Below are positions 1 to 64,000 of a stretch of 64,000 bases of DNA, in pieces (positions within the stretch are counted from its first letter, which is position 1; each line of letters starts with the position of its first letter). This stretch comes from Monosporascus cannonballus (Eukaryota > Ascomycota > Sordariomycetes > Xylariales), in the NCBI GenBank assembly GCA_004154925.1, contig QJNS01000112.1, forward strand, positions 186,001-250,000, given 5' to 3'. The position numbers were made by a program, and so were the translations under genes. The notes beneath the pieces were generated by a model, which saw only the letters and a program-made list of their open reading frames with translations, did no database searches and was not told the origin of the DNA.

Positions 1-900
1 CTTTTTTATTTTTTATATATCGTGTTTAAAAATATTTAATTATAAATTTTTACACGAAAAAAAGTTGATATTATTAAGGTTTTCGCATTTATAAATAATG
101 AATAATTATTTAAAATTATCGTTCATACAAATCCAGGTTTTTTCAGTAAGAAAATCAATATAGATAAGTTTTTAAGTTAATTTTCAGAATTACGTATTAA
201 TTAAAAGTAATGTTTTATAAAAGGTTTACGAATTTTTTTTAATTAAACCGTTAACTTTAATTAGCGATGGCAAATAATAAAATTATAATTAAGTAACTTT
301 ATTATAGAATTAATCGTATTTTTATTATATTATTTCAAATTAAAAGTTAAAAAAAAATGTAATTTTAAATGATTTTCTGATATTAATAAATTTTATCGAA
401 AATCTTTTAAATTGTTGAAAAATTATTTATTATAATAAGGTACTTTTTAGAATTATAAGATATTAAAAACCTTAATAACGCTAATTATATTTAATATTAC
501 AAATAACTTATTTATTTTTCGATTTTTATATAACTAATTAACGATATTTCGAAATATTTAAATAATAATTTTATTATTGCGAATAAAACCACGATAATAA
601 CTTATATATTCCTTTTTCGTTTTCCGTTTAAATATCTAATAAACTTTCTTAAGAGCAAATTGTTACGTAACAAATTATATAGGTTTAATATAGATAATAA
701 TAAAGCTTATAAGCTTAAAACGATTTTATAAAAAAAGCTTTTAATTAGCTATTATAAAAAAGTTTAAACGTTAAAAAAATATAGAACGAAAACGTTATAA
801 ATAACGTTTTTGCTATTATTCGTAATAGTTTTTTACCTAGGCGATAAAACTTTGATTTTACAAATTAAATATATTATCTATATAAATTTATATAAAGGGT
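1..900. repeat. RIP-degraded AT-rich block, unidentified
   Basis: Very AT-rich sequence with stops in all frames. TpA is abundant and CpA scarce while CpG persists (many acg/cgt/cga words), the pattern left by RIP acting on CpA. No LTR pair, domain or gene could be recognised. It ends abruptly near 900, where composition returns to normal. Probably a decayed transposon, but the type cannot be read. Confidence 0.7.
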
Positions 901-1360
901 ATAAGAAAGCCACTTATGCCAATGGGCGAAAAAGGATCTAGAAAGGTGGGGCTTGTATGCCACTAACTGCAATAATCCCTGTTAGGGTGTATTGCATAAT
1001 AGCGTGCGGGGTGGATAGGCTGGGTCTGGGCGTCGACAGGCTCTGTGCGACGGGATACGATGCTTATCCGTTTTGCGTGGCTGGATCGTTACAATGTCGC
1101 GTGCTGCTACCCTGAGTCGGTCCGGAAGAGGGCAGCTGCAGGAGCGGGCTAGTCTCTGCCGGTCACACATATATACGGCCCCATATCTCAAGGGCGAATC
1201 TGAGCCGGACTATCGCGTCTAGCTGTTTCGCAAACGATGGCCCAGCCGATTCGGGCGGGTAGCCGTCGTCCACGGGGTCAAATAAAGAATCTTTGGGCGA
1301 GCCTCTGCTGGGAGCCCCTTATTACCTAACCTTCAGATTCTTCTAGAACATCTCTTCCTT

Positions 1361-2878
1361 ATGGATTGGTCACGATTCAATCCAGAGTCATCTGCGATGG
1401 CTGAACCGTCGGCGCTGCCGCAACTCGAAGACCTACCGCCAGAATATGTGGCCCATGACGAAGGGCGGATGATTTACAGCTGTATGGCTGCCATGACAGC
1501 ACTGGCAACCAGCGTCGTGGTATTACGTCTCTGGGCCAGGAAGGAAAAGAGCGCGGCAATACAAGTCGATGACTGGCTGATTATCGCGTCCTTGGTAGGG
1601 TTCTGTCATATCGTGGGAGGCATCTCTGGCTGATAGTTCTGTAGCCCTTTCTCTGGGTCCTCATGACATGCGGCGTGCTATGTAAGATCCTACTCCGTAC
1701 CGGCCTTGGTCGCAGCCACGAGAAGCTGCTTACGCTCATTAGCTGTGGTCCGCGGCGGTGTCGGCAAACATACGATTGTCAACTTGATAGTCGATCCGGA
1801 CGCTATGAACAGGGGCGCGAAAGTAAGCGATAATACGAGTATTCCGGATATTGACTAACCCGGGGCTGACGAACTCGTAGTACTTCTTCGTCTCCCAATT
1901 CATGTACGGAACGGTCATCGCCCTAATAAAATCTTCGATCCTTGCGCTCTACTTGCACATCTTCCCGACGCAATTCATGAAAAAGTCCTGCTTCGTCCTC
2001 GGCGGGCTCGTTTTCGCATGGTGGTTGATGGCCATGATCGTGCCTTTTGTGCAGTGCAAACCTATGAGCAAGTCGTGGTCCCCATTTGAGGAGGGGACAT
2101 GTATCGACACGTGCGCTTTTCTGGTCGGGAATGCCGTCCCCAATATCGTGACGGACGCTGCCATCCTAGCGCTTCCCGCGCACCAAATCAGCAAACTACA
2201 ACTGAGGACCATGCAAAAGGCGGCCATTACAGGCATATTCCTCCTCGGTGGAATGTAAGTACAGCCGACGAGGGAGATCCCTCCACAGCGAATACTGACA
2301 CCGTCCAGTGTGATCATAGCGAGTTGCATTCGTTTAAAAGTCGTCTATGCCCTGTGGGAAAGCGACTTGAACATGGATTTTACCGGTGCGTAGAAGCGAG
2401 AGCCCGACACGAGCCATGACAGGGGAACGCTGACGTTTGAGTAGTTCAGATCAAAGACTCGTGGTTGTGGACGGTGACGGAGCCCGCCGTAGGGGTGTTA
2501 TGCGCCTGTCTACCAACGCTGCGCCCCTTGGTGGTCGCCATAATGGGAACCATGAAGAGATATTCGACGAAGAGATCCACCGGCGAATCTAACGCGATCA
2601 TCACCGCCGGAGGACGTACGTCTAAGCCGGCCTCGAAGCCTCGCTTCTCGAGGGGTCAGGTTAGCGAGCCTATAGGGTCGTTCGAGCGCCTGGACGATAT
2701 CGAATCTGCAGAGGGCGGCCCCGCGGGATTGGTGCTATGGCCTAAGGGATTCTGCCAGGACAGGAAGACTACGGTTGTCGGGCGGGACTCTCATAGCGCG
2801 TTAAGCGACGAGATCGCCCTTGGAGCCATCCATGTGCGTAATGAGATGACCTTGTCCGAAGACAGACTGTCACGGTGA
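1361..2878 (+). CDS. SAT4-type (fungal rhodopsin-like) seven-helix membrane protein
   Basis: Integral membrane protein of the fungal SAT4/rhodopsin-domain family. Its members are plasma-membrane proteins of largely unknown function, some related to PTH11-type receptors. Best-fit exons are 1361-1604, 1716-1822, 1881-2254, 2309-2385 and 2445-2878, giving about 411 aa. Introns 2-4 are well supported: GTAAGC..TGACTAAC..TAG, GTAAGT..CAG and GTGCGT..TAG. Intron 1 is the best frame-consistent choice and less certain. Family hallmarks in order: DDWLIIASLV in the first part, VRGGVGKH, the YFFVSQFMYG..IKSSILALYLHIFP helices, a CKPMSKSW loop with paired cysteines, GGIVIIASCIRLK, and TEPAVGVLCACLPTLRPL near the C-terminus. 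The tail after about residue 290 is hydrophilic. No RIP-type stop is seen although the gene lies between two RIP blocks. Family assignment is firm; function is unknown. Confidence 0.82.
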
Positions 2879-2889
2879 CGGCAGTAGGG

Positions 2890-3814
2890 TGGTTACAGCG
2901 CTCGTTATCGTATAATAACGATAGACATGCTTTCTTGAGAACATATACCAGAGGCGCCCATGAAGGCTCACTCGGTGGACAACTCACGATGCTTGGCACC
3001 ATTATGCCAGTCAAGTCTGTGGAATCTCTGAAAGGAGGCTGGAATTGCAGATCAACCCAGTCTGGCCGCGGGACAGACATTTGGATGTATCGACATTGGA
3101 CTCATGGGGGCTGGGAAACTGTCTTCTCCAAAGGGGCATGCATTCAAAATCGTAGGGGGTGGATGGACTTGATAGCGAGTGTAGGGGATACAAGCGCACT
3201 ACTATGTAGACGCTCCAAGTCTCTGCCTATCTGAGATACCCATGCCGGTTAGTATAACCCCACAGTCGCCATTTTAACCGAAGCCGACCGGGGGCCGTTG
3301 GTTATCCCGGTTGCCTCTACTACAGTAGCGCTGGGGCTCGAACAGCTTGTGGTCAGTACTTTAACCTCGGACCCCACCTAATGAATTACCTTAGCAATGA
3401 ATAGCCAATACATATACAAATTGATAGTAACCTGCATGTTCTAAAGCCTTTTAATAACGAAATAACGTATTTCTTAATAAAATAAAGTTATTTAGACTAT
3501 TTAGTTTCGCGTTACTTTTTTTAGCAGGTTATTTTTTAATATAACTATTAATTGAAATCTAATTACCAGTTTTTATAAGCTTTAAACGTTTAATAGTTTG
3601 TTTTTAATTAACTTAATATTTAATAAATTTGTAAAAATTTTATTCGATTGCTTAATAATAATTTAACGTTTACGATTTTCGTATTTTTTAAGTTTTGTTT
3701 GCAAAAGCTAATTACTATAACGGAAAATAACGTTTTTAATATTAAAATTACTAAAGTTTTTAATAGTTTTAATTATTATTTTTGGTATATCGCGAAATAT
3801 TTTCGCTTAATTGC
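2890..3814. other. End of GC island and start of second AT-rich block
   Basis: From 2890 to about 3390 composition is normal but no gene could be supported; two overlapping short open frames show no recognisable domain. Near 3395 the sequence turns AT-rich with RIP-like composition, and this runs to the retrotransposon at 3820. The last five bases, 3815-3819 (GTAAT), are the left target-site duplication of that element. Confidence 0.6.
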
Positions 3815-3819
3815 GTAAT

Positions 3820-4208
3820 TGTTACGACCCAACCAGCTTCGGCCTTAAGAAACGGTCAAACAAGGATTATACGGACCACCCCATAGGTTACGTGACGATA
3901 ATCACTGCTAAGCCAGTAATTAAAAGTGATTAAAGAAGATCGCAAGCAATTATGATTACTACCAGCTAAATGATCATAAGTAATTAAGCCAAAAAGAAAA
4001 AAGATATATAGTTTTATTATTTCCATAATTTAAATAGTTTTAGCTTGTAATATTTATTAATATCAATTGTTTGCAATACGTTGTAGCACTTGTAATATTA
4101 AAAAACGTGATTAAATTATTCTATTATTACAGAGTTTTACGATATTTCTGTTAATATAAACCCGTACGACTAAAGTTTAATACTTAGTTAAATTTTTAGT
4201 TCGTTATA
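3820..4208 (+). repeat. 5' LTR of the chromovirus
   Basis: 389 bp, starting TGTTACGACC and ending GTTCGTTATA. It aligns along its whole length with 11723-12109. Differences are almost all C/T or G/A, as expected for RIP acting independently on the two copies. Confidence 0.93.
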
Positions 4209-4229
4209 CGTTGCAAATTTTTGTTCAAT

Positions 4230-5200
4230 AGTACCGTCAGACTTTAAGCAATATTCAATACTGTCAAAATATCGACCAGCGTTCAGGAAACCCTTATTCA
4301 ATAACTTTAGGCTCAAATTCGGAAACTGGAAAAAGAAATCCGACAAATTAAGGCTATGCCACTTACCTAAGCCTTTTTCGCCTACATAAAGCTTAAAAAA
4401 CTAAAGCCTTATAATAAAAAAGGTAACCTTTAAATCTTTTTAACTTAGGTACAAGTTTATTTTTGTTTTTTAAACGTTAATAATCCAATAAATCAGGTTC
4501 TAATAATAGGAATATGCCTAACGAAAAATACGGCGGATTAGTTTGAACCTCTTATAAAAAATTTTCTGAAAATGGGAAAATCGAATAAAAAGGATTTTAC
4601 TAATAAGATTTTTTCATTTTATACCAATTTCGAAAATAAAATACGCGATAATTTCGACAATCCGGATAAAAAACTATTTACGATTTAATAACTTTTATAA
4701 TTTCGACAAAAAGGACCCGCGTTTAAGTACGCCGTAATTTTTAAAAGTTTTGCAATTAAAGCAGGATAAAAAAATAATAAAGTTAATATTTTTATCGGCA
4801 TATTCTATAAAAGATTAAAGGATAATATAAAAAAAATTATTCGGATTAAGCAATTAGTTGTCTTAGACCGGTATATTGTAAAAGTAATTAAAATCGATAA
4901 TCGACAGTTTGAAAAACGATAAAAAAAAGATAATATGCTTTACGTTCGAGATATAACAAATTTAACTAGGAGAAAAAACGAGACATATTTTTTATTTTTT
5001 ACGGAACGGCGCTAGGACTTATAGAATTTGGCGTTACTTATAAACAAAACTAAAGCTAGATTAAATGCTTTAATTGTGGCAAAATGGGATATAAGACCTA
5101 TAAGTATAGGAAACCCAAAAAGCCATAACAAGATAACTAAACCTTTATACTGGAAGAACAGTCCAGGAATAACTAAGAAAATAACAATAAAGCTATTAAC
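4230..5200 (+). pseudogene. Gag remnant with CCHC zinc knuckle (chromovirus)
   Basis: Interrupted Gag reading region downstream of the 5' LTR. At 5066-5107 a CX2CX4HX4C zinc knuckle can be read in one frame (CFNCGKMG followed by tat-K-T-Y-K-tat). The first two cysteines survive, but the histidine and last cysteine positions are now tat (Tyr). These are the changes expected from CAT to TAT (C to T) and TGT to TAT (G to A). The nucleic-acid-binding end of Gag is therefore identified; upstream capsid sequence is too damaged to describe. Non-functional. Confidence 0.8.
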
Positions 5201-7006
5201 ATAATTTAAGCCAAATATATATTAGGCCTATGGCAAAAGGTTTAATAAGGACCATTACGATAAGAAATTCGACGAAAAATACGAAAAACCAGAAAGCTGG
5301 CTCGATAAATATCGCGAACATAACAAAAAGCATTATAAAAATAATTACGCGAATATTAAAACTGGATAAAAAAATCTGTCCCGAAACCCCTAATCGATAC
5401 GGCAAAATGCATATTATATATTATTAATAACGAAAATATCCCGATTACGAAAACTAGAAATAATATATTTATAAACAAATTACCCGTATATATTATAAAA
5501 ATTTAATTTTTCAAATAGTATCGAAAATAACAAAAACGATAAATAATGGTATCGATAACTTCGAACCATAACCCCAAAAGATATTCAATAATTGGCTAAG
5601 GCAAAAAGCTGGCCCGAAAAAAAGCAATATCCGCAAAAAAAAGTTTTTTGTCACTATAAATAATATAACCACTAAACGGAAAAAAGTTGATTTAGCATAT
5701 AATGGAAAAAATACTGCCAAAAAGTTATTACGAACCTTTATTTTCAGTTAGTATTTATTACAAATCTTTATAAAAAGATTATTAAGAAAAAAATATATTA
5801 GTTTACAAACAATCTTTAAAACAATAATTAACACGATATATAATGGAATATAGTTGTAAATATAAGAAAACAATTTATTCGATAAGGAAAAAAATTATAA
5901 CAAAACTAAAAATAGCTAATATAATTCGAAAGAACAGTATGCTGACAATAACGACAAATATAATAACTTAATGCGCTAAACGAAAAAATACAAAAAAGCT
6001 TAATAAATTCGAATAGGAAGTAAAAGAAAAAAGTTACTTATAAAAAAGCCGCAAAATAACAAAACTTAAAGGAATTAAGAAAAATTCTCAAAAAAGGTTT
6101 TAAACGCGACAATAAAAAACGTTAACGATTTTATTATTTTAGATATACAAATCGGAACGGATTAATATACCGCAATAATAAATTATAAAACTTTAAGCGG
6201 GAATTATATTATACCAGATATGGTTAATAAGCCTAAATTGCTTTAAAAATATAAATTAAAACTTTATATAGCAATAAATGTCGAAAATTAGAAATTTGCT
6301 TATGATAACGAAAAAATTATACGCGAAATTAATTATCTCGAGATTTTTATCAAAAAACAATATTAAATAATTAATTTTAATATTGTTTTATTTAGAAATT
6401 ACGATATAATTTTAAGATTACTATGGATACGCTAGTACGGAGTTTTAATTAACGAAAAAACTGGCTAGATAAAATTTGCTTTATTTTTTATTAATAAATA
6501 AAAAAGAGAAATTAAGATTTTAATACTTAATCGATAATAGCGATAAGAATAGGTATAAGGATACGACAAAAACCTTATTACCTAAAAGAATAAAATACAA
6601 AAAAGAAAACAGACATTAAAGAAAAATACAATATATTATTGTTGTTATTAAAGCAAAATTAAAGTAACTAAATAACGCTTTAAAATAACAAAAACAATAG
6701 CTTTAAAAATTAAAAGATTTAACTAATATATTACTATAATATTATAAATATAAATAATTTTTTAGGAAAGAACTTAATATGAAGCTATCAAAATATAACG
6801 AATAAGATTACGAAATAATTTTTAAAGAAAAATTTTCGATAAAGTTTTACCCTATTAACAATTTCAGCGGAAGCGAATTACGTATTTTCAAAAAATATCT
6901 AAAAAATCGGCTATAAAAATGGATTTAACTTTCGAAATTACCAGCAAAATACCTTATATTCTTCGTACTTAAAAAGAATAAAAAATTACGATTTATAATT
7001 AATTAT

Positions 7007-7171
7007 TGTCACGGGCCAAGGACCCTAGTAGAAGGATTAGCGTAGCGCTAATCCCGTGGCTCCTGTATATATAGCTAGCTGCTCCCACGTATCTTTTTAG
7101 CTGTTCCCTAAATTTCTCAATAGATCTGTTATAGCCCATATCCTTAGTTATTGCATATGCAGCCCCTTACA
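7007..7171 (+). repeat. Left LTR of the nested mini-element
   Basis: 165 bp, less RIP-damaged than its surroundings. It contains a perfect 9-bp inverted repeat (GGATTAGCG / CGCTAATCC) around a 3-nt loop at about 7040-7060, followed by a TATATA motif, which could be hairpin and promoter elements. Confidence 0.9.
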
Positions 7172-7879
7172 TATTAAGAAATCTCCTTTTTCGCGAACGG
7201 TCTGTCGCCGTAAAAAGTACGCCAGCATTACGTACCCGTTATTCGTATATAGCTTATTCGTTATGAATACCGAAAAACTATGCTGTCAGGTTTTACGAAC
7301 CGTTTGCGAATTATAAGGCCGTAAAAACTATAACGCCTAGAGGTTCGAAATAAATAAGAAGTTATTCGTTAATAAAAAGGCGATCGGCGATAATCGTACG
7401 CAATTTTTTTATATCTAGGGAACTTTTAGCCATTAGTTTTAAAAATGGACGTTTTTGCCGTATATACAAAAAGCCTTAAAAAAGCCAAACTTTTAAACTT
7501 TTTTAAATTATATTGCCATTATCTTAAAAAAACCGAATAAAAAATGGAAAATTGGTTAATACTTAACCAAATTACGTTAATATAATATTTAAATAACGTT
7601 CGAATATATTTTTATATTCGAAAATATTTTTTATTAAGCCGGAAAAATCGAATAACCAAATAAAGCCAAAATTTTCTTATTAATTTCGGGCCTTAACGCC
7701 GAAACGAAAAAATAATTGAATTACGAAAGATAATCTAATATTTAAAAAAAGTTTGCGTAATTTTTTCGCCGTTCGAAAATATCGTTTTTAACGGCTTCCA
7801 TTCCGGCGCATTTGCGTATAATAACTTTTTAATCGGAAAACGATATTATAAAAGGTGTAAAAATCGGTATATAAATTGT

Positions 7880-7980
7880 TAATTATTAACGTAAGCGTCG
7901 TTGGCGAACGGAGGGACCTTATTTAAAGTATAGCGAAACGGGGCATTTTCGGAAGAATTATCCTAAAGGAAAAAAAATCG
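7880..7980 (+). pseudogene. Gag zinc-knuckle remnant of the nested element
   Basis: At 7920-7961 one frame reads YLKYSETGHFRKNY, preceded by GP and followed by PKG. It has the spacing of CX2CX4HX4C with the histidine kept. All three cysteine positions are tat (Tyr), the RIP product of TGT. This is the only retroviral domain found between the two 165-bp LTRs and marks the interior as Gag-derived. The rest of the interior has no recognisable domain. Confidence 0.78.
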
Positions 7981-8352
7981 CCGTCCGATATATTAGCGTT
8001 AATAAGGCCTTAAAAGTTCCGTTATTATTTAAATAACAAAAAGCAGCCGTAAAAACGTTCGATAAAACTTGGAAAAATCTAAATAAGTTCGATATTTACG
8101 AAGCGTTAAAAGAATTGCCAAAAAAAATCTTAGAGAAAATAATATAAAAATATAAAGCTGGTAGCGCGTAACGCGTTAAAGACGTACGAGCGTAAAGTAT
8201 GCGACGTAATCTTCCCGTAATTATCGGAAAACCCCTTAGATTAAGATTTGCGAATATCGCCGCCTTGGAATAAGGTCCTTAAAAAAGTGCTGCAAATAAA
8301 CATCTGCTGCGTAACAGAAAAAAACAAGGATTAAATTTAAAGAAAAAGGTTA

Positions 8353-8517
8353 TATTACGGGCTAAGGGCTTTAATGGAAAGATTAGCGTAACGCTAATTC
8401 CGTGGCTCCTATATATATAACTAGCTGCTCCTACGTATTTTCTTAGTTATTCTTTAAATTTCTTAATAGACCTGTTATGGCCCATATCTTTAGCTACTGC
8501 CTATGCAGCCCTTTACA
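8353..8517 (+). repeat. Right LTR of the nested mini-element
   Basis: 165 bp, aligning over its full length with 7007-7171. It differs mainly by C/T and G/A changes, which also spoil two bases of the internal hairpin. It is followed directly by ATTAT (8518-8522), the right target duplication. Confidence 0.9.
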
Positions 8518-11500
8518 ATTATTAACAATTAAACGATATTATTATTAAAAATTAAATATAATTACTTTTAATTACAGAAATAAAAAACCGACTTTACGGA
8601 ACAAAATAGTTTATAATATTCGATTTTAAAAATAAATATAATCTTATTGAAATCAAAAAAGAATACGAATAAAAAACAGTCTTTAAGACGAAATACGGAC
8701 TATTTAAATATTTGGTTATATTAATAAAACTTACGAACGTATTAATAACTTTTTAGCAAATAATTAATTACGTATTACGAAAATATCTCGATATTTTCGT
8801 CGTTTGCTATCTCGATGACATTTTTATATTCTTAAAAACAAATAAAAGTATATGCAAAATACGTTTATAAAATTCTTTAAGTTTTACAGGACGCAAAATT
8901 ACTTATTAACGCAGAAAACAGTTAATTTTATACATAGAAAATAAAATATTTAAAATATATTATTACTCTAGGACATATTAAAATAAACCTTAAGAAAATC
9001 GCTGCAATTACAAAATAGCAAACGCTAACGACGGTTAAGAAGGTATATGTATTTTTTAAATTTACTAATTACTACAGAAAATTTATTCGAAACTTTAGTA
9101 AAATAATTATACCTTTAATAAATCTTACGAAAAAAAAGAAATTTAAATAAACGCCAGATACGGAAAAAATATTTCAAAATATCAAAAATATAATTACCAG
9201 TAAGTTAATACTAATTATGTACGATTTAAACCGTTTCGTTAAATTAAAAACCGATATTTCGAATTACGCGTTAAGGATAATAATCGGATAACGAAATAAT
9301 TAAGGCAAATTATATATTATTGTATTTTTCTCGTATAAATTAAAAAAATAAATTTAATTACAATATCACAAATAAAAAATTTATGGTTATTATTATAACA
9401 TTTTAAGAATTTAATCATTTTTTAAAAAAACTTGTACTAGGTTAAGGTTTATACGAATTATTAAAATTTTACCCGATTTATTACGACTAAAAAGTTTATA
9501 AAACGATAATTTCGTTACGCAGAAAAATTGACGAACTTTAATTTCGTTATTATTTACAAAAAAGGTTTAAAAAACGGCAGAACAAATATTTTAAGTAAGT
9601 AATTAAATTTCGAAAAAAATTGGTTAAAATTAGCTATATAATTTTAATATCATTATAGAAAAATATTTACGCTCGTAATAAATTGCGATAATTCGGGCAA
9701 TATCTTTCGATATACATTAAAAAATCTAATAATATAATAACGGTTTTCTAAAAAACTAAAAAACAAATAAAATACAAATTTTAAAGGAATACTAAAAAGA
9801 TCTAGTACGAGAAATATACGAATATCAGTTATATAGATATCCAAAGACCCATAAAACTTTAAAGCGATTTTAACATATATATTTCGGTCTTAAAATAAAA
9901 TTAACGATATAAAAAATTATACAACAATACGATATTTGCGTTAAAACAAAGGCTTGACGATATAAGCTATACGGAAAATTACAGCTATTATTAGTCGTAA
10001 AATAATTATAATATTTAATTATATTTAATTTTATTACTAAATTTCCTATATAAAAACTTTCAATTACGAAAATATATTACGATAACATTTTCGTAATCCT
10101 CGATCGATTAACGAAATTTTCTTATTTTTTACTGTATTATAAAAATATAAACGCCGAACAGATAATATATATTTTCTTTAAATATACTTTTAATATATAC
10201 GGATTATTAATAAAAATTATTTCAAATAAAAAATTAATATTTATATTTAAATTTTAATAAAGTTTTATAATATAAATCCGCTTAAATTACAAATTATTTA
10301 ACATATTTAAACGCTAAATAAATAAACAAATTAAATAAATAAACTAAACCTTAAAAACTTATTTACGATATTAAATTAATTACGAATAAAATAATTAAGT
10401 TAAAATATTATTTATTATTTAATTAACTTATAATACCAGTTATTACGAAAATATTAAAATAATACCTGCGAACGCAAATTTTGGTTTTATTGCGAAAATT
10501 TACAAAAAAAATGCGTAATAATAATTTAATTAATATCAAAATAATTCTTACGTTAAAATAAATATAATAATTATACCAGAAAATAGAAATAAAATTAAAA
10601 TTCGTACGAAAATAAATAAATAAATATTATAACTAAAAAAATTTAAAAATATTAACTTTTAAAAAAAGGGAAATAATATTTTCGTTACAAAAAATATTTA
10701 AACAAAATAACCTAATAAAAAACTTAATTTCAAATATATCGATCCATACAAAATTATTAAGAAAATTTTAGAAAATAATTTCTAATTAAAAATTTTACCA
10801 AAAATTAAATTCCATTTAATCTTTTATATTTTCTTATTCGAATTAATAACAAACACGATTAAAATATATATAATATTAAATAACATAAACGTAAAAAATA
10901 AACAAATCTACGAAATAGAAAAAATATTCGATATACGAAAACAAAATAGATTTACTCAATACTTAATCAAATGAAAAAAGTACCCAGACTCCGAAAATAC
11001 CTGGAAACTTGTTAAAAACCTTATTGGCGCCTAGCGCCTGTTAAAAAACTTTTACCGGCAACGACAGGCGTATTCCAATTAATAACCGACTAGTTGGTAA
11101 CCGGAATATCGGGCCAATCGGCCGCGACATATGTTAACGTAATAGCCATAACGGCAGTTTCCAATTATTTTTGTTTCCGATGTTCTTATTTCTTTAATTC
11201 GTTTAACGATTAAAATCTACATTATACTATAATAATATCTTTTAAACGAACTAACGCCTTTTATTTACGTAAACAAATAAGATGAAAAAAAGTTTTATTT
11301 ATTTTTTCCTGATGTCGACGTTAAGCTTTAAGGCAAAGCCGTTAAAGCTCTAGCAATCGTTTTTTGACAAATACTTCCTTACGTTTTAAACGTTAATACT
11401 TACGATAAATATTTTGTAAAAAAAAAAAAAATAAGTACGCCGGTACTATTATAAGATCGACTTCGATTAATATATTTCTTACACTTTAAAACGTTTTCTA

Positions 11501-11722
11501 TTATTTTACACCTTATATTTTTTGAAAAATAATAAAAACAAGATATAATTTCGTAACTAAATGCGTTAAAAGCTTTTACGAAATCAGCACGATAAACAGT
11601 AAAAGAACGAAAAACGTAACGAATTTTGGAAATACGAAACGACATAATTAAAAGCAAAAAAGGGGGATATTTACTAAACAAAAAAAAATCTTAAAAGCAA
11701 GATTTTAAAAAAGGAAAAATCG

Positions 11723-12109
11723 TATTACGACCCAACAAACTTCGACTTTAAAAAACGGTTGAACAAAAATCATACAAACCACCCTATAAATTACGTAACG
11801 GTAATTACTGCCAAACCAATAATTAGAAATTATCAAAAAGAATTGCAAACGGTCATAATTATTACCAGCTAAATAATTATAAGTAATTAAGCTAAAAAAA
11901 AAGAATATATACGTTTATTATTCCCATAGTTTAAATAACTTTAGCTTGCAATATTTATTAATACCAATCGTTTGTAATACGTTTCTGCACCTTTAGTATT
12001 AAAAGTCGTAATTAAGTTATTCTATTGCTACAAAGTCCTACGATACTTCTACCAACATAAACCCGTACGACTAAGGTTTAATAGTTGGTTAAACTCCTAG
12101 CTCGTTACA
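11723..12109 (+). repeat. 3' LTR of the chromovirus
   Basis: 387 bp, starting TATTACGACC (TG changed to TA) and ending GCTCGTTACA. It is followed by the target duplication GTAAT at 12110-12114. More cytosines survive here than in the 5' LTR near the right end. Confidence 0.93.
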
Positions 12110-12114
12110 GTAAT

Positions 12115-13950
12115 GTCGTGTGCATATTTTCTTGTAATTTTAAGGTTTTATAAAAATATATACGATTTCGTTATAATTATTAATTATGTATTCTAAGAGT
12201 ATTTTCGACTTAAAAGTTAAATAAGATGCTATTTCGGGATTTTCCAATATTATGTCGAGTTTAAAAAATAAGCCTGTATAACGTTATCTAATTTTAATAT
12301 TTTTATCGATAAAAGCGATTTCGATAACTTTGTAATACGTTTTTAATATACGGCGTTTGTATTCGAGAATTATTGCAAATAGATCGCCGGTCTTTTGTAA
12401 AACTGTTACGGTATAAAAGAACAAGAGTCTAGCCATTACACTACTAAAAGTGGAACGTTGTCAGCTCGAGCACTGATCATCTTGTTCTGCTCTATATATC
12501 TACGAGGTGTCACTTAATACCGTGATAAAAACGATACGATATTTTTTTAAAATACGAAAAAAACGGTAACGTTAATTGGCTAAAAGTTATTATTCAAATA
12601 AAGTAAAAAATATATAAGAGCAATTTTATTTTTAAAATACTTCTATATAAAGAAAATATATATTATATGGTTATTTAGAATAAATAATTATTATTTATTA
12701 TAAAAACGAGTTTAATTTTGGAAAAAAACTTTAATTATTTTAATGCCATAATATTATTAATTTATCTTTTCGAAATTAATATATATTCAGATTTTTAGAT
12801 ATTTTCGAGTAATTATTTATAAGATAACACAGCTCCTTATAACTAAAAGAGCTAGAACAAGACTCTATATATCCTCATAAGACGTTTCTAAATATTAAAA
12901 AAAGTAACTAGTTGCTAATATAGCTCAGAAGGATTTGAAATTGCTGATCTTTTGGTATTATAGCTAGCGTCGCATCCTCGTTATCTCATATTATTATTTT
13001 TAAACGGTGAAATTGCTAAAAATATATATAACTGTATTTTTTTCGTATATAAAACTGATATATTCGAAAATAAAAACTTATAACGTTATTTTTAATTTTT
13101 TAAGTTTCGTACAAATTATTTTCGAAAATTTTATAATTATTTGATTAACTTCTTCTCTTTTTTAAAGATTCGTTTTATTTATATTATACTAATTCGCAAA
13201 TTCAATTTTATATTTAATTTAAACGGCAACAAAAAAGGGAAAAATTCGCATAAATCGTTACGATCACATATTTCGAAACGGTTTCGGAACATAATTCGTC
13301 TTTTTTTATATATATATTGAAGTAGGGCGGGGTGTTACGTCTATAATCAGGCTCGGTCGATCAGAAAGTTCGAGTCTCGCATGTATATTAAGGAGCTCTT
13401 TTTCGCCATGGGTTCAACCCCTAGGCATTATCTACGACCATCATTACTTAGCATGTTTTCTGCCACTTTAACTATCGAGGTTCAACACTATTAATACAAT
13501 CGGATTAAATTCTTCATCTCGACAATCCCTTTCCGTGTCGTAATATAGCTTGTTCATCCGCACTGATCAAGACCAATTCTTTCTCTACACCAATTCAATA
13601 TCTTGTCGTAACGTACGATAAAACGATTAATCCAGGTTTTCTCGACGGTCCTTTTAAAACTTAATATAACTTTTATTATTTAATAAATTTGTTTTTTATA
13701 GGGACGCGGCCGTATGGTTCTTTATACAATATCCAATTAACAAATTTTTCTTTTTTTTGATCCGATAATTTACGCGCGTTACTTTAGGTTTCGGAACGCG
13801 ATTTAATGCCATGGACGCGGTATAATAGGGTTAATTAAAGTATCTCGAATTGCGCGCTCGCCAGGGCCTCGGAACCACTTTTCGCAATAAAGTCCTTAAC
13901 ATCCTGAATTTTACGCTTACGGTCGAAATCAACCATCTTTACCCGAAATT
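12115..13950. repeat. AT-rich RIP block, right of the retrotransposon
   Basis: AT-rich DNA with RIP-like composition and no open frames of note. Two less damaged patches stand out. At about 12405-12515 there is a short inverted repeat, AGAACAAGA / TCTTGTTCT. At about 12915-12985 there is a sequence with an A-box-like TAGCTCAGAAGG and a weaker B-box-like GCGTCGCATCC, as in tRNA-derived sequences. Composition returns to normal near 13,950. No transposon type could be fixed. Confidence 0.6.
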
Positions 13951-14385
13951 AATTGATTAAAGGGGTATGGAATTATCGCAAAGTGTTATTATAAGGGGTG
14001 GTTGTTGTTATGGAGAAAAGTCTTATTCATTGCCAGGGTAATTCATTAGGTGGGGTCCGAGGTTAGCCGGTGCGACATCATCCTATCTCGCCTTTGCGTT
14101 ATCCAAGGGCAACACAGGCCATATATTCGAGTCCGGAGAGAGGATACAGTAACCTCAAGCGTGTGGCCTAAAATACACATGCGAAAGCTCTTATTCGACG
14201 AGATCAATTGACGTATCGGGACGGGCGAGCAACCCGTCAACCTCTCCTCGGTGTGTCTGCTGCTTGATCATTGCAGTCGAATTGGCCAAATGAGCCTCCT
14301 AAGAACGGCACAGAGGGGAACCCTCAGCACACCGAGGCTCCCAACTGTGCGGTCAAGCTTTCAGAGGGCTACGCTTCCGCTTGTG
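13950..14385. other. Upstream region of the SSADH gene
   Basis: Transition from the AT block into normal DNA, ending at the start codon of the dehydrogenase gene. No separate gene is supported. Promoter elements could not be recognised with confidence. Confidence 0.4.
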
Positions 14386-15960
14386 ATGTCACGCTTAGCA
14401 TCCAACAAGGTGCCTGGAGTAAGCGTTCTCAAGCCGCCCATTGTTCTATTGGCTGTAGGCGATCACTAACAATGATGGACAAAGCTCAAAGACCCTTCTC
14501 TCCTAAAGACCGGTGTCTGCTACGTAAATGGAGAATGGGTCAAGGCCGGTTCAGGCAAGACGTTCGAGGTGCAGGATCCGTCGACCGGAGAATTGATTGG
14601 GAGCTGCCCGGAATTCGATGTCGGGGATACGGAGAAGGCCATCGCCGCCGCCGCCGCCGCCTTCGAGAGCTTTCGGACGAAGACCGGCCGCGAGAAGTCC
14701 AAACTGCTGCGCAAGTGGTACGACTTGACGGTCGAGAACGCCGAGGACTTGGCGACGCTCATCACATGGGAAAACGGCAAGCCCTTGACCGACGCCAAGG
14801 GCGAGGTCACCTACGCCGCGAACTTCTTCGAGTGGTTTAGCGAGGAGGCGCCGAGGATCTATGGCGATACGATACCAGCTACGGTGCCCGGCAACCGGGT
14901 TCTCACGATCAAGGAACCCGTGGGCGTCTGCGGGTTGATCACGCCCTGGAACTTCCCCGCGGCCATGATCACACGGAAGATCGGCCCCGCACTAGCTGCC
15001 GGCTGCACAACCGTCTGCAAGGCGCCGGGCGAGACGCCGTTTACATCACTGGCACTGGCCGAGCTCGCACACCGAGCCGGCATCCCGAAGGGAGCTGTGA
15101 ATGTAATTACGGCTTTGGAGAATACACCGGCGATCGGGGAGGCTCTCACCACACATCCAACCATCCGAAAGGTGTCCTTTACTGGCTCGACGGGCGTCGG
15201 AAAGCTACTCATGAAGCAGGCCTCTTCCAGCCTTAAGAAATTGTCGATGGAGCTTGGCGGTAACGCGCCATTCATCGTATTCGATGACGCCGACGTCGAC
15301 CTAGCCGTCACCGGGGCCGTCGCATCCAAGTTCCGCTCCTCGGGACAGACGTGCGTCTGCGCTAACAGGATATACGTCCAGAAGGGTATCTACGACGAGT
15401 TCGCTCAGAAGTTCGCAGAGAAGGTGAAGGAGTTCAAGGTTGGCCACGGTTTCGATGAGGGCGTCACTCACGGGCCCCTAATCCACGATCGCGCAGTCTC
15501 CAAGGTGGATGCCCACGTTAGGGACGCCGAGAAGAAGGGCGGTAAGGTAATCATGGGCGGACAGAAGATACCCGACCTGGGCTCGAACTTCTACCAGCCT
15601 ACGGTTATCACGGGAATGACGAAGGATATGAGTATGGCACGCGAGGAGACCTTCGGCCCCGTTGCGGGTCTCTTCCCCTTCGAGACGGAGCAGGAAGTGG
15701 TGAAGCTGGCAAACGCGGCCGAGGTAGGCCTCGCCGGATACTTCTTCTCCCGAGACCTGCAACGAATTACACGAGTTGCGGAAGCACTAGAGGTTGGTAT
15801 GATTGGAGTCAACACTGGCCTCATCTCGGACCCCGCAGCACCATTCGGCGGTGTCAAGCAGTCCGGATTCGGTAGGGAGGGCTCTAAGTACGGTATCGAG
15901 GAATACCTGAACATCAAGACGCTCACGTTTGGCGGAATGGGTAAACCCCTGCAGTCCTAA
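14386..15960 (+). CDS. uga2: Succinate-semialdehyde dehydrogenase
   Basis: Oxidises succinate semialdehyde to succinate with NAD(P)+, the last step of the GABA shunt. The predicted protein is 502 aa, the usual family length. A short first exon (14386-14418, MSRLASNKVPG) is joined across an intron (14419-14484, GTAAGC..CACTAAC..AAG) to 14485-15960. Joining gives LKDPSLLKTGVCYVNGEW, the expected N-terminus. The acceptor AAG is unusual, and the intron carries an in-frame stop, so the splice is needed. Aldehyde dehydrogenase motifs seen: TPWNFPAAMITRK, FTGSTGVGK (cofactor loop), MELGGNAPF (general-base Glu), SSGQTCVCANR (catalytic Cys near 15350), EETFGPV, and FGGVKQSGFGREG near the C-terminus. 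No clear mitochondrial presequence is visible, so a cytosolic enzyme is likely. First gene right of the RIP block, and undamaged. Confidence 0.93.
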
Positions 15961-16288
15961 GGAAGATGTAAAAGGGCACCGGGTAATACGATGGTGATAA
16001 TGACGACACCGTATTCGTGGCACATGCATACACCTCGATGAACTGTTAAACTAGCAGACGCTTTTATTCCGTGATGAGATTATTGTTCCCGTCAGACTTG
16101 CTTTGGTTTTGGTAAACAGCAGCCCGGCAACGCATTTTCGTAGCCACTTTTGATACGTGCCACGCTTTATTGCATAATCGGGATTCACCGCATTACCCGA
16201 ACCTACAAACCCCAAAATCTCACAAAATCTCCCATCAAGAGGAGATCAGTCTAGATAAAACGGAGCACAACCCGCAACGACGGCCGAA

Positions 16289-17386
16289 ATGATCCGGCAA
16301 CATCTACAGGCGGCCCTCGTCCGGACGAGGCCAGACATCAATCGGGCCACGGACGGCATCGCATCCTCGCTACGGCATTTCTCGGTCGCGCAGCGCCTGA
16401 CCTCATCCGAGAACAATGACAACAACGCCTCCTCCCGCCGCCAGCGCGACGCCAAGGCCGTCGACGAGCTCATCGCCATGGGTGAGACCGCCGTAAACCA
16501 GATACAGAGCCCAGATAGGAGCCAAGACCAGCCCCGCCCTTTCTCGGGTGCCGCACCTTCTCCCAGCCAACCGTCGAACATCATCAGCGTGAAGAGCCTG
16601 CCGCGGGGCGGTTTCCAGGGTATCAGAAGATACGATCCCGGCGCCGGCCGTACCGGCGCGCCGCCGTCGACCGGCAATACCGGCGGCCTGGGAGCGGGTC
16701 CCGTCATCCGAGGCGGGTTCCGGGGGCGCGGTGGGAGAACGGTAGGAGGGGCCGGAGGAGCCGGAGGAGTGCGCGGCGGCAGAGGCGGCGCGCGGCGGCG
16801 GCGGCCGGCGCGGTCCGAGGAGGACGAGGCCGCGGCGGCCAGGGAGAAGGCCGAGGACGAATACTACGTCTCGAAGGAGGAGAGGGAGTGGTTCGCGGCG
16901 CGGGCCGAGGGCGTCGAGCGGCCCTTCCAGCCGCAGCTGACGCTCGAGTCGCTCGCGGGCTACGGCCCCGCCGTCGCCACGTCCGGCACGCCCTTCGCGC
17001 GGGGCGAGACGGTCATCCGGCAGGCACGCGTGCTCGGGGGCGGGCGACCCTACCACGAGGACGACCGCGTGCCGCCCGAGGACGCCCTAAGGGCGTTCCG
17101 CGAGGGCACGGGCGTGTTCTTCGCGACGCCCGAGGCCAAGGAGTGGACGCGGCGCTTCGGGTCCCGCAAGGCGACGTTCGGGGCCCCGCCCGAGGAGACC
17201 CGGCAGGCGGTGCTCGAGGCCGCGCTGCTCGGCAAGTACGACGGCCCGCGGTACGCGGAGCCCGCCGACACCATCGCCACGGTGCGCAACTACGTCAAGC
17301 GCGACAACTCGTGGTACGCGGCCGGCGAGAGGGCGCTCCAGGAGAAGATCGAGAGTCTACTGCCCGATGGACGGGGGGGGGCCTAA
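16289..17386 (+). CDS. Probable mitochondrial protein with Gly/Arg-rich region
   Basis: Single-exon frame of 365 aa. The first 35 residues (MIRQHLQAALVRTRPDINR..SSLRHFSVAQR) are basic with spaced hydrophobics and look like a mitochondrial presequence. Residues about 140-175 form an RGG/Gly-Arg-rich stretch (GGFRGRGGR, GGVRGGRGG). The C-terminal half is an ordinary globular sequence (YYVSKEEREWFAARAEG.., TPEAKEWTRRFGS..). I do not recognise the family. The leader, general look and position facing RRF1 suggest a fungal mitoribosomal small-subunit or mitochondrial RNA-binding protein, but that is inference. It runs in tandem with the dehydrogenase gene and converges with RRF1, with 306 bp between stop codons. 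Confidence 0.75.
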   Translation: MIRQHLQAALVRTRPDINRATDGIASSLRHFSVAQRLTSSENNDNNASSRRQRDAKAVDELIAMGETAVNQIQSPDRSQDQPRPFSGAAPSPSQPSNIISVKSLPRGGFQGIRRYDPGAGRTGAPPSTGNTGGLGAGPVIRGGFRGRGGRTVGGAGGAGGVRGGRGGARRRRPARSEEDEAAAAREKAEDEYYVSKEEREWFAARAEGVERPFQPQLTLESLAGYGPAVATSGTPFARGETVIRQARVLGGGRPYHEDDRVPPEDALRAFREGTGVFFATPEAKEWTRRFGSRKATFGAPPEETRQAVLEAALLGKYDGPRYAEPADTIATVRNYVKRDNSWYAAGERALQEKIESLLPDGRGGA

Positions 17387-17692
17387 GAGCGCCGGTGCGG
17401 GTGATGCTAGGCCGAAGGCTTGAAGGCTATGCGGATATGAAGGGGACGAGTGGGATCCGATTCGCGTACGTAGACAGAGTCACGAGCTCCAATGATTTGA
17501 CCTCCTGTACCACCTGGAGACGCTGTAACACCAACGCATAGCATGTGCATATATAATACAAGACCGTATCTAGAGGACGCGAAGGATTCCCAGCTCCTCT
17601 CGCCCCCAACCCGTATGCTTCCTCTGCCTCCCTATTTTATTCTAGTCCAGACCTAGTCACGGTGATACCATAGCCGACGCCAACCGCGCAAC

Positions 17693-18586
17693 CTACTTGC
17701 CCTCGGCAGCCTTCAGCGCCTCCTTCTCGACGGTGTCGATCTCGGTCATCTTGGCCTTGATGATCTTGTCGAGCTGCTTGTCGGCGGTGCGCTTGAGGTC
17801 CGGGCCGAGGTTGCCCTCCTTGCGCCAGGCGGTGTGCAGCTTGTCCCGGCGCTGGCGCTCGCGGCGCACGCGCTCGCGCCACTCGTGGCAGGCGGCCTTG
17901 ACGCGGCGCACCACGTCGTCGCGGCTCTCGGGCTCGATCTTCATCACGAGCTCGAGCTCGTTGTCCGGGTCGCGCTGCGGCTGCTGGTTGAACTCGGGCG
18001 ACGCCTGGACCGCGCTCATGATGGCCCGTATGCTGCCCGCCTCGTGCGCCAGGATGCTCACCGCGCGGCCCCCGCGTGGTATCACCTGCGCCAGCTCCCG
18101 CAGCGGGTACGTCTCGGCGGGCGGCCCCTTCGACACCGCCACCCGCAGCGCCCCCAGCACGTCCGGGTTGAACCGGCCCCCGCTCCGCAGCTTCTTCAGC
18201 GCGTCCGCGTAGTGCTCGTCGTGCCGCGCGATCCGCGACCGCACGTCCGCGAAGTCGAGCGGATCCTCGGGCGTCGGCGTCGGGTGCTTCGCGCCCCCGT
18301 CGCCCGCGTCACCGGCGTCCTGCGCCTCCGCCGCCGCGCCTGCCCCGCGCTTCTTCCCCGCGTCCCCCCCCGAATCGCGGGACTTGCCCTTCTTGAGGCT
18401 GGGGGAAGTCGTGTGGAAAGAGGCGAGTGCCCTCGGGTTCCTGCCCCTGCGGCTAGAGGCAATTGCTTTCGGCGCAGGAGCGGCTAGGAGGGGAGAGGGA
18501 GCCGGTTGATCATGACATCGTCGGCAGATGGCGCTATGTTGTGCTGATGATGCCGATGCCGATGCTGCTGCTACGGCACCGGTCAT
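17693..18586 (-). CDS. RRF1: Mitochondrial ribosome recycling factor
   Basis: Single-exon frame; with the ATG at 18586 it is about 297 aa. An in-frame ATG at 18640 would add 18 residues, but the downstream start gives a better leader (MTGAVAAASASASS.., then RGRNPRALASFHTTSPSL). After a basic/acidic linker, the region from about residue 130 to the end matches the RRF fold. It has an alpha-helical start (LDFADVRSRIARHDEHYADALKKLR), a mid domain (LRELAQVIPRGGRAVSILAHE) and the characteristic closing helix (AWRKEGNLGPDLKRTADKQL, then KIIKAKMTEIDTVEKEALKA). The factor splits post-termination ribosomes in mitochondria. It converges with another probable mitochondrial gene at 16289-17386. Assignment is strong. 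Confidence 0.88.
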   Translation of the reverse strand: MTGAVAAASASASSAQHSAICRRCHDQPAPSPLLAAPAPKAIASSRRGRNPRALASFHTTSPSLKKGKSRDSGGDAGKKRGAGAAAEAQDAGDAGDGGAKHPTPTPEDPLDFADVRSRIARHDEHYADALKKLRSGGRFNPDVLGALRVAVSKGPPAETYPLRELAQVIPRGGRAVSILAHEAGSIRAIMSAVQASPEFNQQPQRDPDNELELVMKIEPESRDDVVRRVKAACHEWRERVRRERQRRDKLHTAWRKEGNLGPDLKRTADKQLDKIIKAKMTEIDTVEKEALKAAEGK

Positions 18587-19135
18587 ATTTGGACCCCGCA
18601 CATTTTGATAGCTGGTATGGATGTTAGTTAAGGTATACACGGATTCTTGCCCTTTCGACGTGTCAATTGGGATTTCTCTTACATCAGCGCGAGCTCTGGA
18701 CGAGCCGGAATCCTGCTGAGGAGAGAGCTGCTGATGGTCCTCATGATCCTGATTTGGGGCCTTTTCTTGTTTCTCGAACGCCCTTTCACCCTAGTGACCA
18801 AGCACCGTAACCCGAGTTCAGCAAACCGTGAATTGAAAAGCTCCTGTGGGGGCCGGCAGAGGTCTGACCAATGACTTGTTGTCTGGTGCACTGCTCTATC
18901 GCGTACCTAGTAGGGGAGGAGCAAAGATTGGGGCGGGGGAACTACATAATAGTAGTCACTATTTCTTCGTTGGTTTGGAATGGCGAGAGGGGCCAATTAT
19001 GTCAGGTTTCAATCGGGAAAATGTTGTTCATCTCGAAATTTTTGAATTGCGTTTTTGGACGGGTGGCATCTTAACGAGCCCGTCTCGTTCTCCGACGAGA
19101 TGCCTTATAGTCCCGGTATAACAATGAAATTACCA

Positions 19136-19247
19136 GATCTTGTGGCCTAGTGGTTAGGGCATATGCTTTACATTTCTTTCTATACTCTCCCTAGTATAGT
19201 CCACATTGAAACGCATAGGATCGCAGGTTCGATCCCTGCCAAGATCA
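19136..19247 (+). tRNA. tRNA-Val (UAC) with intron
   Basis: Full cloverleaf. The acceptor stem GATCTTG/CAAGATC is seven perfect pairs with discriminator A. The D-arm is GCC..GGC, the anticodon stem TATGC/GCATA, the variable loop GGATC, and the T-arm GCAGG-TTCGATC-CCTGC. Removing 19173-19211 (39 nt, after position 37 as for all nuclear tRNA introns) leaves loop TTTACAC with anticodon UAC. Exons are 19136-19172 and 19212-19247, 73 nt mature. The intron contains a 7-bp hairpin CTATACT/AGTATAG. A T4 terminator follows at 19254-19257. Confidence 0.93.
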
Positions 19248-19253
19248 TAATCC

Positions 19254-19257
19254 TTTT
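19254..19257 (+). terminator. RNA polymerase III terminator of tRNA-Val
   Basis: Run of four T residues seven bases after the tRNA end, as expected for pol III termination. Confidence 0.65.
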
Positions 19258-19575
19258 GTTGCTGTTTTATTCTTATTATCTATTTATATTTTTTTTGGAC
19301 TTTCTCACGAAAATAGTATGTACCCCTTTCTTCCATCATACGCAGGAGAGCTCCATTTCGTTTTTAAATGAGGCTGTTCGCGGTGGCTACCGGATATTGT
19401 GTTTATTGTGTTGAAATCGCCTAGGCACGTCGGCTTCATCCTGTATACTCAATTCACTCTTTTCTGACCACCCTTCATTCAGGTTTCGCTTTTATGTTTT
19501 TTAGAGATATTTATTAGCGGGCAGTCGAGAGAATCTGCACTCGCTTGCATTTCCTTTGTTTCTGGAAAACATATA

Positions 19576-22500
19576 TCAAGGTTGATGCCACACTTCCATA
19601 CCAACACCGGCGACCACAAATCTGTTCTCATCCAAGACCGCCAAGTCGCCCGAGTCCGCGACGGATGAATACTGGTCATCGAGCAGCGCGATTCTCAAAC
19701 CCGCCGACTGCCAACCCGCCAGCTTCCAGGTCTTGACCCGTTGGTCGTTGCTCGTGCTGACCACGATGGCGTCTCTGTCGCCGTTCATCATTCGGAGGAT
19801 GGCTATCCCCGTGATGGCGGCCGCGTGCGCTGACTTGACGATCGACCTGCCTCTGACCTCGTATCTTGCTTCCGCGGCGTTGAAATGCAGATGCGTGATT
19901 CCCAGTGCGTTGTCGTCTCCGCCCGTGGCGACGAGGTAGGCCGTCTCGCCGTTGGACTCCACCTTGCGCATGTCGAGCGACTTGACGCTGTTCTGGTGCA
20001 GCTTCGTCACCGACACGTCCCTGGACTCTTCTTCTGTCTCGCCATTTTGGTCCGAGGGTGATGCCACGTTTCCGTAGATGGCGAGATGGCCATCCGTGGC
20101 GGCGGCCAGGATGCCGGGCCCGCCGCCGTCGACGGGACCCAGGTGTCGCAGCTGGGTGAGACAGGCCCCCGTGTAGCCGCGCCTGCCGCGCAGGCTGAAA
20201 CCCGTCCGTCTCGTGTAAGTGTAAGACCGCAGGGTCGAGTTCGACAGCGCCATCGTGATGCAGAAGGCCGAGCCCCCGTCCTGATGTGATGGTTCGTAAC
20301 CAGTGGTGGTGATGGTGCGCTCGACATCGAAGTCCATGATGCGCAGGTCCCCGCTCTCAGACCGGTCCGGGAACACGGCCTCGCACACCGTGCCCAAGGG
20401 GCAGACGTCGCTGTCGATGCGGTTGATCCGCCATGCGTAGAACTCCTCGTTGCCGGCGCTGCTGAACAGGTACTCGTCCCCGTGCCACTTCAGCGTCTGG
20501 ATGCCCGCCGAGTGCCGCTCCAGCACCGCCACGCACCGGAAGCCCTCCAGTCTTCTCGCCGGGGACGCATCGTCGTCGTCGTCCCGGGAGGAGGCATGGG
20601 AGTACTCCCATATCCGTATCGCGGTGTCCTCGGCGCCCGTGGCGATGTACCTCCCGGCGGGGGAGGCGCTTATGGCTTTGATCTCCCGCCCGTGGCCGCC
20701 CGGCTTAAGGGCCCTCTGCGGGGCGCCGGCCTGCGAGAAGACATGCATCTGCGACGCCTTCGTGTAGACGAACCGGAACCCCTCGGGGTTGTCGCTGATG
20801 CGCGTGTAGGCGAAGCTGCGGTGCGCACCGCCGCAGTCCACGCTCGCGATCTCGCGCCGCCTCGTCTCGTTCCAGAGAACCATGTCCTTGCCCCGGAAGC
20901 CGCAGAGCATCAGGTCTTTGCCCCCGCTGCCGTCGTCGGAGAACCAAGCTCCCTCGACCAGGGATATGAACCGGAGGGTCACCTCGTGCAACATGTGTAG
21001 TTCGACGATGCCGTCCGTAATTTGGAGTTCGTAGATTCGATATTTGCCGTCTCGGCATGTCGCCAGAAAATAGCCGGGCGCTTGGTCACTACGGGTGGGT
21101 AGTGGTACAATCGAAGTGACAGCATCCCCGAGCTTGGCTTTCACGGTCAGTGTAGGAGAGTAGCCACCCGTGGCATCTTGTCCAAGGACGCAAATACCAC
21201 CGTCCCTAGAACCAAGCAGGAGATGCCCTTGATAGAACGCGGCAGCGGTGACTCGGAAACCCTTCTCTAACGTAACCTCGGATTGTCTTGGCGACAAATG
21301 TGAACCGAGCCGTACAATCACAGCTCGCGGTAGGCCGAGCACGGTGACTAATAATTCCACGGGGTGCTCTGTATGATGCCCGTTGCTAAGATCCGCGGAG
21401 GAATCCTGTAAGCGCTTGTCACTGGGGCGGTCTACGTCTGAGAGACAGTAGATGTCCGCGACTTTCCCGCCCACGTTCGTCAGCGGTCGAAGCGACAGGC
21501 GGTCGTCCGCCGCCGCGGCGTCGTCGTAGCAATAAACATTGCCCGCCGTCGTGCCGACGAAGGCCAAGGGCTTCGCACGCGAGCTCCCGAGCACCGAGTA
21601 CGAGAGGAGGGTCTGCGATATCTCCTCGGGCAGCGGGAGTTCCGCCCACTCGAGCTCGAGCTCTTCGCTCGCCTCGTTGAAGGTTCCGAGGAAGAGCTTG
21701 CCGTGATTTGTGACCATGAGAATCCGCCGCTCCGTTATGAACGTGTACCGTTGGAAGCTCTCTCTCGCGTTCTTGAGCTTATACTGCGGACGGCATTCGC
21801 CGTCCGTGTGCGTGGCGTCTTTGTCCCCACCCTTGCCTGTTCGGATCGGGTTGGTGTCTTCTGTCGTATGTGGGGCCAGACACGCCCGAGAGACGTCCGC
21901 CAGAGTGAAGAAGATCGTTTGACCTCCATTCGAGGCAGCGCTAGGGGATTCCGGCTGGGTTGCGGTTTTGTCAGGCAATGACATGGCTGGAGAACCTTGT
22001 ATGAGAGCGACCTTGCCGTCCGAGCCGCCCGTCGCAACGAGAACCTCCCCATTGCTGCTGTGGATTGCGCGAGACCAGATGTGCTTCCCGCTGTGGTTCG
22101 AATGTGCGGACTGGTGCACCAGTTTAGCAGTAGGTCTGACGTGGTCCCGTGCTGGGCCTTCTCGCCGTGTGCTCCGTAATTGCTGCTTATCGAAAGTGAG
22201 GTGCCATTTCTGCGCCGTGCTGTCCTCTCCGAACGAATAGATCTGGACTGTGTCATGAACTGGAAATAGTCGCTGCTCTTGGGGAAATTCCACGTGCCAT
22301 ATCCTCGAGAGGTGAGCCATCGCCACCGCCAAACACCTAGCCGAACTGTCTTCGTCAGCCACAGTTCCGGCGGTATCCCCGAACCCCGTCTCGCGCGCTT
22401 CCGATGTACGCTGGTCGTACGTGCGGGACCCCTCGCCGCCCTCCGTGATATCCCAGACGCGGATCGTCCTGTCGTCGCTGCAGCTCGCCAGCAACCGCAC

Positions 22501-23428
22501 CGCGTCCCCGGAGGCCGTGCGCGTCATCTCGGGGGAGATGTGGACGCCGAAGATCGAGCCCTCGTGGCCGGCGAAGACGAACAAGACCTCGCAGCTCGAG
22601 TCGGGTCCCTCCCCCTCGTCCTCCCCCGGTTCGCAGCAGCCGGGCCGGTACTTCCAGACGAGGATCTCGCCGAACACCGTCCCGGCCGCCACTAGGACGC
22701 GGTCCTCGGCCACCCAGGCCAGGTTCCCGGAGTAGAGGATGGGGCGCGACGGCGACCGCACCCTCCCGAACGCGATCGTGGCCCCGTCGCCGCTACCGTG
22801 CACCTCGATCGCCTCGTTGTGCGCCGTGAGCAGGACGACGCGGTCCTCGCCCCCGGCGAAAGGTGAGATCGCGCCGTCGAGGATCCAATCGGGAGCCTTC
22901 GCCTCCTCGACAGGTGGGCTCCCCGCTACTACCGAAGATTCGTGGTGGACAGGGTCGCCGTAGGCGATAGCCTCGATGAGCGCTACGGGGATCACCGTCA
23001 CGGAATGACCGCCCCAGGCCAAGATGCTGCGAGGAGGTTTCCGGGAAGAAGTGATGGCGGCAGCGGCGGACGCATCACGGCCCCTCGGCAGCGGCGGCGG
23101 CACCGCGATGCCATGGATGGGCTGCGCCCGGAAGACGGACAGCCGGCCGAGGAGGCGGGCGGACGCGACATCGTAGACATTGATGTCGGTGTCCTCGCCG
23201 GCTAGGACGCAGCGCCGCCCATTGCCCGACGTGTAGAATGCGAGGGCCGTGACGGGATTCAGTATGTGCTCTCGGCGGAGTCGGCCGAGGGGGGCTAGCT
23301 GCGGCCGGTTAGCAACCGGGTTTTGTACACATATAAATATCGCATCTTATGAAAGAAAACCCCGAAAAGGAAGATTTGTAGCGATGAATTTACATTTCAA
23401 CACGGATAGGACGAACCTCGGGAGACAT
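19576..23428 (-). CDS. WD40 protein of the WDR6/Trm734 (Rtt10) family
   Basis: Large WD40-repeat protein of about 1,244 aa. In yeast the family member Trm734/Rtt10 partners Trm7 for 2'-O-methylation of the tRNA anticodon loop at position 34; human WDR6 partners FTSJ1. Repeats seen include FAGHEGSIFGVHISPE..ASCSDDRTIRVWDI, MAHLSRIWHVEFP, IYSFGEDSTAQKWHLTF, HSGKHIWSRAIHSS, GREIKAISASPAGRYIATGAEDTAIRIWEY and STSNDQRVKTWKL at the end. The main exon is 19576-23298. No ATG precedes it in frame before a stop. The best start is a 4-codon exon (MSPE, 23417-23428) joined over intron 23299-23416 (GTTCGT..GCTAACC..CAG), giving MSPE-LAPLGRLRREHILNPVTALAF. That start exon is inferred and the donor is non-consensus. 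The body is certain. Confidence 0.88.
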
Positions 23429-23429
23429 A

Positions 23430-23897
23430 GGGCCGGCCGATAAGCATGTACGCCCGAAACTGCCCTGTGAGGAAGTCGACCTCGTGATAAGGTTGAAGAG
23501 CGCGACCCCGGATTTCCAATTTTTACCTTTTACAAGTGTTGGGCAGGAGGGAATTATCTGTGAACCCAGCCGAATGGCTTGGTGTTCAAATTATTAATGA
23601 CCTCGTGCAAGTTCCATGGAAGGAAGGAAAATCCGGCGAACAAATATAATGAGTTTAGAGTCATCGCATTTTGTATCACATTATGCTCTATGGAATTGTG
23701 CTCGAGATATGCCGGTCCATTTCCAGGACCCACTTGCAAAATCTCTTTAAAAAGCCTAACACCAAAGGCGAGGAACCGTAGTTGTCACCCATTTCCAAAC
23801 CCGAACGCCGACAATGCAGTTCCATAACCCAACCGACTGGTTTGTCTGTTTTATCGTCTTCGTCATGAAACACCCCCCCCCCTCCATCTCTTAGACA
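23430..23897. other. Intergenic region between WDR6 and SUR7-like genes
   Basis: No gene supported. It contains a C-homopolymer at about 23871-23882, just beyond the SUR7-like stop codon. Confidence 0.4.
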
Positions 23898-24965
23898 TTA
23901 GCGGGAGTGAGAGTAGGGCTCGTAGGCGAGATCCGGCTGTCGCATTCCACTTCGTTGCGGCAAACCGAAGCTATAGCTGTTCTGCTGTGTTTCGCCGATG
24001 GGCTGATACGAGCCGGTAGGAACGAGCTTCTCGTGCTCATCGGAGTGTCGCGACCTCTTCTGGTAGGGCCGGTTCTCGGGTTTGCAGCAGCAGATGGTAA
24101 AGAGCCAGAAGGAGCTGGCGGCAATCGCCAAGGCGGCCCCGAGCCACGCGACGGTTAAGAAGCCCATGTGGAAGTTTGCACGGGCGCCCTGAGCGGAACC
24201 GAAACTCTCGATGGTGCCGACGGCGACACTCGCCATGACTGTCATCATGGCCGCAGCGCCGACGACGAACAGGGCCGCAATGCCGGAGATGAGCCACGTG
24301 ACGCAGGAGATGGCACGAGAACACGCGGTGAAGAGACCGATGGCAAGCTCTAAACCCAACGCGATCATGGCGATGATATAAACCACCTCGGTCCACTTGT
24401 TGAGCTGCTCGAACGCCCTCAATCCGTCAACGATCCTGGGGATAGCGGTGTCGTTGGCGCCGGGTATATTTTGCAACGTGGCCAGAACGCTGGTGTTTTC
24501 GCTCATGCGACCCTCAGCCCAGTTGAACCGCGGCTCGGTACAGTTGTGGGAGTCATCTTGGTATGTCGCACAATAACCCCAGAGGTTGATGTCGTATACC
24601 TTGGCGAGGCCGAGGTCCCTGGCGGTGAGACCGTTGAGGCCCTCGAGGCTGTCGAGATTGCTGAGGAGCGACGAGGCCTCCGTATTACTGTTCTTGAGGT
24701 CCTCTATGGCGGCCTCGTCGTGCCAGTTGAGGGAGGACTCGTGCGCACGACTGTTGATGTTGCTAAGCTGCTCGAGCTGGCTACTGTTGACGCCGGCAAG
24801 GTCGCCGAGGACGCCGGCGTCAATAGTCAGGTTCGACACATCGATTCGGAACATGTACAGAGCGGTGTCGGTGACCCCGGTAAGACCAGCAATCAGCATG
24901 CATACGACGCTGGCTACCGTCAAGATGAACGGCAGGGCCACGCAGAAATATCTCCCGATACTCAT
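23898..24965 (-). CDS. SUR7/PalI-family (claudin-like) plasma membrane protein
   Basis: Four-helix membrane protein of about 355 aa from the ATG at 24965 (MSIGRYFCVALPFILTV..). An in-frame ATG at 25052 would add 29 basic residues; the inner start leaves the first helix near the N-terminus as usual. The first helix (FILTVASVVCMLIAGL) is followed by a long extracellular loop with the family signature INLWGYCATY..HNCTEP, where the paired cysteines lie. Three further helices follow (VVYIIAMIALGLELAIGLF, LISGIAALFVVGAAAMM, FLTVAWLGAALAIAASSF). The cytosolic tail (CCCKPENRPYQKRSRHSD..) is polar. Family members sit in eisosome/MCC patches or act in pH and cell-wall signalling. The eisosome core gene Pil1 lies 20 kb away (44107). 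Confidence 0.87.
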   Translation of the reverse strand: MSIGRYFCVALPFILTVASVVCMLIAGLTGVTDTALYMFRIDVSNLTIDAGVLGDLAGVNSSQLEQLSNINSRAHESSLNWHDEAAIEDLKNSNTEASSLLSNLDSLEGLNGLTARDLGLAKVYDINLWGYCATYQDDSHNCTEPRFNWAEGRMSENTSVLATLQNIPGANDTAIPRIVDGLRAFEQLNKWTEVVYIIAMIALGLELAIGLFTACSRAISCVTWLISGIAALFVVGAAAMMTVMASVAVGTIESFGSAQGARANFHMGFLTVAWLGAALAIAASSFWLFTICCCKPENRPYQKRSRHSDEHEKLVPTGSYQPIGETQQNSYSFGLPQRSGMRQPDLAYEPYSHSR

Positions 24966-25569
24966 GCTGGATCTTTTCCTTTTCGCAGTCTTGTGTGCTT
25001 TTAGTGTTGCCGAGGGTCGCCTATGGTTGTATCCGCGAGATGCGAGATGCAATATACCTTCAGCAAGCGAATGAAGTTTAGTGGGAAACGAGAGTATCCG
25101 TCGAGGGAGTAGAAGATCTAGACCTGAATGACCCCTCTACGATGGAGAAATCACGTAGGTCGAAAAATAGATGAGAGAGATAGAAACTCCAAATTTCGGA
25201 CGCCTCGGGAGGGTGAGAGGTGCTACTTGTACGAATAAAAGAAGTAGGTTGGTAGCTGCCGAAACAGATAATCCTACCAACTTTGTCCGATCAATCACAC
25301 TACTTCGCACTCTCCCCATGTTTCGAGGCTGAGCACAGCAAACAGGATTGCACATTCTCGGTGGCGCAGTCTCTGACACTTACGCAGCAATGCCGTTCAG
25401 CCGGGTAAGCAAAGCCGGGGGGGGATCCCGATAAATGCAGTACCTAGCTAGCAACTAACGTAGTAATCTCGCTGCCTTTCAACATACATCCATGTAGATT
25501 TGGAGACGGGTGTCAGGCGGTGTCGTGGCTGCTGCGCGGCCCAGGTAGGAAGGCAGGGCAGGAACCACA

Positions 25570-25781
25570 CAGGACCCTCCAATCGAATTTGCACTTTCGA
25601 CCACGGCATAAACCGTGATATTTTCAAAAAAAAACCAATTGTGGTATCGCTCTTGATGGAATATGGACTCTGTCAGTTACCTTACGCTTCATATATAATA
25701 TTTACTATTATTTCGTCATAAACCACGGTACCCGGCCGGGAGTGGGAATAGGGCTGGCGCAAATTCGATTGGAGGGTCCTG
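25570..25781. repeat. 23-bp perfect inverted repeat pair
   Basis: The sequence at 25570-25592 (CAGGACCCTCCAATCGAA then TTTGC) is the exact reverse complement of 25759-25781. The arms are separated by 166 nt that also hold ACCACGG motifs near each arm. It could be the ends of a small foldback or MITE-like element, or an inverted duplication; no target duplication was recognised outside the arms. Confidence 0.75.
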
Positions 25782-28689
25782 GTTGGGTTCATCGAAGGGT
25801 CCCCCCAAACTTCTACTTAGTAAAGTGCTTTTTCAGCCCAGCTGTCGTGGCTGGTTTTATAGTAACACTCAAAGCCCCCCGCATGTGCGCCATCCGGCCA
25901 CTTAAAACACATGTGGCGCGCGAGCCACCCACTTAATACGCGTAGTCCGTCTCCACAAACTTCCGTCACATCAGCGCTTAAAGCGAAACTAGAGAAATGA
26001 GGATCCTCCAGGCTGACATCATCCGCCGCTTGTCCATTTTGAGTAACGTTAAGTAGTAAAGTCTGCACATTTTGAGTCGTTTGAAACAGAGGAAACCAGC
26101 ATCGCATAGAGCCTCCTCTTGCCTTCCTTAACAATTCCATATGATTTTCAGGGAACCTACAATATGTCCATCATCCATGGTTGCCCATAATGATCGCTAG
26201 TGATTGCACGTCATCGTAGTGCGGTATTCCGCATATCATCCTCGTCTGGAAGGCTGGGAAACAGCTGCCTTCGCTCCGTGACGTATGCGTCGAAGGAGGA
26301 GGCAGAAGGTTCATCGGCGCTTTGATAGAGAAGACGAGATAGGCGTGTAAAATATAATTAATACGTCTTCGACGGATTGGCGTGGCGCAATCGAGGCCAG
26401 ACCCCGAGGTGGGCTCTCCAGACGAGAGAGTCCAGCGTCACTTGTGGCCGAAGCCCTAACATAGATATTCCAAAAATACGCTGGTGCCGTCTTTTCCCGA
26501 GATTAGGCTTCGCCCGAAAACAGGTGCCTTACGAGGTCGGATGCCATCCACCCACGTGCCGCCTCATCGCTCAGCCTCCTTCGCCACCCCACATTACAGA
26601 GAAACATTTATCACGTTCGAGGCCTTCTAAGCTCCTGAGCAAACGGTCCCTAGGTGATCCCCATGGTTGTCGATATAAAGTGAGACCGGTCCATTGGTAA
26701 CCAACTTGGAGGATAACGCACCCGTCTCCCTAACCTCTTTCCGGCGCCCTGATACGTGCCTTTTACCGAGTCGGCTTCGAGCTAGTTAGTCCACTGGCAG
26801 CTCATGGTTTGTAACGGCGCAATTTCGTGCTACCTACGTCGTTGTAATTCGCTTAATAGGGGAACGGTGTGTTACAGAAAGACAGTTGGCATAGCCGGAC
26901 CCGTGACCCGTCTTGGTGTATAAAGTACAACCTCTGCCTTGAGGAAGACGGACGTTGACCCCAGCAGCAGGAGCCCCCTTGGGCAGCTACGCATAAGATT
27001 TGCGTTGATACCCTTCTCCGCCGGCTCTCTAACGTACGTATTCGAAGCTATCTTGGCCGAGCAATTAGCTGCGAACCCTACGGCCAAGCGGCGCTCGACC
27101 AGCCCCTCGGTCCTGTTGGCGGTGAATCCGCCAGCTTTATTTCTGAACGCGACAGGGGTGTCGAGAGTTTCTGAGGACTTGCGCACATGCCAGAGGCAGT
27201 CGAGTCCATCCATAGTAGGTTCAACTTCAAGAAAAATGTTATTAATGACTTCACACACCTCCGGACAAGCCTCGCTACTCAGACAGCTGATCGAAACTGG
27301 TGCGCGGCCCAGTCGTTGGCTACGCGCGTGGAGCGGGCACATCCGAGCCGTGTGTTAATTTCAAGAGTAGTTATTTACGAAGACATAGTTTTGCCTCCAT
27401 ATATAAGGGCCCACCTAGCCTATGTTCGTGGACGGGGCATGTGTATATTCTCACTGTTATCGATCATCGACGGATCACGTTTCACTTATGTGAATAAGCT
27501 TCGTAGGTTCAAGTCTCCGCTGTTGCACTACGTCGCTCTAACCCACGCTTGATCGGGCCACATTATGGGGTCCCTTTCTCTGCTACAAAGGTCTAGAGCG
27601 GACAAGCCGCGGGACGCATGCACCAGCAGACTGACATCCCACGTGCCTCCCATTTCAATAGTACCGACGATGCGGACGGTGCTGTCCAATCAGCCGTGGA
27701 CATCTCAAACCTTAAACCTCATGTGGTCACTTGACGTGCTGTCTGCTTCAAGAACGTAGCAAGCCTTGTCGAGAATCCTACCCGCCCTTTCTCTTGATGT
27801 CACCGCCCTTGCAGATGCTTGTTGCTCTCCCGTCTATCGTTTCTAACTGCAGCCGGTTCGGATTGTGCCTAGGAGTTACGCGCATATCAAGATGGGCAAA
27901 TGGGCACATGTCTCGCTGGTCAGTCAGTCAGTTATGTTCACATGGCTCTATGGTTCCAGACTTCGAAGTCTCTTTTCCATCACACGGGATCTCTACCGAA
28001 GCACGTACGAGTTAGCAGCTCTCTATTATACTATTCTATATAACTACATCCCTGCCATGGCCAAGGCAAGAAGCTCTTGGAAAGGTACTGATCAACTTCG
28101 AGGCTCCAGTCGACCTAGCAGACTGGACGAACGGACGCCGCCTTACCGCCCAACCCGAACCTCGCTACACGAAGTTGACCATCCAGGAAAACCCCGCCGC
28201 GCCTACTCAGCCGAGGATGACACATTACGCACTAACAGCAGCCCTAGGCTTGCCCCAGCTTGAACTGGATCCTTATCAGTAGATTCCTTTAGAGTATACC
28301 CCGTATACCAATTCCGCCTTTCCAAAAATTCGATCATCTTTGATACTGGGGTATGTCTCAAGTACAAAATCGAATCTCCCAACCGCGTTTTGAAAGCCAC
28401 TGGCAGCCAGAAACAAATACCAAACGGGCACATAGATACCTACGAACTAAGTAAACTCGTATATGGACTCGTATATCGACGGCCATATGTGCGAACGCAC
28501 AGGCGTAGGTACGCGTACGGCCTCGACTGCCAGAAGGCCACACCATAACCGGTAGCGGCAACGACGGCTAACTTAAACAGCAATATACTCCATGAAAGGT
28601 CAGATCATGTTATCCGATTGGCTACTTAGTGTCCGTCTACGAGCGCATATCAAAAATGCAGCAACCGCCTATTGTGTGGTCTTCTGGCG

Positions 28690-28800
28690 TATGGGGGCGT
28701 AGCTCAGTAATGACATAGCACCACTGATGCTATGCTACCACACCACCAGGCCGGAGCTGCATGTGTGCCAAGCCATAGGTTCTAAGCCAGAAGACACAGG
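28690..28800 (+). repeat. tRNA-derived (SINE-like) sequence, tentative
   Basis: GGGGGCGTAGCTCAGT resembles the 5' end of tRNA-Ala and includes a pol III A box. A perfect 7-bp stem-loop (CATAGCA-CCACTGA-TGCTATG) follows, and a B-box-like GGTTCTAAGCC lies about 75 nt downstream. It does not fold as a full cloverleaf. A weakly similar stretch (ACCACACTACC..TGCATG) occurs at about 43396-43480. Reading this as a decayed SINE is inference. Confidence 0.35.
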
Positions 28801-29879
28801 GTCTAGACAAAACCAAGGAAAAACTCTTCGCATCGTCTCATGTGAGACGCTTGGCGCACTCCGTGACACACACACCAACGAAACTAACTCTACTTCGTAG
28901 TAGGTAGGCACTAACACCTCCCTCCCTGAGTCTGCCGCAGGCACTGGTAGCAATGAACGGGCCTGGACCTTTCGAACATTTGCCATTGTAGAAATGGTAC
29001 GTAGAAATGGTACGCCAGCACCCCTTACTGATTCAGTTCTCGTTGGCGGAATTCTATATATCTGACTCAACTCATATGCTGATAGATTAAACCCCCATGC
29101 ATGTGTGTTCCCCTAGATAGAGTAGATATAGGTAGGGCTACTAGGTATGTTGGAGACTACTCACTAACTTGGAAGTTGCCAAACCTCCCGCGCTGCAAAG
29201 TCTTCGCGAGTGGTTCTTTCGTTCTTTGGTTGGTTCTTCACCTGGGCTCTGGGCTCTACTTGTGCGCCTGTTTACTTGGCGCTGCAACCAACCTCTTGGA
29301 ACCTCCGCCTGCTATACGTTGGTCTTTAACAATCGTGTTACGCCATGTGGGTGCTAGGTGCATACAAAGAGATAGGCGGCCGTCTGCCCATTATACGTTA
29401 TATCTGGCTCTCTGCTCCCTACTACCTGACTGTCTTCAGCTCAACCGACACTCGGCTATATATTATCGCTATTGCCCATTGGGGGACACCCGCAGGTTGT
29501 ATACGCCTCACCGTGACCTAAGTACCTACCTGATTAACCCAGCAAGGCCAGCCAAGCCAACAGCTAGTGTACATACAGCATACATACAGGGTATACTAAC
29601 TTGCGGATGGACCCACGAATAACTAACTACCTAGGTACCTACGTCTTCGTGCACACACGGCAGTAGTACCCCTGTATGGTACAACAACTTCAGCCTCTTT
29701 GCAACTCGGCCTACCTTAGTGTGACTATCGCCGATGAGAAAGCAAATCTAGCAGCCATCAACTGAAACCCAACCTGCCGCATCGATGTGCATCCACTAGA
29801 GTCTCTCCCCCTGCTTGCCTTATACAATTCCATCTCATAACAACAACACGCATATACATACCTGTACTTAACTCTAACA

Positions 29880-30729
29880 AAAGTTTAAAAGTGCTGCTCC
29901 CCGCATTTTTCCTTGCACACGCTACGCTAAACCGCTTGACTAACCATCAAGTCGGCGACGATCGTCATTGTACTGGAGTAACAAACCTCAACCACATCAT
30001 ACCACTTCTCTCTCCCTCTCCTTCAGCCTCTCTTCCCACCCTCTTCTCCATCTGCCTCGTATTTGATAATCTAACCCCTTCCTCTTCGAAGCTACCTAGA
30101 TCCATACTCCTGACTAGATTTATTTGAACGGATACCTAAACCGCGTGTGTCGGGGTTAACTAAGATTCGCCCTCTGCCGCCATCCGTCGACGGCCTCTTT
30201 CTCCTCTTCTCCGAAGCAACCGGCAGACTCGACTATCTTGCTGCGAATGGGGCCGACAACCCGATAGCCCTCTCCTACCTAGTAGATCAGTTTACCCGAC
30301 TACCGTCACGCCACATCCCGGTCCTCTCCATGCACCGAGCCCAGGTACTACTATTCTTAGTCCCGAACTCCTTCCGATAACCCCGTCCGCTCAACACCGC
30401 ATTCGTCTTCAAACCTCTTTCCGTCCTACGACCGCCCGTCAACCTCAACGTCTATTTAACTGACCGGCAACCATCTCCACAACCACGGACAACAAAACGG
30501 CTCGACGAAGGTCCTCCTCCGTCACCCTTCTCCTTTCCCTCTTGGATCACCTATTCCACCCTCCATAACAGAGGCCCGCGTTGCCAAGAACCACATCATC
30601 CTGCGACCTGGTACCTCGGGCTGAGCGGCGAGAGCCTGGCCCGTTTTCGGACAAGAGAATATCCATCTTTAGAATTGTTCTGTACATACTCACCTGTCAC
30701 ACGACCTAACGCGCCCCTGACACTATAGT
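29880..30729 (+). promoter_or_regulatory. Pyrimidine-rich leader upstream of PPZ gene
   Basis: Roughly 850 bp rich in C/T runs (CTCTCTCCCTCTCC near 30010, CCTCCTCCGTCACCC near 30510). No supported gene lies between the gene-poor stretch and the phosphatase start codon. CT-rich tracts of this kind are common at fungal promoters and transcription start regions. The start site itself is not visible. Confidence 0.45.
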
Positions 30730-32482
30730 ATGGGAAACCAGGGCTCCAAGGAGGGCGGAAGCTCATCCAAAGGTGCCACCTCTCCGGAGTTCCAGTCATA
30801 TCCTTCATTCAGCAGGTCCGATACCAGGGAATCCTCGCGTTCGCTCCGGGCTCTTCGGTCGAAAATTCCGGGCAGTAAGACGGACAGCCCACGGAATTCC
30901 GCCATCTTGTCCAATGGGAACGGAGATGCCTCCCTCGATAGGTCGGATGCCGCGTCGGTGAAATCCGGGAAGGGTAGCAAGTCGAGAACCGGTCAAGGTC
31001 GTGTCGAGCCGACCTCTCCTCAATCTCCCCAGTCCGACATCCGAAACTCGCCGACCAGCGAAGACCAGCCGCCGCCGTCTCCCATCCGGTCGAGTTCCCT
31101 GATAGCCGGACATGGGGACATCGATGCGGCCAAGGCCGCGGGCGAGGTAGATCACGTCTCGGACCAGCCGCCTTCCGGCGCGGTCAACTCAAACCCAAAC
31201 GCGCTGCAACAACCCGGCGCGTCTATCCTGGTCAAGAGGGAGGATACCATCAACCCCGTATCGAATAGCAGCGCCAACCTCATGGCCAAGGACGACGTCA
31301 CGACCGGCGGCGTCGCCATGAGCGAGATCAAGGACATCGACCTGGACGACTTCATCAAGAGACTTCTCGATGCCGCGTACACCGGGAAGGTTACCAAGAG
31401 CGTCTGCTTGAAGAACGCCGAAATCGTCGCCATCTGCCAGAGGGCCCGCGAGTGCTTCCTATCGCAGCCGGCACTGCTGGAACTCGACGCCCCCGTGAAG
31501 ATCGTGGGCGACGTCCACGGCCAGTACACCGACCTTATCCGTATGTTCGAGATGTGCGGTTTCCCTCCCAGCTCCAATTACCTCTTCCTCGGGGATTACG
31601 TCGACAGGGGCAAGCAGTCTCTGGAAACCATCCTGCTCCTCTTATGCTACAAGCTCAAGTACCCCGAAAACTTCTTCCTCCTGCGCGGGAACCACGAGTG
31701 CGCCAACGTTACCAGGGTATACGGTTTCTACGACGAGTGCAAACGGAGGTGCAACGTCAAGATCTGGAAGACGTTCATCGACTGTTTCAACACCCTTCCC
31801 ATCGCCTCGATCGTGGCCGGCAAGATCTTCTGCGTGCACGGCGGCCTGTCCCCGGCCCTGACCCACATGGACGACATCCGCAACATCGCCCGCCCCACCG
31901 ACGTCCCCGACTACGGCCTACTAAACGATCTGCTCTGGTCCGATCCGGCCGATATGGAACAGGATTGGGAAGCCAACGAGCGAGGCGTCAGTTATTGCTT
32001 CGGCAAGAAGGTCATCACCGATTTCCTAGCGGTGCACGACTTTGACCTTGTCTGCCGCGCGCACATGGTTGTCGAGGATGGCTACGAATTTTTTAATGAC
32101 AGGGTTCTGGTAACGGTCTTCAGCGCACCCAACGTGAGCAGATCCACGCCCTATACTACCGATCAATGCTAACCACGCGCGCTAGTACTGCGGCGAATTT
32201 GATAACTGGGGTGCCGTCATGTCCGTCTCTTCCGAGCTCCTCTGCAGCTTCGAGCTCCTGAAGCCGCTTGATTCCTCCGCGCTCAAGAGCCATATTAAGA
32301 AAGGCCGCAATAAGCGCAACACCATGCTAAACAGCCCGGTACGTAGAGCCTCAGACCCGCCCCGGCCCCGCCCCCCGCGGCGGCCGGCGGGCCGCCCCCC
32401 CGCCCCCCCCACCCCCCCCCCCCTCCAGCCTCGTCTAACACGTCTACCGCAGCCCGCAAGCGTCTATCCTCAGAGCGTATAG
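30730..32482 (+). CDS. ppz1: Serine/threonine protein phosphatase PPZ type
   Basis: PP1-related phosphatase of the fungal PPZ class, which acts in salt tolerance, potassium transport and cell-integrity signalling. Exons are 30730-32133, 32186-32338 and 32453-32482; introns are GTGAGC..GCTAACC..TAG and GTACGT..TCTAACA..CAG. The protein is 528 aa. The N-terminus [14 protein letters not shown] fits N-myristoylation at Gly2, as in Ppz1. Residues about 10-195 are a Ser/Pro-rich, probably disordered extension. The catalytic domain follows, with metal and active-site motifs [35 protein letters not shown] and [18 protein letters not shown] across intron 1. The C-terminus is PASVYPQSV. Intron 2 is very C-rich (runs of up to 13 C, about 32395-32423). 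The gene appears intact. Confidence 0.95.
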
Positions 32483-32489
32483 GATTCTC

Positions 32490-33779
32490 TCCGAGTCGGC
32501 TCGGGAAGAGATTTCTGCCCGAACTACGCAGATCAGGTCCTATCGCGAAGACGTTTTATCTGAAGGTTTCAATCATAGGCACGTGACGAGATTACAATTT
32601 TCGGTTCTGCGAGCTCTCGAACAGGTCTGACAATAAGAGCCCCGGAAGGGTACTTCTGCAAATCAACAGTTGGGGGCGGAGCAAAGACGGACTACGGTCG
32701 TCGAACCCACAGCAGAAGCTGTACTCGGTCAGACGACCCAATAAGAAGCAATGGTGTCGCCAAGCCTCAGTTGGCGAGGATATAGCAGTCCAAGCCCAAC
32801 CGAAACAGACCGGAAACGGTCCAGTAAGGCGACAGTCCGTCCCTCCGACAGGTAATACGGGGAGAGGAGGGTGGCGCGCTTATAGAGGTGGAACATGATT
32901 CCTTCACTCCTTCGTCCCAGCCGCCAGCTACGAGGATGTGGGCCCGGGGGGCCAGAAGGACGCAGCGTGCTTGGTTTGGGGGAGACGGTTTGTGTACAAT
33001 ATTTCCGGGAGTTCCAATGGGCTATTCAAGCGCTAATCGGTGGGCGTCGTCGGGCTTTAGCTCGCTGTCAGCTGGTGCTAACCGTGCATACGAGGCGGTT
33101 CTTTTTATTGAGTTGCCCGTGATGGTTATTATTTTCGTATAAAAAAAATAACTTATGAAGGAATGGGATTAACATCTAAGGCCGAAACAAAACCGGGATT
33201 TGGACGCCCCTCGGATCTGGTACCGTCGCTGTAAACCGGCTTCCCATGCTACCATACACCGGACGCCCTTTTGTTTGCTTTTAGGTAACCTACTGGATAA
33301 ATAGATTAATAAACCTTCCCGTCGGCGATCCAGAGTGTGCGAGCGTTTAAGATTTTTGACCTAGTGTGACGCGAGCGGCTTTGGGAGGCACAACACAGCT
33401 GTCGTGGATCTCTCTTCCAACAAAAACCCATAGATGTGGTAGTATTGTAAGACGAGAAAACTTCCTGACGTATTGCCGAATTGAGGTCGCCTGTCGAATA
33501 TTCTGTAAGCAGCCTCAAAATAAATACAGACACGCACCACTACACGCGCGAGAAATGCGATAAACTAGTGATCCGTAAAACAAACGATGTATTTAGGGGG
33601 AAATCCGGCATTTCGAAAAGAACGCGGTACGATACAAGGCCTAATATAATGCCAAACATAGCAGTACGGACACCCTTCGCAAAATAAGTTAATTATAAGA
33701 AGGCAGCTCCGACTAGAGAAAAATCAACTAAAGCAACTGCAAAGTTTAACCACCAACTTACGGGTAGCTACCCGCGGTT
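32490..33779. other. Intergenic region after PPZ
   Basis: Nothing supported. Short frames at about 32890-33140 and 33306-33690 show no domain. It probably includes the PPZ 3' untranslated region. Confidence 0.4.
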
Positions 33780-34997
33780 GTGAGTTGTGGGCGTGGGTAC
33801 CCGGAGGTGGGCAATTGCAAGCCTTTGCAACTATGTTTTCCGCACATTGCTGTGCAACGCATCGAGGAACCGAAGGTTACGGTTTTCCTCGACTTAACAG
33901 CAGAATTTAAAAATCTTGGATTTTTGTCTTGCAGAGAGACAGGGAAAATAACGAAAGAAAATATAGTATTATGCCGAAGCTTTTTCCCCCAAGCCTTTTT
34001 GGAAAACCCCGAGGCCCGGACATTCTGCCTACAGAAGCAAATCACCGATCCGGATTCTCTAAGACGCCATTTACGAGAATCCGTATGCCTAGGCATAGAT
34101 GTGGAAGGCTGCGAAGGAATCGGAGAAGGCATCACTTCGATAGGTTTCGCCGTCCTACCATCAACCGACTTCCTATCCAAGGCATTTCCTTCTCTGCCCT
34201 TCGAGACCCAAGAGATCGTGGAACAATTTCAAATTGAATCGTACTGTTGCTATATAGAGGGCCGCGGGCGACGAAAACCACCCCCCCCCCCCTTCTCTTC
34301 CCTTACGGGTCCGTTGTTAAGACAGCAGACCCAGTAGAGATATAAAAGCCATCGTTGACGGCGTTAAGCAGCGCTACGCCGGTAAGGCCGTCATGCTTAT
34401 TGGTTGGCATCCCCACCCCCGAGAACTCCCAGCCATCCAGGCGCTCATCCCAAGCCTATTCCGGGAGGCCTTCGGGTGGGTAGACGTTGTCGACGTAACC
34501 CGGCGGATCTGCGTCCCCAAGCAAGAAGATCTGGCTAAGTCCTGGCCGCCTCTCAGCGACGTGATGCTCTCCGTAGGCTTCAGCGAAATTTGCCTACCAC
34601 AGCGCTCCTGCCACTCCGCTGGCAGCGACGCCATTCATACCATTGCTGTTCTGGCCAGACTTCTAGCAATCGATCCTGATAGACCGCCTATAGAACTGCG
34701 GCGACGGCGGCCACTCAAGCAGTGGCAGCAGCAACAGCAACAACGGGAAGCTTAACAACAGCACCGCCGGCGCCTACACCTGCGTTCGCGCCCGTGATAT
34801 CTTCATCCACGGAAGCGGCTGTTCAGGAGCTTCTACGGCGGCAGCGAGCATTGCGCCCTGCCCCCCTCCGCCGCCACCGCCGCCGCCGAAGTGCCAGTGT
34901 CCTAGCAGGGGCCGTAATGGAATGGAGATCGAAGAAATGGCTTGATATTAATGATGTTAAACTCCATGATGCAGTGGATTTGACGGGGGACGAATAA
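33780..34997 (+). pseudogene. Gfd2/YDR514C-like (RNase H-fold) gene, frameshifted
   Basis: Resembles the fungal Gfd2/YDR514C family, whose C-terminal domain has a DEDD-exonuclease-like RNase H fold. The first frame runs from 33780 with ESVCLGIDVEGCEGIGEGITSIGFAV, the usual first acidic motif, and IESYCCYIEGRGRRK. A tract of 12 C at 34281-34292 then breaks the frame. A short middle piece (LLFPYGSVVKTADPVE, about 34290-34338) is in a second frame. A third frame from about 34339 (RDIKAIVDGVKQRYAGKAVM, then WVDVVDVTRR, LSDVMLSVGF, CHSAGSDAIHTIAVLARLL) completes the domain to 34755. Two single-base-type frameshifts thus separate parts of one domain. The open frame 34722-34997 overlaps the end and may be tail. 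The start is uncertain. Either a pseudogene or, for the C tract, an assembly error. Confidence 0.7.
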
Positions 34998-34999
34998 GC

Positions 35000-37900
35000 A
35001 CTATGTCTAGCTAGTACAGCTGATTTTAGTTAAACTATCATTGCCTTAGTGTTGTGTCGTTCGAAATGTTAGTGTTGGGGCTGCGTTATGACAACTGCCT
35101 TGATTAAATGTTGTTTTTGGTGTAATTTTAGGCCCAATTAAAGGTGGGTGGCATTCCATGTATCATCGGAACATTTTTGGGGCGACAGCTTGCCGAAGTA
35201 GACTTACAGCCATAGAAAAATCCATCTAGTCCAGATAGCTAAGCTCCGCTAAAGGGAAAGGCTCCGGGCAGGAGGACTCTGGATATGACTATGACGATGG
35301 CTATTATAGTGGCTATGACAATGATTGAGGGTATTTGCCTGAGACCACTGAGGACAGTGATATTCTTGTGCCGGGCGTTTTGATACAGCAAGGCAGGGGG
35401 TATCAACTATCTCACTCAAACACCTTACTCATTCATTTGCCCTACCCCCATCTATACATCTATGCAAGGCACCCACAGAGTTATTTCTGCGCCTTCGATT
35501 TTCCCTCTTCTCCCATCCCTACAGTACGCCACCGCTTCGGCTTTGGTAGCCGTCACTGTCGGGTTGCACATGGCACGTGGTCGTTAAAAAAAAAGGAATA
35601 TAGCAGAATTACACTTAACAACTTCCTCCTAGCAACCCTAACCCCTAGAACTGAACGTTTTAACTGGCTGGCTAATTCCTAGGCGGCGTGGCTCATAGAA
35701 AAAGGGGGCGAGACACGACAATGCTCAAGTTTGGCGATATACCTTAGCATCAAGACGTAGTAACACCGTCTGCCGATATGGATCACATAGGTTCGTAAGT
35801 GTTGCTGAAAGTGCTAAGATGACATGACTAGCTTGGCAGAGACAGTCGTAGCAAAAAAAGAAAAAAAAAAGGATGAAAAGGAATATGAAGGCAAAAGGGG
35901 GAGTTATTCCTCTCTCATCAACGGAATCGAACGGGTCCCTTGATAAATAATAATCAATTGTAATCAAACGTGATAACAGAGTACATCATAGGAGGCTGCC
36001 CGTAAGGCCGTCGTCAAGTTTAATGGGAAAAAAGCTCGGAAAAGGACTTCTTCCGGCACAAAATCCCATAAATGCATCGTGATACTCCTCCCCTTGTAAG
36101 CCTCAGCTTTCGCCCGAACTATGCTTACTTAGGTATTCTCATCCCGGACCACGCACAAAAACGCACGCGCACACACCGAGAGGCGCCCACCTACTAACGC
36201 CGACGTGGTACGACCACCCGAGGAGTAGTCCGGACGAATCGGGCGGTCCGCGACGAGGGAGGCGGGACCCCGCCGTCCCTCCCTCTTTCTCTCCCTCTCT
36301 GCTCTGGCTGGCTGGTCCGCCGACTCCCCTCCTCGCCTGAAGAACCCGCCCTAACATGCGTTGGTGTTGGGTTAAGTATCGACGACGGGTCATCCCGCTG
36401 GATGTCTACCCAGCTTCCGGCCTCCGGCGCTAGCGGAGGTCCGCCGTTGGCCTTGTCGTCGTGTTGTCGCTTATATATTTTAGTTTCTTGCTTTAGTTGC
36501 TTGTATCCTGGCCGTGCGGTGCTGTGCTGGTTTGAAGAAAGGAGGACAGGGCGGCTCCCGGGGAGGCTTGTGGGGTGAGTGGTGATAGCGCGCGGTCGCG
36601 CGGTAGGCTGTCCGGTCAATAGCGCCGAGGAGTTGTGACGTTGTCATCGTTCGTCTTGGCGGTAGCCTCGTGGAAAGGCGTGTGGTTATTACGGCTCTTA
36701 GTCGAGACTTCGCAGCTGAGTCTGTAGGGACACGTGGGTGCGATGGGACATTATGTTGAGGTCGCGACAGGGGCTGTGTATTGTCGCTTTATTTCGTACA
36801 GGACAACGGGGCGTATGTTTCTGGGCTTGTTTGTTGAGTGCTTCTGTATAGATCAGGCGGGCTCTCGCCAGAATCGTTGAGCCACCTTTAGATCCAGCAG
36901 CCGATATAGAGGGATCGGATAAATGAAGACTCGTGACTGCTTTGGGACAGATAATAGAGAAGTATGATTACTCGGGTTTTACTAAGGGAGCGTATCTCGT
37001 TGGAATTTTATGGTAGCGATGGGATATCCCTAGGCCCTCAGAGGTAGCTGAACTATGATGGTTAAGAGTCTGACACGTATAGTGTTCAGGGGCCATAGCG
37101 GTAGTAGATTATGAGATTCAGTAGTTGACTAGGTGGCCGATATGTGGACGTATAAAGGTATGGCTGGCTCGGTGGAATGTCTCCCCCTTTGTGCTTCTTC
37201 ACTTGAAGCCTGTGTGATCTTTGGTTCATAATAATTAGTACGAACGAGTTACGGGGGCTATCGCGGTATACTCTAATAAGTCATGCCAAGGTGGCCCGCA
37301 CTACTTCAGTCACTGTTTTAGGAAGTCTTCCATCAATGTCCCTATATCACAGAGCGCTACTTAAACATCATATTACGGGTGATTATTAGGAGTGGGAAGA
37401 CACGAGAAGCCTTCCTTGCCTCAGCCTACTTACCATCGAAATATCTCGCCACAGGCAGGGCGGCTTTAATAAACCTGCCCACCTCATCCCGCGTTGCCCC
37501 CTTCTCCTTTCCGTTACGCGATATAGCACACCCGAACCATAGGTACCACCGCCAACCAGCACGCGCGGCCGTCGGATGCGGCGGCGGCTCACCAGCGGGA
37601 CTCGCGACTCGAATGCTATAGCCATTCTCCTGACCTTCCTGCCATTGATACATTCTCCCGCTCTGTTACTGCCTCTCCCGCTGCCTGCCGGCCCCATAAC
37701 AACTATGCTACCGACACCAGGGTAAACCAGGATAACTGGCACTGAGGACGAACCAGTTCCCGCCGGCGTTCAAGCTCCGCGGCGTACGCGGCGCTCCCGT
37801 TCCAGACCGCCACTCACCACTCCGGATACCACGGATGACCTACTGGCAGAACTCAGAGTGAGCCTGCGCCGTCCCTCGCGTAGCCCCGCCGCCCACCCCT

Positions 37901-38780
37901 TGTCTTACCTTTGCGACTTCCTCGCCGCCCGCGCCACAGGAGGCACGCCGGAGATCCCGCCCCGCCGAAGATGAGCGCGAGCGCGCCGGAGTCCCCCAAA
38001 TATGTCACATCGTTGATGGTTAACGTGTTGGCCCCGCTACTGGTGTCTCCCGTACCTGCGATACCCGGGTACCTCAGCTGTCGACTCTAGTTGCTGGACG
38101 AGGAGCGGCCGTTTGCGCCTCTTGTCTGGCCCGGAACTGGGCGGGTTGCTTACGGAGATCGGATCCTCAACCTAACTCGGTCTCGAATATCGCCGCTACG
38201 GTTTCCTCGCGGTCATCACGACGTCAACTTACCTATCTACCCTGGTAGCCTCGGGAGGCTGTAGGAGGGGGAATCGCGCGGCCGGACAATTTGAAATGCG
38301 CATTTTGCACAGCGGCCCCCCGGAAGTAGAGCTGGGGATGGCCTCATTACGCTTCTTCTAAAGGCGGAATTTCTATGAAACAGAGTCTCGAGCCTAATCC
38401 GGCAGTTGAGTAAGCACTTGTTTTGTATATGTAGTTACAGCTAGTCTAACAAGTCCCATAGCTACGTAGGGAGGCAGGGAAAAGACAGATCAAGGTACAG
38501 TCCCCCAACCCTGATCATCCGCAAGTCCACCTTAGAATACGTTTGACGCTCGAGCTTTAGAAATTCCGATACGAGGACGGCGCGACTGTTCAGGGAGAAT
38601 GATCCCCATCGTCGACGTCGTCTTGGCGATGATTAAATCTGTCCTAGTTGTAAATAAAGTTGTACTGTTCCGATCATTTAAAACTCGATTTCTATTCGGC
38701 GTAGTCTTGGGCGGGCTCGTGAGCATTCATCAGCCGAGAACGCACAACATAGCACTCTTGGGATGCCCGCGACAAAAGAA
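35000..38780. other. Gene-poor stretch of 3.8 kb
   Basis: No gene supported. At about 35245-35330 a short frame encodes a Gly/Tyr/Asp-rich run (GYDYDDGYYSGYDND) that could be the tail of the preceding decayed gene. The rest has only short overlapping frames. The right end presumably holds the 3' region of the KMT6 gene. Confidence 0.45.
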
Positions 38781-38783
38781 GAC

Positions 38784-41700
38784 TCAGTCGATGTACCTGG
38801 CAGGTTTGCGTCTTCTGCGTGGAGTCACTAGTTCCTCATCGTCGTCGTCGCTCTCGTCTCCGTTGCCGTGGTGTCTGGCGCCGTTGCTGTCCGTCCAGCT
38901 CTCTCCGTTGTATTCGTCGTAGCCAGCGTCGCGCTTCTTCCCGCTCTTCTCGTCCGTGGATTGCGTGTCGTAGTCGGAGATGAGGTACTCCGGTTCCGAC
39001 ATCGGCGTGGAGAGCGGGCTAGACTCCAAGGCCTCCTTGCCCTGACGCCGGTTTCTAGCACGCGATGGTGTGTCTTCTTCGGCTGCCGAGTCGGAATCCG
39101 GCGCGAAGGTGGCCGCCGTATGTCCTAAGCCATCGTTGGCCTCCATACCACTGTTGCGGCCATCAACCACCATCCCTTCCTGAATTACGTCTTGGGGCTC
39201 GTCGTGGTCCTCGAGCCTGCGCGTTTTCCTGCCCCGACGCCTTGGAGTAGCGTCCAGGTCGAGCTCACCCTCTCCACTGGGGCGCTCCGATGACCGGACC
39301 CGTCCAGCGGTCTTTCTAGCTCTCGGAAGTCCCAGACGTCTCTTGCTACGCGGCTTGCCCCGAGAACCGGGGGGATGGGGGGTAATCGATTGAACATCGT
39401 CCTGAGATTCACCGAGATCGGGATGGTACTCCTCTTCATCGGAATCTTCCACGGCATTTCTCCGCTTGCGTTTACGGGGCGCCGGGGCTTCGACTTCGCG
39501 GAAAGGGTCCTCGGAAAGATCCCGGAAGGCCGGGGCCTCTTCCGGCTCTGTTACGACCTTGACGGGTACCTTCGGCTTGGTCTTGCTTCCTTTGGGCCGT
39601 CCCGGCTTACGACCGGGCTTGCGGCCGGGTTTCTTCTTCACCGGCACGAAGCTCTCCTCGAGCTCGTCGGCTTGTTCTTTGGCCTTCCGCCGGCCCCTTC
39701 TAGCCTTTTGTTGGACTTCCCCCTCCTCCAACAGCTTCTTAGTCAGGTTTGGAAAGTTTTCGCCGTAGTTGAAAAATAGCTCTTCTCCTGCCTTGATGTC
39801 CCGCAGAGAAGAAAACTTGATACGGTACTCGCCATTTACGTAGAGGATCCTAGGCGTGACGTTGCAGTTCGAATCCTGGTGGTTAATATAGCGGCTAAGG
39901 TTGCCGTAAATAGCCGCGTCAACCCAGGTGCCTTCCTGTTCTAGTAGGGTAAAGAGGTAAGACGTATTCGAACTCTCATCAAAAACGTCGCCTCGGCGCG
40001 CCTCGCGGCGGACTCCTTCGTCGTGGCTTATGAGCTCGCCGACGTACTCGATGACGAACTCGTCCTGGGCGATATCCTCGGTCGTGAAGAGCCCGTACCC
40101 GGCCACCTTCGACTTCCCCAGAACCACCGACTTCGACTTTCCCCGCTGCAGGGCGCAGTTCTGGCATCCGGTCGCGTGCAGAAGCTCGTCGTCCGCGTAC
40201 GACGGATTCGCCCTCTCAAGGGCCCCGCAGCTCCCGCACAAGACCGGGTCGCATTCTCGGTTCAGCTGCACGCAGATGCAAGGCCTGTCTTTCTGCTTAG
40301 ATATGCAGGTCTTCCCCTGCGAGTGACAGGCGCATCCCGTGAACTTGTAGGCGCAGCAGGCCGCGGTGCAGCGGCAGAATCGCTCACACAGAAGTTTGTT
40401 CTGGACGCAGGGACAATTCTCGGGCGTACAGGGTCCTTCGTGGTTACACGGGTCGAAACGCTCTTTTCGCTGATGCTCGTGTGTGTCCGTCTGATCTTGC
40501 CAGTCGTTAAGGAGCATTTTCTTGTGCCGATCATACCAAGGCAGGCTCTTGACCTTGTGCGCCGGCGGGGAGGCCGGACTCGCAGGCGGCTCCAGATTGA
40601 GCTTGTCGAGCTGGCGGTTGACGTCCCAGCAGGGCCTACCAGTGGTTAGAGCGGCGGTGCACTGGACGGGGATGCTCGTGTTATTAAGGGTCATGAAATG
40701 TGATTTGAGGATCATGATCTCGGTTTCGCTCCATGCGCGTGCTCGCGTCCCCGGCCGCCCGTTCAGGTAGCAGTCCTCACCACAAGGCTTTCTATCGACC
40801 GGTCCCTTTGGTTTCTGGTTTGCCCGCTTGCGGAGCATTGGCGATAGCCCGCCGATAAGCTCGACAGAAAACCGCTTTCTTTCGTTGTCGAAACCGTATT
40901 CTCCATGCTCACAGCTCGATCCCGTGCAAATCAGGCAGCCGAGGGCAGCGTATGTCTCCAGGAAAGACTCCACCGTCATATGCTCGTCTGTTGTTTTGGC
41001 CTGACTGGGAGTTTCTTTCATCCACTTCTTCGAGTCAACGATGTTGTCCACCGTGCCGTCCAGTAGGAGAACCTCGCGAAGTGGTACCGCGTGGTCTCCC
41101 AACAAGGGGTTATTGAAGACCCGGTCGAAGGCTTCGGTGAACATCCTAACGGCCTTCGCCGATCTCGGGGAACCCGCGTCGTCGTTGTAAGAATTCAGGA
41201 TGCTGGATTTCTGCTGCGGCGTTACCGTATCCGTATGGCTGGCCATATGTCGAATGAGGGTCGATTTGGTGCAGTTCTCGACGCCGAGCTGGTTTAGCCA
41301 ACGGTCGAGGTACAATAGCAGGACCGTCGCGCGTTCTTTCTGGATCGTCTTGACCACCTTCTGGTGTCTACTGAGAGTGGCAAACCCGGACGTCTTGTCC
41401 ATGTTTTCCAGGTTCTCAAGCCAACGACGATACTTCACCTCCTCGTTATCCGCAAGATCGCGCAGATGGGGCACGTACGTCAGCATGGTGTTAGGAGACA
41501 GTATATTCTTGCTGATCTCGACGTGGTGGAAGGCATAGTGTGGGGCAGGCTCTTGCTTGGTCTCAATGCAAATTACCGGGTAGTGTTCCCGCCTTTCCTG
41601 CTTCCCGGACCTGCCCTGGCCTACTTGCTGAAGCCGAGTCAGTCAGTCATTTCTTTGATATATCCGGGATCTTCTTGGGGAACAAACTTTGGTCTTGATT

Positions 41701-42320
41701 CTCATGGTGTCGGATGATTTGCCGGTACCATCGGAGGGCGGGAGTCGCACGCCGGCGAATGCGTCCCTCTTGCTGATGAAACGCCGCTCCGGGGCTTTTC
41801 GCTTCCATGACGCGCGGACCAGAGCAGACGTGAGCCTAGCCGCGTCCGCGCCGATATGCCCGGAGAATTCTCGGAGCTTGGCTTCCAGCTTTTCGACGGT
41901 CCATTCACCCTTCTTGGGTGTTTGGGCTTTCGGGGTCCTGTGGCTATCGACGTGTTTTTTCGCCGAAGGTGGTGTTGCATTCTGGGCGTTCTGGCTGGTC
42001 TTGAAAAACGGCTTCATCGAAATCGAAGCAGTTTTTACGGCAGCCCTGGTGCTCTCTTGCGCAGGCTCCTTTACCGCGCGCGAAGGGAGGGCTGCGGCGG
42101 TGATGGAGTTTCCCTCGCTCTGCATTGGATCTGTGGGTTGGCGGCCTAGGGGTGGTGGACTTATAGGCTTGCGATGGCGAGAACCAGGTTGGGGTGGAGG
42201 TTGAGATTGTGACTGTACCTGCTGACGAGGCGTTTGGGCGACGGCCACGTCGGAGTCTTCGGAGTCCGTTAAGGTCAGGTCTATAGGGTCCCTCATCGCC
42301 ATCGTGGCGACTGATGCCAT
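38784..42320 (-). CDS. kmt6: KMT6/EZH2-type histone H3K27 methyltransferase (PRC2)
   Basis: Catalytic subunit of Polycomb repressive complex 2 (Neurospora SET-7, Fusarium Kmt6), which methylates H3K27 and silences facultative heterochromatin. Exon 1 is 41688-42320 and exon 2 is 38784-41627. Between them is a 60-bp intron (GTTTGT..CTGAC..CAG) containing an in-frame stop. Total about 1,158 aa. N-terminal ~200 residues are disordered. A helical region (YRRWLENLENMDK) and SANT-like parts follow. The Cys-rich CXC domain at about residues 605-695 has CNHEGPCTPENCPC and CERFCRCTAACC. The SET domain at about 705-830 has GYGLFTTEDIAQDEFVIEYVGE, NLSRYINHQDSNC and GEELFFNYGE. The C-terminal ~320 residues are charged and begin with AT-hook-like repeats (PGRKPGRKPGRPKGSK), then acidic blocks. 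Divergent from Pil1, with 1.8 kb between starts. Confidence 0.95.
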
Positions 42321-44106
42321 TGTGGCTCAGTTGCAATGTACTCTAATAGGTGGAAAGGAGCGATGTAGTATAAGCGAATGGCGAGTGCCCGGGCTATAAT
42401 AATGATCCAGCCACACCCCAGTCTACCAATATTTTGGCGATATGGGCACGGTCAAAATCATCCTGCCTGATGCGTCTCCGTCTGATAGGGACGCTGCCGT
42501 GATGCAGTGATGGGTGTGCGGAAGGTGCAAGAACGGTAGGTATCTCCACATTCAGGGCTTGAGACGCGCACTTCTACGGCAATGGCCGGGGCGCGTCAAA
42601 GAAGGAAACAGGGAGGATAGATGCCCCGGCTGTTTCTGCGGCGAATCAGTAGATGTCCTAGTATTCCCCCTAGTATTCTCCTATACGTCTCATAAACGGG
42701 CGACAGATGGATGATATGAAGTCTATGCCAACTCAAACGGGAAGGCCCTCAAAGGTACGTATGTCTTGCCGCTTGTGGTGGTGATCGTGAGCCGTGAGGC
42801 TGTCAATCTCCACTGACGCGAACCATAATTTACGGTAATTGGGCGGAGGTTGTGGCGAGTGGCCGCCGGGGTAGCTGCTGTGGCGAGTGTGGCTTGTGTG
42901 AGTGCATCTGCGGTGTCATGCTGATACGCCTTCACTATTTATACATCTTACTGTCAGCTTATTACAATCATGCAAACCAACAAATTCGACAGAGTCGGGT
43001 GGAGATGGTTTCCTCCTACTCAGTTCGAAGATCTCTATTACACTCAGTGCTTTTTTAGCCTTCTATTTTATCGATCCTGGTTAAGCTACAAAGGGCGGAG
43101 TAGCAATTATATTATTTACCTAGTACCTATACTCAATATGCTTCGGACGAGAGGTTATAAACCGTTGGGTAGCCCCGGGATCGTATAATGCGGGATAGCC
43201 TACAGGTAGTCTCTTGTAGTAGTTAGTGACAGCTCAATGAGTGAATTATGTAGCCTAAATTTTCAAGGATCGTATTGTAGAATATAGATCCTACCTAGTA
43301 TTAAACGGACGAGTTTGTAGGGCGTCGTCGAGAAGTGTCGGGTGCGGTACCTAGTCTATAAGTCTTCTCCTGAAGTGAAGGCCAACAATGCTTCTGACAT
43401 GCTGATTACCACAGTGTCGATACTACGGTACCACACTACCTGCATGCCTTGCAGATTTGTAGGAGCAGAAGAGATGTAATTGGTGATGGCCCGCCAACCC
43501 ACTCCCACGCCGGTCAGAGCCCCCTTTAGCCCCTTTATGTTACATACAGCGCGTCGGTATCTGGTTATGCACCAAAACATATGCATATATAAGCTCTGCA
43601 CTACGCGTGGCAGGAATGACGAATAACCAATTGCATGAGATGCTATGACGTCGTTATATTACAAGGAGAGGCTTTGTATGTAAAAGCACCCTCTTTACTT
43701 TGTATCATGTCAAAGTACCGTCACCGCCCTCCATCCACCCCCCCTACACATTCCCACCCTTTCCGTTGACCCACATCTGCAGAGTAAGTGTAAAGGTATC
43801 CGATCCGTACAACGTCGGTACCCGCTTGTTCCTCCAACATATCAACATCATCATCGTCATCGGCTTCTATTAGCTCTAACTCGTCTATCCAAATTCGCAT
43901 TCTCTCGAAGGCAAGTCCTGTCACATCTCTACCCAGCCTCCCCCACATATTCTCCAATATATTCTTCCGCATTAGATTACCCTTCCTCATAAACAATTCC
44001 ACCAACACCCCAGCGCATCTGCTGCCCACATTCCGCGCCGAGGTTGACCCGCGATTAACGGTACCTCGCAACCGATCGTCAAGCCAAAATGCACAGGACA
44101 TATTCC
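42321..44106. other. Divergent intergenic region, KMT6 / Pil1
   Basis: 1.8 kb between two divergently transcribed genes. No coding region supported. A frame at 43721-44101 (-) has no known domain and lies where the Pil1 promoter should be. At about 43396-43480 there is a stretch weakly similar to the tRNA-like sequence at 28.7 kb. Confidence 0.45.
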
Positions 44107-45451
44107 ATGCGCCAGTCTAGGGCGCCTACTGCCTCGCAAATCCAGGTGCGTACGAACGGATGCCTTATCGGTCTCCGGGCCGCCTTTCAATTCCTACCTG
44201 CCAGCCGCTAACGATGGGGCCGTCATTCAGAACCCCCCTCCTCCACCATCGAGCACCAAATCCGGCCGCCTCTTCGGGAAAGGCGGTCTTGGTAAGTGTT
44301 TGCCCGTTTCGCATAAGACGGATCATGTTCATTCGGGTGCGAATGGGTTTGATGGCTGACGACGGTCCAAGGACATGCCTTCCGCAAGAACGCCGCTGGC
44401 GCTTTCGGGCCCGACCTCGCTAAGAAGCTGACCCAGCTCGTTAAGATGGAAAAGAACGTTATGCGCAGTCTGGAGCAGGTCGCCAAGGAGCGCATGGAGG
44501 TCGCGGTATGAAGACATACCTGTTTCCTCGAGAAACTACCCTCGCTCGGATCGCCTGCTGACAGCCAGGTTCAGCAACAACTCTCGCTCTGGGGCGAGGC
44601 TGGCGACGAGGACGTGTCCGACGTGACCGACAAACTCGGCGTCCTGATCTACGAAATCGGGGAACTCGAAGACCAATACGTCGATCGCTACGATCAGTAC
44701 CGCGTTACCATGAAGAGCATCAGGAACATCGAGGCGTCCGTCCAGCCTAGCCGAGATAGTCAGTCTCGCCACTCAGGCAGCCGCGAGACAAGGCGGAGAG
44801 GAAGCTGACAACCCGACAGGAAAGCAGAAGATCACCGACCAGATCGCCCAGCTCAAGTACAAGGAACCCAACTCGCCCAAGATCGTCGTCCTCGAGCAGG
44901 AGCTCGTCCGCGCCGAGGCCGAATCCCTGGTCGCAGAGGCCCAACTATCCAACATAACACGTGAGAAGATAAAGGCCGCCTACTCGTACCAATTCGACGC
45001 CCTGCGCGAGCACTGCGAAAAGGTTGCCATCATCGCCGGCTACGGGAAGCACCTCCTCGAACTGATCGACGATACCCCGGTTACTCCGGGAGAGACCCGC
45101 GCCGCCTACGACGGGTACGAGGCCAGCAAGGCCATCATCCAGGACTGCGAGGATGCCCTGACCAACTGGGTCACCGACAAGGCCGCCGTCTCTTCGAAGC
45201 TCTCTACGCGCGCCCGCACGCTGTCGACGAGGCGCCGGAACAACATCAAGGCCCGCTCCGAGGGCTTGGATCTGTCCGGTCAAGATGCGCCGTTGAACGA
45301 TCACGAATCCTGGGTTGCCGCCGGGGATCACGGTGGCCGCCACGAGTACCACGACGAGGATGAAGAAGACGAGCAGATCCACTCTGTTACCGACAGCGAC
45401 GGTGGCTTGAACGGCGAGCAACGCGGCAGAGAGCGCGAGGTGGCGGTATAG
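44107..45451 (+). CDS. pil1: Eisosome core protein Pil1/Lsp1 family
   Basis: BAR-domain protein that builds eisosomes, the furrow-like plasma-membrane domains of fungi. Five exons: 44107-44145, 44231-44291, 44372-44505, 44575-44758 and 44820-45451. They sum to 1,050 bp, 349 aa. Segments: MRQSRAPTASQIQ, NPPPPPSSTKSGRLFGKGGL, GHAFRKNAAGAFGPDLAKKL..VKMEKNVMRSLEQVAKERMEVA, QQLSLWGEAGDEDVSDVTDKLG..IRNIEASVQPSRDR, then KQKITDQIAQLKYKEPNSPK..LVRAEAESLVAEAQLSNITREK. Each is near-identical to the family pattern. The introns are short (66-85 bp). Acceptor 2 is AAG and donor 4 is GTCAGT, both non-consensus but required by frame. The C-terminal tail is acidic (EYHDEDEEDEQ). Intact. Confidence 0.95.
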
Positions 45452-45454
45452 GAG

Positions 45455-46070
45455 ACGACGCTTCGGTGATTTGCGGATCCTACCCATAATGTGTAATTTG
45501 ATGGTTGTCCAACTTGACAATTCTCACCAGGTCTTATTTTCGGTGGTCGGCTTGACGTTTTGGTTTCGCTCGGAGCAATGCTTGGTCTGGATCGGAAGGT
45601 TAGGTGCACTGGGGGGCAATGGAATAACGACAGGAGAAGAATAGTAGCAGGAAGATATGGAACATGTGTAGCTACGGGTGTTCCTTTTCTTTTCCTCAAA
45701 AGGCAACTATTGCTAATGAATGATGTTGAACGTTCCATGATCCGTAAAGTCGCATCGGAAAAACCCCCACTGTAGGGTCAAGTAGGGTCAATTGCCGTCC
45801 CTGGCTTGTCAGTACTTGAAGTACTCGTGATATATATATATATATACGTTGCTCCTATACATGGAGATGTCACTCTAGTTTCCGAGCCTTTTATGCAACC
45901 CCCCTTTCAACCCGTCCCAGGCACTTGTCAGAGCGCCAATGGCGACATTCATTCGATCACGTTCGCATCCCTAGTTGGAGTCATCACTAAAATAAGGAAA
46001 TGCGACGACTCTCTTCCCTCCCATCCTATGATGTTGCCGTTTCGATTCCTCCATAGCATTGCAGAATACG
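45455..46070. other. Intergenic region with (TA)n microsatellite
   Basis: No gene supported. A TA dinucleotide run lies at about 45829-45846. It probably includes the Pil1 3' untranslated region. Confidence 0.5.
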
Positions 46071-47052
46071 CTATCGGGGCTCTCGGGGCTCTTCTCCCAA
46101 GTTTAAGAAGTACAGGCGGTCCAATTCTGGGCGCTCTAAGTCATCCATAGGATTGGAAGGGAGTACTTGGGTCCGCCGTGGCCCGTGGTCTCTGGGGCTC
46201 GGCACGGCCCTTCGATATACCGGACAGAGTCTCCGCCGACGAAACCAACGGCCGTGTTTAGCCGGGAGCTCATCACATGCATCTCCATCGCCACCGCTAG
46301 GGTCCACCAAGCCGGCCCCCGCTTCCGAAATCGCGTTCGGGGCACGGCGTTGCCGTCGCGACTGTTGGGGCATGACGGTGGGAGTGGGGCCCTCGGCCTC
46401 CCGCGCCGGGGGTCCGCCCGATGTGGGACCGGGCCCGCGACATGGCGCACGCGGTGCCCGCGGCAGTCCCGAGCCGCGCCATCGTCGTGCGGAGGCCGGG
46501 CAGCGCCGCCGCCAGCGCGCTGGGGCGGGAGCCGGCGCAAAGGACCAGCGCGTGCCGGCTGTCATGACGGCGTCGGTGACGTCGTCGTCGAGGGCCGGGG
46601 CCCGTGGCGCCGTCGATGCGGCAGCGCAGGCCCTCCACGAGGGTGCCGCACGTCGTCGTCGTCGTCGTCGGCGGCGGCTGGATGGTCCTGCTGTGTGTCG
46701 GCGGCGCCCATGGTTCGTGAGCGAGGAGGACAGGGAAGTGGAGACGGAACTACTGACGGTCGCGACAGCCCTTGGGGGTGCGGTGGGAGCGGCTTGGAGG
46801 AGGGGGGCCCGTTTGGGAGGGGGCCCTGCTTTGCTGAGGGGTTTCCGGGGATCTAGGCTTTCTTTGCTTTTGGCTGGCGGTTGCTTGTCCGGGGAATGGA
46901 TGATAAACGCTAAGGGCTGGTACCAGTCACCGAGAGACGTCCCGGTTATGGAAGGAACTGGGGAGGCAACTACTGGGACGAGTGGTACGAGCGCTATCAT
47001 GATGTGTGCCTTTCTTGGTGATTATGAGGCCGGGGAGCTGATAATTACCTAA
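46071..47052. other. Ambiguous GC-rich open frames on both strands
   Basis: Long open frames coexist on both strands: 46153-47052 (+, about 299 codons) and 46071-47000 (-, about 309 codons), plus shorter ones in the other frames. All are rich in Arg, Ala, Gly and Pro, as expected of GC-rich DNA read in any frame, and none matches a family I know. A (CGT)n run at 46651-46670 encodes Arg in one frame and Asp or Thr in minus-strand frames. At most one real hypothetical gene lies here; I cannot choose the strand. Confidence 0.3.
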
Positions 47053-47059
47053 GTTACAA

Positions 47060-47790
47060 GTGAGCCGTGGGCGAAAGACTGCTCATATCCCTCCCCCCCT
47101 TCCTTCGAAATGAAATGAGGAGTTCAATTTCTTCGTGGCTATGGCGTAGAGTCACTGAACTGTCGAAGAAATGTAAAATATTAATGCGTGTGTATGTGTA
47201 ATACGGCGGATCACTTCGACGTGGTGTGGTTGTTGGGATCGAAGTCATGCCAGAAAGTTCCAGCCATCGATTCACCTTTCTTCTTACGCCTAAGAATACG
47301 AAAATGATCAAAACACTGCGGATATGTTTACTCCGGTCTTAGAAGTAGCCATAGAGTCTTTAAACCACACTTTTCCTGTTGGTATTATCTGCGGTGGGAA
47401 TGGGGGTGCTTCTACTCGCTCAAGAACTTCGAAAGTATCTAGCAGGCAGAGCGGATGTTTTCATATACTCGGTAACTACACCCTCGATTGAAAATCGCCC
47501 CCACTAGGCTTTGATAGCAATTTCGAGCTTAAAAAGAGTCGGAGATATTTCAAAACCGAGTAACTATTTGAAACCACCCCTTGAAGCCCTAGGGTAGTCT
47601 TCGTGAACTGCGACCTGAGGTTTCAAGCAGAGCAAAGGGGAAAGGAAAGCTGATGGCGACAACATCTCTATGCTACACCCGATGCCAGTGGCCAATCAAA
47701 AGAGAGCGAGAACGCATGTTTCGGACCGTAACCTGGAAGCATGGACCCGACTATGGTATCTGATATAACGCTGTTGCCTCCATCAGCACC
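47060..47790. other. Intergenic, nothing recognised
   Basis: No supported gene. It precedes the decayed O-methyltransferase. Confidence 0.4.
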
Positions 47791-48390
47791 TTGCACGAAG
47801 TCGAGAACGGTGTATTCACGGCCAGCAATGTAACTCACAACCTTGCCGGGAAGGTGCCGAAGCAGGGATCTTGCACTGGCAAGTTTTCCTACCGCCACTA
47901 TCCTCATCCCTCCATATCCTCTTTACTAATACCCTGTAGCTTCGGGACTATTGGTGCCATCGATCAGAATCTCCCGTCTTTTCTGGGCAAATGCGAACTA
48001 TCGGAACCCAAGTGATGAGCTCGCTACAGTGTTTCAGTCCGCTTTCGCAGCCTCGCAGCACTGCTTTACATGGCTGGGTGAACGGCCTGGACGCTTGTCA
48101 CTATTCTACCGCTACATGGCACTCCGTCAGCGCCCCTCGCTCTCATGGCTTTCCGTATACGCGGTCGATATCGAAACGGCGGGCCTGGGCGATCCGGGGC
48201 GTGCAATTATGTTAAACCGGGCGGTGGTATTGGGCATAAATGCCATGAGTTCCGCCGGAAGTTCCCCGACTTGCCGGGATGGGTAGTATTCCAGGATCCG
48301 CCGCATACTATTGTAGAAGCGCTGGAGACGCTCGGGGTGGAAAACATGGCGCATGATTTCTTTAACGAACAGCCTGTTAAAGGTCAGCGT
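47791..48390 (+). pseudogene. O-methyltransferase pseudogene (secondary-metabolism type)
   Basis: Remains of an S-adenosylmethionine-dependent O-methyltransferase of the plant/fungal natural-product class (Methyltransf_2 type). Pieces in order: ENGVFTASNVTHNLAGK (47800s), FGTIGAIDQNLPSFLGK (about 47940), ANYRNPSDELATVFQSAFA..TWLGERPGRLSLF..SWLSVYAV (to about 48205), then GGGIGHKCHEFRRKFPDLPG..VFQDPPHTIVEALETLGVE..HDFFNEQPVKG. The last piece holds the SAM-binding glycine motif, though VDVGGG is here VKPGGG. The pieces lie in three frames, with frame changes near 47985 and 48207. The similarity stops after QPVKG, where the family normally continues into the LHDWPD region, so the 3' catalytic half is missing. 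A dead, truncated gene. Confidence 0.8.
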
Positions 48391-48399
48391 GATGAGCAC

Positions 48400-48980
48400 C
48401 TCTCCTCAAGACCCCCTCACGCACAACGCTTTCCTTCTGCCACCCACCACCACCGATCTATATTCACCTTGGCTATACTTTTCGTCCTCTGCCCCTCAAC
48501 GCGAGAAACCCTTCCATGTTCACCATGCCGCTGTTAACCACCAGCCAAGGGGACGTTCGAATAAGGATGGGCATACGCTTCCGGAGAACGTGAGAAGCTG
48601 CTGACAAGTTATTGGTGGCGTTAGGCATACCAACGTAGAGCGAGGAAGAGGTGACTGCTAATATCAATTTCTCTTTCCACATACATTCGAATCCGTATGC
48701 GTAGCTACAAGTCTCTCGCACCAACGTCGTTTATAATTATCTTACGTAGATACCGTGGTGATTTAACTGTCTGCTCGCCGAAACCCTAGAAACCCGGCCG
48801 ACGTCCTTAGTCTTCAACCCAGCTCCTTGCATGTCTTAAGTGCATTCGTTTGCTGCCGCCTGGCCCTCGTAAGAGATCGCGAAATGGTCGGTACGACAGA
48901 TTTGGTTACTCGTCCTTCGGCTAGAGGCGCTGCCTTCCTTGAAATATATAAATGCTGGGGGCGCCCAGAGCCTCCTGACT
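48400..48980. other. No gene recognised
   Basis: Short frames only. A minus-strand frame at 48473-48724 has no domain I know. Confidence 0.35.
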
Positions 48981-49415
48981 TCACTGATGATCATGGCTGC
49001 CCAGATGACCTAGTTTACGCGTGTTCATTTCGAGGTAATAGTATGCGGCATGGCCACCGAAATTCCTATCATTGCTCGTAGACTTGCTAGTACTGCCCCG
49101 GCATGCGCCGGTTCGGCTAAGGAGGCCAGAAAGCGATGAGCCTGTAAAGAACAGCTTGCTCAAGAAATCGAGCTTCATGGCGGCGCGGAGTGAAGGGACA
49201 CAACTCATGATGCCGAAAGACTATTCAAGGGCTGACCATAGTACAGCCTTGCTAGCATTCTTCTGCGCGTTGGTGGCATTCGAGCCCTGGGACGTCATGG
49301 TCTTCATGATTGACGCCACCATGGTAACCAGGGACATAGCCATCAAGAGGCACAACCCAAACACTTGTCTTGATGGTATATGTAGGCGCGCATATACCCG
49401 CTGGTCACCGTTCAA
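48981..49415 (-). pseudogene. SAT4/rhodopsin-like membrane protein pseudogene
   Basis: C-terminal part of a second SAT4-family gene. On the minus strand from 49415: RLHIPSRQVFGLCLLMAMSL, VTMVASIMK, then NASKAVLWSALE, a TAG at 49221-49223, and SFGIMSCVPSLRAAMKLDF. The family pattern is a WSALEQ..GIIM..CVPSLR motif, so the TAG stands exactly where Gln (CAG) is expected. CAG to TAG is a C-to-T change at CpA, the RIP preference. The N-terminal half, with the early helices and DDW motif, was not found upstream. Truncated and interrupted, lying between the O-methyltransferase and P450 remnants. Confidence 0.72.
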
Positions 49416-50328
49416 GAGGAGGTACCCTAGAGAGGTCTGTGATCATATTGTGCAGATAACTCTTCTGCCATTCACATACAGTGAGGCTCAGTCGTGTTCT
49501 GGACTGGTGGGTGTTGCATTTCATTCAAGGAGTACTATCACAGTAACTTGCACCCTCCGGCTGTCCCGAGTTAGGCATCTCGGCCCCAAGGATACGAGCA
49601 GAAACCTGCCCCACCTATCAGACTGTGTCTAATCCTCCTGGCCTGCCATTAGGGAGCCCTCCGCTATTTGGGTGCAACCTAACTATGTACTCAGGTAGGT
49701 AGTTAGTTCATCGAATGGTTCCTCATGTTGTAATAGAGCTTCTTTAATCGGATTCAAGTTGTTATCATGCTAACTTACAATACAGCACATCCGGTTAGCA
49801 TGTAGCCCATTGATACCTCACTGCACGTTTGCCCCGCTCTCTTGCTGTGAGTAGGGAGTAGGGCCGTGCCATAAATTCGCGCTATGCAGTTAGATATGGT
49901 TCACAGAAGCTACCCCTGTATATTTATATACGCAGGTCGCAGTCGTGGAACTAACATATAATCCTACAAAGGATATATCTATGGATGCACGCAGGTGCAT
50001 GGTTACCCCTTACGTACATACATTGAACAAGGATCAGTGTTCTATGTATCTTGTGGGGGAGGATGTCACTTATTTGTGTGTTACGGCCGCCATTTGACTG
50101 CTCAGCCTGTTCAGCATATAATGTAGCCACATCTTCTTGGTTCACGACATCTCTATGTGCATTCTCTATGAGAACAGATGACCATGTATTATTGCATTGA
50201 GGGTGAAGTTCGATGGTGTGCACATTCACCCCACTCTGTACTTCTCTTACTAGCTTTCTGATTACCCCTTTCTCATATGCCAATCGCGTTCTCTTATCTG
50301 ATTGGTACTCATTTCCTTCTTGCTGATA

Positions 50329-52011
50329 ATGGAGTTTCTGAGCCGCTTTCCATTGAAGCTCCTCCTGGGAGTCGTCATTGCCTATTTGGCCAGCCTCATC
50401 TTCTATAGGCTTTATCTCCATCCCCTTGCTAAGTTCCCAGGCCCCAAGCTTGCTGCGATCTCTCGCTACTACGAAGCATATTACGATGTAGTCTGTAATG
50501 GTCAATCCACATTCAAAATTGCTGAGTTACACAAAAGATATGGTAAGTACTTTACCTTCTCACGATGTTACGACTGTGGTAAGTCCTTACGAACTACATA
50601 TTAATGACCCAAGCTTTTACGAAAAGCTGTACCGCCAGGACGGCCGCTGGAACAAATATGAATGGTCATACAAAGCGTTCTCAGCCCCGGACTCGGCGAT
50701 CAGTACGCCAGACCACGACCTCCACAAATAGCGACGTGCTGCAACGGCCCCTTTTTTCTCCAAAGCAAGCATAACGAGAAAGCAGGGCATCGTCCACAAT
50801 CTAGCTGATAAACTCTGTGACCATATCGGAAAGTCCGTCGACTCTGAGTCTGGTATGAACATCGGTACTGCAATCAGCGCTTTTACCCGAGATGTCGCGA
50901 CACAGTTCATCCTTGGGAAGGACTATAGAAACCTTGATACCGAGAACTTCAACGCCGGCATGACCGCTGCGTTACAGAGCTCGGGGGCTATCTGGCGAGT
51001 GACTAAGCACGTCCCCTGGCTTGGCCCGACTATGAAGTCACTGCCGCCTTCATTCATGGAGAGGATCGCGGACGATGCGACCAAGACTTTCCTGAGCTTT
51101 CTGAAGGTATGTGGTGATAGTCTAGAGCTTTGGTCCGCGCCTACTTTCAGCCATCCTTTCCAACTCCCCCCATGATACTCCGATCCTAATCTAGGCGACA
51201 GGATGCAAGCAAACGGCGAGGGCCGCCATATCGGCATATGCTACCAAGGATCTTGATGATAAAGATTCAAGGACTATGATCGATGAGATCCTTAGGTCCG
51301 ATCTTCCCTCAACTGAGAAGACACTCAAGCATGTCAACGGCGAGGTCGGTACCATCACAGGGGCAGCTTTTGAAACGACAGCACAGGCACTCCGGCAGGT
51401 GCTATATCAAATCTATAGCAACAAGGCCATCCTTTCCCGGCTACGAGCCGAACTTTCTACACTTCCAAGCGCAGATTACCAGAACTTAGCCGCTCTCGAA
51501 CGGTTGCCGTACTTAACAGCTATACTGATGGAGGCTCTAAGGCTTAGCCCTGGAGTGGCGAGCCGCCTAGCCCGCATCGCACCTGACCGCGACCTCGCGT
51601 ACGGCGAATGGTCAATTCCATCCGGGACACCAGTTGGCATGACCGCGCTTCTCATGCACAAGAATGAGAGCTTATATCCAGACTCTGAGAAGTTTGACCC
51701 GGAGCGATGGATGGACGTAGAGGCCCGTAAAAAGGCCGACAAGACGTTTGTGCCCTTCTCACGCGGGACGCGCATTTGTCTTGGCATGCAGTATGATCAC
51801 CATCCACTCATTTTCCACTTTCGAAGGCTGACTTCTTGATAGCCTCGCATGGGCGGAGTTGTACATCGCTACTGCGTCGCTCGTGCGACGTTTCGACTTG
51901 GAGCTCGATAATGCAGGCCCAAAGGACGTCGTGTGTGTCAGTGATCAGTTTGTTTGCGGGACAGAAGACACGAACGGCGTCAGGGTATTCGTAAGGAAAG
52001 CCCAGAGCTAA
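50329..52011 (+). pseudogene. Cytochrome P450 with premature stop
   Basis: Microsomal P450 of the type found in fungal toxin and terpene pathways (CYP58-like by general look, not verified). The N-terminal anchor [20 protein letters not shown] is followed by [15 protein letters not shown]. Exon 2 has [17 protein letters not shown] and DLHK-stop-RRAATAPFFSK; the TAG is at 50729-50731, inside a normally uninterrupted motif. Later exons hold EVGTITGAAFETTAQALR (I-helix region), EALRLSPGVASRL (ExxR), FDPERW and the heme loop FVPFSRGTRICLGM near 51750-51790. A last exon (51842-52011) ends LAWAELYIATASLVRRFDL..VRKAQS. Introns lie at about 51107 and 51789-51841. The junction after HKRYG (50543) does not splice cleanly into SPYEL; the expected PIVR stretch is missing. 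Probably dead, though most of it is well preserved. Confidence 0.85.
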
Positions 52012-52019
52012 TGATATAG

Positions 52020-52700
52020 GCCGGGGGCCAGGAGGTGTTCTGGAGAATTCATTAGGAGTCGGGAGTGATTGCCATTTAAATGATGGGCCGTTGATGTGAT
52101 TCGATTTGTATACCTAGGCGTTCGAGAGATGGAAGATAGGGAAGGAGTTTGGTGGGAATTGTCTACTTCGGACAGGCACCTCTTCGAAACCAGTTATTCA
52201 TGGTATTTTCGAGCCACCTTCTGGCTACTGCTCATTGACATCATGGACCACCTGCGTCTACGACCTAGTATACTCTCAGGCGGATAAAGTCAAACTGACT
52301 AGTAGTTTAACTACATAGGTATGTTGAAGAAAATTCCGTCTTGTCATCTTGCCAAGGGCAAGCCTGATTGTGTCACTGATAATGATTTCACGGCTAGAAT
52401 ACCAACACCCCAAATTTTAACATATTGACCGCAAGCCAAATTATCCATGTCCTTAGGGACCTACGACAGAGAATCAACGGGCTAGCCACGACGGGGTAAC
52501 GGAAGAACGGGAAAGACAAGGAAGAGGACCTCGAGGAAGCTGCATCCTTGGTTACCGAGAAGGGGCAACACGTCATTAGGGGAGTAGACGCGGAAAGGCC
52601 CAGGCGAACAATCATTATTTGGAGGCAGGTAATATTATCATTATCCAAGAATCGACGATCGCGCGCGACCCGCGACCGGAAACACCTCCCCCCATCCTCG
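52020..52700. other. Intergenic, nothing recognised
   Basis: No supported gene between the P450 remnant and the orphan gene. Confidence 0.4.
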
Positions 52701-52714
52701 CAGGCCGAAATTAT

Positions 52715-54681
52715 TCACTTGCCCTGCTTCTTGGGCTTGCTCCCCTTCACCGTCTCCCACTTATTCTCCCCTCCGGCCTCGGCGCCGGTCTGGGCCTCGG
52801 CCTCCCCGCCCTCCTTGCGGGATTCTTCTCCCTTCTCGGAGTCCGGCGGGGCGGAACCGCCCGCGGGGCTCACGGTGAGGGTCTCCGTGATGACGAGCCT
52901 CTGATTCTCGCCATCGCCCTGGGCGCCGGCGGCCACGACAGGGCGGACGCTGACGGTCTCGACGGTGTGGGTGGTGTTCGCGGCGGCGCTCATGTCCGAG
53001 CTGTGCCTTGCCAATTGGGCCTTGTGTCCCTCGAGGGCCTCTCGGAATTCCCCCCCTGCTTCTGGATCCAGCGCTCCATCCGGGCGCGCTCCTCGGCAGG
53101 GACGACGCCGACGACCTCCAATATGAAGTAGCAGCAGAGCTGGGCGAGGAGGTCGTGCTCCTCGGCCTTGGAGCTCAGCCGGACCTGCACCCTCCTCGGC
53201 CACATAACCTTCTGCTCCAGGGCCTGGAGCATCCCGGGGATGGAGAAGTCCGATCCGCGGGTGACGGCCAGGAAGGCGAAGTCGTCCGCCAGCCCGGATC
53301 TCTTGCCCTCCGGTATGCCCGACAGATCGGCGGCGTGGCGGGCCCAGACGCCTTCGAAGGCCTTTCTGAGGTCGTCCTTGGTCGGCCGGCCCTCGGGGGT
53401 CCCGCCGGCGGCCGTGGACTGTTTGTCGGCGCCGCCCTTGACGCAGCTACCCAGGGAGGCCGCGGCGGCCGTCTGGGGCTTGGCGTTGCTGGGGATCTTG
53501 AGTCCGCTGGGATACATTTTGCGGCCGGCCATCTGCGCGGTCAGCCTGCCGACATCCGAGGCGAACTCGTCGGTGCGCGACTTGAACCAGCCGGCGGAGC
53601 TGGCCCTGCACGCCCGACTTCTGGAGAGCGTCTGCCAGGACCGTGTAGGCGCGGACCCGGAGGTGGCGCCGGAATTCCTCGGGCAGGCCCTCGAAGGCGC
53701 GGTGCTCCTGGATGCGGAGCTTATAGACGCCGCGGTTGGGGCTCTCCCTCACGATCTTTAAGTAGACGCCGAGCATCTTTCTGAGCTGGTCCTTGGTCTC
53801 GGCGGTGAAGATGCGGTCCGGGTCTACGTCGGCGGGAAGGGGGATGTCGTTTCCCTTGCAGCACGGCAGGTTCGGCAGCGGGTTGCCGTCCCGGCCGACC
53901 CAGAGGCCGTCGGCGTCGTTCGTCCTCGCCGCCACGTCGCCGTGCCGGGACGGCGGGGTCTTGGCGGACGAACCCTGCTGGGGTCAGCCGCCCCGGAGTG
54001 GGAGAGTAAGCTTGGGCGCGGCCGCGCCGGGGGTCGGGGCGGGCGGCGCGGGCGGCAATTGCGGGTTGACCTCGTCCCAGTTCGCGGGCATGGCGCCGAA
54101 CACGGCGTCGAGGGCGGGGAGCGGCGCGAGCGGCGGGCGGGGGCTGTCGGGATTATGCCTCGAGGCTTCGAGGCCCGCGGGCGGACGCGGCGGGGCGCCC
54201 GAGGGCGCGCGCGAAGCCCATGACGGCGTAAGAGGCGACACCGGCTCGTCCCGGGCGGCGGCCGGCTGGCGGCCGAATGCCGAGGCGAGAGAGCTAGCCG
54301 GGGGGGGGGCGCGGCATCCGTAGAGGAGGACGCCAGCGGATAATTCGGACGACCCGCGGACGAGGCCGAAGGCGCCCCTGGGCGGGGCTCGGGATGTTTC
54401 TTAGAGGCTTCCTGGCCGGGCGCCGCGTCGCCGGGGCCGGGCCCGGCAGGGGGAGCCGGCTTCGCGGATACGGCGGCCTTCGTCTCGGTAGGGGGCTTAG
54501 GCCCCGTAGGCGGCTGCCCCGTCCGAGCGGGAGGCGCGCCCTCCTTCTCGATGTTGGCGATGATCTTGATGGCCTGTTCGGCCGAGGTGCGGACGGCGTG
54601 CTCGGCGTCTCGGAATTTATGGGGATCGACAACCTCTTCGCCGGGGTCGGCGACGGCGGTCGCCTTCTTATATTCGCCCAT
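52715..54681 (-). pseudogene. Orphan intronless gene with four lesions
   Basis: A coding-looking stretch of about 655 codons read right to left in pieces. (A) 54681 to about 54310: MGEYKKATAVADPGEEVV.., acidic then Pro/Ala-rich. A frame change at a 10-G tract (54300-54309) leads to (B) PASSLASAFGRQPAAARDE..LDAVFGAMPANWDEVNPQL. An in-frame TGA at 53984-53986 leads to (C) NDADGLWVGRDGNPLPNLP..TKDQLRKMLGVYLKIVRE..VLADALQ. A frame change near 53620 leads to (D) WFKSRTDEFASDVGRL..MAGRKMYPSGLKIPSN..DLLAQLCCYFILEVVGVV. A frame change at a 7-C tract (53050-53056) leads to (E) FREALEGHKAQLARHSSD..KGSKPKKQGK. I recognise no family. Pieces join without gap or overlap, so one ancestral gene is likely. 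No intron signals are needed. Lies next to the helicase and zinc-knuckle genes. Confidence 0.6.
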
Positions 54682-54689
54682 CCACGAAG

Positions 54690-56765
54690 GGACGTCGTTG
54701 CTGACGACTGCGTAGCCACCGAGCGTTAGCGACGGCCGGCCGCGGACGAGGGCCGGTTAACTTACTTTCTCGATTCCATATGGAATGGCACAGGCTAAGC
54801 TTCAAATGCCGCACCGACCTCATGCGAGGGTAGTAGATGCACGTCGATATATTTCTCTCCATTATAAGGGCGTGGTGGATGGCCATCGGGAATGTCTTCT
54901 CGTCATTGATTATTGATTTCATCTGGCCTATGGCCTTCTCGAAGTCGAATTCTTCCGACATAATTATTGATTGGCAATGATTATATTTATATAAAATCAA
55001 GAAAGACGATGGTATAGGTGGTGGTCGTTGTGGTGGTGATGGTGATGATGATGATCGGGACGGAGATGGTTGTGATAGTGGTGTTGTGTTTGTGTGTTTG
55101 TGTTTTTTCTTCTCGAAAGCCGAGACTATACCTCACGTCGCCGGTTGGAATATCACGTCTCTTATCTACGCTGACTTACCCTTCCTCAGAACCCTCCTAC
55201 CACTTCGATCCTGCCTAAGTTCCAAGGCACTCGGTCGAAACAGACCTGAGCATGGCCAGGTCTTCTCCTTTTCTCCGTCATTCTTCTTCTTCTTCTTTTT
55301 TTTTTCGCACATAGGAACCACTTCAGCGCCGCTATCTCTATCATTAAATCTCCTTTTCCAACGTGTTCTCGGCATTATTTATTAAGATAGAGCCGTACCA
55401 ATAGATTTCTTCCTAGTATTCCGTACGTCGTCGCCTCGTCTCTACGCGTTGTGCCTTTGTTCTACGCAGATCGAGTCTTACTGCTACCCAGATTCTTCTT
55501 TGAGAAATCTTACCACCTCCTTATATATCATGCTCTGGGGAGTGATCAAGAATCATCGGCAGGCATCTCGCGTATATCAAGGGGAGTCCTCGTAGCTAGG
55601 CAGTCGTTAACGCGGTTTGTCATGGTCTCAGCAAGCCTCACGGGCAGCCTTAAGAGAAGCCTTGGGAGCATCCTGAAATAGTAAACCTAGGCTGTCCGGT
55701 ATCCTTGAGTCGCCACACATCTCGGGGGGGTTGCTACATATCTCAAAAGAGCTGATACCGCTCATATCCGCTGCAGCTGCATCATCTTCGCGCGTTAATT
55801 GGCCTTTCGAAACAATGGTTTAAGGGCAACCTCGCCCGTATTTATCCAAACAACCCCCCCTTCTCTCCAATCAGATTAGGTTGTACAGCACCTAAGCAGT
55901 ACGCCTGCTAGTTGGTACCTAAAAGTCGTGTTGAGAGAAAAAGGGGGGCGCCTCCCAGAGCCTGCGAGCTCGAAGTTCTCGCGATAGCCATGGGGGGTTT
56001 AGGCATCTACAACTAAGACGCCGCGAATCATAGTCTTATGGGGCTTTCGAAACGATCATCATAAACTTTAGACCATTAGAACTTCAATAAAGCAACTTCC
56101 ATGTTTTGCGATTTCTTTTGAAGGAGATAGTGATTCATATAATAAAATTTGAGGTTTTTTCTAGTCGCCCATGAGATCTTTGTATGTAGTTGGAAATCCG
56201 TCTGCATCTTCAAATGTCGTATGTGGCATGGTGTATGACCTGCAACGGGGTTGAGGTATAAACATGCCCAGATTGCGAACGGATACCATAATCTCTTCGC
56301 ACTCCGGAAGATCCCCAGACTGGAATTCGTTCCCTCTCAACTCAGTATGTCCTCAGGAGATATAATTCTGATATGGGAAGAACAACAGGAGCTCATAGCA
56401 ACGGACTTCCAGAACCAGATGGAATTCGATCTCCAGGAAAGGTTGCGCCACTTGGCACATTCGAGAACTCGTATCGTCGTTGGCAGATCAATTGTACCTC
56501 AGAGATGCGCCATGAGACATCCTCACACGAGTATTTCAACCTGCTGGTTCCTGTTTGAGGGATATGGTAATTGGAATCGAGACCATAACACAAGAGAATA
56601 TAAACTCGGGCATGCTCTGGGACGCCAAAGGGACCATAACTCTAGAGAATAAGAAGACCGAGGGGCAATTGCAGGATTTCCCTGAAGATTTCGTACGATT
56701 CTCCAGAAGCTAATGCGGCAAAAGAAGGAAGTACGCCCTTCTCTCCCTATTCTGTTACCGCTTAT
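54690..56765. other. Intergenic 2.1 kb with simple repeats
   Basis: No gene supported. A TGG/TGA trinucleotide-rich tract lies at about 55018-55060 and pyrimidine runs near 55280-55310. A frame at 56251-56652 has no recognised domain. Confidence 0.45.
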
Positions 56766-59097
56766 ATGGAATCTGGAAAGATGTACGGTCTAAGGAGAAC
56801 CGACCTTTCTTTTTCTGATTCGATGAGCATGCAGGACGCCATGTCTTCCCCTCGAGATAATAACAAGAATCAATCACCGGCCATCCAAAAGGCGGTCGAC
56901 GCCTGCCGGGGCAAGAATACCACGTACCTCCTCACTGGTCCGCCCGCGTCGGGAAAATCGATCGCGTTCCCGGCCGCGCTCGCCAGGGAGAAGTCGACAT
57001 TTGTCATCTGCGTCCAGATGAGCGAGCGGACAGCCCGAAGCAGCGCCGCCTACGCATCATCGACCGTTGCCGCGGGCGGCGGCCCCGGCATCGCGTGCCT
57101 CGGCGACCGTGAAGCCATCTCCGGCACCAGGCCGGCCCACGCGCTGACCTACGTCTCTTATAAGTGGTTGAAGCGTATGGCGACCAACTTCCCGGCCCTC
57201 GCCGCCATACAGACGGCCAGACAACCGACGGACCACCCGACGGACTATTCGGCGCCGCGGGACGGCTGGCTCCTGTTCTTCGTGCTCGACGACATCCACG
57301 CGCAGACCATGGGCCAGTAGCTCGGCTACCTCGCGCTCTACTGCGTCAGGCGGGTAGCCGAAGATAATCACTGCAAGAGGCTCCCGCTGAGGGTCGTCCT
57401 CGCCACCTCGTACCCCCACCCCGACACGCTGCGCCGACGTTTCGGAACGAAGGATTCCGCCTGGGCCGCCGAGGCTACCGTGAGCCTCCGCGACGGCGGC
57501 GGCGACGACGCCCGTGGGGCCGACGACTCTACATTCACTTACCTCCCACACCGGGTCGATGAGTGGGCGCCTCCGGCCATGTTCGTCGCGTCCTGCAAGC
57601 TGAAGATTGCCGAGATACTGGGCGTCGACCCAGCCGCCCGCATCCTGCTCTTCGTCATGTCCGGCGGCCAGGCGGGCCAGGTGACGGCTGACCTGCCCGA
57701 AGCCCTGAGAGGGAAGTGGTCCGTCGCGGCGGACGGGACCGACTTCTCCAGGATCGAGAGCGGGCCGGGCCCCTGGCTCATAATCCGTACTTTCGGCTTC
57801 GCGACGGCGGCGCCCCTCTGCCGTGTCGGGTATATCATATGTACCCACAGCGTGAGGGCGCCCATCTTCGACAACAACCACGGCCAGGACGTCGAGAGGT
57901 TGGTGCTCCTGAGACGCGACGAACAGCAGTTCATGCGGGACCATTCGTCCGGGAGCAGGCCGCGTATCCACCATATGTTCTCCGAGAAGGTCGCCCGCGA
58001 CACCAAGGAGGACGGCGGCGCCCTGTTCATGGACGGCGATCGCCTCGAGTACTGGCTCCGCGCGCTGCGCGTGCCGGGCCCCGCCGCCATCTCGCACGAA
58101 AGCCTGCTGCGTCTCCACCCCGCGATACAGCGCACGGAGTGGGCCCTGCTCCGCCTGCGCCTCCTGGGCCTGATCAAGTGGGGAGACTGACCCATACACG
58201 GACGGAAAGCCCTCCTGACCGAGAAGGGGGCGGCCGCGCTCGAGGCGGCCGACAAGTTCGGACTCGGCATCCGCGTCGCCGCCTTCCTCGAAGAGGCGGC
58301 CCTCGACCTCGCCGAGGGCGCCGAGGGCGCGAGCGAGGCGGAGTTGAGGGACGCGCTGCTTCTCGCCATCGTCATAGCAGCCGCTACTCCCGGCCTCGTC
58401 CACGGGGCCGCGGGCCGCGGGCCTCGACGACGATGTCCTCGCGGAACTCGGCATCCTCGGCCTGACCGAGATCGGCGAGGGCGGCTGGTACGGCGGGGAT
58501 CACTGGGTCGATGCCGCCTACTGGCTCTCCGCGATCCGGAAGGGCGACGGCGCGCCGCACCTGCGGGGGTTCCTGAAGTCCGTCTCCGTCAACACCCAGC
58601 GCCTCAATTATGTCTCCTCCCGGATCCGGGCCATGTGCCAACACTACAACGTCGACTACCAGTCGTTCGTCAAGGAGCGGGACGACCTCGTGGGCGACAT
58701 CCGTCACTTCCACGCCCAAGGGCAGGTGATCCACGCCGTCGATACCGTGTTCTACCGCTGGATGGAGGCCTTCAGGCACGGCCTCATATACGTGGCCGCC
58801 AACGACGTGTTCGCGGGCCGCCGCGAAGGAATCCTCATATCTACGGGAAAGCGGGTCGGCATCCATCCAGCGGCGTTGCTCCGCCTCGACAGGCTGGCCG
58901 AGTCGGCGAAGTCGGCCAAGAAGTGGGGCTTCTACCTCATCGTCTCGGGCCTGGAGAGGAGCAGGGACTCGCCGGGCGGAGCCGATGCCAAGGGAATCCT
59001 GTCCCTACCCGTCAAGCTCGTGGCCGAATTCGAGGACGGAAAACCCGGGTCTACCTTGAGAGAGAGAGTAGCCTATATTTATAATAAGCCTTGGTGA
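56766..59097 (+). pseudogene. DEAH-like SF2 helicase, interrupted
   Basis: Intronless GC-rich helicase of the DEAH/HrpA-like superfamily 2. Motif I is GPPASGKS (near 56938), after AVDACRGKNTTYLLT. Motif II is LDDIHAQT at about 57285-57305, a variant of DExH. Motif III-like sequence is VVLATSYP. RecA2 parts are ILLFVMSGG and LIIRTFGFATAAPLCRVGYI followed by CTHSVRAPIFDNNHGQD, in the place of motif V. HA2-like winged-helix sequence (LLRLRLLGLIKWGD.., LTEKGAAALEAADKFGL) follows. Lesions are TAG at 57318-57320 right after motif II, TGA at 58188-58190, and a frame change near 58415. After that DDDVLAELGILGL..FLKSVSVNTQRLNYVSSR..WGFYLIVSGLER runs to 59097. Reading resumes in the same frame after both stops. 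About 775 codons in all. The family resembles lineage-specific fungal helicases; exact relatives are not known to me. Confidence 0.75.
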
Positions 59098-59099
59098 GG

Positions 59100-59846
59100 C
59101 GATAGGGCCTACGCCGGTCGGCGTTCGGAAGGGGTGCAGGGGCAGTCTTGTGCATCCAGCTTTAGGTTTTCATGAAAGGTCTTTGCTGGCAGATGCGGAG
59201 CGTTTCCCGTCGATCTTTCCCTACGTGCTATATTCTAGACTATTCTACCGTAATAGTAGGCGGGATCAGCCATGTATTAGCCGTTGACGCATCTGTGCTT
59301 GTAGTCCCAGGGCCACTAATCGAAGCCCGTTACGGTCTCCTTGAAAGTCACATAATTACCCCTTAAAATCAGCTAACTACCCCCTAATCCCCGATGAGTA
59401 TGTGCTGCTGTTCCGTAATCCATCGCGATCTTTATAGGTGTCACGGACTATCTCAAGGAGGTCAGAGGGCCGGATTAAGAGAAGAAGACGGAAGGATAAA
59501 GAAAGGGAGGAGGGGGGAAGGTCAGGGAGAGATACCTAAAGAAGGGTAACCAGGCATATCAAAGGCAACGAGGCACGTCCAAGGCAACGAACGCATCGGG
59601 CAGGCCGGCACGTGTCTTGATAGCTGTACGCGCAAAAATATATATATATATATCCTCCCAGATTAGAGTCGATTAGAGTTAATCCGCAGCTTCCCACGTA
59701 CTGGACCTCAAAAATTTCCTTCTTACCTTCCCACACCTTCGTCAATACCAACACCAATATGTAAACATCATCATCATCATCACCAGCACCGTCACCAACA
59801 ACATCATATTTGGCGCGTTTATCCCTACAAATATCATCCACTCAAT
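59100..59846. other. Intergenic with microsatellites
   Basis: No gene supported. A (TA)n run lies at about 59638-59652 and a CAT-type trinucleotide run at 59767-59782, shortly before the zinc-knuckle start codon. Confidence 0.5.
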
Positions 59847-61596
59847 ATGTCGAGCAATCGATCATCGGGCAGCGAGCCCTATGATCAATCATCGAGAAGA
59901 GAATCGCGAAGAGAATCGAGGTCATCAGGCGGCGACAGAGCCGGCCGTGACGACGGATCCGCCTACGTCGGCCCCGACCGTCTAATGTCGGCGGACCCGG
60001 TCCTCAGAGACTCGTTCTTGCAACGAGCCATCATCTCCAGGAGCGGGTATTTGGAAATTACCGTTGATGGGCCTAATGAGGCCAGTCAATACAGCCCGGC
60101 CGAGCGCCGAAATAGCCGTGCCGGTAGCAGCCGATATGGGCGATCTCGAAGCCCGCGAAGCCGACGATCCCGAAGCCCGAGACGACGCGAGACGCGCCGC
60201 TGCGCGCACTGTCAGCGCGAAAGCCACTACAGCCGCGAGTGCGTGGGACCCATGGTGCCTATGAGCTACCTGTCGGGGACCTGCGTCGAGTGCGAGGAGA
60301 CCGGCCACGTATACGGCCCGAGATGTCCGAAGTGGGAAGAGACGAAGAACAAGGCGGCCATGAAGCTCATCTGGTTCCGCCAGAACAAACCCGAGATTGA
60401 GTCAGACATCAACCTCACCGACCTCCTCCAGGAGCGGCTCGACGCCGGCGACGAACACTGGCTCGGCGCCCGCAACTTCTTCCTCCCCTGGACGGGCCTG
60501 TTCGCCTGGAATTACCAGAGGGAGCAGGAGGCGCTCCAGGGCCCGGGACACTGGAGGGGACATAGATACTCCTTTGTCGGGCGGCCCGATCTCGAGGCGC
60601 CCCGGCGGCCTTCCGATCCCAGGAGGGGCCTCTGCGCCGACGCCCGCGAAGCTATTCAGAAGCTGCGCGATACTGGCTACGCCGCCGACGAAGCCCGGCC
60701 GGACGCCGACGCCTCTAGATCGTCCTCGCGCCGCGCCGCCAGCTCGGTCACCGGCGGGCGCTCGAGGTCCGGGAGCGTCATTTCGGTGTACGACGCGCAG
60801 CCGGACGAGTGCACCAACTGCGACCAGCCCGGACACAGCGGCTTGTTATGCCACCTGCCCTGTGGCGCCTGCGGCAGCGCCGAGCACAAATACTGGCACT
60901 GCCCGAAGACGTCCGATGCCTGCATATGCCGGGCCCATCCGAGAAATCTCCTCGAGCACTGCCAGGTCGCGTGCGAGGTGTGCGGGGATGACGTCCCGGC
61001 GCACCCGGCGGTCGAATGCGATGTCATATGCCAGTACTGCGGCCAGAAGGGCCACTCGGCCTTGCACCAGTGCCGGCCCATGATCCATATGTTCAACGGG
61101 ATCTGCAGGATCTGCAAGATAGGCCGCCACCTCTTGCAGCACTGCGACGTCTCATGGTGTCCCGACGCCGAGTACAACGACTGGATCGGCTGCAGGGAGC
61201 ACTGTATGACTTGCGGCTCCCCCAAAGACCTCGATATCCAGCGCCAGCAGGACGGAGGGCCGCCCCATTCCTGCCAATGGCACAAGATAGGCAATCCCGA
61301 GAAGCCCGGCTCCGGAGTCTACCTCCAATGCTCCGCCTGCGGACACAAGATAGCCTCCTCCCGTGATCTCCACGATGTCCGCCTGTCCGCCTGTCCGCCT
61401 GTCCGCCGTCGCCCAGTATACATCCAGGGTGAAGGATTGGGAGATCGCCAAGGCTCAGGGGCGAGAGGCAGGAGGAGACCCCTGGGATGACGAGCTCCCC
61501 GAATGCCCAAGGTGCTTCAAGAAGCTATACGAGGATGGGTACTATGACTTGCAAAGGACTCGAGTTGTGGACATCAAGAAGGAATTCCCAGATTAA
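59847..61596 (+). CDS. Multi-CCHC zinc-knuckle protein, C-terminus frameshifted
   Basis: Intronless gene. The open frame 59847-61490 gives 547 aa. Residues about 1-115 are Ser/Arg-rich (SRRESRRESRSS, RSRSPRSRRSRSPRRRE). Zinc knuckles: CAHCQRESHYSREC, CVECEETGHVYGPRC (one residue longer), then a cluster from about residue 320 with CTNCDQPGHSGLLC, CGACGSAEHKYWHC, a longer-spaced CEVCGDDVPAHPAVEC, CQYCGQKGHSALHQC and CRICKIGRHLLQHC. A conserved-looking block (FFLPWTGLFAWNYQREQEAL) lies between. Such knuckles bind RNA or single-stranded DNA. At 61377-61407 an 8-bp tandem repeat shifts the frame. The alternative frame continues YTSRVKDWEIAKAQGREAGG..ELPECPRCFKKLYEDGYYDL to a stop at 61596 and looks like the true C-terminus. 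No family beyond the knuckles is recognised. Confidence 0.75.
61377..61407 (+). repeat. 8-bp tandem repeat GTCCGCCT, about four copies
   Basis: Three exact copies of GTCCGCCT followed by GTCCGCC. The unit is not a multiple of three, so each gain or loss changes the reading frame of the zinc-knuckle gene. It sits exactly where the frame changes. Confidence 0.95.
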
Positions 61597-61599
61597 TAC

Positions 61600-62474
61600 G
61601 AAACAGGAAGCGTCCTAATACTAGGTCGAGAGAATGCATGGAAGGGCTCGGAAATGCGGCGATACGGCGCTCTGGGAGGCTTCAGGTAGCAAGTCGAGAT
61701 AACTTGCCATCCAACTTTATACCAAGACACAATTATCCTTGGTAGTTTTATCAATTAACAAATGTACTAATAGAGTTCTCAATGTTGCCCGACCACGGTC
61801 AAGCGACTTGGGTACGACTATCCAATATGCCGCATCATTGCCATGTAACCGACGTCTTTTAGGCTTGATAAACCAGAATAAGTATAAACTCTATTACCTG
61901 TACTTCAAGTTTCAGGTAGTATTTCAAGATCATTTGTGTTGCAGTTAGCATGGCCAAGATACGGAGCGTAATAATGTTGTTCCAGGGTGTCCATACTATA
62001 TAGAGTTTCCTCGCTACTGCTTCCTAGAGCTTAAACTTAATAATTATCCCTTTCTAGTTTTTACATGCGCTATGATTTTCGATCGGCCTTTTTTGCGACA
62101 TTGTGGTATCACCGGCTAGATCCTTATTTCTCGATTCCCATATTTTGCGTTACTCGAAGAATAGGAGGCGCCCTTGGGGAGCTCCTCGGTGCCCGCGGCG
62201 AACTTTAATTAAAAATAACATTTTTAGGTCAACCTACTCGGCGTCGGTGAACAATAGTGCTCGCTTTAGATTTGTCGTTTTTGAACAATTTCCTCCCACA
62301 TCCTTGCGCGAGAGAATTTGTGTACCATCTGCAATATCTTTCCTTTCAATATCCAGATTTTCTCCCCTTCCGCTTCAACTTCGATTCCACGCAGTTTTAA
62401 TGACTTCCTAAACACTCTCAGCGACCCCTAGGCCTTGAATATTCGAGGAAAGGGGAAACAGAGGGTGAACCGAG
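61600..62474. other. Intergenic, nothing recognised
   Basis: No supported gene. Ends at the start of the GH43 gene. Confidence 0.4.
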
Positions 62475-63786
62475 ATGCCAGCCATTACTGGCCTATTGCC
62501 CGAAGTCTATAAGGCGCTGTCTGCGTTTACAAGCTACGTGAAACCAGAAGCTGCTAGCGTAACATACGACAATCCAAATATAAGCCTCACCAGAGAAGGC
62601 GGCGTAACATACGACGATGCTATTTTAACCCTCACCCGTGAAGGCGCCCCTGATCCCTTCGTCACCCGCAGCGGAGACAACTACTATCTCGTACGTAGCA
62701 AGCATCCGCACAGTTAATAATAGACCTGCTAACCTTGTGTGTAGACGTTCACCGTCGGAGATAGGATAGAAATGCAGTGCTCCAATAAATTCCTCGACTT
62801 GGACAATCCGGCAGGCAGACATGTTATCTGGTATCGCATCCGTCATCAACCACAAAGCCCTCCTTAGCCCGATATGAATCCCTGAAACTGAGCAGCCGCG
62901 CAGGACACCACCGGACGATACGGACCACTCGGCGGACCTGTGGGCTCCGGAGCTCCACTCCCTCGACGGCCGGTGGTACGTGTATTACGCGGCAGCACAT
63001 CCGTCGCTCGGGAACGGAGGTCACCGGATGTTCGTCCTCGGCGGCCCGCCCGCCAACGAGGACCCCTGCCGCGGATCGTGGGAATCCCTGGGGCGTGTCG
63101 GCGGAACCCCGGCGGACCAGTGGGCCATCGACGGCACGGTATTCGCGCTCGACGGCTCGCTGTACTTCGCGTACTCAGGATGGCCGCTCGATCACAGCGC
63201 CGCCGGGTCGGAGCTGGTGCAGGAGCTGTTCATCGCCAGGATGAAGAGCCCGACCAGCGTCGACGGCCCGCCCGCTTCGATAAGTCGCCCCGACCAGGAG
63301 TGGGAGATCACACGCGACGCCAACGGCGCACACGGCGTCAACGAGGGGCCGCAGTTCCTGGCCGCGCCTGACGGGAGCTGGAAAGGTCTCGCCTACTCGT
63401 GTGCGGGCAGCTGGACCCCGCAGTATAAGATGGCGACGCTGCAGTACGTCGGAGGGGACCCGATGGACCCGCGATCGTGGCGCAAGAGTTCGGGGCCGTT
63501 GATCGCGGCCAAAGCCGCCGGAGACGGTGTATGGGGCCCCGGCCATGGTAGTTTTCTCAGTTTCGGAGACGAGGTGGTGGCCGTCTTCCACGCGACCGAT
63601 AGACCGACCCACGGATGGGCGGATCGCAGGGCTCGAGTGCAGCGCGTCTTGTTTACGAGCGAAGGACCGTTCAGTAGGTGGCCCCTGCTATCTTTCTGTT
63701 ATGTTTTCGTCTCGCTTGATGTTCACAAGCCTCTGCAAGGTTCCAGGCACTCTAGAGTGCAGGACTCGGTCCGGGTCATGCAGTAA
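62475..63786 (+). CDS. Glycoside hydrolase family 43-like enzyme
   Basis: Five-bladed beta-propeller glycosidase of the GH43 type (arabinofuranosidase/xylosidase group). Exons are 62475-62690, 62745-62830 and 62904 onward; introns are GTACGT..GCTAACC..TAG and GTATCG..CAG. Joined motifs: GAPDPFVTRSGDNYYL-TFTVGDRIEMQCS (first catalytic Asp in DPF), HVIW-TPPDDTDHSADLWAPELHSLDGRWYVYYAA, WAIDGTVFALDGSLYFAYSGW, and GVNEGPQFLAAPDGSW (likely general-acid Glu in NEGPQ). Then VWGPGHGSFLSFGDEVVAVFHA and RVQRVLFTSEGP. No signal peptide is seen at the N-terminus (MPAITGLLPEVYKALSAF), which is odd for a fungal GH43. After EGP (about 63670) the frame runs on to 63786 without family likeness, so the 3' end is unsure; a missed intron or truncation is possible. 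Confidence 0.83.
62559..62648 (+). repeat. 45-bp tandem duplication inside GH43 exon 1
   Basis: Two adjacent 45-bp units (62559-62603 and 62604-62648), both starting GTAACATACGAC and ending with a GAAGGCG-type sequence, about 80% identical by eye. They encode VTYDNPNISLTREGG and VTYDDAILTLTREGA, just before the catalytic DPF motif. In frame, so it adds 15 residues. Confidence 0.85.
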
Positions 63787-64000
63787 GAAAGATCGCGCTG
63801 CTGACCCTGAATGTCATAGTGGGTCACCAAGCTGGAAGGCGCACCAATCCGGGCCTGGAGGGAAAGGTGAAGCATCAGTTGCTAGATCACTCAGGTCCCG
63901 ATCCTTCTCGCCAAAATCGCCTGATAGCTCTGCTGGGGGGTGGGGAGGTCGCCAGTGGTGGTGCTAACGGTATACTTAGACACCCTCCACTTCTGCTTGG

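What the first reader, a model, noticed from the sequence alone, without database searches (positions are those of the whole stretch)
7007..8517. Gag-only mini LTR retrotransposon nested in a chromovirus
Seen: 165-bp direct LTRs, perfect ATTAT duplications, a purine run before the right LTR, and a 1.18-kb interior whose only recognisable domain is a CX2CX4HX4C Gag knuckle (cysteines turned to Tyr). Known: non-autonomous LTR elements with a Gag region and no Pol (TR-GAG type) have been described mainly in plants. Inference: this is a fungal counterpart that borrowed Pol from a relative, perhaps an undescribed family.
Basis: partly seen in the sequence, partly recalled or inferred. Interest (0 to 1): 0.8.

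Follow-up and report, generated by a model that had tools for sequence, protein, structure and literature searches.

The report
Fungal gag-only mini LTR retrotransposon family
A 1.5-kb parasite-like jumping element, present in about ninety mutated copies in a fungal genome, carries what looks like a shell-protein gene but no copying enzymes of its own, and seems to prime its own copying by folding back its RNA.

Summary
7007-8517 is a complete 1,511-bp LTR element (165-bp LTRs, perfect ATTAT duplication, purine tract, 1,181-bp interior) inserted in the reverse-transcriptase region of a decayed chromovirus.

It is no one-off deletion. The genome holds 93 pattern-defined 5' ends; 79 of these have a 3' end at the spacing of this element. 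The 31 copies examined end to end share one architecture (interior 1,176-1,189 bp); 21 have perfect 5-bp duplications, and solo LTRs with duplications are common. All are scarred by RIP-like transitions.

The 13 bases after the 5' LTR are complementary to LTR positions ~104-116: exact in 15 of 31 copies, off only by transitions in 29 of 31. That is the Tf1/sushi self-priming layout.

The Gag reading is plausible but weak: a 284-codon frame with ATG and knuckle-like motif, and a sub-threshold Retrotrans_gag match in 1 of 10 copies; a RIP-proof codon-periodicity test was not significant.

No element with the same LTRs and a pol gene was seen, though a few copies stay unresolved, so trans-mobilisation is inferred. 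Best filed as a new non-autonomous, TR-GAG-like family from a diatrypaceous ascomycete.

The parts
7002..7006 (+). left target-site duplication ATTAT
   Evidence: perfect 5-bp duplications in 21 of 31 full copies
7007..7171 (+). 5' LTR, 165 bp, TG...CA
7066..7073 (+). TATATATA, possible TATA box 44 nt upstream of the self-primer site
   Evidence: promoter function inferred
7110..7122 (+). LTR copy of the self-primer, inferred 5' end of the transcript (start of R)
   Evidence: complementary to 7172-7184; transition-only differences in 29 of 31 copies, 12 of 13 in the other 2; 11 or more exact bases in 18 of 31 against 5 of 3,100 shuffles
7172..7184 (+). self-primer binding site directly after the 5' LTR
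   Evidence: does not begin with the TGG expected for the 3' end of a tRNA (recalled rule)
7257..8108 (+). Gag-like frame (ATG at 7263 in this copy), 284 codons, 19 stops here
   Evidence: frame free of indels in 10 of 31 copies; Retrotrans_gag E=0.023, 15.4 bits against a cut-off of 24.1, in 1 of 10 copies
7920..7961 (+). CCHC-knuckle-like motif, Cys read as Tyr
8339..8349 (+). polypurine tract, 3 nt before the 3' LTR
8353..8517 (+). 3' LTR, 165 bp
8518..8522 (+). right target-site duplication ATTAT
3820..12109 (+). host chromovirus (LTRs about 3820-4208 and 11723-12109, duplication GTAAT), target of the insertion
   Evidence: flanks joined over 180 nt keep one RT-like frame across the insertion (by eye)

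Best explanation
A non-autonomous LTR retrotransposon family of TR-GAG type. Shown: one 1.5-kb unit with LTRs, purine tract, 5-bp target duplications, solo LTRs, many copies of constant length and no recognisable pol. Inferred: the LTR promoter makes an RNA that starts near LTR position 104; its first ~13 bases fold back onto the site just after the 5' LTR and, as in Tf1/sushi elements, prime reverse transcription; the RNA is packaged with the help of its own or a donor's Gag and is copied and integrated by the enzymes of a chromovirus-like Ty3 element acting in trans. RIP later inactivated every copy seen.
For: Architecture and copies: 40 scored BLAST hits, 39 of them 1,504-1,519 bp; 31 distinct copies with LTR 165-167 and interior 1,176-1,189 bp; 93 5' ends, 79 with a 3' end at the mini spacing (one search gives 71; eight more read); 15 of 29 other LTR loci are solo LTRs, 14 of 15 with a 5-bp duplication. 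Replication by reverse transcription follows from this anatomy. Self-priming: 13-nt complementarity. Purine tract in 30 of 31. No pol: three frames of the window copy match no Pfam family. Gag: with no match in 10 other-frame controls. RIP: (CA+TG)/(AC+GT) 0.42-0.62 in 16 copies; LTR pairs of 31 copies differ by 657 transitions and 27 transversions (summed by hand); C before A or T mutated in 0.72 and 0.67 of cases against 0.10-0.12 before C or G.
Against: No Pol donor identified. Gag match below the curated cut-off and in 1 of 10 copies; no match in the protein database or the PDB set; fold model useless, pLDDT 28.6; RIP-proof codon periodicity not significant, p about 0.3; near-fixed stops in the frame. 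Seven of 31 copies have no 5-bp duplication within 3 nt. Transcript start not measured.
Confidence: 0.7

Rival explanations
1. Deletion derivative: the family descends from an ordinary chromovirus with the same LTRs by loss of pol, and the parent still exists or has been lost.
For: Retained gag-like frame at the expected place; non-autonomous families commonly arise so (recalled). Six of the 14 5' ends without a mini-spaced 3' end are unresolved.
Against: 79 of 93 5' ends have the mini spacing. In long copies the extra DNA looks nested: the mini's Gag resumes after the insert at C61, C114 and C511, another LTR starts inside C511, and the insert at C277 has its RT on the opposite strand. A Gag search of the genome returned only this family among 137 scored of 197 candidates (judged by place and score).
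Confidence: 0.35
2. A TRIM-like element: the interior is non-coding packaging sequence and the gag resemblance is vestigial or chance.
For: Pfam match below cut-off; no database match; codon periodicity not significant; no clear excess of stops in the other frames. Under Inpactor's rule an element under 2,000 bases without a domain is a TRIM (PMC6022998, passages).
Against: The sub-threshold match is to the predicted family, in register and upstream of a knuckle-like motif in the same frame; other frames gave none. The interior is long for a TRIM (recalled 100-300 bp).
Confidence: 0.25
3. A chance arrangement or assembly artefact at this one locus.
For: None found.
Against: Dozens of independent full-length copies at different target sites.
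Confidence: 0.01

Closest known systems
TR-GAG elements of plants (Chaparro et al. 2015, recalled; definition seen in passages of PMC6022998 and PMC10552921)
   Same: LTRs, purine tract, multi-copy, no RT, RNase H or integrase, a Gag-like frame
   Different: in a fungus; self-complementary primer site; Gag only weakly recognisable; donor not found
Tf1/sushi-type self-priming Ty3/Gypsy elements (passages of PMC7175516 and PMC2864245)
   Same: primer site directly after the 5' LTR complementary to the inferred 5' end of the RNA (Tf1: first 11 bases); 5-bp duplication
   Different: no pol; 1.5 kb instead of a full-length autonomous element
TRIM elements, reported in fungi such as Coniophora/Boletales and Cochliobolus (passages of PMC5689174 and PMC4112212)
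   Same: short LTR pair, small size, non-autonomous
   Different: 1.18-kb interior with a Gag-like frame

Membership tests
TR-GAG | pair of LTRs with target duplication | tested here: met
TR-GAG | no RT, RNase H or integrase between the LTRs | tested here: met
   window copy, three frames, 0 Pfam families; interior length constant in 31 copies
TR-GAG | Gag domain recognisable | tested here: inconclusive
   Retrotrans_gag 15.4 bits against a cut-off of 24.1, E=0.023, in 1 of 10 copies; 0 of 16 for a shorter piece
TR-GAG | amplified by Pol of another element | not testable with these tools
   no donor found; trans-mobilisation inferred
Tf1/sushi self-priming elements | primer site complementary to a stretch of the LTR | tested here: met
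Tf1/sushi self-priming elements | transcript starts at that stretch | not testable with these tools
   no RNA data
Tf1/sushi self-priming elements | Ty3-type pol | tested here: not met
   no pol: it primes like one but is not an autonomous member
TRIM | under 2 kb and no coding domain | tested here: inconclusive
   1,511 bp; Gag sub-threshold
Deletion derivative of a known chromovirus | autonomous copy with the same LTRs | tested here: inconclusive
   none seen; 79 of 93 are mini-spaced; 6 loci unresolved

The most novel reading that the evidence does not exclude
A fungal gag-bearing non-autonomous LTR family whose self-priming frees it from sharing a tRNA primer site with a donor, so that it could use the Pol of several chromoviruses and outlive any one of them.
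Probability: 0.3. Interest if true: 0.6.

Novelty: new member of a known kind. Interest (0 to 1): 0.4.

Why it matters
TR-GAG elements are discussed for plants in the 12 papers listed for that name. A fungal family would show that the gag-only strategy is not a plant peculiarity. The built-in primer makes a clear prediction: the element does not need to match its donor at the primer site, only at packaging and LTR ends. It is also a clean natural record of RIP on a short repeat.

Tried and rejected
Tried without result: Pfam on three typed pieces of the interior, on a 166-codon piece in 16 copies and on three frames of the window copy; protein-database searches with two alignments; PDB sequences; an AlphaFold model (pLDDT 28.6, not searched further). 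Stop-pattern test and purine/pyrimidine periodicity did not single out a coding frame clearly: in 7173+ frame 1 has the fewest stop-capable triplets (29 against 43 and 32) and most RNY codons (79 against 67 and 61) in the gag region, but periodicity p was 1,529 of 5,000 shuffles.

Rejected: the C613 junction as a partner, a chance match in GC-rich DNA without LTRs; the C511 8-kb copy as autonomous, a mini with another LTR element nested 98 bp into the interior; the C277 8-kb copy, whose insert carries an RT on the opposite strand. A self-primer for the host chromovirus was looked at (12 nt in one LTR, 7 in the other) and left open.

Literature: searches; passages read in PMC6022998, PMC2864245, PMC5689174, PMC12210899, PMC7175516, PMC5872316, PMC3248453, PMC4112212 and PMC10552921. 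The TR-GAG founding paper is not held and is recalled. No fungal TR-GAG was found in these searches; most subscription papers are not in the library.

Full report
What is there. The window copy is a complete small LTR element, 7007-8517: two 165-bp LTRs (137 of 165 identical, 27 of 28 differences transitions), ATTAT on both sides, an 11-base purine run ending three bases before the 3' LTR and a 1,181-bp interior. It sits in a decayed chromovirus, about 3820-12109, with RNase H and chromodomain matches and its own GTAAT duplication. Joining 90 bases from each side with one ATTAT removed gives one frame, read by eye as reverse transcriptase, running across the site.

A family, not an accident. 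BLAST of the whole unit against its own genome (88.8 Mb, 618 contigs) scored 40 of 159 candidates; 39 rows are 1,504-1,519 bp long and one is cut short. Four place searches give 5' ends: the LTR-interior junction, 72 hits, control 0, of which one, C613, is chance; the interior start, 86 hits, control 1; a transition-tolerant junction, 75 hits, control 0, which added C381. The set used has 93 ends. For 71 the 3' end lies at the spacing of this element (36, 35), and eight more were paired by eye, giving 79 of 93. Three further full rows (C7, C35, C99) were not caught by the 5' patterns.

Copies examined end to end. I held 36 loci with full or nearly full copies; one lacked a 3' LTR and four were duplicates, leaving 31. 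LTRs are 165-167 bp and interiors 1,176-1,189 bp. Perfect 5-bp duplications at the exact ends occur in 21 of 31, in 24 if ends may shift by up to 3 nt, and in none for the other seven. Of 29 other LTR loci fetched from 40 scored hits, 15 are solo LTRs and 14 belong to mini elements; 14 of the 15 solo LTRs have a 5-bp duplication. Two loci look like tandem LTR-interior-LTR-interior arrays (C111; C256). This is the footprint of retrotransposition followed by recombination.

Mutational state. LTR pairs of the 31 copies differ by 657 transitions and 27 transversions (summed by hand). In 1,183 interior columns, 323 are A/G and 280 C/T variable, against 28 that mix purines and pyrimidines, counting bases seen in two or more copies. 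C is mutated in 0.72 of cases before A and 0.67 before T, but 0.10-0.12 before C or G. In 16 copies tested the TA/AT ratio is 1.18-1.40 and (CA+TG)/(AC+GT) 0.42-0.62. This is what RIP does (recalled), here acting before A and T alike.

Primer site. The base after the 5' LTR begins TAT in 31 of 31 copies, not the TGG expected for a tRNA 3' end (recalled rule). The first 13 bases are complementary to LTR positions 104-116 or so. With either LTR, 15 of 31 copies match over 13 exact bases and 18 over 11 or more, against 5 of 3,100 dinucleotide shuffles. Scored as purine/pyrimidine, which RIP cannot change, 29 of 31 match over all 13 bases and the other two over 12. In the window copy the pair is 7110-7122 and 7172-7184 with two transitions, one against the 3' LTR. 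Tf1 works like this: the first 11 bases of its RNA pair with the primer site (PMC7175516, passages). A TATATATA lies 44 bases upstream of the inferred start. So it primes like Tf1; whether transcripts start there was not measured.

Is the interior Gag? One frame (7257-8108, ATG at 7263) is free of indels in 10 of 31 copies and holds the knuckle-like motif. One of 10 such copies matches Pfam Retrotrans_gag over residues 93-147, E 0.023, 15.4 bits, below the 24.1 cut-off; ten readings in other frames match nothing. The E-value is for 24,736 families while this family had been predicted, so I take it as real but weak. Against: no match for 16 copies of a shorter piece, none in proteins or PDB, a useless fold model, no significant codon periodicity, and stops fixed in all 31 copies at five places of that frame over the whole interior. 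The resemblance of the frame to Ty3 capsid and to a Gag tail is my reading by eye.

Partner. A Gag search of the genome returned 138 matches, 137 of 197 candidates being scored, the weakest apart from one fragment at E 5.8e-28; I read all as this family by place and score. Of the 14 5' ends without a mini-spaced 3' end, four are near-size variants (C22, C39, C322:299489, C333:648593; spacing 1.1-2.7 kb); C61, C114 and C511 have the mini's Gag resuming after the insert and C511 shows a foreign LTR start; C277 has its Gag complete and then an insert with an RT on the opposite strand. C142, C444 and C577 have long inserts that I could not read, and C602, C611 and C128 have no 3' end in the lists. 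The RT list used scored 150 of 2,353 candidates, so absence there proves little. No pol-bearing element with these ends was seen; it is not fully excluded.

Organism. The window gene at 38784-41486 is closest among named hits to Diatrype stigma, 74% identity, family Diatrypaceae, Xylariales. The genus is not known.

Verdict. Real, replicative, non-autonomous and self-priming by layout; probably gag-bearing; donor unknown. It works like a TR-GAG element, but membership rests on a Gag match below the curated cut-off. New family, known kind.

Noticed in passing
3820-12109: RIP-degraded chromovirus with chromodomain and RNase H, LTRs about 79% identical, duplication GTAAT; target of the mini element
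   Followed up: partly
L090 (C511) and C61, C114, C277 in the genome: Mini copies that carry insertions of several kb of other retroelements
   Followed up: partly
C111:64325-67042 and C256:116385-118933: Tandem LTR-interior-LTR-interior arrays, probably products of recombination between copies
   Followed up: partly
L001-L088, 31 copies: RIP-like mutation is as strong before T (0.67) as before A (0.72), whereas classical RIP prefers CpA (recalled)
   Followed up: no
window 4209-4250 and host LTRs: Host chromovirus may also have a self-complementary primer site (12 nt with its 3' LTR); not tested against chance
   Followed up: no
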